From: a virus
Strand: one strand, 5' to 3'
DNA length: 47,939 bases
Virus record (IMG/VR): IMGVR_UViG_3300025101_000038
Location: 1 to 47,939 of that record
Shown one piece after another: positions 1 to 47,939 of the stretch; within the stretch, counting starts at the first letter, position 1, and the number at the start of each line of letters is the position of its first letter. A model generated the notes under the pieces. The model searched no databases and was not told the origin of the DNA. It worked only from the letters and a program-made list of their open reading frames with translations. Made by a program: the position numbers and the translations under genes.

Positions 1-1072
1 TAGCTTCTACTAACAAACCTACTGTATTACCATAACGAATAGCTAAATGTTCTTCTGGCTCTTCATTTTTTATTTCATCTCCTATAGTTTCAGTTGTATA
101 AACTGCTTCAGGTAAAACTTTTTCTAAATCTTGTGCTATTAATCCTGTACTTTTTGACCCATCTTTTTTGTAATTAAAAGTGACTCCTTTTAAATCTTTT
201 ATTTTTTCTATAGGATTTTTTATAACTTCTATGTTTTCTTTTAGCCTTTCATCTGAAACACTTCCATAGGCAGTTATATTTGCTACAGCTATAAAATTTC
301 CAGACCCATCAACTTGAGCTAAATTAGTGCCACTATTATTTCTAAAAATATGAGAAGCACTTTGAAAATAGAGACTACCACCATGTGCTTGTATTTTTCT
401 ATCTTTTTCTCCTGTCCAAGTTCCATCATTTAATTCAATATCAGTTCCTGCAGCTATATCAATACCTCCATAAAATATTGCCTCACCTCCATTAGACATA
501 TCTACAGTAATAGCAGTTAAAGCTGACCCACCATCATTACCTTTAAGTACAAAATCGCCATCACTTTGATTTACTGTGACTTCAAAATTTCCCACGCTTC
601 TTGCAAGAGTAGCTGTAAGCAATCCATCATCTTTAAAAGTAATAGAGCCACCATCTGCGTCTAAGTTTAAGTTTCCTACAACGTCAAAAGTAAAATCTCC
701 AGAAGCATTACTAACAGTCGGTGCAGCACCTAATGCTATATTGTCTGAGCCATCTTCTACTACAGCTTTACTTGCAGGTAATGTACAAAATACATCTTTA
801 GTTCCTGCAGAAAAATTAACTCCAGAATCAGAATTAGAACTACTAATAATCGTAGTTCTTGATAATGTGTCTGGTGAAGAATCTGATACTGTGCCTAAAC
901 CTACTTCAAACTCATCTGCTGTTTGATGAACTATCGCATAATAAGTCGTATTAGTATTACCTATGCCTGCTACAAAAGTTTCAAAACCAGTTTCGGCTCC
1001 AGCTAGATTAACTGTACCTGTACCAGTAGTGGTAGTGGTTTCTTTTACCCTATCGTTAAGGACAAGAGCCAT
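1..1072 (-). CDS. Tail fibre/spike with C-terminal S74 intramolecular chaperone (3' end outside window)
   Basis: The reading frame opens at ATG 1072 and is still open at the window edge (357 codons seen). An AGGAGG Shine-Dalgarno overlaps the stop of the upstream gene. Residues ~1-250 are Ser/Thr/Asn/Gly-rich beta repeats typical of fibre shafts. From about residue 272 comes an S74 peptidase (endosialidase-type chaperone) signature: SDERLKENI, then GLIAQDLEKVLPEAV, then LAIRYGNTVGLLVEA at the edge. In this family a Ser-Lys pair cuts the chaperone off after trimerisation; here the pair would be Ser273 and Lys278. The protein should therefore be a trimeric receptor-binding fibre that matures by self-cleavage. 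Family call is strong; receptor unknown. Confidence 0.9.
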   Translation of the reverse strand, partial: MALVLNDRVKETTTTTGTGTVNLAGAETGFETFVAGIGNTNTTYYAIVHQTADEFEVGLGTVSDSSPDTLSRTTIISSSNSDSGVNFSAGTKDVFCTLPASKAVVEDGSDNIALGAAPTVSNASGDFTFDVVGNLNLDADGGSITFKDDGLLTATLARSVGNFEVTVNQSDGDFVLKGNDGGSALTAITVDMSNGGEAIFYGGIDIAAGTDIELNDGTWTGEKDRKIQAHGGSLYFQSASHIFRNNSGTNLAQVDGSGNFIAVANITAYGSVSDERLKENIEVIKNPIEKIKDLKGVTFNYKKDGSKSTGLIAQDLEKVLPEAVYTTETIGDEIKNEEPEEHLAIRYGNTVGLLVEA

Positions 1073-1081
1073 GCTCTCCTC

Positions 1082-1510
1082 CTATGCTATTCTTATAATA
1101 GCTGTACTTGCTGCTGCTGCTGGGAAAACTATTGTAAAATCACCAGCTGTAGAAGTTTTATCTCCACCAAAATCTATAGTAGCTACAGATTTATTTGAAT
1201 CAGAACTATTATAAATCATACAACCTCTAGCTGTAACAGTGGCAGTTCCAAAAGTTAAATCAGCAAAATCAGTGATAGCAGTTGTGCCGTCTAGGGAAGG
1301 ATCTACTCTTGTTAAGCTATTCCCTCCAGAAGTATAGTTAGTTCCACTAGCTTGGTTAGTTGTAGTAAAAGCAGTTGTAGTTGCTCCTAAAGTAGCTGAG
1401 CTAGTGTATAAAGCTAGTTTAAAAGTGTCTCCACCTGAGTTTTTAAAATTATGAACTGCCTCTAGCAATTCTTTTTTAAAACTGCTTGTTAATGTAGATG
1501 TGATTGCCAT
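1082..1510 (-). CDS. Virion-associated protein, unknown role
   Basis: 142 residues, Thr/Ser/Ala-rich, with a helical N-terminus (about 1-24) followed by predicted beta structure. This type of small protein sits just upstream of tail fibre genes in many marine podovirus-like genomes (recalled, not searched). Its stop overlaps the Shine-Dalgarno of the fibre gene and its ATG touches the stop of the gene upstream, so it is translationally coupled in the late operon. Position and composition favour a tail or fibre-attachment component; no enzymatic motif is visible. Confidence 0.75.
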   Translation of the reverse strand: MAITSTLTSSFKKELLEAVHNFKNSGGDTFKLALYTSSATLGATTTAFTTTNQASGTNYTSGGNSLTRVDPSLDGTTAITDFADLTFGTATVTARGCMIYNSSDSNKSVATIDFGGDKTSTAGDFTIVFPAAAASTAIIRIA

Positions 1511-1803
1511 TATTTTAACTCCGTTAGTATTTTAGCTAAATCTTTATGTCCTTGCTGTTCAAGTAAATTACGCATAGTGCATCTTTCACTATTGATCCCA
1601 GCTTTTATATAATAAAGTATTGTGTTGTAAATAGCTACCTTAAATGCCTCTGCCTGTTGTTTAACATGACCTTCTGCGTTTTCAGAAATACCACATATTC
1701 TTTCAGTTGCTCTTTCTGCCCAATATTCAGGTGGATGACCTCTATGTTGTTGTGTTTCTACGGTAATACCACCTAGACCACTTACTGTTTCTATTTCTAT
1801 CAT
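1510..1803 (-). CDS. Conserved late protein of unknown function
   Basis: 97 residues, mostly helical, two Cys (CGIS near 37 and RCTM near 76). It overlaps both neighbours by one base (stop/start at 1510 and 1803), so it is coupled in the late operon between a Rossmann-like protein and a virion-associated protein. No recognised domain. It could be a minor virion or assembly protein. Confidence 0.7.
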   Translation of the reverse strand: MIEIETVSGLGGITVETQQHRGHPPEYWAERATERICGISENAEGHVKQQAEAFKVAIYNTILYYIKAGINSERCTMRNLLEQQGHKDLAKILTELK

Positions 1804-2537
1804 TAATACCTCTTAGCTTCTGGAACTTCAAGTATTGTTCCTATTTCTTTTACTTTTTGTAGTTGTAACTCTTTCTGTAAAGCTTCATACTCACTTACTT
1901 TCATAGTTTTAAACCCTTGACCCTGTGAGTGACCGACTACTATAGGATCATCAAGTCTGTGATAACCGTATAACTTTTCACTCAATGGTTTATCAGTATC
2001 TAGTAAACTAGATCTTGGTGCTATTTTTACATTTATGCCAGCACTAATACATTTTGAAAGCCAAAACTCTACACATGCTTTACCTTCTTCTGCAAAATGT
2101 AGATTACCTTTATAAGTGAAATCAATACCAAATAAATTAATTGCTTTCACTTTTTGGTACATTGCATAAGCTATTGCGTAAGGGATAGTATTATTAAAAT
2201 ACGCACAATCTGTAGCTTCTACTACTTCTGTTAAAGGATAAAGGACTGCTCCAGGAACTCTTTCATCTAATTCACAGGTGTAAATAGGTCCAGGATGGGT
2301 AGGTAGCATCTTTCTCATTATGCCTGTCTGTGTCCCTGCATCGTCCGTATCGAAGAATCTTGATGCTGGATCAAGCATAAATACTCTATCCACTTCTTTA
2401 ATTATGCCTGCCATAGCATTTATTGCCCATACTTCATCGTATTTATTGCTGTGTATGAGTGATAAATGGAAGTCTAATTGACTTTCACCCATGGCAACTA
2501 TTGCTATTTCTTTCCCCTCTAACTCTGTGGTTTGCAT
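1803..2537 (-). CDS. Rossmann-like protein, DUF115/sialyltransferase-like
   Basis: 244 residues. The N-terminus (KEIAIVAMGESQLDFHL, ~9-25) looks like a nucleotide-binding Rossmann turn, and the middle (INLFGIDFTY ... HFAEEGKACVEFWL, ~134-160) resembles the DUF115/MptE-like or phage glycosyltransferase-like group that moves or makes sugar or pterin nucleotides. A C-terminal coiled region (about 215-230) follows. It lies among virion genes, so it may modify a structural protein or surface glycan; that role is inference. The ATG is 1 base from the upstream gene's stop region. Confidence 0.55.
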   Translation of the reverse strand: MQTTELEGKEIAIVAMGESQLDFHLSLIHSNKYDEVWAINAMAGIIKEVDRVFMLDPASRFFDTDDAGTQTGIMRKMLPTHPGPIYTCELDERVPGAVLYPLTEVVEATDCAYFNNTIPYAIAYAMYQKVKAINLFGIDFTYKGNLHFAEEGKACVEFWLSKCISAGINVKIAPRSSLLDTDKPLSEKLYGYHRLDDPIVVGHSQGQGFKTMKVSEYEALQKELQLQKVKEIGTILEVPEAKRY

Positions 2538-2538
2538 T

Positions 2539-3186
2539 TTATATTCTTTGTTTTGCTACCTTCCCTGATCTAAATTCGTCAGTGACTGCTTCTGCTTCAC
2601 CTAAGTTTTTCAAAAGAGTTATGGCTTCTGCAAACTTGGCTTGATATAAAGCTGTTTCTGCTTCATTTTTTAAATACGTTGCTGCTTCTACTAAACTGCC
2701 AAAAAGTAATGCATTAGGTGCATTTTCAGACAACCAAGTTGTGCCACTATCACTACCTGCTGTTAATGAACTCGGTCTATAAAAATAATGTACTTCTGCT
2801 GTGTAGTTAGAATTAGGTGTTGGAGCCAACATAAATGTGTTTTGATCAAAGTCTGCATAATACTTAGGTGTTCCTGTAGTTGCTGCAGCTGGTGTATAGT
2901 CTCTTATAAAAGAAACATCTTTTAATTTTAAGAAAATATAATTGTTGCTACCATCTATTACAGCTACGCTAAATGGTGCTAAAAAATCTGTTGGCTTAGT
3001 TAAATAAGTATTAGAGGCTGTGAGCGTACCTGTGACATTTTTTCTAAAAACATCTAGTTGAACAGCTTTTAGTATTCTTTCTTCTGCTGTTTTAATAAAA
3101 TCAGGTAGGTGAGTCACAAAAGTTGTTTCAGTTGACTCTGAATAATCTTGTATTGCTGTTTTTAAGGTAGCGTAGGTAAAACTCAT
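2539..3186 (-). CDS. Head-tail adaptor-like structural protein
   Basis: Start chosen at ATG 3186 (MSFTYATL), giving 215 residues. The longer frame to 3360 would lie inside the upstream gene, whose stop is at 3194, and its extra N-terminus looks like out-of-frame sequence. The protein has a helical N-terminus, a central beta segment (roughly 60-150) and a C-terminal helical hairpin rich in Ala/Glu (about 165-205), as in tail-tubular/adaptor proteins of podoviruses. The order portal-capsid-adaptor-tail fits. No strong Shine-Dalgarno is visible in the 7-base gap, so translation is probably coupled. Confidence 0.6.
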   Translation of the reverse strand: MSFTYATLKTAIQDYSESTETTFVTHLPDFIKTAEERILKAVQLDVFRKNVTGTLTASNTYLTKPTDFLAPFSVAVIDGSNNYIFLKLKDVSFIRDYTPAAATTGTPKYYADFDQNTFMLAPTPNSNYTAEVHYFYRPSSLTAGSDSGTTWLSENAPNALLFGSLVEAATYLKNEAETALYQAKFAEAITLLKNLGEAEAVTDEFRSGKVAKQRI

Positions 3187-3193
3187 AATTGAA

Positions 3194-4018
3194 TTATATA
3201 GTATTTGCCGTCCAACCCATACCGCTATGGTTTGAACAATAATAATAAAGTGTTGGTGCTCCTGAGGCAACAGTAATTTGAGTGTATGCCCCAGAACTAC
3301 CTGGAGTCCCGTTAGTAGTAACTCCTGTTGTGTATTCAGAACCTCCTCCATGTGTGCCATTGGCAGTTGTTGAAAACCTCAACGGATGTCCACTATTACT
3401 CGAATCCGATTGGTCAAACTTATATGTTTCTCCTTCATTTAAACTCAAAGTTACATCTGCTGTAGCAGTAGAGCCATTGATCGCAAATTTATTTGAAGAA
3501 CCAAAATTATAATAAGGGTGATTAGAAGGATTGCCACCCACTACTGTTACTGTAAAAGTTTGCAAAGCATTAGTAACATAAGGACTACCTAGTGCAGATG
3601 TACCAGCTTGACCAGTAACTGAAACACTTTCCGTTATATTTCCAGATACAGTTATTGTTCCTAAATACGCTGTGATTAGTTGTGAGTCTAAAGTTTGAGA
3701 GACGGTATTATCATTTTCAAGAACACTTAAAGTTCCCACAGAAGAAGCTATCTGAAAACTACTTAATATCCTACCTATAGGATCAGAAGTCGTGACTACT
3801 TTACCTAGTCCAACTTCTTTATCGTTATCTGGTCTTGGTTCTCTTAATGCTTCTGGGTCTATAACATGCCTGATTGGGTCAAGTTGTGGGTGTTTTATTT
3901 CATAACAAGTGGGACATGTTTTTAACCCATTCCACTCAGTTTTTAACTCTGGGTAGTCGTATACAAAACCACATCTATCACATTGTGCTTTTGAAAACTT
4001 ACCACTTGCGTAAGCCAT
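3194..4018 (-). CDS. Virion protein: N-terminal zinc ribbon, C-terminal cupredoxin-like domain
   Basis: 274 residues in three parts. Residues 13-38 carry CDRC (13,16) and CPTC (35,38), a four-Cys zinc ribbon. Residues ~75-165 are beta-rich Ser/Thr/Val sequence as in head or tail decoration domains. Residues ~170-270 look like a cupredoxin fold: GETYKFDQSD, then GHPLRF (His211), then YYYCSNHSGM (Cys261, His264, Met267). The C-x2-H-x2-M spacing and an upstream His about 50 residues away match type-1 copper ligands of the amicyanin class. Related C-terminal tails are known in marine phage structural proteins (recalled). Copper binding is inference. The gene abuts the adaptor upstream and downstream. 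Confidence 0.65.
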   Translation of the reverse strand: MAYASGKFSKAQCDRCGFVYDYPELKTEWNGLKTCPTCYEIKHPQLDPIRHVIDPEALREPRPDNDKEVGLGKVVTTSDPIGRILSSFQIASSVGTLSVLENDNTVSQTLDSQLITAYLGTITVSGNITESVSVTGQAGTSALGSPYVTNALQTFTVTVVGGNPSNHPYYNFGSSNKFAINGSTATADVTLSLNEGETYKFDQSDSSNSGHPLRFSTTANGTHGGGSEYTTGVTTNGTPGSSGAYTQITVASGAPTLYYYCSNHSGMGWTANTI

Positions 4019-4695
4019 TAGAAATTACTCCTAGTAGGAGTAAGCATCACAGAAGCTCTGTTCCTATCCTCCTCTGATGCTAATTTAAAATCTTGTTCGT
4101 ATTGTGCTTTTAACAAAGTTGCTTTTTCGGGGTTTTTCTTTAACGCTATGTAATAAGCTAACCCACTTGCCATGCACGGCATAAACCTTGATGGTACTTC
4201 TGGGTCTTGTGCTGATGCTGAAACATCATCTATTCTTTGTATTCTGTAAGAAACAAATTTATATGTTGTTGCACTGTCTGGTGTTGGCCAAACACTTAGT
4301 ACTGGTGTTGTTTGTCTATCAATAAAATACTGAGTAGGTCTTCCTGTACTTGCTTTATTAGGTATGTTGAGATATTCTGACCTACCTATATTAGTTATTT
4401 GTAGGTCTGTTTGTGTGCCGTTTGAGGCTACTTGACGTATGACAGCAGAAACTATATCTAAATCATAAGAATTTAGAGTATAACTTGAAGTTCCTGCAAC
4501 TAAATCTAAACTGACTTGTTCAATAGTCCAAAGGTTTACACCTCTGTTTGACCAATCAGCAAACATAATGTTGAGAGATCTTCTCGCAGTTTCTGCGTCA
4601 TAACCTGTTTTGACTTCTAGTCCTGCTAACTCATATGCCTCTTCTATAGCGTCTGCTATACTGAGGGAAAAAGTTTTAGTTCCAGATGTTGCCAT
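4018..4695 (-). CDS. Head-tail adaptor-like protein (gp4/tail tubular type)
   Basis: 225 residues. The N-terminal helices (IADAIEEAYELAGLE ... YDAETARRSLNIMFADWSNRGVNLWTIE) and later beta segment (SYTLNSYDLDIVSAVIR) follow the pattern of phage adaptors that sit beneath the portal, as in P22 gp4-like or T7 gp11-like proteins. The C-terminal helix (PEKATLLKAQYEQDFKLA) is also typical. It is co-linear with the second adaptor-like gene two positions downstream. Function is by family resemblance and position. Confidence 0.65.
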   Translation of the reverse strand: MATSGTKTFSLSIADAIEEAYELAGLEVKTGYDAETARRSLNIMFADWSNRGVNLWTIEQVSLDLVAGTSSYTLNSYDLDIVSAVIRQVASNGTQTDLQITNIGRSEYLNIPNKASTGRPTQYFIDRQTTPVLSVWPTPDSATTYKFVSYRIQRIDDVSASAQDPEVPSRFMPCMASGLAYYIALKKNPEKATLLKAQYEQDFKLASEEDRNRASVMLTPTRSNF

Positions 4696-4697
4696 AC

Positions 4698-5108
4698 TTA
4701 GCTATATGATTTTATACAATGTAAAACAATCATATATGAATCACCACTACTTGCTCCAGTTGTGGTTAGGTTTAAATCACCTGTTTTACCACTACCAGAA
4801 GTATTTTGTAATCCACCAAAAGGGCTAAAGTCTAAAACACCATCAGAACTTGGATTAAGCTCAACACAGAGAGTATCAGTAGAAGCGTCCCACAGTAATC
4901 CTATTTTAGTAAAACCTAAAATACTGTAATACACTCTAAATAATTTTACTCCTGTACATGCAGCTCCATCACTTTTCCTAGCTGTAAGTCCACTTACATC
5001 TACTTTAGTCACAGCACTTTCACCAGTGCTATCACTAACATTGGTAAGTTGTACTATAAAGTCTTTATCGCCGTCTAAGACGGTTTTCGATGTTACGGTA
5101 TCAGCCAT
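4698..5108 (-). CDS. Virion protein of unknown role
   Basis: 136 residues, beta-rich with many Ser/Thr/Asp; no signal peptide or catalytic motif. It lies between the major-capsid group and the adaptor genes, so it is probably a minor head or decoration protein. Its ATG follows an AGGAG-type Shine-Dalgarno (TAGGAGTAAACT read on the coding strand). Common in related marine phages as an uncharacterised protein. Confidence 0.7.
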   Translation of the reverse strand: MADTVTSKTVLDGDKDFIVQLTNVSDSTGESAVTKVDVSGLTARKSDGAACTGVKLFRVYYSILGFTKIGLLWDASTDTLCVELNPSSDGVLDFSPFGGLQNTSGSGKTGDLNLTTTGASSGDSYMIVLHCIKSYS

Positions 5109-5120
5109 AGTTTACTCCTA

Positions 5121-5627
5121 TTATGCGTCAGCGAATGGAGTGACTAAAGTTCCTGAACCTAAAGTAATACCTTCAACGGCATACTTGGCAGAAGCTAAAG
5201 CTGTCACTGTTATTATACTTCCTGCAAGACCACCTTTAGTGGAACCGTTTAAAGTAATAACATCATTAGATGCTCCAGATATAAAAGTTTTACCTGTAGC
5301 ATTATTTACACCTGTGTATAAACCACCTACAAACTTATCTGTACCATCTGTTAAGACGTCCATATCAGTTGCAGCAGTGACTACGACAAAAGTAAATGTA
5401 GCCCCTAAATTATTTAATTGATTAGGGTCGTCATCCGCTCCTGGAGCAGTAGCTACGATACTTGGTAAAGTAAATTTACCGTCAGCATCATTACAAAGTA
5501 GAACTTTGCCTGCGTGTGAATCTACAGTTAAAGTAGTGTCAGCTGTTAAACTAACAACATTAGCATTACCTGCAGATATAAAACCAGCAAGAGATCTTAC
5601 TGGACCTGAGAATGTTGATTTTGCCAT
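5121..5627 (-). CDS. Probable head decoration/fibre-like structural protein
   Basis: 168 residues, Gly/Ala/Thr/Val-rich, predicted almost entirely beta. It starts after an excellent Shine-Dalgarno (AGGAGGGAAATT before ATG 5627) and is the first gene after the capsid terminator, so it opens its own transcription unit or depends on read-through. The high expected translation rate fits a multi-copy capsid protein. No specific family could be named. Confidence 0.65.
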   Translation of the reverse strand: MAKSTFSGPVRSLAGFISAGNANVVSLTADTTLTVDSHAGKVLLCNDADGKFTLPSIVATAPGADDDPNQLNNLGATFTFVVVTAATDMDVLTDGTDKFVGGLYTGVNNATGKTFISGASNDVITLNGSTKGGLAGSIITVTALASAKYAVEGITLGSGTLVTPFADA

Positions 5628-5734
5628 AATTTCCCTCCTTAGGAAATATGTTCTATAGTCTCGGCTTGTCTGCTAGGTCAGTCTATAGAACAAGTTAATA
5701 ACCTAGATACAAGAATTCTATACTGTTTTTAGAC
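5628..5734 (-). promoter_or_regulatory. Leader between capsid terminator and structural gene, with inverted repeat
   Basis: The segment holds a 9-bp inverted repeat, GTTCTATAG at 5650-5658 and CTATAGAAC at 5683-5691, 24 bases apart, just upstream of the Shine-Dalgarno of the 5121-5627 gene. It can fold as a 5' leader hairpin or act as an operator. No copy of the TTTACT promoter found elsewhere is present here. A TTGTAT/TATAGA pair with 19-base spacing is a weak promoter candidate only. Confidence 0.4.
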
Positions 5735-5762
5735 CAAAAGAAAGGGAAGCCGAAGCTTCCCT
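5735..5762 (-). terminator. Rho-independent terminator after major capsid gene
   Basis: A perfect 8-bp stem AGGGAAGC/GCTTCCCT at 5743-5762 closed by a UUCG tetraloop (coding strand) is followed by TTCTTTT. It lies about 30 bases after the capsid stop, where many phages place a partial terminator to set capsid dosage. Confidence 0.85.
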
Positions 5763-5792
5763 AACTTTTATCATGGAGATATGATATTAGGA

Positions 5793-6701
5793 TTATGCTC
5801 CTGGGGAACCGTACATTCCTCTCCAGTCACTAAATCCGAAAGAATATCTTTCTCTAGCTTTGTATCGAACATTACCAGTTTCAAAATCACCTTCCATTCC
5901 AGTAGTCATTGCAGCTCTTTCGAAGTGCTTCATACCGTTAGGAGAGTCAGTTTTGATAAAGAATGCGTCAGCATCTGTTAAGTAATGGTTCACTACATAA
6001 CCTTCAGGTAACATACCCATATTTCTCAATGAGTTTATGTCATTGTCAGAAGTACCTACTCTACCAGGAGAGTTTAGTATTCTGTCAGCAACAAACTGTA
6101 ACTGAGGAGGTATGATTAACTTTCTAGCTTGAACGTTGACTTTAATGCCTCTTTCATCTTTAAAAGCAGCAATATCAATCATCGCATTTTCTAGCGAAGT
6201 TTCATTCAGGTCAGCAGCTGTGCTTGGTTCATTAGACTGATCACCTGCACTTAGTGTAGGGTGGTCAGTAGTTAATAATGGTTTTCCGTCGCCTCCTGGG
6301 AAGGAAGTTGAGAAAGCATTATTAAGAACATTCGCAGCTTTGACTTGTTTAGTAGTCGCCATTGAACGTGCTAAAGCTTTAGTGTATCTTGAAGAAAGAG
6401 AATCGTAGAGATTATCTTCGATTGCTTCTTCTGTCAACGCAAAAGCTAACGCAACAGTTTCGTGAGAGTATCTAGAAGTGAAAGTTTCTTGTGCTGTGTC
6501 GTATGTCACTGCTGCACCTTCTCCTTTAGTCGGAGCTTGTGCGAAACCAGATAACATTACTTCTTCTTCGAAAGCTCTTTCCGAAGTTTCAGTATCGAAA
6601 ATTTCAGCATGTTCATTTTCAAATCTGTTATACTCTAAACCAAAAAGTGCATTCAGTCCAGGTTCGAGTTCTTTAACTAATTGAGCTCTGTTTATAGCCA
6701 T
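5793..6701 (-). CDS. Major capsid protein
   Basis: 302 residues, of the Mu gpT-like HK97-fold group by resemblance. It has an N-terminal acidic helix region (about 8-60), a long central helix (ALTEEAIEDNLYDSLSSRYTKALARSM, about 88-115), the conserved-looking segment ARKLIIPPQLQFVADRIL (~192-209), and a C-terminal SFGFSDWRGMYGSPGA. It lies downstream of scaffold and head proteins and upstream of a strong terminator, the usual place. No separate maturation protease is seen nearby, so the HK97-fold shell probably assembles with the scaffold gene 7782-8669. Confidence 0.85.
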   Translation of the reverse strand: MAINRAQLVKELEPGLNALFGLEYNRFENEHAEIFDTETSERAFEEEVMLSGFAQAPTKGEGAAVTYDTAQETFTSRYSHETVALAFALTEEAIEDNLYDSLSSRYTKALARSMATTKQVKAANVLNNAFSTSFPGGDGKPLLTTDHPTLSAGDQSNEPSTAADLNETSLENAMIDIAAFKDERGIKVNVQARKLIIPPQLQFVADRILNSPGRVGTSDNDINSLRNMGMLPEGYVVNHYLTDADAFFIKTDSPNGMKHFERAAMTTGMEGDFETGNVRYKARERYSFGFSDWRGMYGSPGA

Positions 6702-6713
6702 CTATATCACCTT

Positions 6714-7253
6714 TTAGTCGTTACCGAACGTTGAAGCAGGGAATACAAAATAACCTCTAGCGTATTGACCAATTGAGTTGTCAGGTCTTTCGACGAAACC
6801 AACTTGTTTAGCAATACCACTATTAGTAGTAGTAGTCACACCTTCTTTCGAACGGTTGTTGTTAGTATCACCTGCAGTCGTAGAGATTGTATGTACTTTC
6901 CCTATATCAGCTTGAGTTGGAGTACCTGTGTACTGTGCCTCATATGCGATATCAGGGTCTGTATATACAAATGCTTTAGCGTCTGCAGAACCTTGTGTAG
7001 CTGTAGTCGATGGCCATTTTCTTGAGAAAACGATTTCACCGTTTGTAGCTGTATACTCTACACCATAAAATACACCTAGAGGAGCATCAGTAGCCCCACC
7101 TTGAAGAACGTATCCAGAAGCAAGTTTAACAACGTCACCAGCGAAGATGTCGCCAGTTGCACCACTTTGGATAGCAAACTCAGATGGTCTGATAGTCCCC
7201 CCAGACATGTGATATGCTGGAGTAAATCCGTTAGGATCGTTTACATTTGCCAT
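6714..7253 (-). CDS. Head decoration-like structural protein
   Basis: 179 residues. The motif-like stretches PNGFTPAYHMSGG and GDVVKLASGYVLQ followed by GVFYGVEY are typical of small phage capsid-associated proteins placed next to the major capsid gene. Predicted beta-rich, Gly/Thr-rich, no catalytic motif. The gap to the capsid gene is 12 bases, carrying a GGTGAT-type Shine-Dalgarno for the latter. Likely a decoration or cement protein. Confidence 0.7.
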   Translation of the reverse strand: MANVNDPNGFTPAYHMSGGTIRPSEFAIQSGATGDIFAGDVVKLASGYVLQGGATDAPLGVFYGVEYTATNGEIVFSRKWPSTTATQGSADAKAFVYTDPDIAYEAQYTGTPTQADIGKVHTISTTAGDTNNNRSKEGVTTTTNSGIAKQVGFVERPDNSIGQYARGYFVFPASTFGND

Positions 7254-7299
7254 TTTTTACCTTTATATATGTAAAAATTAAAATTACGGCAATAAAAAA

Positions 7300-7773
7300 T
7301 TAACTTTCTTTATTACCACTTCCAAAGGTAACTCTGGTTTGTCTATTGGGTTTTTCAATAGGCATTACAGGGTTACTTTCTCGCATTAAATTATGATCAA
7401 CAGCATTCATTTGATCAGCAGACATATTTTCATAATACTGCCTTCTTTGATTTACTGTTTCCTCAGGTATTTTAGCGAGGATAAGCCCACCAACACCGAT
7501 AACACCAGCATGTCTACCGTCTTCTACAGTTGGAGCTTCAAACTCAGGGTGATCTTCTGCTCTCACAGGTTCAAACCCTTCACGAATACGTTTAGACATA
7601 TTCGCTTTGTCTTCTTGCCCTACCATAGATTCACGTATCCATCTGTATACATATCCATCAGGTGGCTCAGGTGCGTCTAATAAAGACGGAGGTCGCCATG
7701 GTTTCGCACGAACTGTTTTTTCTCGTGACTCTGCAGCTCTTGGAGTTCTAGCTGATTTGGTATTTTCTTCCAT
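7300..7773 (-). CDS. Conserved head-region protein of unknown function
   Basis: 157 residues, charged and largely unstructured at both ends, with a conserved-looking core GYVYRWIRESMVGQEDK (~39-55) and a central hydrophobic patch GVIGVGGLILAKIPEE (~89-105). It lies between scaffold and capsid-associated genes. Marine podovirus-like genomes often have this protein here (recalled). It may be an assembly cofactor or minor head protein. Confidence 0.65.
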   Translation of the reverse strand: MEENTKSARTPRAAESREKTVRAKPWRPPSLLDAPEPPDGYVYRWIRESMVGQEDKANMSKRIREGFEPVRAEDHPEFEAPTVEDGRHAGVIGVGGLILAKIPEETVNQRRQYYENMSADQMNAVDHNLMRESNPVMPIEKPNRQTRVTFGSGNKES

Positions 7774-7781
7774 TTTTACTC

Positions 7782-8669
7782 CTACGTTTTCACGTGTTTA
7801 GCGTATTCTTCAGGTGACACACCAAGTCTCTTCGCTATTGAGAGTTGGCTCGGTGTCAACCGAACGGTGCGTGCTTTTTTGGTTGACCTTGCCCCCTTGG
7901 AAGACACGGCTACTACATCTTGCACGTTCTTTTGTGACGCATTACCATCAAATTTATGAGGGAATGTATCAGCAATTCTTTTATCTAACTCTGAGTAATA
8001 ATCGTCAGAGTTTGGGTCAAAACCTTCTTCTCTTATAAGTTGGTTATGAAAAGCGAAAGCAACACTTGTCATAGCGACGTCTTCACCAAACCACTTATTT
8101 TTAGAAGCCCAATTAACAGCTTTAGGATCTGGTTCAGGAATCGGTTCCTGAGAAGGTTGAACAACTTCTTGAGTATTTCCAACAACTGTTTCAGTTTTAG
8201 TTTCATCTACTTCTGGTTTTACCCTATTTAAACTTTCTTGCTCTACTGCCAAAGTGGCTAATGCTTTTTGAGCTTCAACGATTTCTTTTGAATCGTTCAT
8301 CTCGTAAGCCTGTTTTAACCTGTTTTCAGCAGAAGCTAGTTCAGAACCAACTCGAGCATTGTACTCATCATAAAGGTTTTTATCCTTAAGTGAAAGTTTT
8401 TCTTTAGTAGTGGATAGCTCACCTTGAACATTTTGTGCATATTCAATGGCAGCTTTTTCTCTCCTTTCTGCTTCCCTGACCTTATAAGTAAGTTTATTGA
8501 TACGTTTTTGTACCGATTCACTATACTCTTCGATCTCATCAGCATCGGATGATGCTTCTTGTGTTTCAGTAGTTTCTACTGATATTTGTTGTTCCTCTTG
8601 AACAACATCATTATTTTCGTCAAGAGTCACTTCCAGTGATTCTTCTTCTGTTTGCACGGTTTCTACCAT
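7782..8669 (-). CDS. Scaffolding protein
   Basis: 295 residues, strongly acidic N-terminus (about 1-50, Glu/Asp/Gln), then a long coiled coil (about 50-160), a Pro-rich hinge (IPEPDPKAVNWASKNKWFGED), and a basic C-terminus (KGARSTKKARTVRLTPSQLSIAKRLG). This composition and its position between the portal group and the capsid gene fit an internal scaffold whose basic tail binds the shell. Sequence motifs alone would not prove it. Confidence 0.75.
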   Translation of the reverse strand: MVETVQTEEESLEVTLDENNDVVQEEQQISVETTETQEASSDADEIEEYSESVQKRINKLTYKVREAERREKAAIEYAQNVQGELSTTKEKLSLKDKNLYDEYNARVGSELASAENRLKQAYEMNDSKEIVEAQKALATLAVEQESLNRVKPEVDETKTETVVGNTQEVVQPSQEPIPEPDPKAVNWASKNKWFGEDVAMTSVAFAFHNQLIREEGFDPNSDDYYSELDKRIADTFPHKFDGNASQKNVQDVVAVSSKGARSTKKARTVRLTPSQLSIAKRLGVSPEEYAKHVKT

Positions 8670-8697
8670 GTTATACCTCTTTTGGTTGCGTGATTAT

Positions 8698-9171
8698 TTA
8701 CGAGCTAGAAAGAATATCCTCAGGATTTTCTATTCTTGCCAATATTTCATCATCGTTTAATAAACGCAAGTCTCCGCCATCAATTTTGATACGAGCACCT
8801 GCGTACCTGCCAAAAATAACCCAATCTCTTTCTTGACACCATGGTCCTTCTGGAAATTTATTGCTATCTTTGTATGCATCTGGTCCCAATGATACTACGA
8901 AACCAACATTAGTAGCTAGTCTTTCTTTCTCTAAAGTTTGGTTTGCCAGAATAATGCCACCCTTACTTGTAGTTTTAGGGGTGAACGGTAGTATTAATAT
9001 CCTATACCCTGTGGGTTTAGGTAATTTCTCTGTAAGAGATTCATCCTCAGTAATTTTTTCTGCGGTGTACTTCTCTTCTTCAGGTTGTTTCATTTTACCT
9101 AAATTATCTACCACATCAGGTAATACTTTAGGTGTGCCTTCGCCAAATGATTTAGTTTGATCAACTTCCAT
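8698..9171 (-). CDS. GroES-like co-chaperonin
   Basis: 157 residues. A ~48-residue charged N-terminal extension precedes a cpn10 domain: LPKPTGYRILILPF (~50-63), a mobile-loop-like segment TSKGGIILAN, then a beta barrel with GFVVSLGPDAY and WVIFGRYAGARIKIDGGDLRLLNDDEILARI near the end, all in the order seen in GroES. Cellular GroES is ~97 residues, so this one is extended at the N-terminus. It should cap host GroEL to fold phage proteins, probably the capsid, as T4 gp31 does. It sits between scaffold and the small Lys-rich genes. Confidence 0.85.
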   Translation of the reverse strand: MEVDQTKSFGEGTPKVLPDVVDNLGKMKQPEEEKYTAEKITEDESLTEKLPKPTGYRILILPFTPKTTSKGGIILANQTLEKERLATNVGFVVSLGPDAYKDSNKFPEGPWCQERDWVIFGRYAGARIKIDGGDLRLLNDDEILARIENPEDILSSS

Positions 9172-9361
9172 CTTTTTGCTCCTCTCTGCCTTGCAGGTCT
9201 ATTATTAAAGATTCAGCGAAATTAAGACCTGATATTTCGCCTACTATTTTTTTGTAATCTTCCATATTCTTGATTCCACCAGCGATAAGAGTATTTTCTA
9301 ATTGTTCTCTCCTATCCCTGAGGTTTCTAAGAAACCTTTCTATGAGTACTATAGCGTCCAA
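9161..9361 (-). CDS. Small coiled-coil protein
   Basis: 66 residues, helical and charged (RNLRDRREQLENTLIAGG ... YKKIVGEISGLNFAES). It overlaps the GroES-like gene by 11 bases and abuts the next small gene, so it is coupled. Its leucine pattern suggests a short dimeric coiled coil. Function unknown. Confidence 0.65.
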   Translation of the reverse strand: MDAIVLIERFLRNLRDRREQLENTLIAGGIKNMEDYKKIVGEISGLNFAESLIIDLQGREEQKDGS

Positions 9362-9556
9362 CTATGTACCAACTTTTTTCTGAGCTTTCTTATGTGCTTC
9401 TGTAAAAGTAGATCCACGTTTCATCATATTTGTCATACTGACCATGTGTTTTTTAGTATGATGTTTAGCGTGTTTTTTCATAACATCTTGTTGCCTTTTA
9501 TTAAGACTCGAGATGTCAACTCCCTTTACCGTAACCTTTTTCTTTTTATCTGTCAT
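9362..9556 (-). CDS. Small basic His/Met-rich protein
   Basis: 64 residues if started at ATG 9556, which overlaps the upstream stop as TAATG and follows GGAAG at good spacing; a GTG at 9568 is the alternative. The middle is unusually rich in Lys, His and Met (KKHAKHHTKKHMVSMTNMMKRG). Likely nucleic-acid binding or packaged with DNA; this is inference from charge and position in the portal-GroES interval. Confidence 0.65.
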   Translation of the reverse strand: MTDKKKKVTVKGVDISSLNKRQQDVMKKHAKHHTKKHMVSMTNMMKRGSTFTEAHKKAQKKVGT

Positions 9557-9819
9557 TAACACTTCCACTGTCTTCTAGACCAATAATTTGCCTTAGTTTT
9601 ATCACTCCCCATACTTTTGCTCCTGGCACAATAAGATTTTTTTCTTTTCTTATTTCCTGGATGAGCACCTAAGTTTGGATCCCCAAAAGTCACTCTTACT
9701 ACCCTTCCGTTTGAGTTTTTCACAAAAACTTCCCTCGTCTTTTTTCCATATCCAGGTTTCCCTTTAGATATTCTTCTGGGTTTATTAAGAGTGACCTTTT
9801 TGCCTTTATATTCAGCCAT
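9556..9819 (-). CDS. Small basic protein, DUF5872-like
   Basis: 87 residues, strongly basic. The pattern VTFGDPNLGAHPGNKKRKKSYCARSKSMGSDKTKANYWS in pieces (FGDPN, KRKKSYCARS, KANYWSRRQW) matches a family common in aquatic phage and viral genomes that I recall as DUF5872. No function is known to me. It is coupled to both neighbours by TAATG-type overlaps. Confidence 0.7.
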   Translation of the reverse strand: MAEYKGKKVTLNKPRRISKGKPGYGKKTREVFVKNSNGRVVRVTFGDPNLGAHPGNKKRKKSYCARSKSMGSDKTKANYWSRRQWKC

Positions 9820-10016
9820 TATTTCTTTTTCTTTTTAGAAGTTTTCTTTTTAGGTTTTTTAGCAGTTTTTGCTGCAGCTTTAAAATCAGAAGCTTTAGGT
9901 GCACCTTTAGCCCCTTTCTTACGCATTTTTTTACCTTCTGCACGTTTTTTATTAATGTTGTAGTAAAGCCCTTTTTTAGCTGTTCTACCATCTTTGGTTT
10001 TATGCGTTTTCTTCAT
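9819..10016 (-). CDS. Lys-rich histone-H1-like protein
   Basis: 65 residues with Lys making up nearly half, Ala and Gly most of the rest, and a C-terminal run KKTSKKKKK. This is the composition of H1-like nucleoid proteins. Placed directly after the portal gene, it may neutralise packaged DNA or be ejected with it; that is inference. ATG 10016 overlaps the stop of the 22-residue ORF upstream (TAATG). Confidence 0.7.
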   Translation of the reverse strand: MKKTHKTKDGRTAKKGLYYNINKKRAEGKKMRKKGAKGAPKASDFKAAAKTAKKPKKKTSKKKKK

Positions 10017-10084
10017 TACTTCTTCTTCTTTTTGTTCTTTTTCTTCATTACTGGTTTAGGTTTTCTTCTCATTGAACCTGGCAT
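10016..10084 (-). CDS. 22-residue Lys/Arg-rich peptide
   Basis: Sequence begins MPGSMRRKPKPV and ends in a run of Lys. Its ATG overlaps the portal stop and its stop overlaps the next ATG, both as TAATG, so the two junctions support a real, translationally coupled gene although it is too short for normal calling. Function unknown; the charge matches the three basic proteins that follow. Confidence 0.6.
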   Translation of the reverse strand: MPGSMRRKPKPVMKKKNKKKKK

Positions 10085-12435
10085 TATACACCTCTGCTGT
10101 CTGTGTCACTTTTTCTAGTCTCTTCGAGAACTTTTGAAAAAGTTTCGTTTGTTTCTTTTTCTCGATCCCTGGCAATTTTCATTTCAGCGATCGCCTCATT
10201 AGACTCTATTTTAGCTAAATCTACCTGACTTCGTAAAGCTTCAGATTGTTGTTTCGCTTCTATCTCACGTCCTTTTAACTCGAGAAGAGGATCCATACCT
10301 GCATTAGCTTGAGCTTGCGCCATAGCTTGTGCTTGACCTGTTACTTGTTGAGTAGCTTGAGCTGCCACTAGAGCTAATTCGTTCATCATTTCTGGAGTCA
10401 TTTGATCCATAGGTGGTAGTTGTTGACCCATAGCTTGTTCTATTTGTTGTTTATATAGCATAGCTTGATGTTCTTGTATATTTGCACCTATAGCTGACAC
10501 TGCTGTATTATTGTTAGCTACCATAGGGTTTTGTAAAAATGCACTGTGTGCTGCGATGTATGCTTCATGGTTTTGAAAATCAAACGCTTTTATAGGTGAC
10601 CCTGTCATTGCTGCTTGTTGATCACTAATAGGGTCTCTTGGCGGAACTTCTACAGGTGGTGGTAATATAGCGTCAATGTTTTTTACTTCTAGAGCTTCAT
10701 ACATTCTTTTATATGCTTCTCTTAAATTATGTATTTGTGGTGCTGCTTGTGCCATTTGTAATTCTTGTTGTGCTAACATAACACGTTGTGACATACTAAA
10801 TATATTAGGATCACTTACAGGAATAATATCAACACGATCATCAAAGTCCATAGCTTTTATTTCTTGTTGACCGCCTTTTACTGCATACGGATATGCTGGT
10901 GGTAGAGTTTTAGCGAATATTTCTGCTAATAATCTAAATTCTTTACGCTGTGCATAGTGTAATCTTTTATGTATAGCTGACATTACCTTAGTACCACGCT
11001 CTAACATGGCTACAGTTGTACCTACTGGTAGTTGTTGACTACCTATATCACCAACTTGCATGTCTGCTATACTGGCAAACCTTCTACCAGAGTCAATAAG
11101 TACTGTTAGTAACTGACCTAACACGTTAGATGGCTCTTTATAAGGTAAAGGCATCAATGCGTCACGTATTGCTCCTCCTGGAACGTCAACATCTCTAAAT
11201 TCTCCTGGACTTAGTGGCTCATCTTCACCTTGTATCCTCATACCTCTGGCTTTAAACCCAGCTGGTAGGTTTGAGAGAGTTCCAGCGTCAATTAATTGCC
11301 TTAAAATAGCTGTGGCGGACTTAGTTAGCCCTCCAATCATGTGAATTAGCCCAAAACCGTAAAATCCTAGCCCTGGAAGGAACTTATAGTGTATAAAATA
11401 CTCTTTTTTCTTAAAATTAGTGTCTTCAGGGTTCCAATTACGTCTAATAGCGAGCACATCACCTGTATCTTCTAAAATTGTGACGATATATGGTACTGCT
11501 ATCTCATATTCATCTATACCTTCAAGCTCTAAATCTACATGAAACTCTAAAATTGTGTAATTATTGTAGTCAGAAGCAGGTTTTGACAAACCTTGTAACT
11601 CATCTATCTTTTCTTGAGCTTCATTATACTCACTTGGTAAAGCTCCACCGAGTTCAATATCCCTATATACACCTGAAAGTTGCATTTTACGGACATCATT
11701 ACCTGTCATATTTACGCAATGGGTGATTCTAGGGCTGGTTTCTAGGTTAGTTGTATCATAACTTACTACTAAATCCTCTGCTTTTACAAAAACAGCTGAA
11801 GGTCTTTCTAAAATTGAGTCATAATACACTTTTTTGAATGCTGATCCAGATAATGGTAGGTGAAATAACAGCTGATCCATCTCTGGGTCATAGTCTTCCA
11901 TAACTTCTGTTATCTGGTAGTTCATAAATTCTTTTACTCTGTTCGCTTGGGCTACGCTCTCTGGCGTCTCTTCCCCCACAACTTTGGTACTCACTGGTCC
12001 ATTAGGAGGTAATAATTCCTTATATGCTTGCGCTTGGAACTGTGTTGTCGCTTCGGACAGCAATGGATGAGTGACACCAGAGGCTCCAGCGAACGGCTGA
12101 TCACGGTCTTCGGCTTTTATGCCGAGTAAATCTAAACCTTTAGAAAATCCATCAAGCCACTCCTCTCTGGAAGATTTATCTTCTTCATACGAAGACATTA
12201 ACTCAGAGGTGAGTTCCCCTAAGTATCTTTCATCCAAGACTTCGGTTAAATTAACTTCAAAATTAGTTTGAATACTTTCTTGTTCTGTGACCGCGATCAT
12301 TTGACCGTCTGGTCCCATTTGAAAATCTGTGGTAGGTTCTGCTTCCTCCTCCACTATTACATTTATGTCTTCTTCTTCTATCCCTGGTTCCTGTAATTTT
12401 GGTGGGTTAGGATATCTTTGTCTTTCTATTGCCAT
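10084..12435 (-). CDS. Portal protein
   Basis: 783 residues, the length of large podovirus portals. N-terminal acidic segment, then YEEDKSSREEWLDGFSKGLDLLG (~82-104), a long alpha/beta body, the wing/clip region with GFGLIHMIGGLTKSATAILRQLID and a C-terminal barrel-like stretch very rich in Gln/Ala/Met (about 640-770). It forms the dodecameric DNA channel and docks the terminase encoded just upstream. Start chosen at ATG 12435; there is no clear Shine-Dalgarno in the 18-base gap after terL. Confidence 0.88.
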   Translation of the reverse strand: MAIERQRYPNPPKLQEPGIEEEDINVIVEEEAEPTTDFQMGPDGQMIAVTEQESIQTNFEVNLTEVLDERYLGELTSELMSSYEEDKSSREEWLDGFSKGLDLLGIKAEDRDQPFAGASGVTHPLLSEATTQFQAQAYKELLPPNGPVSTKVVGEETPESVAQANRVKEFMNYQITEVMEDYDPEMDQLLFHLPLSGSAFKKVYYDSILERPSAVFVKAEDLVVSYDTTNLETSPRITHCVNMTGNDVRKMQLSGVYRDIELGGALPSEYNEAQEKIDELQGLSKPASDYNNYTILEFHVDLELEGIDEYEIAVPYIVTILEDTGDVLAIRRNWNPEDTNFKKKEYFIHYKFLPGLGFYGFGLIHMIGGLTKSATAILRQLIDAGTLSNLPAGFKARGMRIQGEDEPLSPGEFRDVDVPGGAIRDALMPLPYKEPSNVLGQLLTVLIDSGRRFASIADMQVGDIGSQQLPVGTTVAMLERGTKVMSAIHKRLHYAQRKEFRLLAEIFAKTLPPAYPYAVKGGQQEIKAMDFDDRVDIIPVSDPNIFSMSQRVMLAQQELQMAQAAPQIHNLREAYKRMYEALEVKNIDAILPPPVEVPPRDPISDQQAAMTGSPIKAFDFQNHEAYIAAHSAFLQNPMVANNNTAVSAIGANIQEHQAMLYKQQIEQAMGQQLPPMDQMTPEMMNELALVAAQATQQVTGQAQAMAQAQANAGMDPLLELKGREIEAKQQSEALRSQVDLAKIESNEAIAEMKIARDREKETNETFSKVLEETRKSDTDSRGV

Positions 12436-12453
12436 GTTTGTAATTTAGAAGCG

Positions 12454-13971
12454 TTAATAATAACTTATTTTCTTACGATATAGTACTTCTTCTTCATAAT
12501 CTGATGGAAGTTGTACAAAACCACCTTGCCTAAATCTCATCAATGCTTGTGTTGTTGAGTCTACTAAATCGTCATGGTCACCTGCAGGAAAAGCTGCACA
12601 TTCTTCTATTACATCAGTTGCCCATTTAGTATCAGGATGCCACACCATACCACTTTCAAATAATGGGGCACATGCATTTACCCTCGCAACTTTATCATTT
12701 CCTTTTGACGGAGTGAAGTTTTGTACAGGTATACCTATGTTTCTTAATTCTTGGGTAAGAGGTAGTCCACTTGCTTTTGCTTCTATTATGGTTACGTCAG
12801 GTTCCCAATGTTTGTATTGATCAAGTGCTATAGATTTTAATTCAGGGAAAGTATATTTACCTTTCACAACATCTAATAAAATTATGTGTGGGCTATTACC
12901 ACTATAAACTTCATCACCACCTAATCTACCTTCTGGGTAAAATACTCCCCATGTCGTAATAGCTGAGTAGTCACTGAGTTCTCTTTTTAAAAAAGCTGTA
13001 TCATAACTTTGTATGAGGTAGTCACATTTAGGTGGTTTAGGGTTTGGCCACTCTTTCCACCATTCTCTTTTTATAAGTGCACCTTCTTCACTTGAAGGAT
13101 TCTGCATATATTGTGCATGCCACTTAGGTCCACCTCGCAAAGATGCTTTTACGCTTTCTAATTCTTCTAGTTGCCAATACTCTGGCCAAAGTGGTTTACC
13201 ACTCGGTAGAATAGCAGGTAGCTCAATAACTTCCCATTGATCTGCTTTAGGATCACGAGCTGAGTCTTTTAATAACCTACCTGTTAAATCATTGACGTTC
13301 CATCTTGTCATTACTATAACGATGGCTCCTCCAGGTTGTAGACGTTGCCTTGGTCCAGAGGTGTACCATTCATAAGTATCTTCTAACGCAACTTTTGATA
13401 ATGCGTCTTGCTCTGAGTGAGGGTCATCAATAATAAATAGATCCGCACCACGACCAGCTAACGCACCACCAGTTCCCACTGCATAATATTCTCCACGTTT
13501 TTTAGCATCACGAGTATCTTGAGTTTCCCATTTACCTGCAGCTTTTGAATCTGGGTTTAAGTTCACGTTGGGGAAAACAGTTTTAAAATCATCTGTGTCA
13601 ATTAAGTCACGAATCTTTCTACCAAACTTTACTGCTAAGTCTGCCGTGTGGGTTGCTTGTAGTATTTTTAAACTTGGATTACGACCTACTAAATAAGCAG
13701 GAAAAAAGTGGGAAGCAAACTCTGACTTCGTATGACGAGGAGGCATGTTTATAATTAACCTTTTTATTTTGCCTTTAGCTATACGGTCAAATGCTTCTGC
13801 CATTTTTACATGATGAGCACCTTCTATAAATCCTGGCCATTGTGATTTTACAAACTCAAGGAAATTATTTTGACAGGAATCTACTCGTTCTATTTCTTTG
13901 AGTCTTTCGGTGAGTTGTAAATGTTCCTTCAGTACATCTTCAGGAAGATCATTTAAATCGTAGTTGCTCAT
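12454..13971 (-). CDS. terL: Terminase large subunit
   Basis: 505 residues. N-terminal ATPase: Walker-A-like PPRHTKSE at ~77-84, Walker B LFIIDDP with Asp182/183, coupling region VMTRWNVNDLTGRL. C-terminal RNase-H-like nuclease: QSYDTAF (first Asp) and HDDLVDSTTQALMRF (Asp pair). It packages DNA into the prohead together with a small subunit; the best small-subunit candidate is far away at 25.7 kb. ATG overlaps the stop of the upstream membrane protein as ATGA. Confidence 0.93.
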   Translation of the reverse strand: MSNYDLNDLPEDVLKEHLQLTERLKEIERVDSCQNNFLEFVKSQWPGFIEGAHHVKMAEAFDRIAKGKIKRLIINMPPRHTKSEFASHFFPAYLVGRNPSLKILQATHTADLAVKFGRKIRDLIDTDDFKTVFPNVNLNPDSKAAGKWETQDTRDAKKRGEYYAVGTGGALAGRGADLFIIDDPHSEQDALSKVALEDTYEWYTSGPRQRLQPGGAIVIVMTRWNVNDLTGRLLKDSARDPKADQWEVIELPAILPSGKPLWPEYWQLEELESVKASLRGGPKWHAQYMQNPSSEEGALIKREWWKEWPNPKPPKCDYLIQSYDTAFLKRELSDYSAITTWGVFYPEGRLGGDEVYSGNSPHIILLDVVKGKYTFPELKSIALDQYKHWEPDVTIIEAKASGLPLTQELRNIGIPVQNFTPSKGNDKVARVNACAPLFESGMVWHPDTKWATDVIEECAAFPAGDHDDLVDSTTQALMRFRQGGFVQLPSDYEEEVLYRKKISYY

Positions 13972-14348
13972 TTTTCTTTATTGAGTATCTTACGTATCTT
14001 TTCTGCTTTTTCATCAGCTGTGTCTGCGTGTAGTTCGCTATCTACAACTTTCTCTAATTTTAAGTAGGGTATTCTTTCGTTCGGTACGTATCTCCATGTA
14101 TAACCTTCTTCACCATATACACCAAAGACAGTTTGATTTAAACCTATTTTTATTATCATTGCAGTTTGGTCTTCTAGCAATACTTTATCACCTTCATCAA
14201 ACGGTGAAAATAATCTAAAGAATAGACCTTTCATAAAACTTACTGCGTAATCTTTTACAGCTAGACCAAGAAGCATGGTCAATAAGAAACCGATAAACTG
14301 TATATAGAAGTCGTTTAACTCTATTTCAAACATGGTCATGTCGTACAT
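13968..14348 (-). CDS. Membrane protein with MscS-like beta domain
   Basis: 126 residues. One membrane helix (~13-32, FYIQFIGFLLTMLLGLAV) continues into an amphipathic stretch and then a region like the MscS beta domain: FSPFDEGDKVLLED (~47-60), AMIIKIGL, GYTWRYVPNERI (~82-93). In MscS channels the PF-x2-GD-x-V and IPN/VPN motifs are the hallmark. The other MscS membrane helices and the C-terminal cap are absent. It could be a holin-like or envelope-sensing protein; function is not established. TAATG overlap with the gene upstream. Confidence 0.6.
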   Translation of the reverse strand: MYDMTMFEIELNDFYIQFIGFLLTMLLGLAVKDYAVSFMKGLFFRLFSPFDEGDKVLLEDQTAMIIKIGLNQTVFGVYGEEGYTWRYVPNERIPYLKLEKVVDSELHADTADEKAEKIRKILNKEK

Positions 14349-15211
14349 TAGTCATCAGAAAAATACTTTCTCAATCTTTTCAAGTTTTGTTCTAATTTGT
14401 ACGGATCCATTCTTTCTGCTACCTCATCAATAATTTTGTCGTCTATTTTTCCCGTAGATTTTCTTATTTTCATGAGATCATCATTTAATACAATCATCCT
14501 TTGGATAGGTTGGTCTACACCTGTGCCTTTCGTCATATTGAATATTAAAGAACCTACTCCTTGTTTCTGTAGGGCAGCACTTATTTGAGGATCAAAGTTT
14601 TTAGGGAAATACATCATATTTGGATTTTCCATAAAATTCGTTATGTCTCTAGCTTGAAACTGTGACGGTGTGACTGATTCTATACGAGCATTTTTCCCAG
14701 GTTTCATATTTTTAAGCATGGTTGCTATACCAAAGGGTAAGTTTTCTACATCATACATACCTTTAGTGTTGACGTCTACAGTGTACACTTTACCAAATTT
14801 TTTGCCTCTGTTTGCATATGCAGCTGCATCTGTAAAATCGTCGGTGAGATATACTCCGCCTCTTTGCATTGATGGGTTAAGTACGTTTGGCATGCCTTCT
14901 ACTTGTTTGGTAAGTTTTGTTATACCTTGGTTGAGTGAACCATGGAGCATGGGCTTTGCTTCATTCAATATAAATTTACCTGCTCCTTTAATGGGTGCTG
15001 CTGCAGGAATAACTTCAAAACCTGCAAGAACCTGATCGCCTAGCGACGCATCAGGTGATAACGTCATGTATGAATAACCAGGAATGAGAGAAGCCAGACC
15101 TTCTAGTTTATTTAATCCTCTGTATGATTTCCTTGGGTCAATGCCTAAGTATTCTTCAAGTGCTAATGCTACCCTGTCTTTTCTGGTTGGTTTGGTTCCC
15201 ACTACTGCCAT
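14348..15211 (-). CDS. ADP-ribosyltransferase-like protein
   Basis: 287 residues, first gene of the late block. The order of motifs fits the H-Y-[E/x] ART fold found in phage polyvalent proteins: MLHGSLNQGI (His90), GGVYLTDDFTDAAAYA (Tyr121), VYTVDVNTKGMYDV, and near the end GVGSLIFNM followed by IQRMIVLNDDLMKI, where other ARTs have a YVVF-x-P-x-QI strand. The usual catalytic Glu/Gln is not obvious (Asn-Asp-Asp at 243-245), so activity is uncertain. It might be a virion-delivered host modifier, or an inactive ART-like structural protein. Confidence 0.5.
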   Translation of the reverse strand: MAVVGTKPTRKDRVALALEEYLGIDPRKSYRGLNKLEGLASLIPGYSYMTLSPDASLGDQVLAGFEVIPAAAPIKGAGKFILNEAKPMLHGSLNQGITKLTKQVEGMPNVLNPSMQRGGVYLTDDFTDAAAYANRGKKFGKVYTVDVNTKGMYDVENLPFGIATMLKNMKPGKNARIESVTPSQFQARDITNFMENPNMMYFPKNFDPQISAALQKQGVGSLIFNMTKGTGVDQPIQRMIVLNDDLMKIRKSTGKIDDKIIDEVAERMDPYKLEQNLKRLRKYFSDD

Positions 15212-15269
15212 AATTCAAAAGTAGAAAAATTTTGCAAAAAAATTTTTACAACATCTTCTATAACGTCGA

Positions 15270-15298
15270 ATGATATAGGGTATATGGGGAAAAGTAAA
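15270..15298 (-). promoter_or_regulatory. Late-block promoter, TTTACT-N17-TATCAT
   Basis: -35 TTTACT at 15293-15298 and -10 TATCAT at 15270-15275 (coding strand), spacing 17. Predicted start ~15263, giving a ~50-base leader before ATG 15211. It matches eight other sites in the window. Confidence 0.65.
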
Positions 15299-15330
15299 TC
15301 TGTACTTAAATGTGACTTAAAATCCTACAT

Positions 15331-15345
15331 GGGTGGGTGGGAGGG
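15331..15345 (+). other. G-quadruplex motif (1-nt loops)
   Basis: GGGTGGGTGGGAGGG: four G-triplets with single-base loops, the most stable parallel class, in an AT-rich genome. Confidence 0.7.
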
Positions 15346-15360
15346 TGCAGGCACGCTATA

Positions 15361-15376
15361 AGGGGGGTAGCCCCCT
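15361..15376. repeat. G/C hairpin AGGGGG-gtag-CCCCCT
   Basis: Six-bp stem with a four-base loop. It resembles the hairpins after both small plus-strand ORFs and may be the remnant of a further module copy or a terminator for transcription entering from either side. No T-tract follows. Confidence 0.5.
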
Positions 15377-15467
15377 AGTATAAGTTAAGTAAAAAGTAAA
15401 GGCATTTTTTCCTATATAACTATAAGTTATTTACTTATATACTTTTAAATATACTTATTATTTACTA

Positions 15468-15495
15468 TTTACTTTTAAGTTAATAAGCGTATTAT
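15468..15495 (+). promoter_or_regulatory. Promoter of first module, TTTACT-N16-TATTAT
   Basis: -35 at 15468-15473, -10 at 15490-15495. The second module has the same boxes with the same spacing and the same AGCG before the -10. Confidence 0.65.
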
Positions 15496-15518
15496 AAACG
15501 TATTAGCTTAATTATTAA

Positions 15519-15553
15519 CCCTTTAAATTTAGCTAATTTAATTAACTAAAGGG
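15519..15553 (+). promoter_or_regulatory. 5' UTR hairpin masking the Shine-Dalgarno (module 1)
   Basis: CCCTTTA at 15519-15525 pairs with TAAAGGG at 15547-15553, which contains the AAGGG Shine-Dalgarno. The second module conserves the same pair although the loop differs, which suggests selection. Confidence 0.5.
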
Positions 15554-15559
15554 CTTACT

Positions 15560-15763
15560 AAGGTACTTAAAATAGCTACTAAGTATAACTTAAACGCTAA
15601 AATAGTACTAGGTAATACGGCTAAACTAGGCGAGAAAAACTCGGCTAAGTACAAAAGCTGGGTAGGTAAAACGGTTAAAGAAGTTTTTACTACTGGGCAA
15701 GGTACGGTTGATATAACCTATGCTATTAAAGTGGGCGGTATAAAACCTGTCCCTACCGAATAA
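15560..15763 (+). pseudogene. Small paralogue lacking a normal start codon
   Basis: An open frame of 67 codons plus stop encodes a protein very like that of 16173-16382 (shared blocks LNAKIVLG, GEKNSAKYKSW, TGQG, VDITYAIKV). At the position of the ATG of the other copy this one has AAG (15560-15562). The in-frame stretch upstream holds only CTT, ACT, GGG and AAA before a TAA. Promoter, SD-masking hairpin and downstream hairpin remain intact and the frame has not decayed, so either the loss is recent or an unusual start is used. Confidence 0.6.
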
Positions 15764-15778
15764 AACGGTTTTAGTAAC

Positions 15779-15802
15779 GGCTAGGGGGTAAAACCCCTAG
15801 CC
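15779..15802 (+). terminator. Hairpin after first small ORF
   Basis: Perfect 9-bp stem GGCTAGGGG/CCCCTAGCC with loop GTAAAA, 15 bases after the stop. No T-tract follows on the plus strand, so termination is likely but not certain. Confidence 0.55.
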
Positions 15803-15850
15803 CTATTACTATATAAAGAACATACGAGCATCCGAACAACCATCTTTCTA

Positions 15851-15868
15851 AGATCTGCTAGCAGATCT
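15851..15868. repeat. Perfect 18-bp palindrome with two GATC sites
   Basis: AGATCTGCTAGCAGATCT is identical on both strands and lies between the two modules. Candidate protein-binding site. Confidence 0.7.
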
Positions 15869-15876
15869 GAATTGCG

Positions 15877-15942
15877 TGGCACATGCTTCATGTATTGGGG
15901 GCAGACGTTTTGATCTTTGTGTGTGTGTCATGCGATCTGATC
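15877..15942. repeat. Repeat block A (TGGCACATG, GGGGGCAGACGTTTTGATC, TG tract, GATCTGATC)
   Basis: TGGCACATGCTTCATG (15877-15892), GGGGGCAGACGTTTTGATC (15897-15915 region), a TG run and GATCTGATC (15934-15942). The same words recur near 16476-16548 and 17023-17124 in a different order. Confidence 0.6.
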
Positions 15943-15960
15943 TGATGTGTTATCTACTTT

Positions 15961-15980
15961 GGGTGGGTGGGTGGTGAGGG
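15961..15980 (+). other. G-quadruplex motif of second module
   Basis: GGGTGGGTGGG followed by TGGTGAGGG: four G-triplets with loops of 1, 1 and 6. It precedes the second promoter by about 100 bases, as in module 1. Confidence 0.6.
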
Positions 15981-16081
15981 AGCCGTATTATACCTTACAT
16001 TTACTTTGGGGTAAAGCTTTTGATTTACTTATAACTTTTTATTATACCGTATAGCTAGAACTTATATACTTAACTTTCCGC

Positions 16082-16109
16082 TTTACTTTCATATTTATTA
16101 GCGTATTAT
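16082..16109 (+). promoter_or_regulatory. Promoter of second module, TTTACT-N16-TATTAT
   Basis: -35 at 16082-16087, -10 at 16104-16109; start expected ~16116, leaving a ~57-base leader with the SD-masking hairpin. Confidence 0.7.
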
Positions 16110-16131
16110 ATACCTAATGTTTAGTTATTAA

Positions 16132-16165
16132 CCCTTTAAATTAAACATTTCCGACTAATAAAGGG
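16132..16165 (+). promoter_or_regulatory. 5' UTR hairpin masking the Shine-Dalgarno (module 2)
   Basis: CCCTTTA (16132-16138) pairs with TAAAGGG (16159-16165). The AAGGG in the second arm is the ribosome site, 7 bases before ATG 16173. Confidence 0.55.
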
Positions 16166-16172
16166 TACTATA

Positions 16173-16382
16173 ATGGTGATTAAAATTAGTACTAAATACG
16201 ATCTTAATGCTAAAATAGTTTTAGGTAGTAATATAGGACGCCTTGGTGAAAAAAACTCAGCTAAATACAAAAGCTGGGCTAATAAAACCGTAGCGGAAAT
16301 ATTCAAAACGGGTCAAGGATCTGTTGACATTACCTACGCTATTAAGGTAAAAGGTATTCAAGAAGTACCTTCAGCTAAGTAA
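16173..16382 (+). CDS. Small protein with recurrent TVxE...DIxY module
   Basis: 69 residues, basic, on the strand opposite its neighbours. It has its own promoter, SD-masking leader hairpin and Rho-independent terminator, so it is a complete monocistronic unit. The C-terminal half (GEKNSAKYKSWANKTVAEIF ... SVDITYAIK) resembles the ends of the proteins at 16651, 23265 and 26726 and the copy at 15560. Function unknown. Its position in a repeat-rich control region suggests an early regulator or DNA-binding protein. Confidence 0.75.
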   Translation: MVIKISTKYDLNAKIVLGSNIGRLGEKNSAKYKSWANKTVAEIFKTGQGSVDITYAIKVKGIQEVPSAK

Positions 16383-16393
16383 GGCTGGGAACT

Positions 16394-16425
16394 GAGGGGG
16401 TGTAAAGCCCCCTCTCTTCTTTTTT
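16394..16425 (+). terminator. Rho-independent terminator of second module
   Basis: GAGGGGG/CCCCCTC stem (7 bp, loop TGTAAAG) followed by TCTTCTTTTTT. Confidence 0.85.
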
Positions 16426-16650
16426 ACTACCCACGTCGATCCGATCGTGGTACGTGGTATTCTCTCTCTCAATGCGATCTGATCTGAAATGGTTATTGTA
16501 GTTGTAGTTGTGGTTGTTGTAATTATATAGGGGGAAGATGTTTTGATCTTGGGGGCACGGATTTTGATTTGACAATCCTTATGCCGATCCGATCTGAAGC
16601 AGGTATATAAGAAGAGGGGCACTCTTCAGCACCCCTAATCTCATTCCCAG
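16426..16650. other. Non-coding GATC-rich repeats
   Basis: No credible gene. It holds GATCCGATC at 16438-16446 and 16586-16594, GATCTGATC at 16476-16484, GGGGGAAGATGTTTTGATC at 16530-16548, and a GTTGTAG/TTGTGG run. An AGGGG/CCCCT inverted repeat near 16616-16638 may end the minus-strand gene that follows. Confidence 0.6.
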
Positions 16651-16884
16651 TTATTTAAAAGTCAGGAATCCACACTTTAGATCATAGACCAAGTCCGCCA
16701 TTACTACAAGTCTTGGTTTAAGATCAAGAGCCTCTTGAGGCGTCTTCCCATTAAGTATAGGTTGACGCTCTGCGTTGTGCACAGCTCTTGGCGTTTTACT
16801 AGTTGCCACTAGTTCACGATCCATATTTTCACGAACATAAGCGTTATTTATAACGATCGGTTTAGTTAAGTTTTTAGTAGTCAC
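16651..16884 (-). CDS. Small protein with recurrent TVxE...DIxY module
   Basis: 77 residues. The second half (TSKTPRAVHNAERQPILNG, KTPQEALD, ADLVYDLKCGFL) matches the C-terminus of the 23265-23582 protein almost position by position. It has its own TTTACT promoter at 16933-16961. Unknown function; one of five related proteins or copies in the window. Confidence 0.75.
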   Translation of the reverse strand: MTTKNLTKPIVINNAYVRENMDRELVATSKTPRAVHNAERQPILNGKTPQEALDLKPRLVVMADLVYDLKCGFLTFK

Positions 16885-16932
16885 AATGACCCTCCTTAAT
16901 TAATAGCTAAAACCATTTTTAACTATTTATAT

Positions 16933-16961
16933 AGTATAGCTAAGAACAATATGAAAGTAAA
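16933..16961 (-). promoter_or_regulatory. Promoter TTTACT-N17-TATACT
   Basis: -35 at 16956-16961, -10 at 16933-16938, for the 16651-16884 gene; leader ~42 bases with GGAGG. Confidence 0.7.
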
Positions 16962-17632
16962 GCTAGATGTAAAGTTATTTAACGAAGATCACATCGTGTA
17001 CTACACGTAGATCACAGTGCCATGGCACATGGTTCATGGGTATGTGTGTGTGTAACCCAGTTCGGATTGTGATGGGGGAAGATGTTTTGACGATGAACTC
17101 TGGACCATGGACCTAGATCTGATCTGATTTCCGATCGCATGTGGTTCCTGGACCATGGGATTGTGATCGGGTGCCATGATTTGATGATTGTGATCCTATT
17201 GCCCTATTGACGATTGTCCATAATTCATGGTTCTTTGTCCTTTCCTCAAGTATTTTGTGCCTTGTGTCAGAGTCCGTGGTTTCCTGGTTTCTTATATAGG
17301 GTCTAGAATACCTGTAAATCATACTCCAATTATCTTTCCCATGCTTTATCTGCACCATGCACCACGACCCAAACACCACCCATTCTCACCCTATTACCAA
17401 GAAACAGCCAATAGGTCGCTAATAGGGTAGCCAATAGGTCAAGAAAAGCGATGTACATCAGTGCTTCTAGACTCATGCCTATTAGCGTATTAGCAAATCA
17501 GAGATATTTTAAGAAAAATGTTTTATAAAATTGGTGAGACAATAATAAGAAAGTGGTGTGAGAGAGTATTAACCCTAACTCCCTCACACCGTCACAGACA
17601 ATTTGGGAGGGTCTGTGACTAGCTACTAAAAC
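16962..17632. other. Non-coding region with GATC repeats, palindromes and GCTAATAGG words
   Basis: Short ORFs here on both strands lack ribosome sites and any protein-like composition. Visible structure: CGTGTA-C-TACACG (16995-17007), palindrome GTGCCATGGCAC (17017-17028), TGGCACATGGTTCATG (17023-17038), GGGGGAAGATGTTTTGA (17074-17090), GATCTGATC (17116-17124), and from 17395 onward CCAATAGGTC twice, GCTAATAGG (17418-17426) and its inverse (17478-17486). Candidate origin, packaging or regulatory region. Confidence 0.5.
17555..17619. repeat. Two adjacent strong hairpins
   Basis: GGTGTGAG (17555-17562) pairs with CTCACACC (17583-17590); the next base begins GTCACAGAC (17591-17599) pairing with GTCTGTGAC (17611-17619). 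They lie just after the stop of the 17633 gene and may form a tandem terminator or protect the 3' end of the early mRNA. T-runs after them are weak. Confidence 0.6.
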
Positions 17633-17833
17633 CTATTCATCTTCCCATATTGGCGTGTTGCCACATAATTTAAATACTTCAACAATGGACTTTTGTTCAC
17701 CAGTCTCACCGTTAGTAAGTTTCTCAGTCTCGCCACATGGTCGACAGAACTCAATCCAGTCACCACCCAGCACTAACATATTAGTACCTGACGCAGGACG
17801 CCTAGTTTCACAAATGCTACAATAATTCGCCAT
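17633..17833 (-). CDS. Small zinc-ribbon protein
   Basis: 66 residues. CSIC (5,8) and CRPC (30,33) make a four-Cys zinc ribbon; the rest is acidic and polar. Last gene of the early series. Good AGGAGG site. Could bind nucleic acid or a host protein; function unknown. Confidence 0.75.
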   Translation of the reverse strand: MANYCSICETRRPASGTNMLVLGGDWIEFCRPCGETEKLTNGETGEQKSIVEVFKLCGNTPIWEDE

Positions 17834-17869
17834 AATTTTTTCCTCCTCTTATAACTAATTTATAAATAT

Positions 17870-17902
17870 AGTATAGGTAAGATCCTAAAAGATGCCTATA
17901 CT
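17870..17902. repeat. Early intercistronic dyad element 1
   Basis: AGTATAGG (17870-17877) and CCTATACT (17895-17902) are exact inverse copies, with GATC and GATG between them. It lies between one gene's stop and the next gene's leader. Elements 2-11 share this layout. Confidence 0.7.
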
Positions 17903-17905
17903 TCT

Positions 17906-18175
17906 CTAAGATTCTTGGCTATCTTCCGCTATAACATCATCCATGATTTCTTCTAGTTCTCCTGGTCCCACTAAACTATAATAATTAGTTTTCGCAATTA
18001 CCCAAAAACCACCGAAAATATCTGACCACTCTTCAGGATAACCCACTTCTTCAGCTTTAGCTTTATTACCAACGAACACAGCACCATATTTATTTTCAAG
18101 ATGATTAATTAACCATTTTATAGGTTTAACCTCTTCATCTGTTTTAAAACTATTTAGTACATCAACAATCACCAT
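17906..18175 (-). CDS. Small acidic protein, unknown
   Basis: 89 residues, acidic, mixed alpha/beta (IKWLINHLENKYGAVFVGN, GGFWVIAKTNYYSLVG). No recognised family. Good AGGAGG site; preceded by a dyad element. Early position suggests host takeover. Confidence 0.7.
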   Translation of the reverse strand: MVIVDVLNSFKTDEEVKPIKWLINHLENKYGAVFVGNKAKAEEVGYPEEWSDIFGGFWVIAKTNYYSLVGPGELEEIMDDVIAEDSQES

Positions 18176-18208
18176 AAGTTCCTCCTTCTATAATTAACTT
18201 ATTAATAA

Positions 18209-18242
18209 AGTATAGGTAAGATCTTATAAGATCCCTATAGTT
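18209..18242. repeat. Early intercistronic dyad element 2
   Basis: AGTATAGG ... CCTATAGT flanks a perfect 14-bp palindrome GATCTTATAAGATC. Confidence 0.7.
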
Positions 18243-18244
18243 CT

Positions 18245-18544
18245 CTAATGATTTTCGTTATTCTCAAGGTAATGAATTTCCGCATCAAATGAGTAAGTCA
18301 TTAGCTTATAAAGATCTAAATCCGTAAACTTACCGTTGATCTTAAACATTATATCATTAGCAAAATCACCAGTAGTAGCACCTTCTGCTTGAACGTAAGT
18401 ATTATGATCACAAACATAGAAGTAGATGAAATTACCATTACCATTTACCCTAAGTTCATGAGGGATTTGAAATTTAATTTGAAGAGCTTTAGCTAAATGA
18501 TATTCATTCGGCTGAAGTTCTATAAATTTAACATCTTCAGTCAT
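18245..18544 (-). CDS. Small protein, unknown
   Basis: 99 residues, mixed alpha/beta, acidic C-terminus. No family recognised. AGGATC-type ribosome site. Flanked by dyad elements 2 and 3. Confidence 0.7.
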   Translation of the reverse strand: MTEDVKFIELQPNEYHLAKALQIKFQIPHELRVNGNGNFIYFYVCDHNTYVQAEGATTGDFANDIMFKINGKFTDLDLYKLMTYSFDAEIHYLENNENH

Positions 18545-18579
18545 AAGTTGATCCTCCGTATTAATTAACTTATTAATAA

Positions 18580-18612
18580 AGTATAGCTAGGATCCTAAAG
18601 GATGCCTATCTT
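18580..18612. repeat. Early intercistronic dyad element 3
   Basis: AGTATAG ... GGATCC ... GGATG ... CTATCT, same layout as element 1 with imperfect arms. Confidence 0.6.
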
Positions 18613-18625
18613 GATGGCTATATTC

Positions 18626-19024
18626 TTAAGCACCCCATGCCCACTTACTACCCTCAAGAGGAACCTTGAAGTATTCTGTGAGTGCAGACGCACCTAGCGA
18701 ACCACCGAGGGATAACGCTAAGTAAAAATGCATGCCACATTTACTATAAGATACCTGTATGATGCTGTATGAGCCACCGTCAGAGACAGGGAAGTAACAA
18801 CTATCATAGACAGTATGCCAAGGGGCTAATTGGTCTTTCATGACAAACTTATAATGTTCATCATCATGACCGTCACACTCACCAAAATGGTAGAGTATTT
18901 TTTGATCATCATTGAGATGATCCAGTATTACATCAAGAATACTTTGAACTCTTGCCTGTTCGGGGTCTGAGTTATCAAAGACGTCTGGATCTAATACGTC
19001 TGATTTACTAATAAGATCTAACAT
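18626..19024 (-). CDS. Early protein, unknown
   Basis: 132 residues, acidic, with a Gly-rich segment LSLGGSLGASALTEYFKVP and an N-terminal QSILDVILDHLNDDQKILYHFGE. No family recognised. The post-stop bases (GAATATAGC, then AAGATAGGCATCC) resemble those after the next gene. Confidence 0.7.
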   Translation of the reverse strand: MLDLISKSDVLDPDVFDNSDPEQARVQSILDVILDHLNDDQKILYHFGECDGHDDEHYKFVMKDQLAPWHTVYDSCYFPVSDGGSYSIIQVSYSKCGMHFYLALSLGGSLGASALTEYFKVPLEGSKWAWGA

Positions 19025-19063
19025 ATAATCCTCCGTTTTACTTATTAACTACTAGTATATAAA

Positions 19064-19085
19064 GCATCATAAAGGATGCCTATCT
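19064..19085. repeat. Early intercistronic dyad element 4
   Basis: GCATC/GATGC stem with a short loop, then CCTATCTT; the AGTATA arm is degenerate. Confidence 0.5.
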
Positions 19086-19100
19086 TCCCTCGCTATATTC

Positions 19101-19655
19101 TTACTCAGAAGCCCAGTGAATCAAGTGGTGTTGATCAATATGATCCACTAAGTAATCAAGACCAAACCCATGAGACAAAAAGCTAAACGGACGCACTGTA
19201 TCAGTGGTGACTATTCCCCAGCTGTCAGACGCTATAAAACCTGAGTCTTGTTGATAATACTGATGTTCCAGTAATACATAAACAGTATCATCACGAGTTA
19301 TCTTCCACTCATGTAGACATTCACTAGCCTCTCGATGATACATTCCACTGAATACATCAACGACTTCTTCTGACAACTTTTTACGGTTCTCAGGAGACAG
19401 TTCCAGAACTACACGAGCACCTGTTTCCTCACCAAAGCTGGCATACGCTAAAGGTATATCACCAGTAAACTCTTCGGGAGTAAACTTGCCACCGAATGGA
19501 TCCATAAAGTTCACAAGATCTTTTGAATCTTGAGCAAACAAATCCTCGGGACTGATCTCATAATAAGTAAGATCATAAAATTGATTATGATTTTCTCTGA
19601 TAGCTCGCACCACAGGCTTCACATAATCAACATAGTTTTTTAAATTATTAGTCAT
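19101..19655 (-). CDS. Early protein, unknown
   Basis: 184 residues, acidic, His-rich C-terminus (VDHIDQHHLIHWASE). Central part mixed alpha/beta. No recognised domain. GGAGG site upstream; flanked by dyad elements. Confidence 0.7.
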   Translation of the reverse strand: MTNNLKNYVDYVKPVVRAIRENHNQFYDLTYYEISPEDLFAQDSKDLVNFMDPFGGKFTPEEFTGDIPLAYASFGEETGARVVLELSPENRKKLSEEVVDVFSGMYHREASECLHEWKITRDDTVYVLLEHQYYQQDSGFIASDSWGIVTTDTVRPFSFLSHGFGLDYLVDHIDQHHLIHWASE

Positions 19656-19693
19656 GTTTCCTCCATTAACTAACTTATAACTAAAGTATAAGT

Positions 19694-19720
19694 AAGATGC
19701 TAAGCGATCCCTAGCATCTT
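19694..19720. repeat. Early intercistronic dyad element 5
   Basis: Perfect 9-bp arms AAGATGCTA (19694-19702) and TAGCATCTT (19712-19720) around a 9-base loop holding GATC. Confidence 0.7.
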
Positions 19721-19731
19721 CCTTATAATCA

Positions 19732-19959
19732 TTAACCTATTTCGACTTGGTCAAGAGTAAATCTAGGACCGAGTGACTCTTTGATATGTTGTACTAGTGT
19801 AGACCAGTTTTTTACGTCTTCGCTGGTGATAGTAAAGAAGTCTTCTAAACCATTACCTGCTTCATCTTGATAACCGATGCTGACTACATCATCGAGAGCA
19901 AATCTCCCGTAACATTCAACACCATCGATTTCTTTATAAAAATTATAATTTACATTCAT
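19732..19959 (-). CDS. Small acidic protein, unknown
   Basis: 75 residues, beta-rich start (NYNFYKEIDGVECYGRF) and helical end (VQHIKESLGPRFTLDQVEIG). No family recognised. GGAGG site present. Confidence 0.7.
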   Translation of the reverse strand: MNVNYNFYKEIDGVECYGRFALDDVVSIGYQDEAGNGLEDFFTITSEDVKNWSTLVQHIKESLGPRFTLDQVEIG

Positions 19960-19995
19960 AATTCCTCCGTTGGTAAGTAAATTAATATAATTAAG

Positions 19996-20036
19996 TATAG
20001 TAAAGATGCTAGGTCATCCCTAGCATCCTCACTATA
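19996..20036. repeat. Early intercistronic dyad element 6
   Basis: TATAGT/ACTATA outer arms and a perfect 9-bp inner stem GATGCTAGG (20005-20013)/CCTAGCATC (20019-20027). Confidence 0.75.
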
Positions 20037-20044
20037 ATGGTTAG

Positions 20045-20257
20045 TTAGTGTTCAGTAATAAAGTTAGGATCAAGTAAGTCATCTTCACCTACTTCACCCC
20101 ACATTTCTAAACCTAATGCAACATAGATTAACTGAAGTTCTCGGTCTTTGATATAAGAACTTATTACCCTCTCTTCAGGTGTTCCTTCTTTGTAGACCAG
20201 GAACCTTGTAGCAGGGTCGATTTTCCAACCCTCATGTTTGAGTAGTTCAGCTTGCAT
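20045..20257 (-). CDS. Small protein, unknown
   Basis: 70 residues, acidic (LLKHEGWKIDPATRFLVYKEG, then acidic tail). It overlaps the gene upstream by 11 bases, so translation is coupled. No family recognised. Confidence 0.7.
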   Translation of the reverse strand: MQAELLKHEGWKIDPATRFLVYKEGTPEERVISSYIKDRELQLIYVALGLEMWGEVGEDDLLDPNFITEH

Positions 20258-20468
20258 CTTTCACCTTATTTTCTATGATGTCAATATCATCTAATAGGTC
20301 AGACACTCTGTTAATACTACTAAGGTCAGACACTGGTAAGTCCCAGCGTTGTACAATAGTCCTAAAATTATCACGAGCATGTAATATGTCGGATATTATT
20401 TCTCTTAAATCAGTACACACTTGTTGCTGTGCATCTTGATTTAAACCTTCTTTAAACTCTTCGTTCAT
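20247..20468 (-). CDS. Small helical protein, unknown
   Basis: 73 residues, almost all helical with heptad-like leucines and isoleucines (DLREIISDILHARDNFRTIV, VSDLLDDIDIIENKVKDA): a likely coiled-coil dimer. GGAGG site. No family recognised. Confidence 0.7.
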   Translation of the reverse strand: MNEEFKEGLNQDAQQQVCTDLREIISDILHARDNFRTIVQRWDLPVSDLSSINRVSDLLDDIDIIENKVKDAS

Positions 20469-20501
20469 ACTTCCTCCGTTGTACGTTAAGTTAATAATTA
20501 A

Positions 20502-20534
20502 AGTATAGTAAACATCATTTTAGATGCCTATACT
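20502..20534. repeat. Early intercistronic dyad element 7
   Basis: AGTATAG (20502-20508)/CTATACT (20528-20534), with CATC/GATG inside. Confidence 0.7.
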
Positions 20535-20872
20535 TCGTCGCTATCTTCTTTTAGGTAAAATTCTACAGTACCGAAGGCACACGTGCCACCGTCATAGACT
20601 ACTTCCTCACGAGACTCAACACATAAGAATTTATACTTATTAGTCTCAAAGATAAGTAGAGTCTTGTTGTCGACACCACCGTGCGGACCGTTATATTCAA
20701 ACTTACCTAGTTCATGAGACATAGTGAGAGTGGCGAGTTCTCGGAGTGCTTCAATGAAACACCCACCGTCCTCGCCATCATAAGCATAAGTTCCGTTATA
20801 GCTTAAAGCCGTATCACGAGCGAAACATACATCGACATGTTCCTCTAACTGTTCTACATTATCAAACCACAT
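20528..20872 (-). CDS. Early protein, unknown
   Basis: 114 residues, acidic, Cys/Gly-containing middle (AYDGEDGGCFIEALRELATL). Its ATG is 3 bases after the stop of the ribbon-helix-helix gene, so the two form a pair. Its C-terminal codons overlap dyad element 7. No family recognised. Confidence 0.7.
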   Translation of the reverse strand: MWFDNVEQLEEHVDVCFARDTALSYNGTYAYDGEDGGCFIEALRELATLTMSHELGKFEYNGPHGGVDNKTLLIFETNKYKFLCVESREEVVYDGGTCAFGTVEFYLKEDSDEV

Positions 20873-20875
20873 GAC

Positions 20876-21043
20876 TTACCCGTTATTCTCAGTATCAAAC
20901 CATGCTTTAGTTGCTGCTCTAATAGCATTCGTTCTACCTATCTTAGCACCTGTTCGTTGGCTAAGCATTTCTGCGATATAGTCTACGTCCTCAGCTAAAT
21001 CTTCGGGTAGTGCTACATTTATTCGCTTATCTTGATTATTCAT
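20876..21043 (-). CDS. Ribbon-helix-helix DNA-binding protein
   Basis: 55 residues, read directly from ATG 21043 (AGGAGTT ribosome site) to TAA 20876. It starts MNNQDKRINVALPEDLAEDV and ends AIRAATKAWFDTENNG: a short polar beta strand with alternating residues (RINVAL) followed by two helices, the layout of CopG/Arc/MetJ repressors. It follows a strong terminator (21186-21212), so it begins a separate unit. Probably an early transcription regulator; the repeated dyads nearby are possible targets (inference). Confidence 0.7.
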   Translation of the reverse strand: MNNQDKRINVALPEDLAEDVDYIAEMLSQRTGAKIGRTNAIRAATKAWFDTENNG

Positions 21044-21069
21044 GATAACTCCTTTATTTAATATAATTA

Positions 21070-21102
21070 AGTATAGTAAGGATCATATACAATCCCTATC
21101 TT
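21070..21102. repeat. Early intercistronic dyad element 8
   Basis: AGTATAGtaaGGAT ... ATCCCTATCTT, in the leader of the ribbon-helix-helix gene. Confidence 0.6.
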
Positions 21103-21174
21103 CTTCCTAAATTTTTTTAAGCTAAATCCAGCCCTTTCGAGCGTAGCAATTTAAAAGGTATAGTTAGGTATTAT

Positions 21175-21212
21175 AAATAAAGAAAGGGCTTAATCGAGCG
21201 TTGATTAAGCCC
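21175..21212 (-). terminator. Strong Rho-independent terminator
   Basis: Perfect 10-bp stem GGGCTTAATC/GATTAAGCCC (21186-21212, 7-base loop) followed by TTTCTTTATTT on the coding strand, after the stop of the 21239 gene. Confidence 0.9.
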
Positions 21213-21238
21213 CATTCGTACTTGAAGAGTTTAGCTAC

Positions 21239-21640
21239 CTAGTAGCCGTTTAAGAGTCTTTCTAAAGCCATGTCGAATTTAGTAGACATTTTGACTTTAT
21301 CACCTGTATCTTTTTCTAACTCACGCACTTCAAAGAGATGTTCGCTTCTTTGACCATCAGTAAGTTTAAGTAGAACAGATTGATATTGCCTATTATTTTC
21401 TTCTGACACTTCAGTGAGTGGGTATAAGTTTACAAGACCATAAGTAAGTTTAGCTAAATCATAACCACTATCTATATAACCCCTTTTGATAAGATGTTCC
21501 CGTAAGTTCCTCAACTCACTGGCTCTTTCTAAATCTACCTCTGAGTCACGGTGCCAATAATAACTATTAACTTCTTCCGCTACTTTCTGCAAGATACCGT
21601 GTACAGCGTTTATGTCTGATTGATTATCAAATACTATCAT
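21239..21640 (-). CDS. Early protein, unknown
   Basis: 133 residues, helical and charged (RDSEVDLERASELRNLREHLIKRGYIDSG). ATG overlaps the stop of the 43-residue gene as ATGA. Ends at a strong terminator. No family recognised. Confidence 0.7.
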   Translation of the reverse strand: MIVFDNQSDINAVHGILQKVAEEVNSYYWHRDSEVDLERASELRNLREHLIKRGYIDSGYDLAKLTYGLVNLYPLTEVSEENNRQYQSVLLKLTDGQRSEHLFEVRELEKDTGDKVKMSTKFDMALERLLNGY

Positions 21641-21768
21641 AGCACTTGCCCCAGTTCATGTAGCTCCTCGAGAAGTTTCTTTTGATCAGTCACTGCTTTT
21701 TGTATCTTCTTGAGGTTTTTACGATTACCTACATGCTCTATATGTTTGATTATAGTTTCTGTTTTCAT
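21637..21768 (-). CDS. 43-residue coiled-coil peptide
   Basis: Read from ATG 21768 (GGAGAT site) to TGA overlapping the next ATG. Begins MKTETIIKHIEHVGNRK and continues as a Lys/Glu/Leu-rich helix ending LHELGQVL. The ATGA overlap and ribosome site support it. Possibly an antirepressor-size regulator; function unknown. Confidence 0.6.
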   Translation of the reverse strand: MKTETIIKHIEHVGNRKNLKKIQKAVTDQKKLLEELHELGQVL

Positions 21769-21803
21769 ATTATCTCCATAATAAAATTAATATATAAAGT
21801 ATA

Positions 21804-21827
21804 GTAGGGATCACTAACGATCCCTAC
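21804..21827. repeat. Early intercistronic dyad element 9
   Basis: Perfect 9-bp arms GTAGGGATC (21804-21812) and GATCCCTAC (21819-21827), loop ACTAAC, preceded by AAGTATA. Confidence 0.75.
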
Positions 21828-21835
21828 CATGATCA

Positions 21836-22039
21836 CTACTTAGTATCTTTCCACGCTATGAATATTTTAAGAGCTTCGCCTTTTGACAAGTCAAAACATT
21901 CTCTTAACATCATAGGAGCTTGAAACATATTAGAACCACCTGAGTCCATCATGTCGTCCAAAAAGTCGTAGTACTCTTGATTTTGATCAAAGTGATCTTT
22001 ATCATCAGCTTTGATACTTTCATATTTATCTTTACTCAT
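21836..22039 (-). CDS. Small acidic protein, unknown
   Basis: 67 residues: acidic first half (DDKDHFDQNQEYYDFLDDMMD), then MFQAPMMLRECFDLSKGEALKIFIAW, which looks like a small helical domain. Stop and start of neighbours are within 2 bases. No family recognised by me with certainty. Confidence 0.7.
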   Translation of the reverse strand: MSKDKYESIKADDKDHFDQNQEYYDFLDDMMDSGGSNMFQAPMMLRECFDLSKGEALKIFIAWKDTK

Positions 22040-22040
22040 A

Positions 22041-22451
22041 TTACCACCATGCCTCCATTACGCAATTATGTTCTGCTGCCACCTCGAACAAAGTTGCTAG
22101 GTCTTTGATTTCTTTAACCCTAAAATCATAAGTGCCTCTACTGCTAGGTAAAGACCACTCAAACCTATGGTCATCAGGTAAATCATTTAACCCGTTATCT
22201 TCTATATACTCTCGCAAGAGTAACCCATACACTCGTAACTCATCAGTTTGTATAACTTCGTCTTGATCTAAATGCCAGAAAGCTGGACTTGACGCAGTTA
22301 AATGAGCTACGAACTCCTCATAGCAACCACCTCTAAACGAGCCATTACCATGACCACTAAACAAACCTCCTACGAGGGTAAGATTATCGAGACGGTCGTC
22401 TTTAAATACTTCGTCACGATTACCTTTCATTACATAACAATCTAAACCCAT
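22041..22451 (-). CDS. Early protein, unknown
   Basis: 136 residues, acidic, starts MGLDCYVMKGNRDEVF and carries a Gly-rich GGLFSGHGNGSFRGGCYEEF. Mixed alpha/beta. Such MGLD-starting proteins occur in phages and bacteria as uncharacterised proteins. GGAGG-type site. Confidence 0.7.
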   Translation of the reverse strand: MGLDCYVMKGNRDEVFKDDRLDNLTLVGGLFSGHGNGSFRGGCYEEFVAHLTASSPAFWHLDQDEVIQTDELRVYGLLLREYIEDNGLNDLPDDHRFEWSLPSSRGTYDFRVKEIKDLATLFEVAAEHNCVMEAWW

Positions 22452-22460
22452 GGGTACCTC

Positions 22461-22721
22461 CTACCATTGTTGGCGAACAATCATTGAATGTTCTTTGTTA
22501 TCTACTATTTTATAAGCAAAAATGTCTGTACACTTTTTATCATTATGTATAGCATCTTTTGCACCTTGGTGAGTAAGTGACGACATGTATAAACTCCAAG
22601 GTTCATCATCTCTTGCGTCAATACCCTTATATTGCCTGAAGACCCTAAACCTGAGTACAGTTTCTACATACTCAGTCTCTGGGTCATGTTCAGGGACTTC
22701 TATATCATCTATATTGATCAT
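22461..22721 (-). CDS. Small protein, unknown
   Basis: 86 residues, acidic N-terminus (INIDDIEVPEHDPETEY), then beta strands (VETVLRFRVFRQYKGI). Starts 1 base after the stop of the 42-residue gene. No family recognised. Confidence 0.65.
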   Translation of the reverse strand: MINIDDIEVPEHDPETEYVETVLRFRVFRQYKGIDARDDEPWSLYMSSLTHQGAKDAIHNDKKCTDIFAYKIVDNKEHSMIVRQQW

Positions 22722-22722
22722 A

Positions 22723-22851
22723 TTACTTACCTATATATTTGATATCTTTTTTAGGGATCACCTGATAAGCTCCCTTATTATACGCAGGGGCAATAGTGTA
22801 TTGACTACTGATGCGCCTACGCTCCTCAGGTGTTAAAGTTTTATTTTTCAT
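22723..22851 (-). CDS. 42-residue basic protein
   Basis: Read from ATG 22851 (GGAGAAT site) to TAA 22723. Begins MKNKTLTPEERRRISSQY, basic overall. Its spacing to both neighbours is tight. Too short for family assignment. Confidence 0.6.
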   Translation of the reverse strand: MKNKTLTPEERRRISSQYTIAPAYNKGAYQVIPKKDIKYIGK

Positions 22852-22883
22852 ATATTCTCCGTGTATAAAAAATTAATATATAA

Positions 22884-22909
22884 AGTATATTAATGATCAA
22901 GTTTGATGC
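22884..22909. repeat. Early dyad element 10 (degenerate)
   Basis: AGTATAT then ATCAA/TTGAT arms and GCCTA; overlaps the last codons of the gene upstream. Confidence 0.45.
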
Positions 22910-23153
22910 CTAGGATATTTCCCTTTGATCTTTTACAACCTTTACAAGTATGCACCACTGATTCTTTATTCCTATCTATAACTGTATAACCACCAACATA
23001 TTTTATTTTAATTACATGAGTCGAGTGATCCATGCTTTCAAGAAAACCGTGTTGGTATTTTGTGCCCATGCGTTTATGACCCTGATACTCACCAAAGTTC
23101 ACTTCCTGTTTACACAGGTCACACCATTTAAAATTATGTTTTTCTGCTGACAT
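22890..23153 (-). CDS. Small zinc-finger protein
   Basis: 87 residues. CDLC (11,14) with His26/His35 looks like a C2H2-type finger, and CKGC (70,73) adds a second Cys pair, giving an HNH-like pattern TCKGCKRSKGN. It may be a small DNA-binding protein or a degenerate HNH nuclease. A structured 5' leader (23169-23228) precedes it. Confidence 0.7.
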   Translation of the reverse strand: MSAEKHNFKWCDLCKQEVNFGEYQGHKRMGTKYQHGFLESMDHSTHVIKIKYVGGYTVIDRNKESVVHTCKGCKRSKGNILGIKLDH

Positions 23154-23168
23154 TTAATTCTCCTATAA

Positions 23169-23228
23169 GTAGAGTGCTGGACGAGGGAGGAGAATCATCT
23201 TTTTAGGGAGAGATCGCCCAGCACCTAC
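23169..23228 (-). promoter_or_regulatory. Structured 5' leader hairpin
   Basis: GTAGAGTGCTGG (23169-23180) pairs with CCAGCACCTAC (23218-23228) with one bulge; the ~37-base apical part is rich in pyrimidine runs. It ends 16 bases before ATG 23153. Could be a regulatory leader or an RNA-processing site. Confidence 0.5.
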
Positions 23229-23264
23229 AAGTAATATAACTCAACGAGTCATATACGACTAGAT

Positions 23265-23582
23265 TTATTTTGAAAGTTTTTCTACTATCTCGATAAATCC
23301 ACGGTCGACATCGTATTTGATGTCTTGGTAAGCGTACCTTCGTGACTCAAGTGCTTCACGTACAGTCTTCTTATTGAAGTCTAGTACACGCTCTTGATTA
23401 TGTGTCACTCTAGGTATTTTACCAGTTGTGACTATAAAGTGGTCAGGATTATACTTTCCTGGCTTTATAACCTTTTCACCAGACTTAGCAATCTCTGCTA
23501 GGTTGGTTGCGACAGCTAACTTTATGTTAGCTACCTTTTTAGTTGTGGCAGGTTTAACTACCTTCTTAACACTTTTTTTCAT
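23265..23582 (-). CDS. Basic protein with recurrent TVxE...DIxY module
   Basis: 105 residues. N-terminal 35 residues are Lys/Ala/Val-rich (KKSVKKVVKPATTKKVANIK), histone-tail-like. The C-terminal half (TGKIPRVTHNQERVLDF, KKTVREALE, QDIKYDVDRGFIEI) is the fullest version of a module shared with 16651, 26726, 16173 and 15560. Its own TTTACT promoter lies at 23625-23653. Likely a nucleic-acid-binding early protein; inference. Confidence 0.75.
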   Translation of the reverse strand: MKKSVKKVVKPATTKKVANIKLAVATNLAEIAKSGEKVIKPGKYNPDHFIVTTGKIPRVTHNQERVLDFNKKTVREALESRRYAYQDIKYDVDRGFIEIVEKLSK

Positions 23583-23624
23583 ATCTGCTCCTAAGTTTTG
23601 AGTTATTAATTAAAAAGTTAAGTA

Positions 23625-23653
23625 AGCATAACTTACTAGATATAGAAAGTAAA
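23625..23653 (-). promoter_or_regulatory. Promoter TTTACT-N17-TATGCT
   Basis: -35 at 23648-23653, -10 at 23625-23630, for the 23265-23582 gene. AGTAAGC/CTTACT arms surround the -10. Confidence 0.7.
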
Positions 23654-23654
23654 G

Positions 23655-23677
23655 CTCGATCATATTATGATGCCTTT
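23655..23677. repeat. Early dyad element (GATCATATTATGATG)
   Basis: ATCATA/TATGAT arms followed by GCC, similar to the intercistronic elements, just upstream of the promoter of the 23265 gene. Confidence 0.5.
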
Positions 23678-23681
23678 CTTG

Positions 23682-23768
23682 TTAAATTAAATATATCTCT
23701 AGATTATATACCAAGACAATAAGACACATTCCCATGATAAGTATAATAAGATCTCTTATATCTATCAT
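23682..23768 (-). CDS. 28-residue single-pass membrane peptide
   Basis: Begins MIDIRDLIILIMGMC; residues ~7-21 are a continuous hydrophobic helix. Its ATG overlaps the stop of the 49-residue gene as ATGA and follows AGAGGA at 8 bases. No homologue known to me. Could be a small toxin-like or holin-like membrane peptide. Confidence 0.5.
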   Translation of the reverse strand: MIDIRDLIILIMGMCLIVLVYNLEIYLI

Positions 23769-23914
23769 CTTCCTTGTCCTCTATATGCTTTATAAGACCT
23801 TCTCTTATTTTTATTCATAGTCGAGAAACCTACATTGCCTCGACCTTGAGAAGTTTTCTTACCACGTGATCCGCACTTCGGCACATGGGCAGTAGTTCCT
23901 AATCTTATTTTCAT
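23765..23914 (-). CDS. 49-residue basic protein
   Basis: Read from ATG 23914, which overlaps the upstream stop as ATGA, to TGA 23765. Begins MKIRLGTTAHVPKCGSRGKK and ends YKAYRGQGR. Similar short basic proteins with KTSQGR and STMNKNKRRSYK-type blocks are common in marine phages (recalled). Likely RNA- or DNA-binding. Confidence 0.7.
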   Translation of the reverse strand: MKIRLGTTAHVPKCGSRGKKTSQGRGNVGFSTMNKNKRRSYKAYRGQGR

Positions 23915-24420
23915 AAGTATTTACTCCTTATGGTATCAGTAGCTGTACATTTTTCACATAGAAACAAGCCGTGCTCTTTGACTACGGCTGGTGCGTCACA
24001 ATTATCACAGTACATTTGGGTATTGTTTATATAGTCCTCAATACGTTTTACAAGTATTTTAGCACGTTTATTACGACCCCACGCTCCAGTTTTAACAGGT
24101 AAATCTAAAGCTTTACATATCTCAGCGAGAAATTCCATATTATTTACGGCTATAACTTCGTCCATAGGTTTATCATCTTTACCATATATTTGACCGTTAA
24201 ACAACGCAAACATATCGAGAGGATTACTTTTATGAATTTTAGTGACATATTCGACAAACCTATCAGGGACACCTACCTTCCTAAAAAAGCTAGGGTGGAA
24301 AAAGCCGTAGCCATCAGCTACGACACACTCCTGTGCCCAGTCATAGATAGATCGTTTTACATCACGAGCCATAAAATAATATTCAACATCATCACTAGTA
24401 TTTAAGTTTTTATATTTCAT
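23911..24420 (-). CDS. Early protein with C-terminal zinc ribbon
   Basis: 169 residues. The C-terminus has YCDNCD (138,141) and LCEKC (155,158), a four-Cys ribbon. The helical middle includes NNMEFLAEICKALDLPVKTGAWGRNKRAKILVKRIEDY, which looks like a SAP-type helix pair for DNA binding. Probably a DNA-binding regulator or replication accessory protein. Confidence 0.7.
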   Translation of the reverse strand: MKYKNLNTSDDVEYYFMARDVKRSIYDWAQECVVADGYGFFHPSFFRKVGVPDRFVEYVTKIHKSNPLDMFALFNGQIYGKDDKPMDEVIAVNNMEFLAEICKALDLPVKTGAWGRNKRAKILVKRIEDYINNTQMYCDNCDAPAVVKEHGLFLCEKCTATDTIRSKYL

Positions 24421-24476
24421 ATTACTCCTTATTTATAAACCTTTATTTTAGTAAACATCAAAGTGAGATAAAAGCA

Positions 24477-24665
24477 TCAATCCTTTTTCTTCATTTTTCT
24501 TTTATATTCATCACGCATTATCATTGTTATTTCTTTCATGTTTTCAGTAGTATAGGGTGCATCGCCTAAGAATTCATAAGACATATCAGGTAGTTCATTA
24601 GAGCCTTTGTATTTGTTGTTCCAGTTTTCCTTTTTATTTTTGTTCCAGTTCTTCCTTTTACTCAT
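24477..24665 (-). CDS. Small basic Asn/Lys-rich protein
   Basis: 62 residues, strongly basic at both ends (KRKNWNKNKKENWNNKYKG and KRKMKKKD) around an acidic centre. The gene sits after a structured leader and terminator. No family recognised; composition suggests RNA binding. Confidence 0.65.
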   Translation of the reverse strand: MSKRKNWNKNKKENWNNKYKGSNELPDMSYEFLGDAPYTTENMKEITMIMRDEYKRKMKKKD

Positions 24666-24672
24666 TGGTTGA

Positions 24673-24800
24673 CCTGCTGTGTAAGATTAACTGCCTTATA
24701 AAAACCCTTAAAAATATAAAGGGTGCGTCTACGCAGTGTCACACACATCTTACTTTGGTTCTCACTCCAGCAGGCAAAAGCAGAGGAGGATTGCAGACGC
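24673..24800 (-). ncRNA. Structured leader with alternative folds (possible switch or attenuator)
   Basis: One fold has a stem of 24725-24730 with 24795-24800 (GCGTCT/AGACGC on the coding strand), closing a three-way-like junction just before a terminator. A second long-range pairing joins 24673-24679 with 24768-24774 (CCTGCTG/CAGCAGG) and 24681-24685 with 24749-24753 (GTAAG/CTTAC). The two pairings cross, so they exclude each other or form a pseudoknot. It lies in the 138-base gap before the 24477 gene. No known riboswitch class recognised; the element is a proposal. Confidence 0.4.
24699..24724 (-). terminator. Rho-independent terminator inside the leader
   Basis: ACCCTT/AAGGGT stem (24704-24709 with 24719-24724, 9-base AT loop) followed by TTTTAT on the coding strand; 34 bases before ATG 24665. 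Confidence 0.6.
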
Positions 24801-24803
24801 TTC

Positions 24804-25355
24804 TTAAAAAACATTCTTATACCTCTCGTATAGTTCTTCTCTTTCGTTTACCAATTGTTTGTAATCTTTTACTTTGAAATTATCATAGTATTTTGTTTTT
24901 TGTAGCTTTCTGCTTTCATGTACTAAATCACTAAGCTTCTGGACAAAGATCATAGGATACGGTCCAACTTCCTCGTCATTGTATGCATTAGTACCGAACA
25001 GCTCAATACCTTCTTCGGTATCATCAGGGTGGCTACCCATTATAAATATGTCTTTTTTCCATAAGATACATTGATTTTGTTTAGTTATGAAATTATTAAA
25101 CTCAGTAAATGACCTTTCGTTAAAGGTACTGACGAGTATAAGAATATCCTCTTTATGATGATCAAAAGTAGGAATAAATTTTTCGTAGAAAGACTCAGAA
25201 AATAAACTTGTATTTATTTCTATTCTAGCCCTGTCCTCATGTAATGCTTTAGCAGCATATGGGCACACAGGCAACCAATCTAATAACTCGTTCGGTTTAG
25301 CTAAAAATTCGTAAACCCAACAATGTATATCTTTTTCAATCTTCGATGATAACAT
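24804..25355 (-). CDS. Conserved phage protein of unknown function
   Basis: 183 residues: WVYEFLAKPNELLDWLPVCPYAAKAL (~13-38) with a conserved-looking CPYA, then alternating strands and helices and a Lys/Glu-rich C-terminal coiled segment. The WLPVCPYA motif recalls DUF1415-type proteins, but only weakly. It overlaps the upstream gene by 20 bases. Confidence 0.6.
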   Translation of the reverse strand: MLSSKIEKDIHCWVYEFLAKPNELLDWLPVCPYAAKALHEDRARIEINTSLFSESFYEKFIPTFDHHKEDILILVSTFNERSFTEFNNFITKQNQCILWKKDIFIMGSHPDDTEEGIELFGTNAYNDEEVGPYPMIFVQKLSDLVHESRKLQKTKYYDNFKVKDYKQLVNEREELYERYKNVF

Positions 25356-25617
25356 CCTCGAGTACTCCTTCCTTATTTACTCGTACACTGTGTGAGAAAC
25401 CTTTTTCTTCAGGTTTATGCTCTGTCATAGCTTTAGAAAACTCGGGACTTATATAGCCCCTATTTTCTAATTTTTGGTTATTTTGTATTACTTGTGCTAT
25501 GCGTTTAGCATAACTATTGGGGTCAGCTATAAATTGGTAAGACTCTTGATTACCTTGAGAGTCCCAACCTGTTTCAGTATAACCTTCCTCTGTGACTTTA
25601 AATTTAAAATATGTCAT
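25336..25617 (-). CDS. Small protein, unknown
   Basis: 93 residues, beta N-terminus (YFKFKVTEEGYTETGWDSQGN), helical middle, acidic end. GGAGG site. No family recognised. Confidence 0.65.
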   Translation of the reverse strand: MTYFKFKVTEEGYTETGWDSQGNQESYQFIADPNSYAKRIAQVIQNNQKLENRGYISPEFSKAMTEHKPEEKGFSHSVRVNKEGVLEDVIIED

Positions 25618-25650
25618 AAGTTCCTCCGTTTAATTATATTTAATTAAGTA

Positions 25651-25675
25651 TAGCTAGGATGTATTATCATCACTA
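25651..25675. repeat. Early dyad element 11 (degenerate)
   Basis: AGTATAGCTA, then GATG/CATC arms and TAGC; it covers the last codons of the terminase-like gene. Confidence 0.45.
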
Positions 25676-26172
25676 GCATTTTTCGTTATTATCCTTTGCT
25701 CCTCTTCTTCTAGTTCTTCAGGCTCCACTTCTATTATCTTGCCAGCAGGTAATACACCACCTGTATCATAATATAGTTGCTTCATACGTTCAAGCACTTC
25801 TTCTTTTGACATGGTATCTACTCTGTTTACAGTAAGTTCACTTCTGTTTACATATAGACCTGCAGCTTTACCACGAGCCACCTCTGCTGTTACTGCTGCA
25901 GAGAAAGCGTTATTACGCATAGCACCGTCACGAATATCTTTTAAATCCTTTAAATGAGTTCCTAAACTAAGTTCTGCTTTATCTGCAGCTTTTTCTTGTA
26001 ACTCACCTATTCTCTTTTGAACTAATGGATTGTCTTTACTCGTTAGCACTGTACCAGCTTTCCCTGCATTCTTCTCGCTATACCCAGCGTGTTTTGCAGC
26101 ATCTTTTTTACTCATGCCTTTAGCGACATTTTGAGCAAACTTTTCTTGTTTTGGTGTTAGCTTATCCGCCAT
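25654..26172 (-). CDS. Terminase small subunit-like protein
   Basis: 172 residues. Residues 5-60 (LTPKQEKFAQNVAKGMSKKDAAKHAGYSEKN ... VQKRIGELQ in order) match the helix-turn-helix of Terminase_2/P22-like small subunits; the middle is helical for oligomerisation and the C-terminus acidic (EPEELEEEEQ). It would recognise the packaging site and load TerL. It is 12 kb from terL and in the early block, which is unusual. A phage DNA-binding regulator with the same HTH is the alternative. Confidence 0.7.
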   Translation of the reverse strand: MADKLTPKQEKFAQNVAKGMSKKDAAKHAGYSEKNAGKAGTVLTSKDNPLVQKRIGELQEKAADKAELSLGTHLKDLKDIRDGAMRNNAFSAAVTAEVARGKAAGLYVNRSELTVNRVDTMSKEEVLERMKQLYYDTGGVLPAGKIIEVEPEELEEEEQRIITKNASDDNTS

Positions 26173-26405
26173 ACTCTAAACTGTGTCATACCATCTTCAA
26201 ATACTTTTCTGGTGGTAAACTTTTTATCGTTTCTTCTACAGTATTGACTTAAAGCCACTCTCATTTTTTGAACTAGTGTTGGCTCAAAAACAACTGCATA
26301 ACTGTCACCAATGTCCATCTTATGGTAATTATACTTGTTATTTCTCGGACCATCATAATTTTCAGGTATGGGTACATTCTTTTCAAAGTCCATACTATGC
26401 CTCAA
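26157..26405 (-). CDS. Small conserved protein, unknown
   Basis: 82 residues: MDFEKNVPIPENYDGPRNNKYNYHKMDIGDSYAV in pieces, then a helix VQKMRVALSQYCRRNDKKFTTRKV and a C-terminal strand (MTQFRVWRI). Proteins with this IGDSF/Y...YxxxxxxKFxxR pattern are common in phages (recalled), function unknown. Overlaps both neighbours. Confidence 0.65.
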   Translation of the reverse strand: MRHSMDFEKNVPIPENYDGPRNNKYNYHKMDIGDSYAVVFEPTLVQKMRVALSQYCRRNDKKFTTRKVFEDGMTQFRVWRIS

Positions 26406-26724
26406 CTATGTCAAGTTTTTCCCAGCTGTTCCAGTCAACATCAATAATAGTTCTTTCCTGACCTGTTCCAGGAATATATATTGACGCTCTAATATGTGGA
26501 GCAACTTTTTCACCTTGAGCATGCTCATGTATCATAAGGGCAGTCATAGGAAACTTAACCTCATTAATATCCATGTGCATTTTTTCTAGCTCTTTAATTA
26601 AGAAAGGTTTGAGTTTAGTTTCATCGAGTTGTCGATTATACTCGTTCTCTCTACCCTTTTTAATTATATTTTGCAGCTGTTTAAAGGTTGCTACTTTACC
26701 TTTTAGAGACATCGCTCTAGCCAT
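26395..26724 (-). CDS. Conserved protein, unknown
   Basis: 109 residues, basic helical N-terminus then beta region ending in an acidic tail. Tight spacing (1 base to the gene upstream, overlap downstream). No family recognised. Confidence 0.6.
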   Translation of the reverse strand: MARAMSLKGKVATFKQLQNIIKKGRENEYNRQLDETKLKPFLIKELEKMHMDINEVKFPMTALMIHEHAQGEKVAPHIRASIYIPGTGQERTIIDVDWNSWEKLDIVEA

Positions 26725-26725
26725 A

Positions 26726-27286
26726 TTACACCTCTTCTGCGTATTTGGATTTTACGTCATACTTTATATCACCTAGTTTTAGATCACTGTGTTTTTCTAA
26801 CAACTCAGCAACGGTTAGTTCACCAGTGTAATAAAGTTGTCTGGTTTTATTTTTATCAGATGAAGGAACTTTATCAGTAGCTTTCACCTTACTCTCCATG
26901 TTAATGCTTGACACACGAACCACTTTCTTCTGCACAGGTTTCCTAAACGTAGGTTTCTTTACTACGTTTGAGTGAAACGCTACAGAGTGTGGGTCAAAGT
27001 CAGAGTCATTAGGCTCTTTAGCCAGTGGTAGAAGTAATTTATAGAGTTTTCTGCATGCGTCTTGTTTATCTTTGTACTTAAACTTTTTCAAGTTATGGCA
27101 CTCAATAATTTTATCTAGATGTTCCACAGTAAACCATGAAGGATAGGCAAATTTATTAGGGTCACCTAATATAAGTGAGCCACCTCTAATTCTACCTGAC
27201 TTTACACTGTTCACACGTACTACTCTTTTGTAAGTATTACTTATTGGTGTATCTAGAACAAATACTATAGCTTCTTCGTCTAACAT
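26726..27286 (-). CDS. Early protein with C-terminal TVxE...DIxY module
   Basis: 186 residues. The first ~110 residues are mixed and basic (SGRIRGGSLILGDPNKF, KFKYKDKQDACRKLYKLLLPL). The last 45 (KATDKVPSSDKNKTRQLYY, LTVAELLEKH, GDIKYDVK) carry the recurrent module. It has a TTTACT promoter and only a ~14-base leader. Function unknown. Confidence 0.7.
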   Translation of the reverse strand: MLDEEAIVFVLDTPISNTYKRVVRVNSVKSGRIRGGSLILGDPNKFAYPSWFTVEHLDKIIECHNLKKFKYKDKQDACRKLYKLLLPLAKEPNDSDFDPHSVAFHSNVVKKPTFRKPVQKKVVRVSSINMESKVKATDKVPSSDKNKTRQLYYTGELTVAELLEKHSDLKLGDIKYDVKSKYAEEV

Positions 27287-27307
27287 AATTACTTAAAATA
27301 AAAGCTA

Positions 27308-27336
27308 AGCATATATAACAATAAGTTAAAAGTAAA
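27308..27336 (-). promoter_or_regulatory. Promoter TTTACT-N17-TATGCT
   Basis: -35 at 27331-27336, -10 at 27308-27313; expected start ~27301, leader about 14 bases before ATG 27286. Confidence 0.65.
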
Positions 27337-27366
27337 GGATAATGTAAAATTCTTGTTAAAAAAATT

Positions 27367-27657
27367 TTAGTGAAGACTGTCTTCTTCGTCTCTAAAATCA
27401 GTTCCGAAATGATAACTCAAAGCAAGATCCATTGCGGAATGCATCACCTCTCTTAAATTATCTTCTTCAAATACATGACCACTTGGTACAGTGGTTTCAA
27501 AAAAATCTATAGCTGATTGAACAGCAGCAAATAAAAATGCTGCAGGCACCACGCTATCTGGTGCTTCTATATTTTCTGATATGTGTTTTGACTCTTCGAC
27601 AAGAAGCCGAGCTAACTCTTCAGTTAGCTCAGACATCTCGTCGAAAGTCATAGCCAT
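27367..27657 (-). CDS. Small acidic protein, unknown
   Basis: 96 residues, helical, many Glu/Ala (MSELTEELARLLVEESKHISENIEAPD). Overlaps the DUF932 gene start/stop by one base, so it is co-translated with it. No family recognised. Confidence 0.7.
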   Translation of the reverse strand: MAMTFDEMSELTEELARLLVEESKHISENIEAPDSVVPAAFLFAAVQSAIDFFETTVPSGHVFEEDNLREVMHSAMDLALSYHFGTDFRDEEDSLH

Positions 27658-28685
27658 TATGCAGCTTTGGCATACTCCAGAGCTTTTGATATAGCTTTCT
27701 GCTTAAGTGATGCACGACTACCAAACCACGCATTATGTAATGCTGCGTCTCTGTCATGACCCCACTTATGATCAACTATAAAAGTGACAGCATTAGCAGC
27801 ACCCCACCAAGTACCCTTAGAGGACTTGAGGTTAGCTCCTGGCTGTTCTTCTAAAGCTTGATGTACCATTGCTGGTACACGCTTAAACTCATCAACCATT
27901 GATTGACGTGTTGCTATAGCTTTTATATCACTCATTTGCTCCATATTCTTTTGCTGTTCCAATAATTCTGGTTGAAATAGCTCAGATATATATGATACTA
28001 CATTTTGTGACGTATAGTTCTTAGAACTTAAGAACTCGGCAGACTCTTTAAAGTCTTTCATACGATCACCAGCGATACCTAGTGCTTCCTCTGCAGACTT
28101 AAATACATCCGCATCAAGAGCCGTTAAATGAGGCATCTTAAATGAAGGTCTAGTCTTATCTGCTAAAGCATAGGTAAGAGTGTTGTTACAAACTACCCTA
28201 ATAGGTGTAAACCTAATCTCGTTAGCTTTGCCCCACTTATGAGATACAGAAACTAGTAAATAACCTAGTACTCTGTCATCTCCAGGAAGCGTAAAACCAT
28301 CATTGATTTTAGCTAAGCCCCAGACTTGTTCACCACCTTTTAAGGCACCAGCTGTATCCATCGACATATCGCCTACGCTAGTAAATTTCTCAAAAAATTT
28401 AAAAGCGTCAGCATTTTGTGACGGTACAAACTTTGGACCACAAGGACCAAAGGTTTTGTTATCACTATCTCTTACTAGAACGTAATAATCATTAACAGGT
28501 ATAACCTCTTTACTATTATCTACGCTTGGCTCAGAGTGTGTGAATAAATGCCTTTTACTTACTGTCCAATCAAGTCCAGCAGCAACTAGCATTTCATCAG
28601 GGGTAAGGTTATCTTCAACCTTAACACCTAATCCGTGCCAGGGAACTTCCCCAGCATAAGCCATTGTTTCTACGGCATGTGCCAT
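27657..28685 (-). CDS. DUF932 protein
   Basis: 342 residues. The start MAHAVETMAYAGEVPWHGLG is the hallmark of the DUF932 (phage/plasmid-like TIGR03299) family; other blocks fit, such as VVCNNTLTYALAD (~170) and the C-terminal TWWGAANAVTFIVDHKWG ... AWFGS. Common in phages and plasmids; function unknown, possibly DNA or replication related. GGAGG site. Confidence 0.85.
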   Translation of the reverse strand: MAHAVETMAYAGEVPWHGLGVKVEDNLTPDEMLVAAGLDWTVSKRHLFTHSEPSVDNSKEVIPVNDYYVLVRDSDNKTFGPCGPKFVPSQNADAFKFFEKFTSVGDMSMDTAGALKGGEQVWGLAKINDGFTLPGDDRVLGYLLVSVSHKWGKANEIRFTPIRVVCNNTLTYALADKTRPSFKMPHLTALDADVFKSAEEALGIAGDRMKDFKESAEFLSSKNYTSQNVVSYISELFQPELLEQQKNMEQMSDIKAIATRQSMVDEFKRVPAMVHQALEEQPGANLKSSKGTWWGAANAVTFIVDHKWGHDRDAALHNAWFGSRASLKQKAISKALEYAKAA

Positions 28686-28737
28686 AATTACCTCCTTTTA
28701 ATAAAAGTTAAAAGTTAGGGGTACTATAAGCTAATGA

Positions 28738-29145
28738 CTACGAGATAATAGCATGTTCTTTAAGAACATTAACAAGTAGATCAAGCCAATGATCAAAAGT
28801 CATCACACATTTTATGTCAGAATTTTTATACTTATTATTAATATAATTAATAGGTACAACGACTCTTATAGGTTGTCTATCAAACTTATATATAAGTATA
28901 GGTATTTGATCGTCAGCAGATTTTAAAACTTGATTCCACCATGCATCTTTATACCAACTACCTTCTCTATATCTTTTACATTCAATAACGTGTAGAGGAA
29001 TAGTTAAATCGCCTTTGTCTTTTTCTTGATACTGTTCAAGGTTTCTTTTACAAACATAATCAATGTTATGCTCACTAAGGAAAGCGTTAAGTTTCTTAGC
29101 AATATCACGTTCAAATGATGCCCCTTTATTCCTTACATTGATCAT
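28738..29145 (-). CDS. PDDEXK-family endonuclease
   Basis: 135 residues. NKGASFERDI (Glu12), GDLTIPLHVIECKRY (Asp46, Glu55-x-Lys57) form the PD-(D/E)XK active site as in Holliday-junction resolvase and restriction-type nucleases. It may resolve replication or packaging intermediates, or cut host DNA. Overlaps the next gene upstream by 20 bases. Confidence 0.75.
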   Translation of the reverse strand: MINVRNKGASFERDIAKKLNAFLSEHNIDYVCKRNLEQYQEKDKGDLTIPLHVIECKRYREGSWYKDAWWNQVLKSADDQIPILIYKFDRQPIRVVVPINYINNKYKNSDIKCVMTFDHWLDLLVNVLKEHAIIS

Positions 29146-29368
29146 CTATCACCTCTATATCTGCTGTAGTTTCTATCACAACTCTAGCACCACAGGGCAG
29201 GATGGGTTTATCATTACCCCCATACCTGACTGTGCTTTCCCCTAAAATTTTAACTGCGTGACAGTAAGTATTGTTCTTTCCTTCTTTTATAGTAATGACT
29301 GGCTCGTCAGTGCCGTGTTTCAAATTAGCTTTTATTTTGTGTTGATTCACGTGAATGTATTTCTTCAT
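29126..29368 (-). CDS. Small conserved phage protein, unknown
   Basis: 80 residues: HVNQHKIKANLKHG, PVITIKEGKNNTYCHAVKILG, VRYGGNDKPILPCGARVVIET are blocks of a widely found phage protein (recalled) with predicted beta-barrel character. Function unknown. Overlaps both neighbours (20 and 44 bases). Confidence 0.7.
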   Translation of the reverse strand: MKKYIHVNQHKIKANLKHGTDEPVITIKEGKNNTYCHAVKILGESTVRYGGNDKPILPCGARVVIETTADIEVIDDQCKE

Positions 29369-29591
29369 CTTGTATCATATCTCTCTTTTGTCTGGGCGTG
29401 TAACCTAAAGCCCAGCAATTTATTACTATAAGTTTTTTCTTTGTGTCTGAATAACTGTTCCAATCTCTTATTTCTTCTTCCGTACGACCACAACCTTTAC
29501 ATATACGAGTACCAAATTGAGTCACTGAACAAGTACCCACACATGGAGAACTAGACAAGCTTGTTGTTCGATGTAGAGATCTCTGAACCAT
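29325..29591 (-). CDS. DUF1289 protein
   Basis: 88 residues. SPCVGTCSV...CKGCGRTEEEIRDW (Cys at ~17, 21, 31, 34) is the DUF1289 metal-binding pattern, usually a short standalone protein of unknown function in proteobacteria. Overlaps the upstream gene by 41 bases; no other Met is available for a later start. Confidence 0.8.
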   Translation of the reverse strand: MVQRSLHRTTSLSSSPCVGTCSVTQFGTRICKGCGRTEEEIRDWNSYSDTKKKLIVINCWALGYTPRQKRDMIQDEEIHSRESTQNKS

Positions 29592-29871
29592 TTTTACTTT
29601 TTATGAGTCGTATACCATTTTCCCTGAGCCATCCTCTCAATACATCATTATGTATATCTGGATATCTTTCTTTGACTTTTTTGCAGACCTCATTATATAC
29701 TCTTAAACCCTTGTAGTAATCACTATGTCCTAACCTGCACATACGAATTATTTGCCATACCCTCTGTTTTGTAATTTTATATTTCATACCTATCTCCTCT
29801 AAAGTAGCATCAGAATTTTTGTATATCATATAGATATTGAAGTACATTCTTTTTTTATCTTGCCGTTTCAT
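29551..29871 (-). CDS. Helix-turn-helix protein, sigma region-4-like
   Basis: 106 residues. ATLEEIGMKYKITKQRVWQII (~22-42) closely follows the sigma-factor region 4 HTH pattern (TLEEIG...IT..RV.QI). No region 2 is present. It could redirect host RNA polymerase through the -35 box or act as a repressor; both are inference. Coupled to the nucleotidyltransferase gene. Confidence 0.7.
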   Translation of the reverse strand: MKRQDKKRMYFNIYMIYKNSDATLEEIGMKYKITKQRVWQIIRMCRLGHSDYYKGLRVYNEVCKKVKERYPDIHNDVLRGWLRENGIRLIKSKNGSEISTSNNKLV

Positions 29872-30277
29872 TTGTTATATTCTCCCTTAAAGAAGTACTA
29901 GAAAATTCATGTTGTCTAGAGTTATAATAAATTTCTTTATTAGAGCATGAGTTATTAAACTCTGTCCAACCAGTAAATGCTTTTTCTTTATATTCCTCCC
30001 CTATTATTCTTATATCCCACCTTACCATATTCAGTAGGTTCAATAAATCTTGCTCTGTTTCATAACAAATTATTTCGTCCACATATCTACAACCTTTTAA
30101 TTGTATTTGTCTTTCTATCAAACTTTGCACAGGTTTATTTTTATTTGATCTTTCTACGCTAGGGTCAGTGTGTAGTCCTACAATTAAATAGTCACAGACA
30201 CCTTTAGCTTCTTCTAACATAGCAACATGTCCTGCGTGCAATAAATCAAAAGCACTAAATGTTATACCTATCTTCAT
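29855..30277 (-). CDS. Cytidylyltransferase-like nucleotidyltransferase
   Basis: 140 residues. MKIGITFSAFDLLHAGHV (HxGH at 14-17), a Rossmann-type core, and a C-terminal FSSTSLRE (the ISSTxIR equivalent) identify the TagD/glycerol-3-phosphate cytidylyltransferase family: CTP plus a phosphate compound gives a CDP-alcohol. In a phage it could feed envelope, glycan or DNA-modification chemistry; substrate unknown. ATG overlaps the polymerase gene stop (ATGA). Confidence 0.85.
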   Translation of the reverse strand: MKIGITFSAFDLLHAGHVAMLEEAKGVCDYLIVGLHTDPSVERSNKNKPVQSLIERQIQLKGCRYVDEIICYETEQDLLNLLNMVRWDIRIIGEEYKEKAFTGWTEFNNSCSNKEIYYNSRQHEFSSTSLRENITNETAR

Positions 30278-32145
30278 TTAAAATAATCTTTATAATTTTC
30301 TATCTCTCCCCAGCTCTTACCTATCTCAGCATCTACTTTATTAGGTACATTGATTTTTACACAGTCTCTCATAACCTCTATGACTTTTTCACATTCCTGT
30401 TTATCTTTAACAGATATATTTAACTCGTCATGCACTTGAGTATGTGCGAGTATGCCTTCTTTGTGTAAATCTAACATAGCTTTTTTAGTCATGTCTGCTG
30501 CTGACCCTTGTATAAGTCGATTCATAGCTTTATATGTAAAAGCCCTTTTAAGCCCTTTTCCATACGTTTCGAGGGCTTTTTCGTAGGGGTAAGGGGTATC
30601 CCTATACGACATAGGTTCGTAAAGGTTAAAGCGACACTTACGTCCTAGGATAGTCTTTATATAACCCCTATTTGACCCTAACCTAGCACAAGTATCTCGT
30701 AGACCACGGATAAAAGGTACTCGTTCATGATACTGATCAAATAGTATTTGACCCTCTTCTTCACTAATACCTAATTGACGTATGAGTTTATCTTTACCCA
30801 TACCATAACTCAAACCTAGATTTATATTCTTAGCTTCCTTACGACTTATATTAGCCATGTCTGCTACTATCTGATGAAAGTCTGCATCATCTGTGTAAGC
30901 ATCTGCTGCCTCTTGTGCACCCTCTTGTTTAGTAAGTAGCGAGTAATGTACTGTAAGTCTAGGCTCTTGTTGAGAGTAATCAAAACAACCCCAGTGACAG
31001 TCTTCTTCTGGTATAAATAAACTTCTTATCAAACTACCTATTTCTGGATCACGAGCTGGTACTTGTTGTAGGTTAGGATTGCTACAACTAAACCTTCCTG
31101 TGACTGTACCTCCATCATCTGACCTTAAGGGGTGTAGTTCTCCATGTATTCTACCGTCTACCTCATGGTCTAAAATCATTTTATCTATAAAAGTAGTTCT
31201 AGCTTTATTGAATTTTCTAGCCCTAGCTATCGCTAATGGTAATTTATGGTCATGTGCCTCTAGCCAAGCAGAAGTAAAACTCGGTGCATTTAGTTTTGGT
31301 GATCTAGGATAATCTAAACCAGCTCTATCAAATACTTGTGCGACTGATGCTGCTGCCCATAAGTCAGGGGTAATACCATACCAATTTTTTATTTGACTTA
31401 ATATCTTTTGTTCTTTACTCTTTAACTCCTGACTAACTCTATCAGCTTTATCTAAATCGACTCTTACACCACGTCTCCTCATCTCTATAAGTACCCTTAT
31501 TAAAGATGATTCTAGTTTATATATTTCACTAACCTCTTCTTCTTTTATTTTTTCTTTTAAATTTTGCCATAACCTGTAGGTAAGGTCAGCGTCTTGCTCA
31601 CCATACATGCCAACATATTTAGGCTCTAATTTATACATCTCTGATTTAGGGTTTAGCCCAAATGCTTCTGCTGCCTCTGTTAAAAGTTTTTCATCTTTTA
31701 ATTCACCCATAAACCTTTCGCCTAAACTATTGAGAGAGTATCTCCTTTCATTTTCATTTAATAAAGGTGCAGCAATCATAGTGTCTTGTACAGTACCATT
31801 AACAGTAAAGCCCTCATAAGTAAGCCACCCTAAATCATACTGTGCGTTATGAAATACTTTATCGTTGTCATGCTCTAACTGTTTAGCTAACCATTTATAA
31901 ACTACTCCTCTATCTAGATTAGCCCCATAATGATGAGCCACAGGGAAATAACCTTTCCAACCTTCTGTAGCTATACCTACTCCAATTATTTCTCCTTGCT
32001 TACAAGCCCAGCTCGGACCATGAGTCATGAGTAATGGGTCTCTAGTTTCTAAATCAATAGCTATCTCTTTAGCTTGTGTTAAATCAGGGAAACTATCTGG
32101 GGGTGTCCAGTCGGACTCAGGTGGAAAGAAACTTTTTTGATCCAT
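30274..32145 (-). CDS. polA: DNA polymerase A with 3'-5' exonuclease
   Basis: 623 residues, a phage-size PolA without the 5' nuclease. Exonuclease: DLE (Asp31, Glu33), HNAQYD (Asp104), YGEQD (Tyr181, Asp185). Polymerase: TGRFSCSNPNLQQVPAR (~349-365), motif A CFDYSQQEPRL (Asp389), motif B RKEAKNINLGLSYG (Arg435, Lys439, Leu443, Tyr447), motif C VHDE (Asp573). Leu443 is at the position of E. coli Phe762. It should copy the genome, with the AEP primase and helicases nearby as partners. Confidence 0.93.
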   Translation of the reverse strand: MDQKSFFPPESDWTPPDSFPDLTQAKEIAIDLETRDPLLMTHGPSWACKQGEIIGVGIATEGWKGYFPVAHHYGANLDRGVVYKWLAKQLEHDNDKVFHNAQYDLGWLTYEGFTVNGTVQDTMIAAPLLNENERRYSLNSLGERFMGELKDEKLLTEAAEAFGLNPKSEMYKLEPKYVGMYGEQDADLTYRLWQNLKEKIKEEEVSEIYKLESSLIRVLIEMRRRGVRVDLDKADRVSQELKSKEQKILSQIKNWYGITPDLWAAASVAQVFDRAGLDYPRSPKLNAPSFTSAWLEAHDHKLPLAIARARKFNKARTTFIDKMILDHEVDGRIHGELHPLRSDDGGTVTGRFSCSNPNLQQVPARDPEIGSLIRSLFIPEEDCHWGCFDYSQQEPRLTVHYSLLTKQEGAQEAADAYTDDADFHQIVADMANISRKEAKNINLGLSYGMGKDKLIRQLGISEEEGQILFDQYHERVPFIRGLRDTCARLGSNRGYIKTILGRKCRFNLYEPMSYRDTPYPYEKALETYGKGLKRAFTYKAMNRLIQGSAADMTKKAMLDLHKEGILAHTQVHDELNISVKDKQECEKVIEVMRDCVKINVPNKVDAEIGKSWGEIENYKDYFK

Positions 32146-32450
32146 TACTTACCGATATACTCTTTTCGGTTAGTCATGTGACCTTCTACTAATAACAAGT
32201 ATCTCCTTAAATCCTGTATATCATCTAATATACCTGTAGAACTAGGGTCATCTGCTATAGTTTTAAATATGTCGTAGCCGTTCTTTTTACACTGATTTTC
32301 TATCCTATCAAATTTTCTAGCTAACATCATAAACGCACCAACACCACCACGAGAACGCCAACTATCACCATAACTTATTTGGGCTTCCTCTAGCTTTTCT
32401 ACATCAGTGTGTGCTAGTAGTTTTATTAAATTAAAATTAGATCCACTCAT
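32145..32450 (-). CDS. Phage protein resembling Nmad1/DUF1599
   Basis: 101 residues. The blocks QISYGDSWRSRGGVGAFMMLARKFDRIE and LDDIQDLRRYLLLVEGHM are well conserved in this phage family and resemble nucleotide-modification-associated domain 1 (all-helical, MazG-like shape with acidic helices). It overlaps the polymerase stop by one base. Possible dNTP-modification or house-cleaning role; resemblance is moderate. Confidence 0.5.
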   Translation of the reverse strand: MSGSNFNLIKLLAHTDVEKLEEAQISYGDSWRSRGGVGAFMMLARKFDRIENQCKKNGYDIFKTIADDPSSTGILDDIQDLRRYLLLVEGHMTNRKEYIGK

Positions 32451-32452
32451 AA

Positions 32453-33139
32453 TTAATACTCCTCATATTTTTCTCTGCACATATTCTGCTTACCGAAATA
32501 ACACCACTTACACTTCCACTTAGAAGGTTTAGCAGGAAACTCTGTAGCTTCTGTCATTTCTACAGCTCTTATGTGTATTTTATCTCTTTTGATATTTATA
32601 CTCTCTTGAGTATAAATGTATCTATCTATCTTACCATGATCTAAATACCACATTTCCGTGATAATTTTTTCTAACTCAGGGTATCTCTTTAAAGCTATTC
32701 CTCCATATAATTCACATTGTTCTTTATGTGCATCTTGATTACCTTCATATCTACCTGTTTTAAAATCAATGACTCTAGCTTCTGTTGAGTTTCCTTCGTC
32801 ATAGACGAAAGCATCTACTTTAGCCCTGCCCCAAGTATCATTATCAAACCAACCTGTTTGATCCCAATCTTTAGTTATAGCCCAGTCACTCTCACATGTT
32901 ACCTGACCATATTCATGTAGTTCTTTTAATTTTACAAACGCTTCTTCAAACTCTTTGAGTTCTTTAGGTAGTTCATCAAACCTACCACGAATATATTCCT
33001 CGCATAATTTATGCATATCTTTACCACGATCCATGGCAGGACTTCCAGGCTCTTTCATTTTCTTTATAAATTTAAACTCAGCTTGTTTAGGACACTTCTC
33101 GTAACAACTAAGACGACTATACGACCATTGACCAATCAT
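32453..33139 (-). CDS. PD-(D/E)XK exonuclease, RecB/Cas4-like with possible Fe-S cluster
   Basis: 228 residues. SYSRLSCYEKCPKQAEF (start of RecB-like nucleases), GRAKVDAF (Asp109), VIDFKTGR (Asp125, Lys127) form the active site. Cys16 with Cys200, Cys203 and Cys211 (CKWC ... MC) matches the Cys layout of AddB/Cas4 Fe-S nucleases. It likely resects DNA ends in recombination or degrades host DNA. Spacing to neighbours is 2-12 bases. Confidence 0.85.
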   Translation of the reverse strand: MIGQWSYSRLSCYEKCPKQAEFKFIKKMKEPGSPAMDRGKDMHKLCEEYIRGRFDELPKELKEFEEAFVKLKELHEYGQVTCESDWAITKDWDQTGWFDNDTWGRAKVDAFVYDEGNSTEARVIDFKTGRYEGNQDAHKEQCELYGGIALKRYPELEKIITEMWYLDHGKIDRYIYTQESINIKRDKIHIRAVEMTEATEFPAKPSKWKCKWCYFGKQNMCREKYEEY

Positions 33140-33151
33140 AGATTCTCCTAT

Positions 33152-34201
33152 TTATTTTATTCTTCTAGATAGCCATCTAAAGCAAGCTTCCATCCAATCA
33201 TCAGCTTTACAATGTTGTATTTCTATAAGTGCTTCTTCCTTACTCTCCTCTTTAGAGAGATACCAAGCATCTTGTATAGGTACTGCGACGTCAGTGAAAA
33301 ATGGATCTTTGAATTCCATTTGCTGAAAAGGTTTTCTAGTAAAAAACATAATTAAGTCTGCTTCCCAATCACGAAAGTCTACACTTACCATTGGATAGGG
33401 ATTTACTTCATCTAGTTTATACGGATTGTGATTAATTAATAGCTTTATTGTGTAATAATCAAAAGAGTCTATTTGTAGTAATTTTTCTCTCATAGGCTCA
33501 TATACATTTAAGTACGCATGATAATTATTACTCACTTGATAATACTTACCCATTCTTATACCTGTTGCTGCAGCTACGAACTCATGTAACATTGACATGT
33601 GTACCACGTTTGCTCCATATGCACCCCAGATAATATCATTTGACCTATTTGATACTGTCATATCGAGACGAGGACTGTAGCCGTCTATGTGTACAGTTTT
33701 AAAGTATATAGTCGTATTACAGGGTACGTCAGCTCCATCTCGCCCTAAATCGCCCACAGCGTCCCACATTTGTAGGACACAGCGTCTATCGTAAGGGTCG
33801 TGTTTAAGTCTATCAATAATAATTCTTACTTGGTCTTTACCAGCAAAATCTTTAAATATAGGGTCTTTGAAATAACTTCTCCATCTCCAGCCATACGCTC
33901 CCCACAATGTTTCACCATCATCACTATATCTACTCATACCTTTATTGTAGTACTCCATGGTAGCTAAGTCATTAAAACCAGCCAGCATCCATAAACCTTC
34001 CATAAAATGGAAAAAGGGGTTAGCGTCTCTATCTGGGTCAAATAAAACTCTCTCGCTAGGGTTAGCATAAACTGTAGTAACTGGTTCTTCTACAGTGATG
34101 ACTTTACCGTTTCTAGTATTTTCTATATGACCATTCGAGTCAAGTAAATCCATACCTCTTAAAAAGGCATCGTTTACATTTCTACAGTTTAATGTGTGCA
34201 T
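33152..34201 (-). CDS. ThyA-like thymidylate synthase or dUMP/dCMP hydroxymethylase
   Basis: 349 residues. VPCNTTIYF carries the catalytic Cys161; NRSNDIIWGAYGANVVHMS carries the nucleotide-binding Arg186-Ser187, Asp189 and Asn198. In standard ThyA the site reads PCHxxxQF and QRSxDxxxGxPFN; here His is replaced by Asn162 and one residue is inserted before the last Asn. Retained Asn198 favours a dUMP substrate over dCMP. It may add methyl or hydroxymethyl. The adjacent hmdU-kinase-type gene makes hydroxymethylation plausible. Confidence 0.75.
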   Translation of the reverse strand: MHTLNCRNVNDAFLRGMDLLDSNGHIENTRNGKVITVEEPVTTVYANPSERVLFDPDRDANPFFHFMEGLWMLAGFNDLATMEYYNKGMSRYSDDGETLWGAYGWRWRSYFKDPIFKDFAGKDQVRIIIDRLKHDPYDRRCVLQMWDAVGDLGRDGADVPCNTTIYFKTVHIDGYSPRLDMTVSNRSNDIIWGAYGANVVHMSMLHEFVAAATGIRMGKYYQVSNNYHAYLNVYEPMREKLLQIDSFDYYTIKLLINHNPYKLDEVNPYPMVSVDFRDWEADLIMFFTRKPFQQMEFKDPFFTDVAVPIQDAWYLSKEESKEEALIEIQHCKADDWMEACFRWLSRRIK

Positions 34202-34977
34202 TATTCTCCTATTCCTTCTTTATATGCTTTTTTCCAACCTATGATTACATCCTTACGAGGTAATCCGTTCCAAGCAGTTTTAGTTTGTTTCTCTACTACC
34301 TTAACGCATGTAGGGTGTAAAGAGTGTAATCTTTCAGCACCTTCATTATGAACATCAATAGTTCTCCACTCACTACAACCACCGTCAGCGTTAGATGATT
34401 TTTGACCTTGTGCATAATAAAAACTTACCTTACATGCTTTACCTTTTCTCAATAGTTGTAAAGCTATATCAAAATCTTCCATTACCCTAGTCCTGCCCCA
34501 CTCTATGTCATCAGGAAACTCGTTTAAGTTATAAGCGAGTACTCTCATGTATCGAGTATTTTCTACAGATAAATCTTCTACCCTATTATTACCTTCCCTA
34601 GCACTTACACCCACGTGGGCATAACCTTGACTAAGCCACTCGTCTAATAAACCAAACATAGCAGGATACTCATCTGACTCTAAGTATCGTAAGTGCCAGT
34701 CGGTAGGGCTTTTACGAATGTAAAAACGTAAATCATCATCTAGCATAACTATATGGGGGTCATCACTATGCTCTATAATATATTTTCGTTTAGCCCCTAT
34801 GCCTATACAGTCCTCTGGGACTACCATTTTAGGTGTGTTTTGATATTTAGTGTACAGGTGTTGCTCATCATGATCAATAACTAATGTTACATCACCATTA
34901 GCTTGCATCCATTGGGGAAACCATTTTAAAGTTTCTTGATTAGTGGGTCTACCACGAGTAGGAATATATATTTTCAT
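34201..34977 (-). CDS. Glycosyltransferase-like protein (GT-A, TAGT type)
   Basis: 258 residues. Start KIYIPTRGRP, then VTLVIDHDEQHLYTKY, GIGAKRKYIIEH and HIVMLDDDLRFY (DDD at 80-82) follow the TET-associated glycosyltransferase pattern described for phage DNA modification. Later VMEDFDIALQLL supplies a second acidic site. It might transfer a sugar to modified bases. The overlap with both neighbours ties it to the modification genes. An ordinary GT2 enzyme is the alternative. Confidence 0.7.
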   Translation of the reverse strand: MKIYIPTRGRPTNQETLKWFPQWMQANGDVTLVIDHDEQHLYTKYQNTPKMVVPEDCIGIGAKRKYIIEHSDDPHIVMLDDDLRFYIRKSPTDWHLRYLESDEYPAMFGLLDEWLSQGYAHVGVSAREGNNRVEDLSVENTRYMRVLAYNLNEFPDDIEWGRTRVMEDFDIALQLLRKGKACKVSFYYAQGQKSSNADGGCSEWRTIDVHNEGAERLHSLHPTCVKVVEKQTKTAWNGLPRKDVIIGWKKAYKEGIGE

Positions 34978-35834
34978 AGGTATTGTGCCTCATTAAATTT
35001 TGGGTATTTATCGTATTTATATTTTGCTCTAGGTCTACCCTCACCTAACCTAGTTCTCTCATATTTATCAAACTCACATAAACTGTGCTCTATCTCTCTC
35101 ATCTCTAGCTTTGGTACATGTGGCTCTAAGTATTTATCTGCTACTTGTAAAAGTTTATACATCTCTGCGTTCCAGTCATGTTTGTGCGAGTCCCAAGTAA
35201 GCGTTCTTAAATTCATTCTATTTAATCCACGCTTTGCTCCTGGACCTGGATTTGCCCAAGTATAAAGATCACGAGCGTTCCTTAATAAATGAGTGTGTCT
35301 TAAATCTGTAACAACTTCGTATGACATAAATCCACTAAATCCTGCGTAAGGAAGATAATTTTTCCAAGTATCTTCTAAACTACTAGAGACTATCTCTGGG
35401 TGGTTATTATATAAAGGTGTAAGTATTTTGTCTACTGTTTGTTCTATTTTAGTACCACCTAAAGTACCTGTCAACATATAAGCACCTGTGTAAACTTTTT
35501 TCCCACTATCCATTCTATCCTGCATTATAGCTTTTACCTTTTCTGGTTGCCAATCCTCAGGGAAACCTATCTCTTCTAGGGTGGATGGCCAATTTATTTG
35601 ACGAGCCACGGACATTGAGAAAGCTAAGTTAGGGTGGTCAAAGTAAGGCTCTCTCCAGTTTGTTCTTACCCATTCTGTGACTGTGTCTAGTTCTCTAAAC
35701 ACATTACAAAAACTATAAGTTTTTAATATCTTATCTTCTGTCCACGGTGGATGAAGACCGTTTTTTCTCCTTAAATATATTTGGTGTCTTTCATTTATGT
35801 AGTTAAAAAACCCTTCTACTTTATCTTGTACCAT
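34974..35834 (-). CDS. 5-hmdU DNA kinase-type helical protein
   Basis: 286 residues, helical. NERHQIYLRRKNGLHPPWTE, DKILKTYSFCNVFRELDTVTEW and the later GFSGFMSYEVVTDLRHT fit the helical domain known as HMUDK_hel (alpha-glutamyl/putrescinyl thymine pyrophosphorylase clade) in thymidine-hypermodifying phages. Such proteins phosphorylate or activate hydroxymethyl-dU in DNA before a second group is added. Overlaps the GT gene by 4 bases. Recognised by motif; not verified by search. Confidence 0.75.
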   Translation of the reverse strand: MVQDKVEGFFNYINERHQIYLRRKNGLHPPWTEDKILKTYSFCNVFRELDTVTEWVRTNWREPYFDHPNLAFSMSVARQINWPSTLEEIGFPEDWQPEKVKAIMQDRMDSGKKVYTGAYMLTGTLGGTKIEQTVDKILTPLYNNHPEIVSSSLEDTWKNYLPYAGFSGFMSYEVVTDLRHTHLLRNARDLYTWANPGPGAKRGLNRMNLRTLTWDSHKHDWNAEMYKLLQVADKYLEPHVPKLEMREIEHSLCEFDKYERTRLGEGRPRAKYKYDKYPKFNEAQYL

Positions 35835-36283
35835 GATGGTTTACCTCGTTTAGTCCATTTCGCAAATACTTTTTCGCCTATATAATAATTTCTATATGCC
35901 TCGACTGCATTCCCCTGAACCTTATATTGATCAGGCATGCATTGTGGATGTTCTTGTAGCCCTTTACTTTTTATCAAAGGGTTAGGCAGTGACATAATAA
36001 CATCGTATGATTTATGACATACGTTTTTATTATATCGCCACATAAATTCTTCATTGAGACAAATTAACAAGTCTTTCAGCCATAGCCAATTATCTAAACT
36101 GGCTGCAGACCATATAGTACAAGGGTGTTTCATATGTACAGGTCTGTAAGGTGCTGTTTGATCATTAAGCCAGAAACTTGTACAAAGCATTTGAGCTGAC
36201 TCTAGAATCATTTTAGACACATGTTTATCACAGTGCATTTCTGCTGCAGTCTGTATATTATCGTCTAATTTAAATATATTCAC
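35816..36283 (-). CDS. Conserved phage protein, MNIF-LD family
   Basis: 155 residues. NIFKLDDNIQTAAEMHCDKHVSKMILESAQML, then PVHMKHPCTIWSAAS, LLICLNEEF, MPDQYKV and NAVEAYRNYYIGEKV, are blocks of a phage-wide family often beside DNA-modification genes (recalled). A glycosylase or base-processing role has been suggested for relatives, but I cannot confirm it. Overlaps the hmdU-kinase-type gene by 19 bases. Confidence 0.65.
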   Translation of the reverse strand: MNIFKLDDNIQTAAEMHCDKHVSKMILESAQMLCTSFWLNDQTAPYRPVHMKHPCTIWSAASLDNWLWLKDLLICLNEEFMWRYNKNVCHKSYDVIMSLPNPLIKSKGLQEHPQCMPDQYKVQGNAVEAYRNYYIGEKVFAKWTKRGKPSWYKIK

Positions 36284-36328
36284 GTCAATATTTTACTTTA
36301 CTTGTAAAGTTTAAGTATAGGGATCTTC

Positions 36329-37822
36329 CTAAAAAATAAACTGTTTTCTAGTTTTAGACCTCACTATGTGTAAGTTTTCTTTAGTTCTAGTCACACCTAC
36401 ATAAAAATTTCTACACTCGTTGTCAGGGTTTCTATATAATTCATCGTAAGACTTAGTAGCCATATCAGATAATAAAACTACGTTGTCACACTCACCACCT
36501 TTAGAAGCATGTATGGTGCTTAGTTTTATTCTTGATGTGTTTAAGTTTTCTTTTCTCCTTAAACAAGATATTAAATACTCTCTTTGAGTTATACCTATAA
36601 GGTCAAATGATTCATGCCATATGCTATCTACTAATAGACCATAGTCTCTTTTTAAATCACCTATACTTAAAACTGTATCACCTAATAAACTTTTTAATGT
36701 TTTATACCCCTTCTTGACTCCTTTACCAGCCCTCATGTACGAGTAGATTTTTCTTATATTGTCAGCTTCTATTTTCTGACCTTTCCTTAACCTTTCCCAA
36801 TCTTTTATAGCATTAATTAAAGTATCAGACACAGGAGATTTACCAGACCTCTGATAAAATCTACCAGACTTTTTAAGGTAGTCCTCTACTTGATTAAGTA
36901 GATAATTATTTCTAGCTAAAAATAACCACTCACCTTCTGACACATCAATATGTTCAAAATCCATATGTATATTTATTTGACCCTCTTCTTCTCTAGGCTC
37001 CCATACCTTTTCCTTTCTATTACCTATTCTTTTTACTATTCTTAATGCTACATCATGTACTTTTCTTGGTACTCTGTAAGATTGGTTTAAATAAATGTTG
37101 TTACCTTTTAAATTTATAAAATGATTTACATCTGCACCTGCCCATTTATAGATAGCTTGATCATCATCACCAGCTATATACACATGCTTTACCCCTTCTG
37201 CTAATTTTTCTACACACTTCCACTGTAAAGCTGATAAGTCTTGTGCCTCATCTATAATTAATACATCTAGGTTAGGTTTGGTATCGTGATTAATAAACAT
37301 CTCTAACATATCTGTAAAATCAATTAAAAAGTTTTGGCTTTTATATTTAGAATAGTTTTTACAAAACCAATTAAAATGCATCCAAGTTATATCTAAATCA
37401 TTAGCTTTGTTCCATATTTCTTTATAGCCCATAGATTGATTACGTGCCATATTTTCTAAGAATAACATTCTATCACCTTTACTAGATAGTGTCATTATAT
37501 TTTCACCATCCCACGCAGAGTTTATTCTCTCACCTATAGTCCTACTAAACTCTCTAAGATTACTCCTAGCTAATACATCGTTCTTAGTAAAACCTAACCA
37601 ATGATAACAGAGAGAGTGGAGCGTTCTAAAATAACACAACTCTTGACTTGTGTAAGAAAACTTGCCCATAGCTCTAGCCAGAGCTTCGTTTGCAGCTTTC
37701 TTAGTAAACGCAAGATAACCTAGTTTTTCTGGTGGCGTACCTTTTTCAAAGAAGTCTTCTACCTTATTTAAAAGGTACGTTGTTTTTCCAGTTCCAGGTG
37801 GACCAAGAACCACGTTATACAT
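36329..37822 (-). CDS. SF1 (UvrD/Rep-like) helicase
   Basis: 497 residues. Walker A GPPGTGKTT (7-15), Ia LAFTKKAANEA, II VLIIDEAQDLS, III YIAGDDDQAIYKWAGA, IV LNQSYRVPRKV, V STIHASKGGECDNVVLL, VI NFYVGVTRTKENLHIV: all SF1A motifs in order. Shorter than UvrD, like phage Dda-type helicases. It likely unwinds the fork or recombination intermediates. One-base overlap with the primase gene. Confidence 0.92.
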   Translation of the reverse strand: MYNVVLGPPGTGKTTYLLNKVEDFFEKGTPPEKLGYLAFTKKAANEALARAMGKFSYTSQELCYFRTLHSLCYHWLGFTKNDVLARSNLREFSRTIGERINSAWDGENIMTLSSKGDRMLFLENMARNQSMGYKEIWNKANDLDITWMHFNWFCKNYSKYKSQNFLIDFTDMLEMFINHDTKPNLDVLIIDEAQDLSALQWKCVEKLAEGVKHVYIAGDDDQAIYKWAGADVNHFINLKGNNIYLNQSYRVPRKVHDVALRIVKRIGNRKEKVWEPREEEGQINIHMDFEHIDVSEGEWLFLARNNYLLNQVEDYLKKSGRFYQRSGKSPVSDTLINAIKDWERLRKGQKIEADNIRKIYSYMRAGKGVKKGYKTLKSLLGDTVLSIGDLKRDYGLLVDSIWHESFDLIGITQREYLISCLRRKENLNTSRIKLSTIHASKGGECDNVVLLSDMATKSYDELYRNPDNECRNFYVGVTRTKENLHIVRSKTRKQFIF

Positions 37823-39336
37823 TATATGTCTGACCCCTCAAAGTTAGTTGGCTCGAGCTCTAAATCATCTGCTCCATATTCAAACTCAGCTATAGACCAA
37901 ACATTTACTCCCCTACCTTTTAGGTTTAAAAACTTATGTTCAGCTTTCATATCTCTCAGCTTAGATGCTATTCTGTTAGTATCCATTTCTGTAAACCTGT
38001 GTTTTAAAAGATACTCTTTTAAATCTTTAATTCTAAAAAAGGTACGGTTATCTTCTGTAAAGGGCTTACCTAAAAGTATCTCATCTCTTGTGTTAGCTTG
38101 TGCCATATCTGTGCAAAAAGATTCGAGTAAATCCATAAACTGCCCCTCTACAGAAATATCATCGCTTACCTCTATAATCTCCATACCATTGTCCATTAAA
38201 TTTTGTATAAGAGTTTGCCAACCCCTATCATTCATACGTTGTGGCATTATATTTAAAATCTCCATACACACTCTTTGAAACTTTATTTGATTTTGAAGTT
38301 GTTCAGTGCTTAACTCTAATCTTTTATCATCAATAGATAAAAACCAGAGAGGTGGGTTACTATCTAACTTAGCTAAACTAGAGAATGTAGGAGCCGTGTT
38401 CCCGTTGCCGATGCCGTACTTACAGCCCCTACATTTACTTACATTACAGTAAGACTTGATTGGTTCATCAGAGCATTTATAGTTATACTCCTTTTTCCTT
38501 AATGTACTTATTAAGGTTAAAACTTCTTGGGCTGGTAAAGGTGGTGTTACATACTTTCTGTTATATTCTTCTATCTCAGTTTCCCAAGTTTCTGGTATAG
38601 CTTTCTTTAAATATACACCTACATTAAATAAACCATTATTTCTTGTGCCTTCTGGAAAACCTTGTTTAAGTAATACCTGTAAACAAGGTGGTCCATCTTT
38701 CATGTCATCTAATAAAGGTACTTCTAACTCTAATAATTCTTCTAAACTTAACGACCTCTTTTCTATATGCTCTATAAAACCGTCTATACTTAATGCCTCG
38801 CCCTTAGTATCGAAAGCGTACCTAAGAGAGTTTTCGCCCTCGAAATAAGGCATATTTAACCATGAGCCTAAGTCTCCCCTATCTACTAATACCTCCCTTT
38901 GCTTAGGAAATATCTCTACTCCACCATACCCTAATCCTGCAGATATCTCTCTTAATTTATCTTGCATATCTCCTGCACTTACTCGCTCTCGAGTAAAACA
39001 GTATATGTGAGCTCCACCACTTTTACTTCTACATACTATAAGTGGTAAGCCAAATTCTTCTACCTTTAATACTAATTTTTTTAAATCTAGTGAGTATTGG
39101 TCAACGTCAATGGCTCCCCACCGTACCATATTTTCTTCGTCTATAGGTATAATACCTAGCCCAGATTTACCACTAAGGTGGTCGTCCCAATGATTTGTAG
39201 TAGCCCCTACAGTTTTTATAGTTTTTGCTTTACCTGATTTTTTCTGACCTGTCGTAGCTATGTCGACAGTAAAAGTACCATGAGCTCTGTTAGAGCCTCT
39301 GAATATTTCATTTAATTTATTTGAATAATTCTCCAA
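37822..39336 (-). CDS. Archaeo-eukaryotic-type primase
   Basis: 504 residues. WGAIDVDQYS (Asp77, Asp79), SKSGGAHIY (His110) and EIFPKQ give the AEP catalytic core, TOTE-like in style. A PriCT-like segment (FPEGTRNNGLFNVGVYL, ~235) follows, then a Cys cluster KSYCNVSKCRGCKYGIG (~292-308), and a C-terminal winged-helix-like region. It should prime the PolA polymerase; no DnaB-type helicase is fused, so the SF1 helicase may serve the fork. Confidence 0.85.
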   Translation of the reverse strand: MENYSNKLNEIFRGSNRAHGTFTVDIATTGQKKSGKAKTIKTVGATTNHWDDHLSGKSGLGIIPIDEENMVRWGAIDVDQYSLDLKKLVLKVEEFGLPLIVCRSKSGGAHIYCFTRERVSAGDMQDKLREISAGLGYGGVEIFPKQREVLVDRGDLGSWLNMPYFEGENSLRYAFDTKGEALSIDGFIEHIEKRSLSLEELLELEVPLLDDMKDGPPCLQVLLKQGFPEGTRNNGLFNVGVYLKKAIPETWETEIEEYNRKYVTPPLPAQEVLTLISTLRKKEYNYKCSDEPIKSYCNVSKCRGCKYGIGNGNTAPTFSSLAKLDSNPPLWFLSIDDKRLELSTEQLQNQIKFQRVCMEILNIMPQRMNDRGWQTLIQNLMDNGMEIIEVSDDISVEGQFMDLLESFCTDMAQANTRDEILLGKPFTEDNRTFFRIKDLKEYLLKHRFTEMDTNRIASKLRDMKAEHKFLNLKGRGVNVWSIAEFEYGADDLELEPTNFEGSDI

Positions 39337-39354
39337 TCTGTCCTCAAGTCTTAG

Positions 39355-39385
39355 TCTAGGGTAAGTAAATATAACTTACCCTAGA
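39355..39385. repeat. Perfect 12-bp hairpin between SSB and primase genes
   Basis: TCTAGGGTAAGT/ACTTACCCTAGA with a 7-base AT loop. No T-run follows on the coding strand, so it may stabilise the SSB mRNA end or slow polymerase rather than end transcription cleanly. Confidence 0.65.
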
Positions 39386-39404
39386 ACTGTAATTTAAAAA
39401 AGGA

Positions 39405-40220
39405 TTAGAAAGGAGCTTCGTCGTTAGAAGTAGCCATCACAACATTTTCACTACCTACGGTCTGTGAAAACTGTTTAGCTGCAAGATACATATCTGTTTC
39501 TTCTTCTGTGACTGGACCCACCATGTCTACATTCCAACCGAACCATGTACCACGATCATTTGACTCCTGTACAGTAGTCAATTTATATTTGTGGCTATAG
39601 GTAGGAGGAGTAAAAACACCACCGTCCGCTTTTTTCACTTTTAGACTAGCCATAACTGCATTCCAAGTTCTTGATTTCTTTAACTGTGTTCCAGCCATAG
39701 GAATCATAACTTGTTGAAACGAGTCACCGTCTAGTACTAGGCAATAGTGAGTTGCAGATGTCTGGATATAGTTTCCATTATCTAGGACATCTCTACCATC
39801 CCTATCCTTTTTAGTTTGACGTAGTATTTCAGGGTCAAAGTGTTGCGTCACCAACCCTCCACCTGTCTCGCGTGGCTGCCACTCGAGAAACATACGTCTA
39901 TACGACACTGGTAATACAAAACATCCAACATCTTCCCTAAAGACTTCTTTAGTGACTGTGTTAGTTATATCACCAGCTACTGCACCCTCAATATATTTAC
40001 CATCCTTCTTATTTACTTCTGGGCTCATAGCTTGAAGTATTTTAAGACGAGGAATAGTAATATCGTCAGAGGTTACATTTTCCAAACCAGACCCAGCATC
40101 TTCCTCAAATAATGAGGCAGTGGCTAAAGCCGTGTTTGATTTAGTTGCTACTTCTTTTGATGGCTTAGATTCAGTAGGAGTAGCCTCTACGTCTTCTTTA
40201 ACAGCTTCGTTAGTTGTCAT
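39405..40220 (-). CDS. ssDNA-binding protein-like
   Basis: 271 residues. Charged disordered N-terminus (about 1-45), then IPRLKILQAMSPEVN, GDITNTV, VLPVSYRRMFLEWQPR and GTQLKKSRTWNAVMAS, a pattern seen in marine phage SSB candidates. The C-terminus ends in SNDEAPF, matching the acidic-Pro-Phe tip by which bacterial SSB recruits replication partners. It lies beside primase, helicase and polymerase. OB fold is not provable by eye. Confidence 0.65.
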   Translation of the reverse strand: MTTNEAVKEDVEATPTESKPSKEVATKSNTALATASLFEEDAGSGLENVTSDDITIPRLKILQAMSPEVNKKDGKYIEGAVAGDITNTVTKEVFREDVGCFVLPVSYRRMFLEWQPRETGGGLVTQHFDPEILRQTKKDRDGRDVLDNGNYIQTSATHYCLVLDGDSFQQVMIPMAGTQLKKSRTWNAVMASLKVKKADGGVFTPPTYSHKYKLTTVQESNDRGTWFGWNVDMVGPVTEEETDMYLAAKQFSQTVGSENVVMATSNDEAPF

Positions 40221-40771
40221 TTTTTCACCTTTATTTTACGACCTACATATACATTAAAGGTGTCTAAAGGGAGGTCGCTACCTTTTTCTACCTGCTCTTT
40301 AATGACAGCTTTGAGAGTCATAGGCTCTACCCATTTTTTCTGCATGAGCGAGTACCCTTCTTTCTCTAAGTTAGTCATAAGAGTTTTTGCACTCTCGTCT
40401 TCACCTCTACCGAAGTTAGCCGAGACAGTGTTCTTTATAATATCACCAAGACCATTTTGTTCAAGCCAATGAAAACATTGATCTCTATTTTCCTCAGTGA
40501 TACGACCAGAGTAAAACCTATTTACTGAAATAGAAGTACCGTCGCTAAGTTTAAATTCAGACATACCTACTTCTTCTAATTTAGAAGGTAAGTCCTCTTC
40601 ACTTATTTGACGGTATTTATTTTTAAGATTGTTAAGAACATCTTGCTGTTCTTCCATTTGAGCTTCTAGGTCTTTCAGGTCTTTAGCTAAAGCAGAAATA
40701 CTTTTTAAATCTTCAGACTTAATTTCTTTCTCCTCTGCATCTTTTTCCATTTGATCTAATATATTTGTCAT
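40217..40771 (-). CDS. Coiled-coil protein preceding SSB gene
   Basis: 184 residues. A long coiled coil (about 15-65, SALAKDLKDLEAQMEEQQDVLNNLKNKY) precedes a mixed C-terminal part with LSDGTSISVNRFYSG. Similar proteins accompany SSB genes in marine podovirus-like phages (recalled). Perhaps a recombination or replication mediator. It has its own TTTACT promoter; ATGA overlap with the SSB gene. Confidence 0.65.
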   Translation of the reverse strand: MTNILDQMEKDAEEKEIKSEDLKSISALAKDLKDLEAQMEEQQDVLNNLKNKYRQISEEDLPSKLEEVGMSEFKLSDGTSISVNRFYSGRITEENRDQCFHWLEQNGLGDIIKNTVSANFGRGEDESAKTLMTNLEKEGYSLMQKKWVEPMTLKAVIKEQVEKGSDLPLDTFNVYVGRKIKVKK

Positions 40772-40788
40772 AATTTTTCCTTTGTTAT

Positions 40789-40805
40789 CACTACTTTTGG
40801 TAGTG
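40789..40805 (-). promoter_or_regulatory. 5'-terminal mRNA hairpin
   Basis: CACTAC/GTAGTG (6 bp, 5-base loop) would lie at the very 5' end of the transcript, since the -10 box at 40813-40818 predicts a start near 40806. Confidence 0.5.
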
Positions 40806-40812
40806 CGTCTCT

Positions 40813-40841
40813 ATTAAACTATTTTTGGTAATAAAAGTAAA
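40813..40841 (-). promoter_or_regulatory. Promoter TTTACT-N17-TTTAAT
   Basis: -35 at 40836-40841, -10 at 40813-40818, for the coiled-coil/SSB/replication operon. Confidence 0.6.
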
Positions 40842-40856
40842 TAGGTTGTTGCGTAT

Positions 40857-41438
40857 TTATACGCCACTTCTGAAGGTAAGGTTGATTCTCTCTCCACAAC
40901 CTTCCATATCTAATACTGCGTGTGTACTTCTCATTTGAGATTTACCATCAAATATAAAAACGTCGCCATCTTCCATCAAATAATGTGTTAAACTTTTTTT
41001 AGGAACATACTTAGTATTTATTTCACTAGTGTCTACTTTTTCTTTTATATCTTTTTCATACTCAAGCCATTCGAAAACTCTAGGTGCACCAAGAGACACG
41101 GACAAAACTATATCGTTTTTAGTGGGTACTGTATCAGAATGGTGCGGTATGCCTTTACCTTCTGGTCCATAATATCCACACAAACAAAAATTAAACTTCA
41201 CTTCTTTTTTTAATTTATAACTTACCAAATGTTCAGCGTTTGATTTTATTACATACATAGGAGTAGACCACGGCTCAGGCTCATATAGTTTACCAGCATA
41301 TTCGAAAGGGCTATCGCCAAAGCCACGAGTTGGTCTGCCTACTACTTTTTTGCCTTTATACATGCGAACTCTTGGCTCGTCCCAAGTAGTAATACCACAA
41401 TCAAAACCTGTAAATTCTCCTTTTATAAATTCTATCAT
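40857..41438 (-). CDS. AlkB-like 2-oxoglutarate/Fe(II) dioxygenase
   Basis: 193 residues. FNFCLCGYYGPEGKGIPHHSD gives the H-x-D pair (His100, Asp102), STHAV the distal His173, and ERINLTFR the 2OG-binding Arg184 with Arg190, in AlkB order. AlkB enzymes oxidise damaged or methylated bases; relatives in phages also hydroxylate normal bases. DNA repair is the default call; a role in the base modification encoded nearby is possible. It has a TTTACT promoter about 100 bases upstream. Confidence 0.85.
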   Translation of the reverse strand: MIEFIKGEFTGFDCGITTWDEPRVRMYKGKKVVGRPTRGFGDSPFEYAGKLYEPEPWSTPMYVIKSNAEHLVSYKLKKEVKFNFCLCGYYGPEGKGIPHHSDTVPTKNDIVLSVSLGAPRVFEWLEYEKDIKEKVDTSEINTKYVPKKSLTHYLMEDGDVFIFDGKSQMRSTHAVLDMEGCGERINLTFRSGV

Positions 41439-41548
41439 AATAAGTGATGGTGTGTCTTGTCAAGTTTTTAGTCTTAGGAGGATCATGGAAAATGACAAAA
41501 CTTATACGGCACCACCATCAGTGCCTATTAGTACTATTTACTATTAGT

Positions 41549-41576
41549 AGTATAGGGAGATTTTATTTTTAGTAAA
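41549..41576 (-). promoter_or_regulatory. Promoter TTTACT-N16-TATACT
   Basis: -35 at 41571-41576, -10 at 41549-41554, reading toward the AlkB-like gene. Confidence 0.65.
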
Positions 41577-41713
41577 GGATAAATGTTAATTTCAGCTAAT
41601 AGGTCAATATGTTCTTAGGTATATCCTTAAATAAATCAATCACTTAAGCTACCTATTAGCTGATATATTATCACCCTATTAGCTCAATAGTGCTAATAAA
41701 TCACGAGCAATCA

Positions 41714-41742
41714 TTTACTTTCTGGTTAAGTATAAATATGCT
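41714..41742 (+). promoter_or_regulatory. Promoter TTTACT-N17-TATGCT touching the SNF2 start
   Basis: -35 at 41714-41719, -10 at 41737-41742. The first ATG is the next base, so transcription would begin near 41749, after it. Confidence 0.7.
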
Positions 41743-43194
41743 ATGCCTTATATGAGTCAGTATACATATAAAACTACACCCTATACACATCAGGTGGATG
41801 CACTTGATATGTCGTGTGAAAAAGAATCGTTTGCTCTATTTATGGAGATGGGCTGTGGTAAGTCAAAAGTAGTGATTGACAACTTTGTTAAATTGTACAT
41901 GGATAAAAAACTAAACGGTGTACTTATAGTTGCACCCAAAGGTGTATATGATAATTGGTTTACATACGAAATACCAACACACTTACCTGACGAAATACCA
42001 AAATCAATAGTCAAATGGTCAAACGCTAACACTAAAAAGAATAAAGAAAACCTAGAAACTCTTTTTGATAAATCAGATGAGCTAAAGATATTTATCATGA
42101 ACATAGAAGCATTCAGTACAAAGAGAGGTACTGAGATAGCTTCTAAGTTTTTAATGGAACGTCAATGTATGTTTATCATAGACGAAAGTACAACTATCAA
42201 AAATTACAAAGCTAAGAGAACTGTCAATACTGTAAGACTCGGTAAGTATGCATACTATAAAAGAATACTGACAGGCTCTCCTGTGACAAAAAGTCCATTA
42301 GACTTATTTAGTCAATGTTATTTTCTAGACCCATCACTATTAGGTTTCAGTAGTTATTTTTCATTCAGAGCAAGGTTTGCTGACTTAATAGAACGTTCCA
42401 TGAACGGTAGAAATTTTAAATTAGTTACTGGTTATAAAAACTTGAACGAATTAAATGAATTATTAAAGTCATTTAGCTTTCGTATCTTGAAAAAAGATTG
42501 CCTTGACCTTCCTCCAAAGGTCTATATTAAGCGAAAAATAGAGATGACAGACGACCAAAAACGCGTCTACAAGGATATTCAACGCAATGCTTTAGCGGTA
42601 TTGTCAGGCGAAAAGGTCACAATTAACTCTGTAATTACACAAATAGTGAGATTACATCAAATATCTTGTGGTTTTATAAATACTGATAAGGGTACTACGA
42701 AAGAGTTAGATTCAAATAGGTTAGAAGAATTATTACAGATAATAGAAGAAGTTCAAGGCAAAGTTATTATCTGGGCAAACTACAGGCATGATATTAGAAA
42801 GATAAATAAAGCCCTGAGTGAGAAATATGGCTCTGACTCAGTAGGTATGTATTTTGGTGACGTACAACAATCAGAGCGTGAAGGTATAATAAAAGATTTT
42901 CAAGACCCTGACAGTAAGATGAGATTCTTTGTGGGTAATACACAAACAGGTGGTTATGGTATTACTTTGACTGCTGCCAATACAGTTATATATTATTCTA
43001 ATAACTATGATTTAGAGAAAAGGTTACAGTCAGAAGATAGAGCTCATCGTATCGGTCAAGACGATAAGGTCACATATATTGATATAGTGTGTGAAAAAAC
43101 TGTTGATGAAAAAATAGTGAAAGCCCTGCGTCAAAAACAAAACATTGCTCAAACTGTGCTTGGTGAAGAAAAATGGAAAGACTGGTTAGTTTAG
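41743..43194 (+). CDS. SNF2-family helicase
   Basis: 483 residues from ATG 41743, or 480 from ATG 41752, which fits the predicted transcript start better. Motif I FMEMGCGKSKV, II IIDESTTIKN, III ILTGSPVTKS, V TQTGGYGITLTAANTVIYYSN, VI QSEDRAHRIGQDDKV: complete SNF2 ATPase without extra domains, like phage and mobile-element versions. Such proteins translocate on DNA and may displace host factors or aid replication. It is the only large plus-strand gene; its stop overlaps the convergent virion gene by 4 bases. No Shine-Dalgarno is visible. Confidence 0.9.
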   Translation: MPYMSQYTYKTTPYTHQVDALDMSCEKESFALFMEMGCGKSKVVIDNFVKLYMDKKLNGVLIVAPKGVYDNWFTYEIPTHLPDEIPKSIVKWSNANTKKNKENLETLFDKSDELKIFIMNIEAFSTKRGTEIASKFLMERQCMFIIDESTTIKNYKAKRTVNTVRLGKYAYYKRILTGSPVTKSPLDLFSQCYFLDPSLLGFSSYFSFRARFADLIERSMNGRNFKLVTGYKNLNELNELLKSFSFRILKKDCLDLPPKVYIKRKIEMTDDQKRVYKDIQRNALAVLSGEKVTINSVITQIVRLHQISCGFINTDKGTTKELDSNRLEELLQIIEEVQGKVIIWANYRHDIRKINKALSEKYGSDSVGMYFGDVQQSEREGIIKDFQDPDSKMRFFVGNTQTGGYGITLTAANTVIYYSNNYDLEKRLQSEDRAHRIGQDDKVTYIDIVCEKTVDEKIVKALRQKQNIAQTVLGEEKWKDWLV

Positions 43195-46100
43195 AAATCG
43201 TATTTAAGTTTCATTCCTGATTCAATGCCTTCTAACTGATTAATGAGTGCTTGATTTCTCTTACTTTCAATATCTTTTCTCAGTAGATCACTTTGATTAA
43301 CAGCACCTTCTGGTCCACCTGTAATTCCAACGTCTGGTTGAAACATAACTTCTCCCATCATATAACCTAAGACTCTCCTTACATAATTAGCTTCTTCAGA
43401 TTTAACTTTTTTACCACTCATCAATATATCGTACATTTTAGTAGGGTTTTTCATAAGTTCAACAGTTCTTTTATTTCTTTTAGCGATATTGAAATAATTT
43501 ATAGCAGTCAGCATTCTTCCAGGTCTAGTAAATAAACCTACATATGCTCTAAGTATTTGGTTTATAGCTTTAAAGAATCCTTGATCTGGTTGGAGAGCAG
43601 ACGATGCATCAGATGGTCTTATCAATTTTAAATCATTATTTAATTTAGTTAAGTTACCTACGAAATCATCCCCTAAGTATATTCCCATAGCATAACCATG
43701 ATCGTTAATATAATCATCAATCAATTTAGAATCAAATACAGGAACACCGTCCACAGTTTTGGATGTTTTAGCCATAAAATCATTATACATAGTAAGTTTT
43801 ACTCTGTCCATCAATACAGTATCACCAGCTATGTTATCCGCTCTTGTAATTATGTTATATAATTTTTCTGGTTTCTTTACATTTTTAGATGTAAATATAT
43901 CCATAAACCATTTTTCTGGCTCATTGATGTTAGATTTTGTAAGCTCTGGTAAGTCTTGTTCTTTCCTCGCTAAGTCTAGTAAGAAATTTTCTGATTCTAG
44001 TTGTCTATTATAGGAGTTTACCAGTTGGTCGATATTATCGAATTTAGCTAATTCATTAGTACTGAATATTCCATTAGCTGGATCTAAAACACTTTTATTA
44101 TCACTTTTCCAAGTATCTAATAATTGTGCACCATTTTCTTTAGGCACTACTCTACCATTTTTAAGTTCAAAAATATTCTCATATAGATTATTTTTTGTAG
44201 CTAACCTTATTTTTTCTCCTAAACTTGAGTTTTTAGGATCTATTAAAATATCCCTTAAAAATGCAGGAGAACTTATTACACCATCCTCAGTTATAGTAGA
44301 CCCTGAATTGATAAATCTTAACAACCTATTAGAAGCTGTGATACTATCAGAAGACATAGTCCTAGTGACACTATTACTTAAAGCTGTAATGTCATTTATA
44401 ACCCCTGATTTATATTGATTTTTAAACACTTTGTATTTTTCTACTGCGTCATCGTATAGTTTAGTGCTTTGTTCTCCACCTTCCCTTAATAAAGTATCGT
44501 ACCTAGTTTTTTCGAATGCGTCAACAACTAATTCTAGTCTTTCAATCATATCTTGATCGCCAACTCTGTATGCTTCGTTTAGTCTACCCCTTACTTGAGA
44601 ATAACTTCTATCAAAAGCTTCTCTTGACATAAATTTTTTGCCAGTTATTTTATCTGTACCTTCAATCCTAGCCACTGCTGCTTTTGACATACCGTATAGT
44701 TCAGCAGGAAATAAACTTTCACCTTCACTTTTTTCTATAGACTTAAATACATCAAGTACTTCTGACATGTCAAAAGGTTTTTTTCTTTTATCACTAACTA
44801 CTTTAAATGCTTCGTTAAATGCTTCATCTACTTCTATATCTTTAGCAACTTTTAAATTGTAAAAACCTTCTTGTATGCCTCTACCTATTTCGGCAGGACT
44901 CATGTCAGGTGTGCCTTCTAAAAACTTTCTAAAATTATCTGAATTAGTGGCTATAAAATCATCTACGTTGCCTCTAGCTATGATTACTTCTGGAGTATTT
45001 TCTACAAATTCTTGTCCCGCAACCCTTAATTCCTCCCCAGTTCTTGTAAGTGCTACGTCTGAACTTTCTTCTAGAGCATCTTTTAAGTTTAAATCTGCTG
45101 ACTCTTCAAACAGAGTATCCATTTGTTCTGCTGCTGCTTCTTCTTGTCTTATTTTTTGTTCACGTAATGGTGCACCTACTGTCTCAGATCCTTCAGCTAA
45201 GTCGTCTAAACTTTTTTGTGCACTTTCAATAGGAGAAACTAACCTTGGTCCACCTTGTTGCTCTACGTATTCTGAATATTTCCTCATAATTTGTGGACTT
45301 GTTAAAGTGCCCACATTAACAAAATTATTATCTTTTAATTCTTTTTGTACAAATTCGTATGCTTCAATAAATTCATCTTCGTCTAATCCTCCAGGCAAAA
45401 GTCCTGTTCTCCCTAATCCAGGAATGACTTTACCTATATTTTGTATGCCACCTATTACAGCATTGGCACCAAAACCAAAACCCATAACCAGACCCATCTC
45501 TTTCATAGCTTCTCTGGTTATATTTACGTCTGCACCTAAAACCCCTCTTTCTTTTAAATCTTCTAATCTTTGGTATTTAATATAAAAACCTGCTAAACCT
45601 TCGGCGACTACTGCCAAGTTTCCAGCTGAAAGTAATCCTTTAGGTACTGCTCTTGGTCCACCTTTACCTCCCTCGGCAATAGCTTTCGCTAAAAACGTAC
45701 CTCCTCCACCCAATATCTCATACGTAAGTTGCTCCATAAAAGCCCCTGCTTCTTGCATCTGTAATCCTGGAGGATTTATTGGTGTGCGTTTGCCGTTATC
45801 AAAAGGGTTTTGAAATGTGTATGCTACTGTACCAGAAGGATCTGGCTTAATATCAAAGTCGTAATCCTCAGGGATTTCAGTCTCGTTTTCTCTAAATTTA
45901 ACTCTAAGTAATCTATCAAGCGTAGGTATAGCTTGTTTAGGATCGTTTAACACAGAGTTAGGTATATTTGCATAATCAAATGTTGTTCCGTAAGGCACAT
46001 TGTTTTCATAATCAATTCCGTATAACTTACCTAAATTTTCCCCAGATAATCTTTTAGTGTACTTTTGATTCATAAAATATGGATCACCAGATTCTAGCCC

Positions 46101-46427
46101 ACTTAATACTGCATCTTGATATCTTTGTTTATCTGTTCCTGAAAATTGGTCAAAATTTATTCTAGCATCACTATAACTTGGAGGGTTGTATCCTACACCA
46201 CCCATTACTCCCAAAGGTGGTTTTCGATTTAATGTAGGATCAAAACCATATTGTTTTAACTTACTTACTTCAAAATCTCTATCTTCTTGAGTATCGGTAA
46301 GGGGAATATAAGCTGGGGATCTTTGAAATTCATAAAATAAGTTTGGGTTATTTACAAAATCAAGAGTTTTTTGAGAAGCTTTTTCAGCAATTAACTTGTC
46401 TATATCTATTATATCGGTTTGTGCCAT
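43191..46427 (-). CDS. Large internal virion protein (ejection protein)
   Basis: 1078 residues. N-terminal ~200 residues polar; ~230-345 Gly/Ala-rich with hydrophobic stretches (LLSAGNLAVVAEGLAGFYI, LVMGFGFGANAVIGGIQNIG) that could enter a membrane; then long helical, acidic coiled regions; C-terminal FFKAINQILRAYVGLFTRPGRMLTAINYFNIAKR. Size and layout match internal core proteins of podoviruses that form the ejection channel. No lytic transglycosylase motif seen. The start overlaps the stop of the gene upstream (TGATG). Confidence 0.75.
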   Translation of the reverse strand: MAQTDIIDIDKLIAEKASQKTLDFVNNPNLFYEFQRSPAYIPLTDTQEDRDFEVSKLKQYGFDPTLNRKPPLGVMGGVGYNPPSYSDARINFDQFSGTDKQRYQDAVLSGLESGDPYFMNQKYTKRLSGENLGKLYGIDYENNVPYGTTFDYANIPNSVLNDPKQAIPTLDRLLRVKFRENETEIPEDYDFDIKPDPSGTVAYTFQNPFDNGKRTPINPPGLQMQEAGAFMEQLTYEILGGGGTFLAKAIAEGGKGGPRAVPKGLLSAGNLAVVAEGLAGFYIKYQRLEDLKERGVLGADVNITREAMKEMGLVMGFGFGANAVIGGIQNIGKVIPGLGRTGLLPGGLDEDEFIEAYEFVQKELKDNNFVNVGTLTSPQIMRKYSEYVEQQGGPRLVSPIESAQKSLDDLAEGSETVGAPLREQKIRQEEAAAEQMDTLFEESADLNLKDALEESSDVALTRTGEELRVAGQEFVENTPEVIIARGNVDDFIATNSDNFRKFLEGTPDMSPAEIGRGIQEGFYNLKVAKDIEVDEAFNEAFKVVSDKRKKPFDMSEVLDVFKSIEKSEGESLFPAELYGMSKAAVARIEGTDKITGKKFMSREAFDRSYSQVRGRLNEAYRVGDQDMIERLELVVDAFEKTRYDTLLREGGEQSTKLYDDAVEKYKVFKNQYKSGVINDITALSNSVTRTMSSDSITASNRLLRFINSGSTITEDGVISSPAFLRDILIDPKNSSLGEKIRLATKNNLYENIFELKNGRVVPKENGAQLLDTWKSDNKSVLDPANGIFSTNELAKFDNIDQLVNSYNRQLESENFLLDLARKEQDLPELTKSNINEPEKWFMDIFTSKNVKKPEKLYNIITRADNIAGDTVLMDRVKLTMYNDFMAKTSKTVDGVPVFDSKLIDDYINDHGYAMGIYLGDDFVGNLTKLNNDLKLIRPSDASSALQPDQGFFKAINQILRAYVGLFTRPGRMLTAINYFNIAKRNKRTVELMKNPTKMYDILMSGKKVKSEEANYVRRVLGYMMGEVMFQPDVGITGGPEGAVNQSDLLRKDIESKRNQALINQLEGIESGMKLKYDF

Positions 46428-47939
46428 CAGTCTGGTGGTGTTGTGCTAGGACTAAATTGTTTAAGTAGTATATCGTAAAGCTCTGAATTACTTTCTTGTA
46501 AATCAGTTAAATAAATAGCCATAGCTTGTTCCATCTCCTTCTGTTTAGATTTGCTCTCACCCCTCATTTCTTTATATTTATTCTGTATTGTACTTATTAG
46601 TTTTGATGTGTCATCTATACCCCTCAGACTTTTTATAAAACCTTGATAAGAATTGTTTTGTAAAACATTTGGTGCGTCGTCTTGATCTGGCGAAGGTTGA
46701 TTATTATTGCCACTCAGCATATTAACAAAGTCTTGGTGTGTAATTTCGCCACCTAATGCGTCTATAGGTAAATTATATTGATCACTTATTGTTTTTAACG
46801 TCTCTTCAGTTAAACCCCCGTCTTTCCCATATCTAGCAAAATCAGATGCTACTGGTGCATAAGTCTGTCTTCTCAACCTGTTATGTGCAGCTTCTAGTTG
46901 TGTAAGATTACTCGAGCCATAGCCCACCATCTCTAAAGCAAAAACTAAGTCTTTGTCTGATAAAGCTCTTCCGTCACCTAAACCGAAAGCACTCGCTACA
47001 GCTAGAGCTAAGTTAAACGTCAATGCATTATACTCTCTGTTTGCTGTTGAGACACCTGTTAGGTCTTGAATTTTTCTACTATTTACAAATCTGCCATACA
47101 TAGCTTCATAAGTATCGCCATCAGAGAATTCAATTTTACCTGTTCGAGAAAGACTACCATCTGCAGTATCTGCAAAAGAAAGGTCTGCTGTATTGCCAGT
47201 TAATGTACCTATAAGATTAAAAATTTCTGATCCTTCATCAAGAAATGTTCTTAACCCAGTCACAGTTCCTCTAACAATACTCGGTAATACAGCATTATTA
47301 TTTTTTACTTCATTTTGTATTTGCTCAGTAATGTTATAAACTTTTGCAGCAGAGCTTAAACTTGCCTGCCATTCTTTTTTAATTTTATTATTGTACCTTT
47401 TCTGTTGGGTACCACCAGAATTTCCAGTTGAGAATACTACGCCATCTGATTCAAAATAAACTCCACTTTCGTAAGGTTTATCACTAGGTAATACTTGACT
47501 TTCTGGTATGTACATAAGTCTATCAACACCGTCTACATCTGTCCTGATCACTTTTTTCAGATTTCTAGGTTTGTTAGTTATTTCTATGCCTGTACCTGAG
47601 AGTTGGTTTTCCATTTCAGTTATTTCTGCGTCGGATAACTGTAGGTAGTGTCGTCTACCACCTGCTCCATTACTTAAAATAGCTGGTAGATTATCGTTAG
47701 TAAAACCCTCTGGGTAAATTATTGAATACTGTTCTTTATTTTTTAACAGATTACCCTCTGATAATTGTATGTTAGGGTATTTTGTTAATTCGCTTACTTG
47801 AAAATCACTAAGATGTTCAAGACCTAAATACCCAGTGTCTGGATTTGAAACTGTGTATTCACTTACATCAGAATGAAAGTCAGAGTTATAAGGAACTACT
47901 GATGCCCCATTTGTTTCATACTGTTGTATCTGTCTAGGG
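46427..47939 (-). CDS. Internal virion-type protein (5' end outside window)
   Basis: The frame stays open to the window edge, so the Met at 47614 is internal: the sequence above it continues in frame (for example SDFHSDVSEYTVSNPDTGYL and LPAILSNGAGGRRHYLQLSD). At least 504 residues are seen. Middle part contains helical segments with AFGLGDGRALSDKDLVFALEMVGYGSS, and the C-terminus is a Lys/Glu/Gln helix. Coupled to the 1078-residue protein, so likely a second internal virion protein. No enzyme motif visible. Confidence 0.75.
   Translation of the reverse strand, partial: PRQIQQYETNGASVVPYNSDFHSDVSEYTVSNPDTGYLGLEHLSDFQVSELTKYPNIQLSEGNLLKNKEQYSIIYPEGFTNDNLPAILSNGAGGRRHYLQLSDAEITEMENQLSGTGIEITNKPRNLKKVIRTDVDGVDRLMYIPESQVLPSDKPYESGVYFESDGVVFSTGNSGGTQQKRYNNKIKKEWQASLSSAAKVYNITEQIQNEVKNNNAVLPSIVRGTVTGLRTFLDEGSEIFNLIGTLTGNTADLSFADTADGSLSRTGKIEFSDGDTYEAMYGRFVNSRKIQDLTGVSTANREYNALTFNLALAVASAFGLGDGRALSDKDLVFALEMVGYGSSNLTQLEAAHNRLRRQTYAPVASDFARYGKDGGLTEETLKTISDQYNLPIDALGGEITHQDFVNMLSGNNNQPSPDQDDAPNVLQNNSYQGFIKSLRGIDDTSKLISTIQNKYKEMRGESKSKQKEMEQAMAIYLTDLQESNSELYDILLKQFSPSTTPPD

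Follow-up and report, generated by a model that had tools for sequence, protein, structure and literature searches.

Which modified base would be made by a cluster of genes on a 47,939-nucleotide stretch of viral DNA (the window), which the original prediction had read as a thymidine hypermodification cassette? The source is probably a marine bacteriophage; the window terminase is 56-62% identical to those of HTVC027P, 023Pt_psg01 and HTVC023P, and a 60-kb record (G001) is 99.1-99.9% identical to the window across a shared 47 kb. We consider O-glycosylated 5-hydroxymethyl-2'-deoxyuridine (5-hydroxymethyl-dU) in the phage DNA to be the probable product.

The operon and its two core enzymes

The genes lie tightly packed on the minus strand, in the order HMUDK_hel, TAGT and ThyA-family enzyme, then family A DNA polymerase. 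Consistently with the original prediction, we found the HMUDK-type helical protein (HMUDK_hel, also aGPT-Pplase1; 286 aa, 34974-35834; PF18723, E 6.5e-46, 157.4 bits against a cut-off of 25), the TAGT-like glycosyltransferase (GT-A, 258 aa, 34201-34977; PF20691, E 3.8e-23, 82.9 bits against a cut-off of 27.5; PHROG 842, E 1.5e-50) and the altered ThyA-like enzyme (349 aa, 33152-34201; Pfam Thymidylat_synt, E 1.1e-22; PHROG 5131, E 8.2e-113), with PCN at residues 160-162. The DNA polymerase (30274-32145, minus strand; PF00476, E 3.9e-59) has a local DNA match to the HTVC023P/027P polymerase, and the DNA-level search with the operon gave matches in four records, in polymerase and nucleotidyltransferase pieces only. 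The contiguity claimed for positions 32145-36283 stood as far as the tight coupling of the genes is concerned, but the claim had missed a PDDEXK_1 nuclease within that interval. Ten window ORFs were covered by the Pfam scan. Among the window ORFs dUTPase had no match, and HD nucleotidase had a single weak one (ORF starting at 17113, E 2.3e-4).

Junctions of two kinds tie these genes together: ATGA overlaps between HMUDK_hel and TAGT and between the polymerase and a CTP_transf_like gene, and TAATG overlaps between TAGT and the ThyA gene and between orf101 and the polymerase. Moreover, HMUDK_hel, TAGT and ThyA occurred together in 65/94 loci retrieved with HMUDK_hel, so that their association is not due to chance. 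Phage glycosyltransferases often act on surface sugars, and TAGT might likewise glycosylate a host surface or virion component, leaving the other genes to ordinary thymidylate and replication metabolism; given the coupling of TAGT to both neighbours, and a ThyA enzyme with Cys-Asn in place of the Cys-His of E. coli thymidylate synthase, we give this reading the least credence of all those weighed here.

The ThyA-family enzyme is 46% identical to M6 gp58, 30% to SPO1 gp29 and 22% to E. coli ThyA. It shares its Cys-Asn (C161-N162, at 33721-33716) and a uracil-type Asn (N198, at 33610-33608) with M6 gp58 and with SPO1 gp29, annotated as a dUMP hydroxymethylase, and the same residues were found in 153/160 distinct ThyA-family proteins of HMUDK_hel loci, a count in which the pattern misread one locus (L088). 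In ThyA-type hydroxymethylases Asn confers specificity for uracil and Asp for cytosine, a rule consistent with the residues of the CMP hydroxymethylase MilA (Asp at the position of N198) and of the T-even-type phage HP3, whose enzyme adjoining TAGT carries Cys-Thr and Asp and is taken for a dCMP hydroxymethylase. The window enzyme lacks this dCMP hydroxymethylase signature (Asp replacing Asn) and is, on its active-site residues, most likely a dUMP hydroxymethylase. TAGT is nevertheless best known from hydroxymethylcytosine phages, and phage Morrigan combines HMUDK_hel and TAGT with a ThyA-family enzyme of dCMP type (its TAGT and ThyA being matched by Pfam profiles only, not by the profiles built here), so the presence of HMUDK_hel does not always point to uracil; a TAGT acting on 5-hydroxymethylcytosine as in T-even phages, beside a dCMP hydroxymethylase, is however made highly improbable by the Asn that the window enzyme has where dCMP and CMP hydroxymethylases have Asp.

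In TAGT, the DDD motif occupies residues 80-82, and D80, D81, D82 and D168 are invariant among 27 aligned sequences, leaving the catalytic Asp set intact; we predict that it puts a sugar on 5-hydroxymethyl-dU in DNA. The TAGT of T2 and T6 adds a second glucose to one already present (PMC13216743), and for this reason action on a bare hydroxymethyl group has the standing of a prediction. A T4-type alpha-glucosyltransferase (alpha-GT; PF11440) was found in none of 10 window-type records, with HP3 matching as a control, whereas the beta-glucosyltransferase profile (beta-GT; PF09198) matched no record at all, so that its absence is uninformative. HMUDK_hel was present in 37/39 loci retrieved with TAGT, the two others (L118 and L132) lying at contig ends and the contig of L132 having HMUDK_hel after all (L076). 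One further locus (L003) had TAGT and the ThyA enzyme and no HMUDK_hel within the fetched stretch, an arrangement suggesting that TAGT may not need HMUDK_hel.

HMUDK_hel and its possibly interchangeable neighbours

Neither the 5-hmdU DNA kinase (PF18748) nor the amino acid:DNA transferase ADDT (PF18724) was matched in the window or anywhere in G001, and the M6 control matched both profiles; the 43 records for these searches were chosen for length and variety, and kinase-like genes in three records scored under the Pfam cut-off for PF18748. Since kinase and amino-acid transferase were not found, we predict O-glycosylated 5-hydroxymethyl-dU and not an M6-like amino-modified thymine. The thymidine hypermodification cassette of the original prediction is thus retained as a thymine-replacing system with a hydroxymethyl-dU core, for which the protein families, the residues of the active site and the conserved operon structure speak, and abandoned as an M6-type pathway.

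To survey the neighbours of HMUDK_hel, which is common in public viral contigs (at least 600 rows in one scan), we used the best 80 of 594 matches, a choice that leans to near relatives, and for the methyltransferase the best 80 of 123. Among 228 distinct loci, deduplicated by identical HMUDK_hel DNA only, 159 had a decorating enzyme within 6 kb on the same strand (71 TAGT, 67 methyltransferase, 13 kinase and 8 GT-B glycosyltransferase), and two kinds at one locus were seen in none (0/228). The other 69 were free of decorators within 6 kb by four profiles; GTDB contributes 55 of them, many being remote relatives. The kinase, GT-B and FkbM profiles were each built from at most 4-5 members, and the kinase profile does match the kinases of M6, Pam3 and RHph_TM26. 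HMUDK_hel escaped ORF calling in L224, L241, L243 and L294 at least, and L165, the methyltransferase-query locus that lacks it, lies at a contig end. Phage Montesquieu has HMUDK_hel and ThyA and, within 5 kb, no annotated glycosyltransferase or kinase.

These counts bear on an M6/ViI-type route, in which a kinase phosphorylates hydroxymethyl-dU in DNA and the base then receives an amino acid or an amine. The window shares with M6 both HMUDK_hel and the ThyA enzyme (46% identity each), the solved fold nearest to HMUDK_hel is that of a glycinyltransferase, and a very divergent kinase could be missed, as the three records under the cut-off illustrate; with kinase and ADDT unmatched in the window and in G001, and not one of the 228 loci combining a kinase with TAGT within 6 kb, we regard this route as very unlikely.

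Partners appear to be exchanged. On the HMUDK_hel tree the partner changes at least 8 times, a minimum read from a quick tree of 82 rows (7 without label) with long branches for L002, L136 and L088, built after dropping rows more than 0.88 similar and fragments shorter than 230 aa; glycosyltransferases of two families also swap beside the same HMUDK_hel (L050 versus L067).

The AF2 model of HMUDK_hel (pLDDT 94.6) has a fold that models as HhH-DNA-glycosylase-like and nearest to the phage glycinyltransferase PUGT: the best aligned solved structure was PaMx11 gp46/PUGT (8z2n; Z 11.4, rmsd 3.8, 216 residues aligned), followed mostly by HhH glycosylases at Z 10.3 or below (MjOgg, 3knt: Z 10.3, rmsd 4.2, 182 aligned). 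This similarity comes from a second aligner, Foldseek alone giving no significant match and the sequence search of solved structures nothing, and should be read with care, middling Z scores being common among all-helical models such as this one. Comparison of sequence profiles gave no link from HMUDK_hel to ADDT (probability 0.5).

From neighbourhood and fold, HMUDK_hel may present the base to interchangeable partner enzymes. In its broadest form, which we put forward tentatively as a real possibility short of our favoured conclusions, it would be a general base-presenting platform for 5-hydroxymethylpyrimidines, served by an M6-type kinase, by a glycosyltransferase (GT-A or GT-B) or by a class I methyltransferase. 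The window would then represent the GT-A form, making a base J-like nucleotide, and in related phages bearing the methyltransferase a methylated base would be expected, for instance 5-methoxymethyl-dU, which to our knowledge is known from no organism. Alternatively, HMUDK_hel might itself be a transferase, moving perhaps an amino acid or an acyl group, with TAGT performing a separate tailoring step or acting elsewhere, as its match to PUGT, a transferase, and its 24 invariant residues in 86 sequences would allow. We find this unlikely: kinase cassettes have a separate ADDT near HMUDK_hel (M6, Pam3), which argues that HMUDK_hel is not that transferase, and without a kinase no phosphomethyl intermediate is expected.

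Genes beside the cassette core

The MNIF protein (35816-36283, minus strand; PHROG 624, E 4.3e-46) is present as predicted, but the modification role given to it was set aside, despite its company with TAGT cassettes, on its T4 endonuclease V fold and its wide spread. Its all-helical AF2 model (pLDDT 95.0) aligned with 1enj in VIA-align (Z 8.6, rmsd 3.7, 117/137 aligned; next unrelated row at Z 3.7); this again is a result of the second aligner, Foldseek alone giving no significant match and the sequence search of solved structures chance-level rows only. MNIF occurs in 559 phage records, at 52/65 TAGT-cassette loci in the HMUDK_hel set, 34/39 in the TAGT set and 26/80 in the methyltransferase set (best 80 of 123), and is probably a DNA repair enzyme, a neighbour outside the pathway.

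The protein called Nmad1-like is probably orf101 (101 aa, 32145-32450, minus strand), a small cassette protein without Pfam match, and for this likeliest candidate the assignment was not confirmed: a Pfam scan of 35 family members gave chance-level rows only (best E 0.013) and no Nmad family, and PF07659 (library name DUF1599), which we take to be Nmad1, had no match in 6 records. The orf101 domain is fused to the ThyA C-terminus in phages LuckyBarnes and Montesquieu, its profile matching the LuckyBarnes extension (hhalign probability 79.5, E 1.5e-5, 35 columns) and also the Montesquieu ThyA ORF; a homologue in the Pam3 cassette is annotated 'nucleotide modification'.

The PDDEXK_1 (Cas4/RecB-like) nuclease (32453-33139, minus strand; PF12705, E 1.3e-16; PHROG 69, exonuclease), found in 58/65 TAGT loci, would serve replication or recombination, any role in modification being putative. 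The proposed AlkB-like dioxygenase does match PF13532 (40857-41438, minus strand; E 1.6e-14) and was the sole oxygenase, among the 10 ORFs of the Pfam scan, to be checked for TET/JBP type. As a hydroxymethyl source it was rejected: it is optional rather than conserved (25/65 TAGT loci; 47/80 methyltransferase-query loci, best 80 of 123), and it is not needed because the ThyA-family enzyme would already supply that group. The suggested participation of a cytidylyltransferase gained some support, the family of this CTP_transf_like nucleotidyltransferase (29855-30277, minus strand; PF01467, E 1.2e-14; PHROG 7878, heptose adenylyltransferase-like, E 1.8e-35) occurring at 24/62 glycosyltransferase-type loci versus 0/54 methyltransferase-type loci, the latter being one clade and not independent; it is possibly the maker of an activated sugar.

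Proposed pathway and known systems

In the glycosylation pathway that we favour, the ThyA-family enzyme would hydroxymethylate dUMP, an enzyme outside those identified in the window would phosphorylate the hydroxymethyl nucleotide, and polymerase A would insert hydroxymethyl-dUTP, known in phiW-14 infection (PMC5977210), so that thymine is replaced in part or completely. HMUDK_hel, working with TAGT, would present the flipped base, and TAGT would move a hexose onto the hydroxymethyl oxygen, the donor probably being UDP-glucose or a sugar that the CTP_transf_like enzyme has activated; neither a kinase step nor amino-acid chemistry would come after. Such a base J-like product would protect the DNA against restriction enzymes and against hydroxymethyluracil-excising DNA glycosylases, for several of which base J is no substrate (PMC6449724). 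Our literature searches found no chemistry for any phage with HMUDK_hel and TAGT, only PMC6449724 on glycosylated or glucosylated 5-hydroxymethyluracil in phages, and nothing useful on virome finds of such enzymes.

In the best-studied thymine-modifying phages, the partner is a kinase. Pseudomonas phage M6 (5-NedU) resembles the window in its ThyA-family hydroxymethylase (46% identity) and in having HMUDK_hel near polymerase A, but has a 5-hmdU DNA kinase, ADDT and a radical SAM protein where the window has TAGT; if our reading is true, the family named after that kinase is a shared adaptor used by other enzymes. The gene set itself is already known, having been recorded for pelagiphages in 2022, at the level of annotation: HTVC023P-type phages were reported to carry DNA-hypermodification partner genes, with a broadened function suggested (PMC9599517). 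New here are the exchange of partners and the glycosyl reading without a kinase; that account, in the portion available, does not deal with a missing kinase, with the residues of the active site, with an exchange of partners or with the product to be expected. The T-even system (T2/T6) has in common with the window a PF20691 family acting on DNA-base sugars (PMC13216743 and PMC13390438), but it is cytosine-based and its TAGT follows alpha-GT, whereas the alpha-GT search was negative for the window, which has a uracil-type base enzyme; our reading, if right, would point to a role for part, at least, of the 'solitary' TAGTs, counted in 288/753 phage genomes and proposed as potential novel transferases (PMC13216743). 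Base J of kinetoplastids, made by a JBP oxidase and JGT, is like the predicted window product a glycosylated hydroxymethyluracil, but there thymine is oxidised in DNA (PMC6449724), whereas the hydroxymethyl group of the window would arise on the nucleotide. If our reading is right, phages would own a separate route to a base J-like nucleotide. Brevibacterium phage LuckyBarnes has ThyA, two TAGTs and HMUDK_hel contiguous, and no kinase match in its record, differing from the window in the second TAGT, in the orf101-like domain fused to ThyA and in having a named host; in this phage and in Morrigan, both named phages, the prediction is testable.

Operon layout and the ThyA-family enzyme

Read from 36283 to 29855 on the minus strand, the operon comprised MNIF, HMUDK_hel (PF18723, aGPT-Pplase1), the glycosyltransferase TAGT (PF20691), a ThyA-family enzyme, a PDDEXK_1 nuclease, a 101-residue ORF (orf101, 32145-32450), polymerase A and a CTP_transf_like enzyme, with ATGA overlaps joining HMUDK_hel to TAGT and the polymerase to the CTP_transf gene, and TAATG overlaps joining TAGT to ThyA and orf101 to the polymerase. 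The original prediction had placed a ThyA-like enzyme, a TAGT and an HMUDK-type protein close together; all three exceeded their Pfam cut-offs within this single operon of overlapping genes. The AlkB-type oxygenase (40857-41438) varied in position among relatives: it could precede MNIF, follow the nuclease or, as in the window, lie 5 kb away.

The altered ThyA site (PCN for PCH) was likewise recovered, the active-site pair being Cys-His in E. coli ThyA versus Cys-Asn in the window enzyme, in SPO1 gp29 (annotated as dUMP hydroxymethylase) and in gp58 of the kinase-type reference phage M6; in the latter three, the loop before the uracil-reading Asn is one residue longer. Asn or Asp at the second active-site position bears on base choice, Asn being the residue that reads uracil. 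MilA has Asp at this position, and the counterpart enzyme of HP3, a T-even-type phage, has Cys-Thr and Asp; it is named thymidylate synthase in its record, and from its position beside TAGT and from sister records we infer a dCMP hydroxymethylase. Cys-Asn with Asn was present in 153 of 160 distinct ThyA-family proteins of HMUDK_hel loci, the others being five in which Cys was read as followed by a different residue (in L088 through a misreading by the pattern), one with Cys-Thr and Asp, and one unreadable fragment. The window enzyme would thus be predicted to make hydroxymethyl-dU, which would be built into phage DNA and glycosylated there, with a sugar of equally putative identity.

Kinase, transferase and partner exchange around HMUDK_hel

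Model searches of 43 records for the 5-hmdU kinase, the amino acid:DNA transferase ADDT and TAGT found the kinase (PF18748) above cut-off in one (M6) and as weak matches in three (those of loci L088, L089 and L092), whereas neither the window nor any close relative gave a kinase match. ADDT (PF18724) gave no match in the window; it was present in M6 and in the records that hold L088, L092 and L097, and no record with ADDT had TAGT above cut-off. TAGT exceeded its cut-off in 26 of the 43. T4 alpha-glucosyltransferase was absent from ten window-type records and from phage LuckyBarnes, the HP3 control being positive.

HMUDK_hel queries of IMG/VR yielded 21 loci and then the best 80 of 594 (73 new); among these 94, TAGT was found in 65, a class I methyltransferase (Methyltransf_23/11) in 9 and neither in 20. 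Reciprocally, the TAGT query gave HMUDK_hel in 37/39 loci and the methyltransferase in 0/39, and the methyltransferase query (best 80 of 123) gave HMUDK_hel in 79/80, ThyA in 78/80 and TAGT in 0/80. This methyltransferase, which may methylate hydroxymethyl-dU, forms a cluster of 88 members (including L019:7165-8004) whose host phages share the same replication genes.

Together with a GTDB scan (73 loci), these sets were reduced to 228 distinct HMUDK_hel sequences, partners being counted if encoded on the strand of HMUDK_hel and no more than 6 kb away. TAGT accompanied 71, the methyltransferase 67, the kinase 13 and a GT-B-type glycosyltransferase 8 (a label based on the weak Glyco_transf_4 match of one member, E 0.00058, below the Pfam cut-off; two further proteins judged GT-B by eye had no Pfam match), and 69 had none of the four. 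The partners were mutually exclusive, two kinds occurring together in 0/228. The GTDB portion (69 distinct loci) contributed 8 kinase, 3 TAGT, 3 GT-B and 55 unpartnered loci. In a quickly built tree of 82 HMUDK_hel proteins, of which 75 had a partner label, the four labels need at least eight changes; the methyltransferase type is set apart by a branch with a support of 99, and inside well supported groups GT-B labels alternate with TAGT. The operons of loci L050 and L067 are nearly alike, except that one encodes TAGT and its counterpart a GT-B-type enzyme together with a dUTPase-like ORF.

An FkbM-type methyltransferase and a glycosyltransferase lay near HMUDK_hel in L050, L054, L067, L068 and L231, so that methylated sugars on the base could be envisaged. 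A radical SAM/SPASM protein between TAGT and ThyA in L082, L085 and L086 hints at further alteration of sugar or base. Remote HMUDK_hel relatives (L247-L262) occurred in archaeal genomes and bins, among them haloarchaea, Woesearchaeota and Nanoarchaeota.

Candidate roles of HMUDK_hel and neighbouring genes

The HMUDK_hel model (86 sequences, pLDDT 94.6) had no significant match with Foldseek alone. With a second aligner its top match was PUGT, the PaMx11 5-phosphomethyl-dU glycinyltransferase of solved structure (Z 11.4, rmsd 3.8, 216 aligned); the next rows were mostly HhH DNA glycosylases, at Z 10.3 or lower. Human DUF2419, which is not a DNA glycosylase, also matched (Z 9.5), and sequence profiles gave no link between HMUDK_hel and ADDT. 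The matches suggest a fold suited to base flipping, with which HMUDK_hel may offer the hydroxymethyl base to a partner enzyme.

The Brevibacterium phage LuckyBarnes carries a ThyA enzyme of uracil type, two TAGTs and HMUDK_hel, and would be predicted to bear one or two hexoses on hydroxymethyl-dU. In the Microbacterium phage Morrigan, HMUDK_hel scored 111.8 bits against PF18723 and TAGT 42.5 bits (cut-off 27.5); its ThyA-family enzyme is of the dCMP type (Cys-Thr, Asp), for which hexosyl-hydroxymethyl-dC would be predicted, and neither this TAGT nor this ThyA protein matched our in-house profiles. The kinase adjoins HMUDK_hel or lies one gene off in Rhizobium RHph_TM26, Pam3 and M6, and Montesquieu has neither glycosyltransferase nor kinase annotated within 5 kb. 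Across these phages, HMUDK_hel thus seems to track the hydroxymethyl group and not the base.

MNIF had been proposed as a modification enzyme of the cassette. Its model (pLDDT 95.0) matched T4 endonuclease V (Z 8.6; next unrelated row Z 3.7), endonuclease V is also the annotation of one homologue, and MNIF occurs in 559 phage records, mostly of cyanophages, vibriophages and acinetophages; it is probably a repair enzyme, yet its presence in 52/65 TAGT loci may count against this reading.

Orf101 had no Pfam family match. Its profile aligned with the C-terminal extension of LuckyBarnes ThyA (probability 79.5, E 1.5e-5) and with the long ThyA ORF of Montesquieu, the fused forms being L002:8436-9989 and L295:5983-7533, respectively; the Pam3 homologue, annotated 'nucleotide modification', lies within a kinase-type cassette. 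Because of these fusions and this homologue, orf101 probably belongs to hydroxymethyl-dU metabolism; a function in the nucleotide pool is our guess.

Participation of a cytidylyltransferase had also been suggested. In a set of 125 distinct loci that extend 6.5 kb or more beyond HMUDK_hel, members of the CTP_transf family were found in 24/62 glycosyltransferase-type, 0/54 methyltransferase-type, 0/3 kinase-type and 0/6 unlabelled loci; the association with the glycosyltransferase type over the methyltransferase type (Fisher p 3.8e-8) is weak evidence because the latter forms one clade, and the suggestion is favoured to that extent.

Relatives and known systems

A 60-kb near-copy record (G001) was 99.1-99.9% identical to the window, a virus record of 47,939 bases, across the shared part; its additional ~13 kb held 15 ORFs, mostly structural proteins plus one HNH-like and one peptidase-like, as read from the first 90 residues of each. 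The product of 27657-28685 resembles LuckyBarnes gp34 (DUF932 match, 26% identity), and several of the loci L081-L096 encode a similar protein at a distance of two or three genes ahead of HMUDK_hel. The window terminase was nearest to those of pelagiphages HTVC027P (61.5%), 023Pt_psg01 and HTVC023P, which suggests a probable 'marine' origin; a gammaproteobacterial phage terminase is about as near (60.7%), so that more than one kind of host is possible.

A phrase search in a limited literature collection found no later report of phage glycosylated 5-hydroxymethyluracil. In PMC13216743, TAGT is the second-glucose enzyme of T2/T6 and occurs as a solitary gene in 288/753 phage genomes. In PMC9599517, pelagiphages were earlier noted to carry thymidylate synthase, aG/PT-PPlase1, 5'-deoxynucleotidase and a putative glucosyltransferase together, and the present cassette is a variant on this known gene set.
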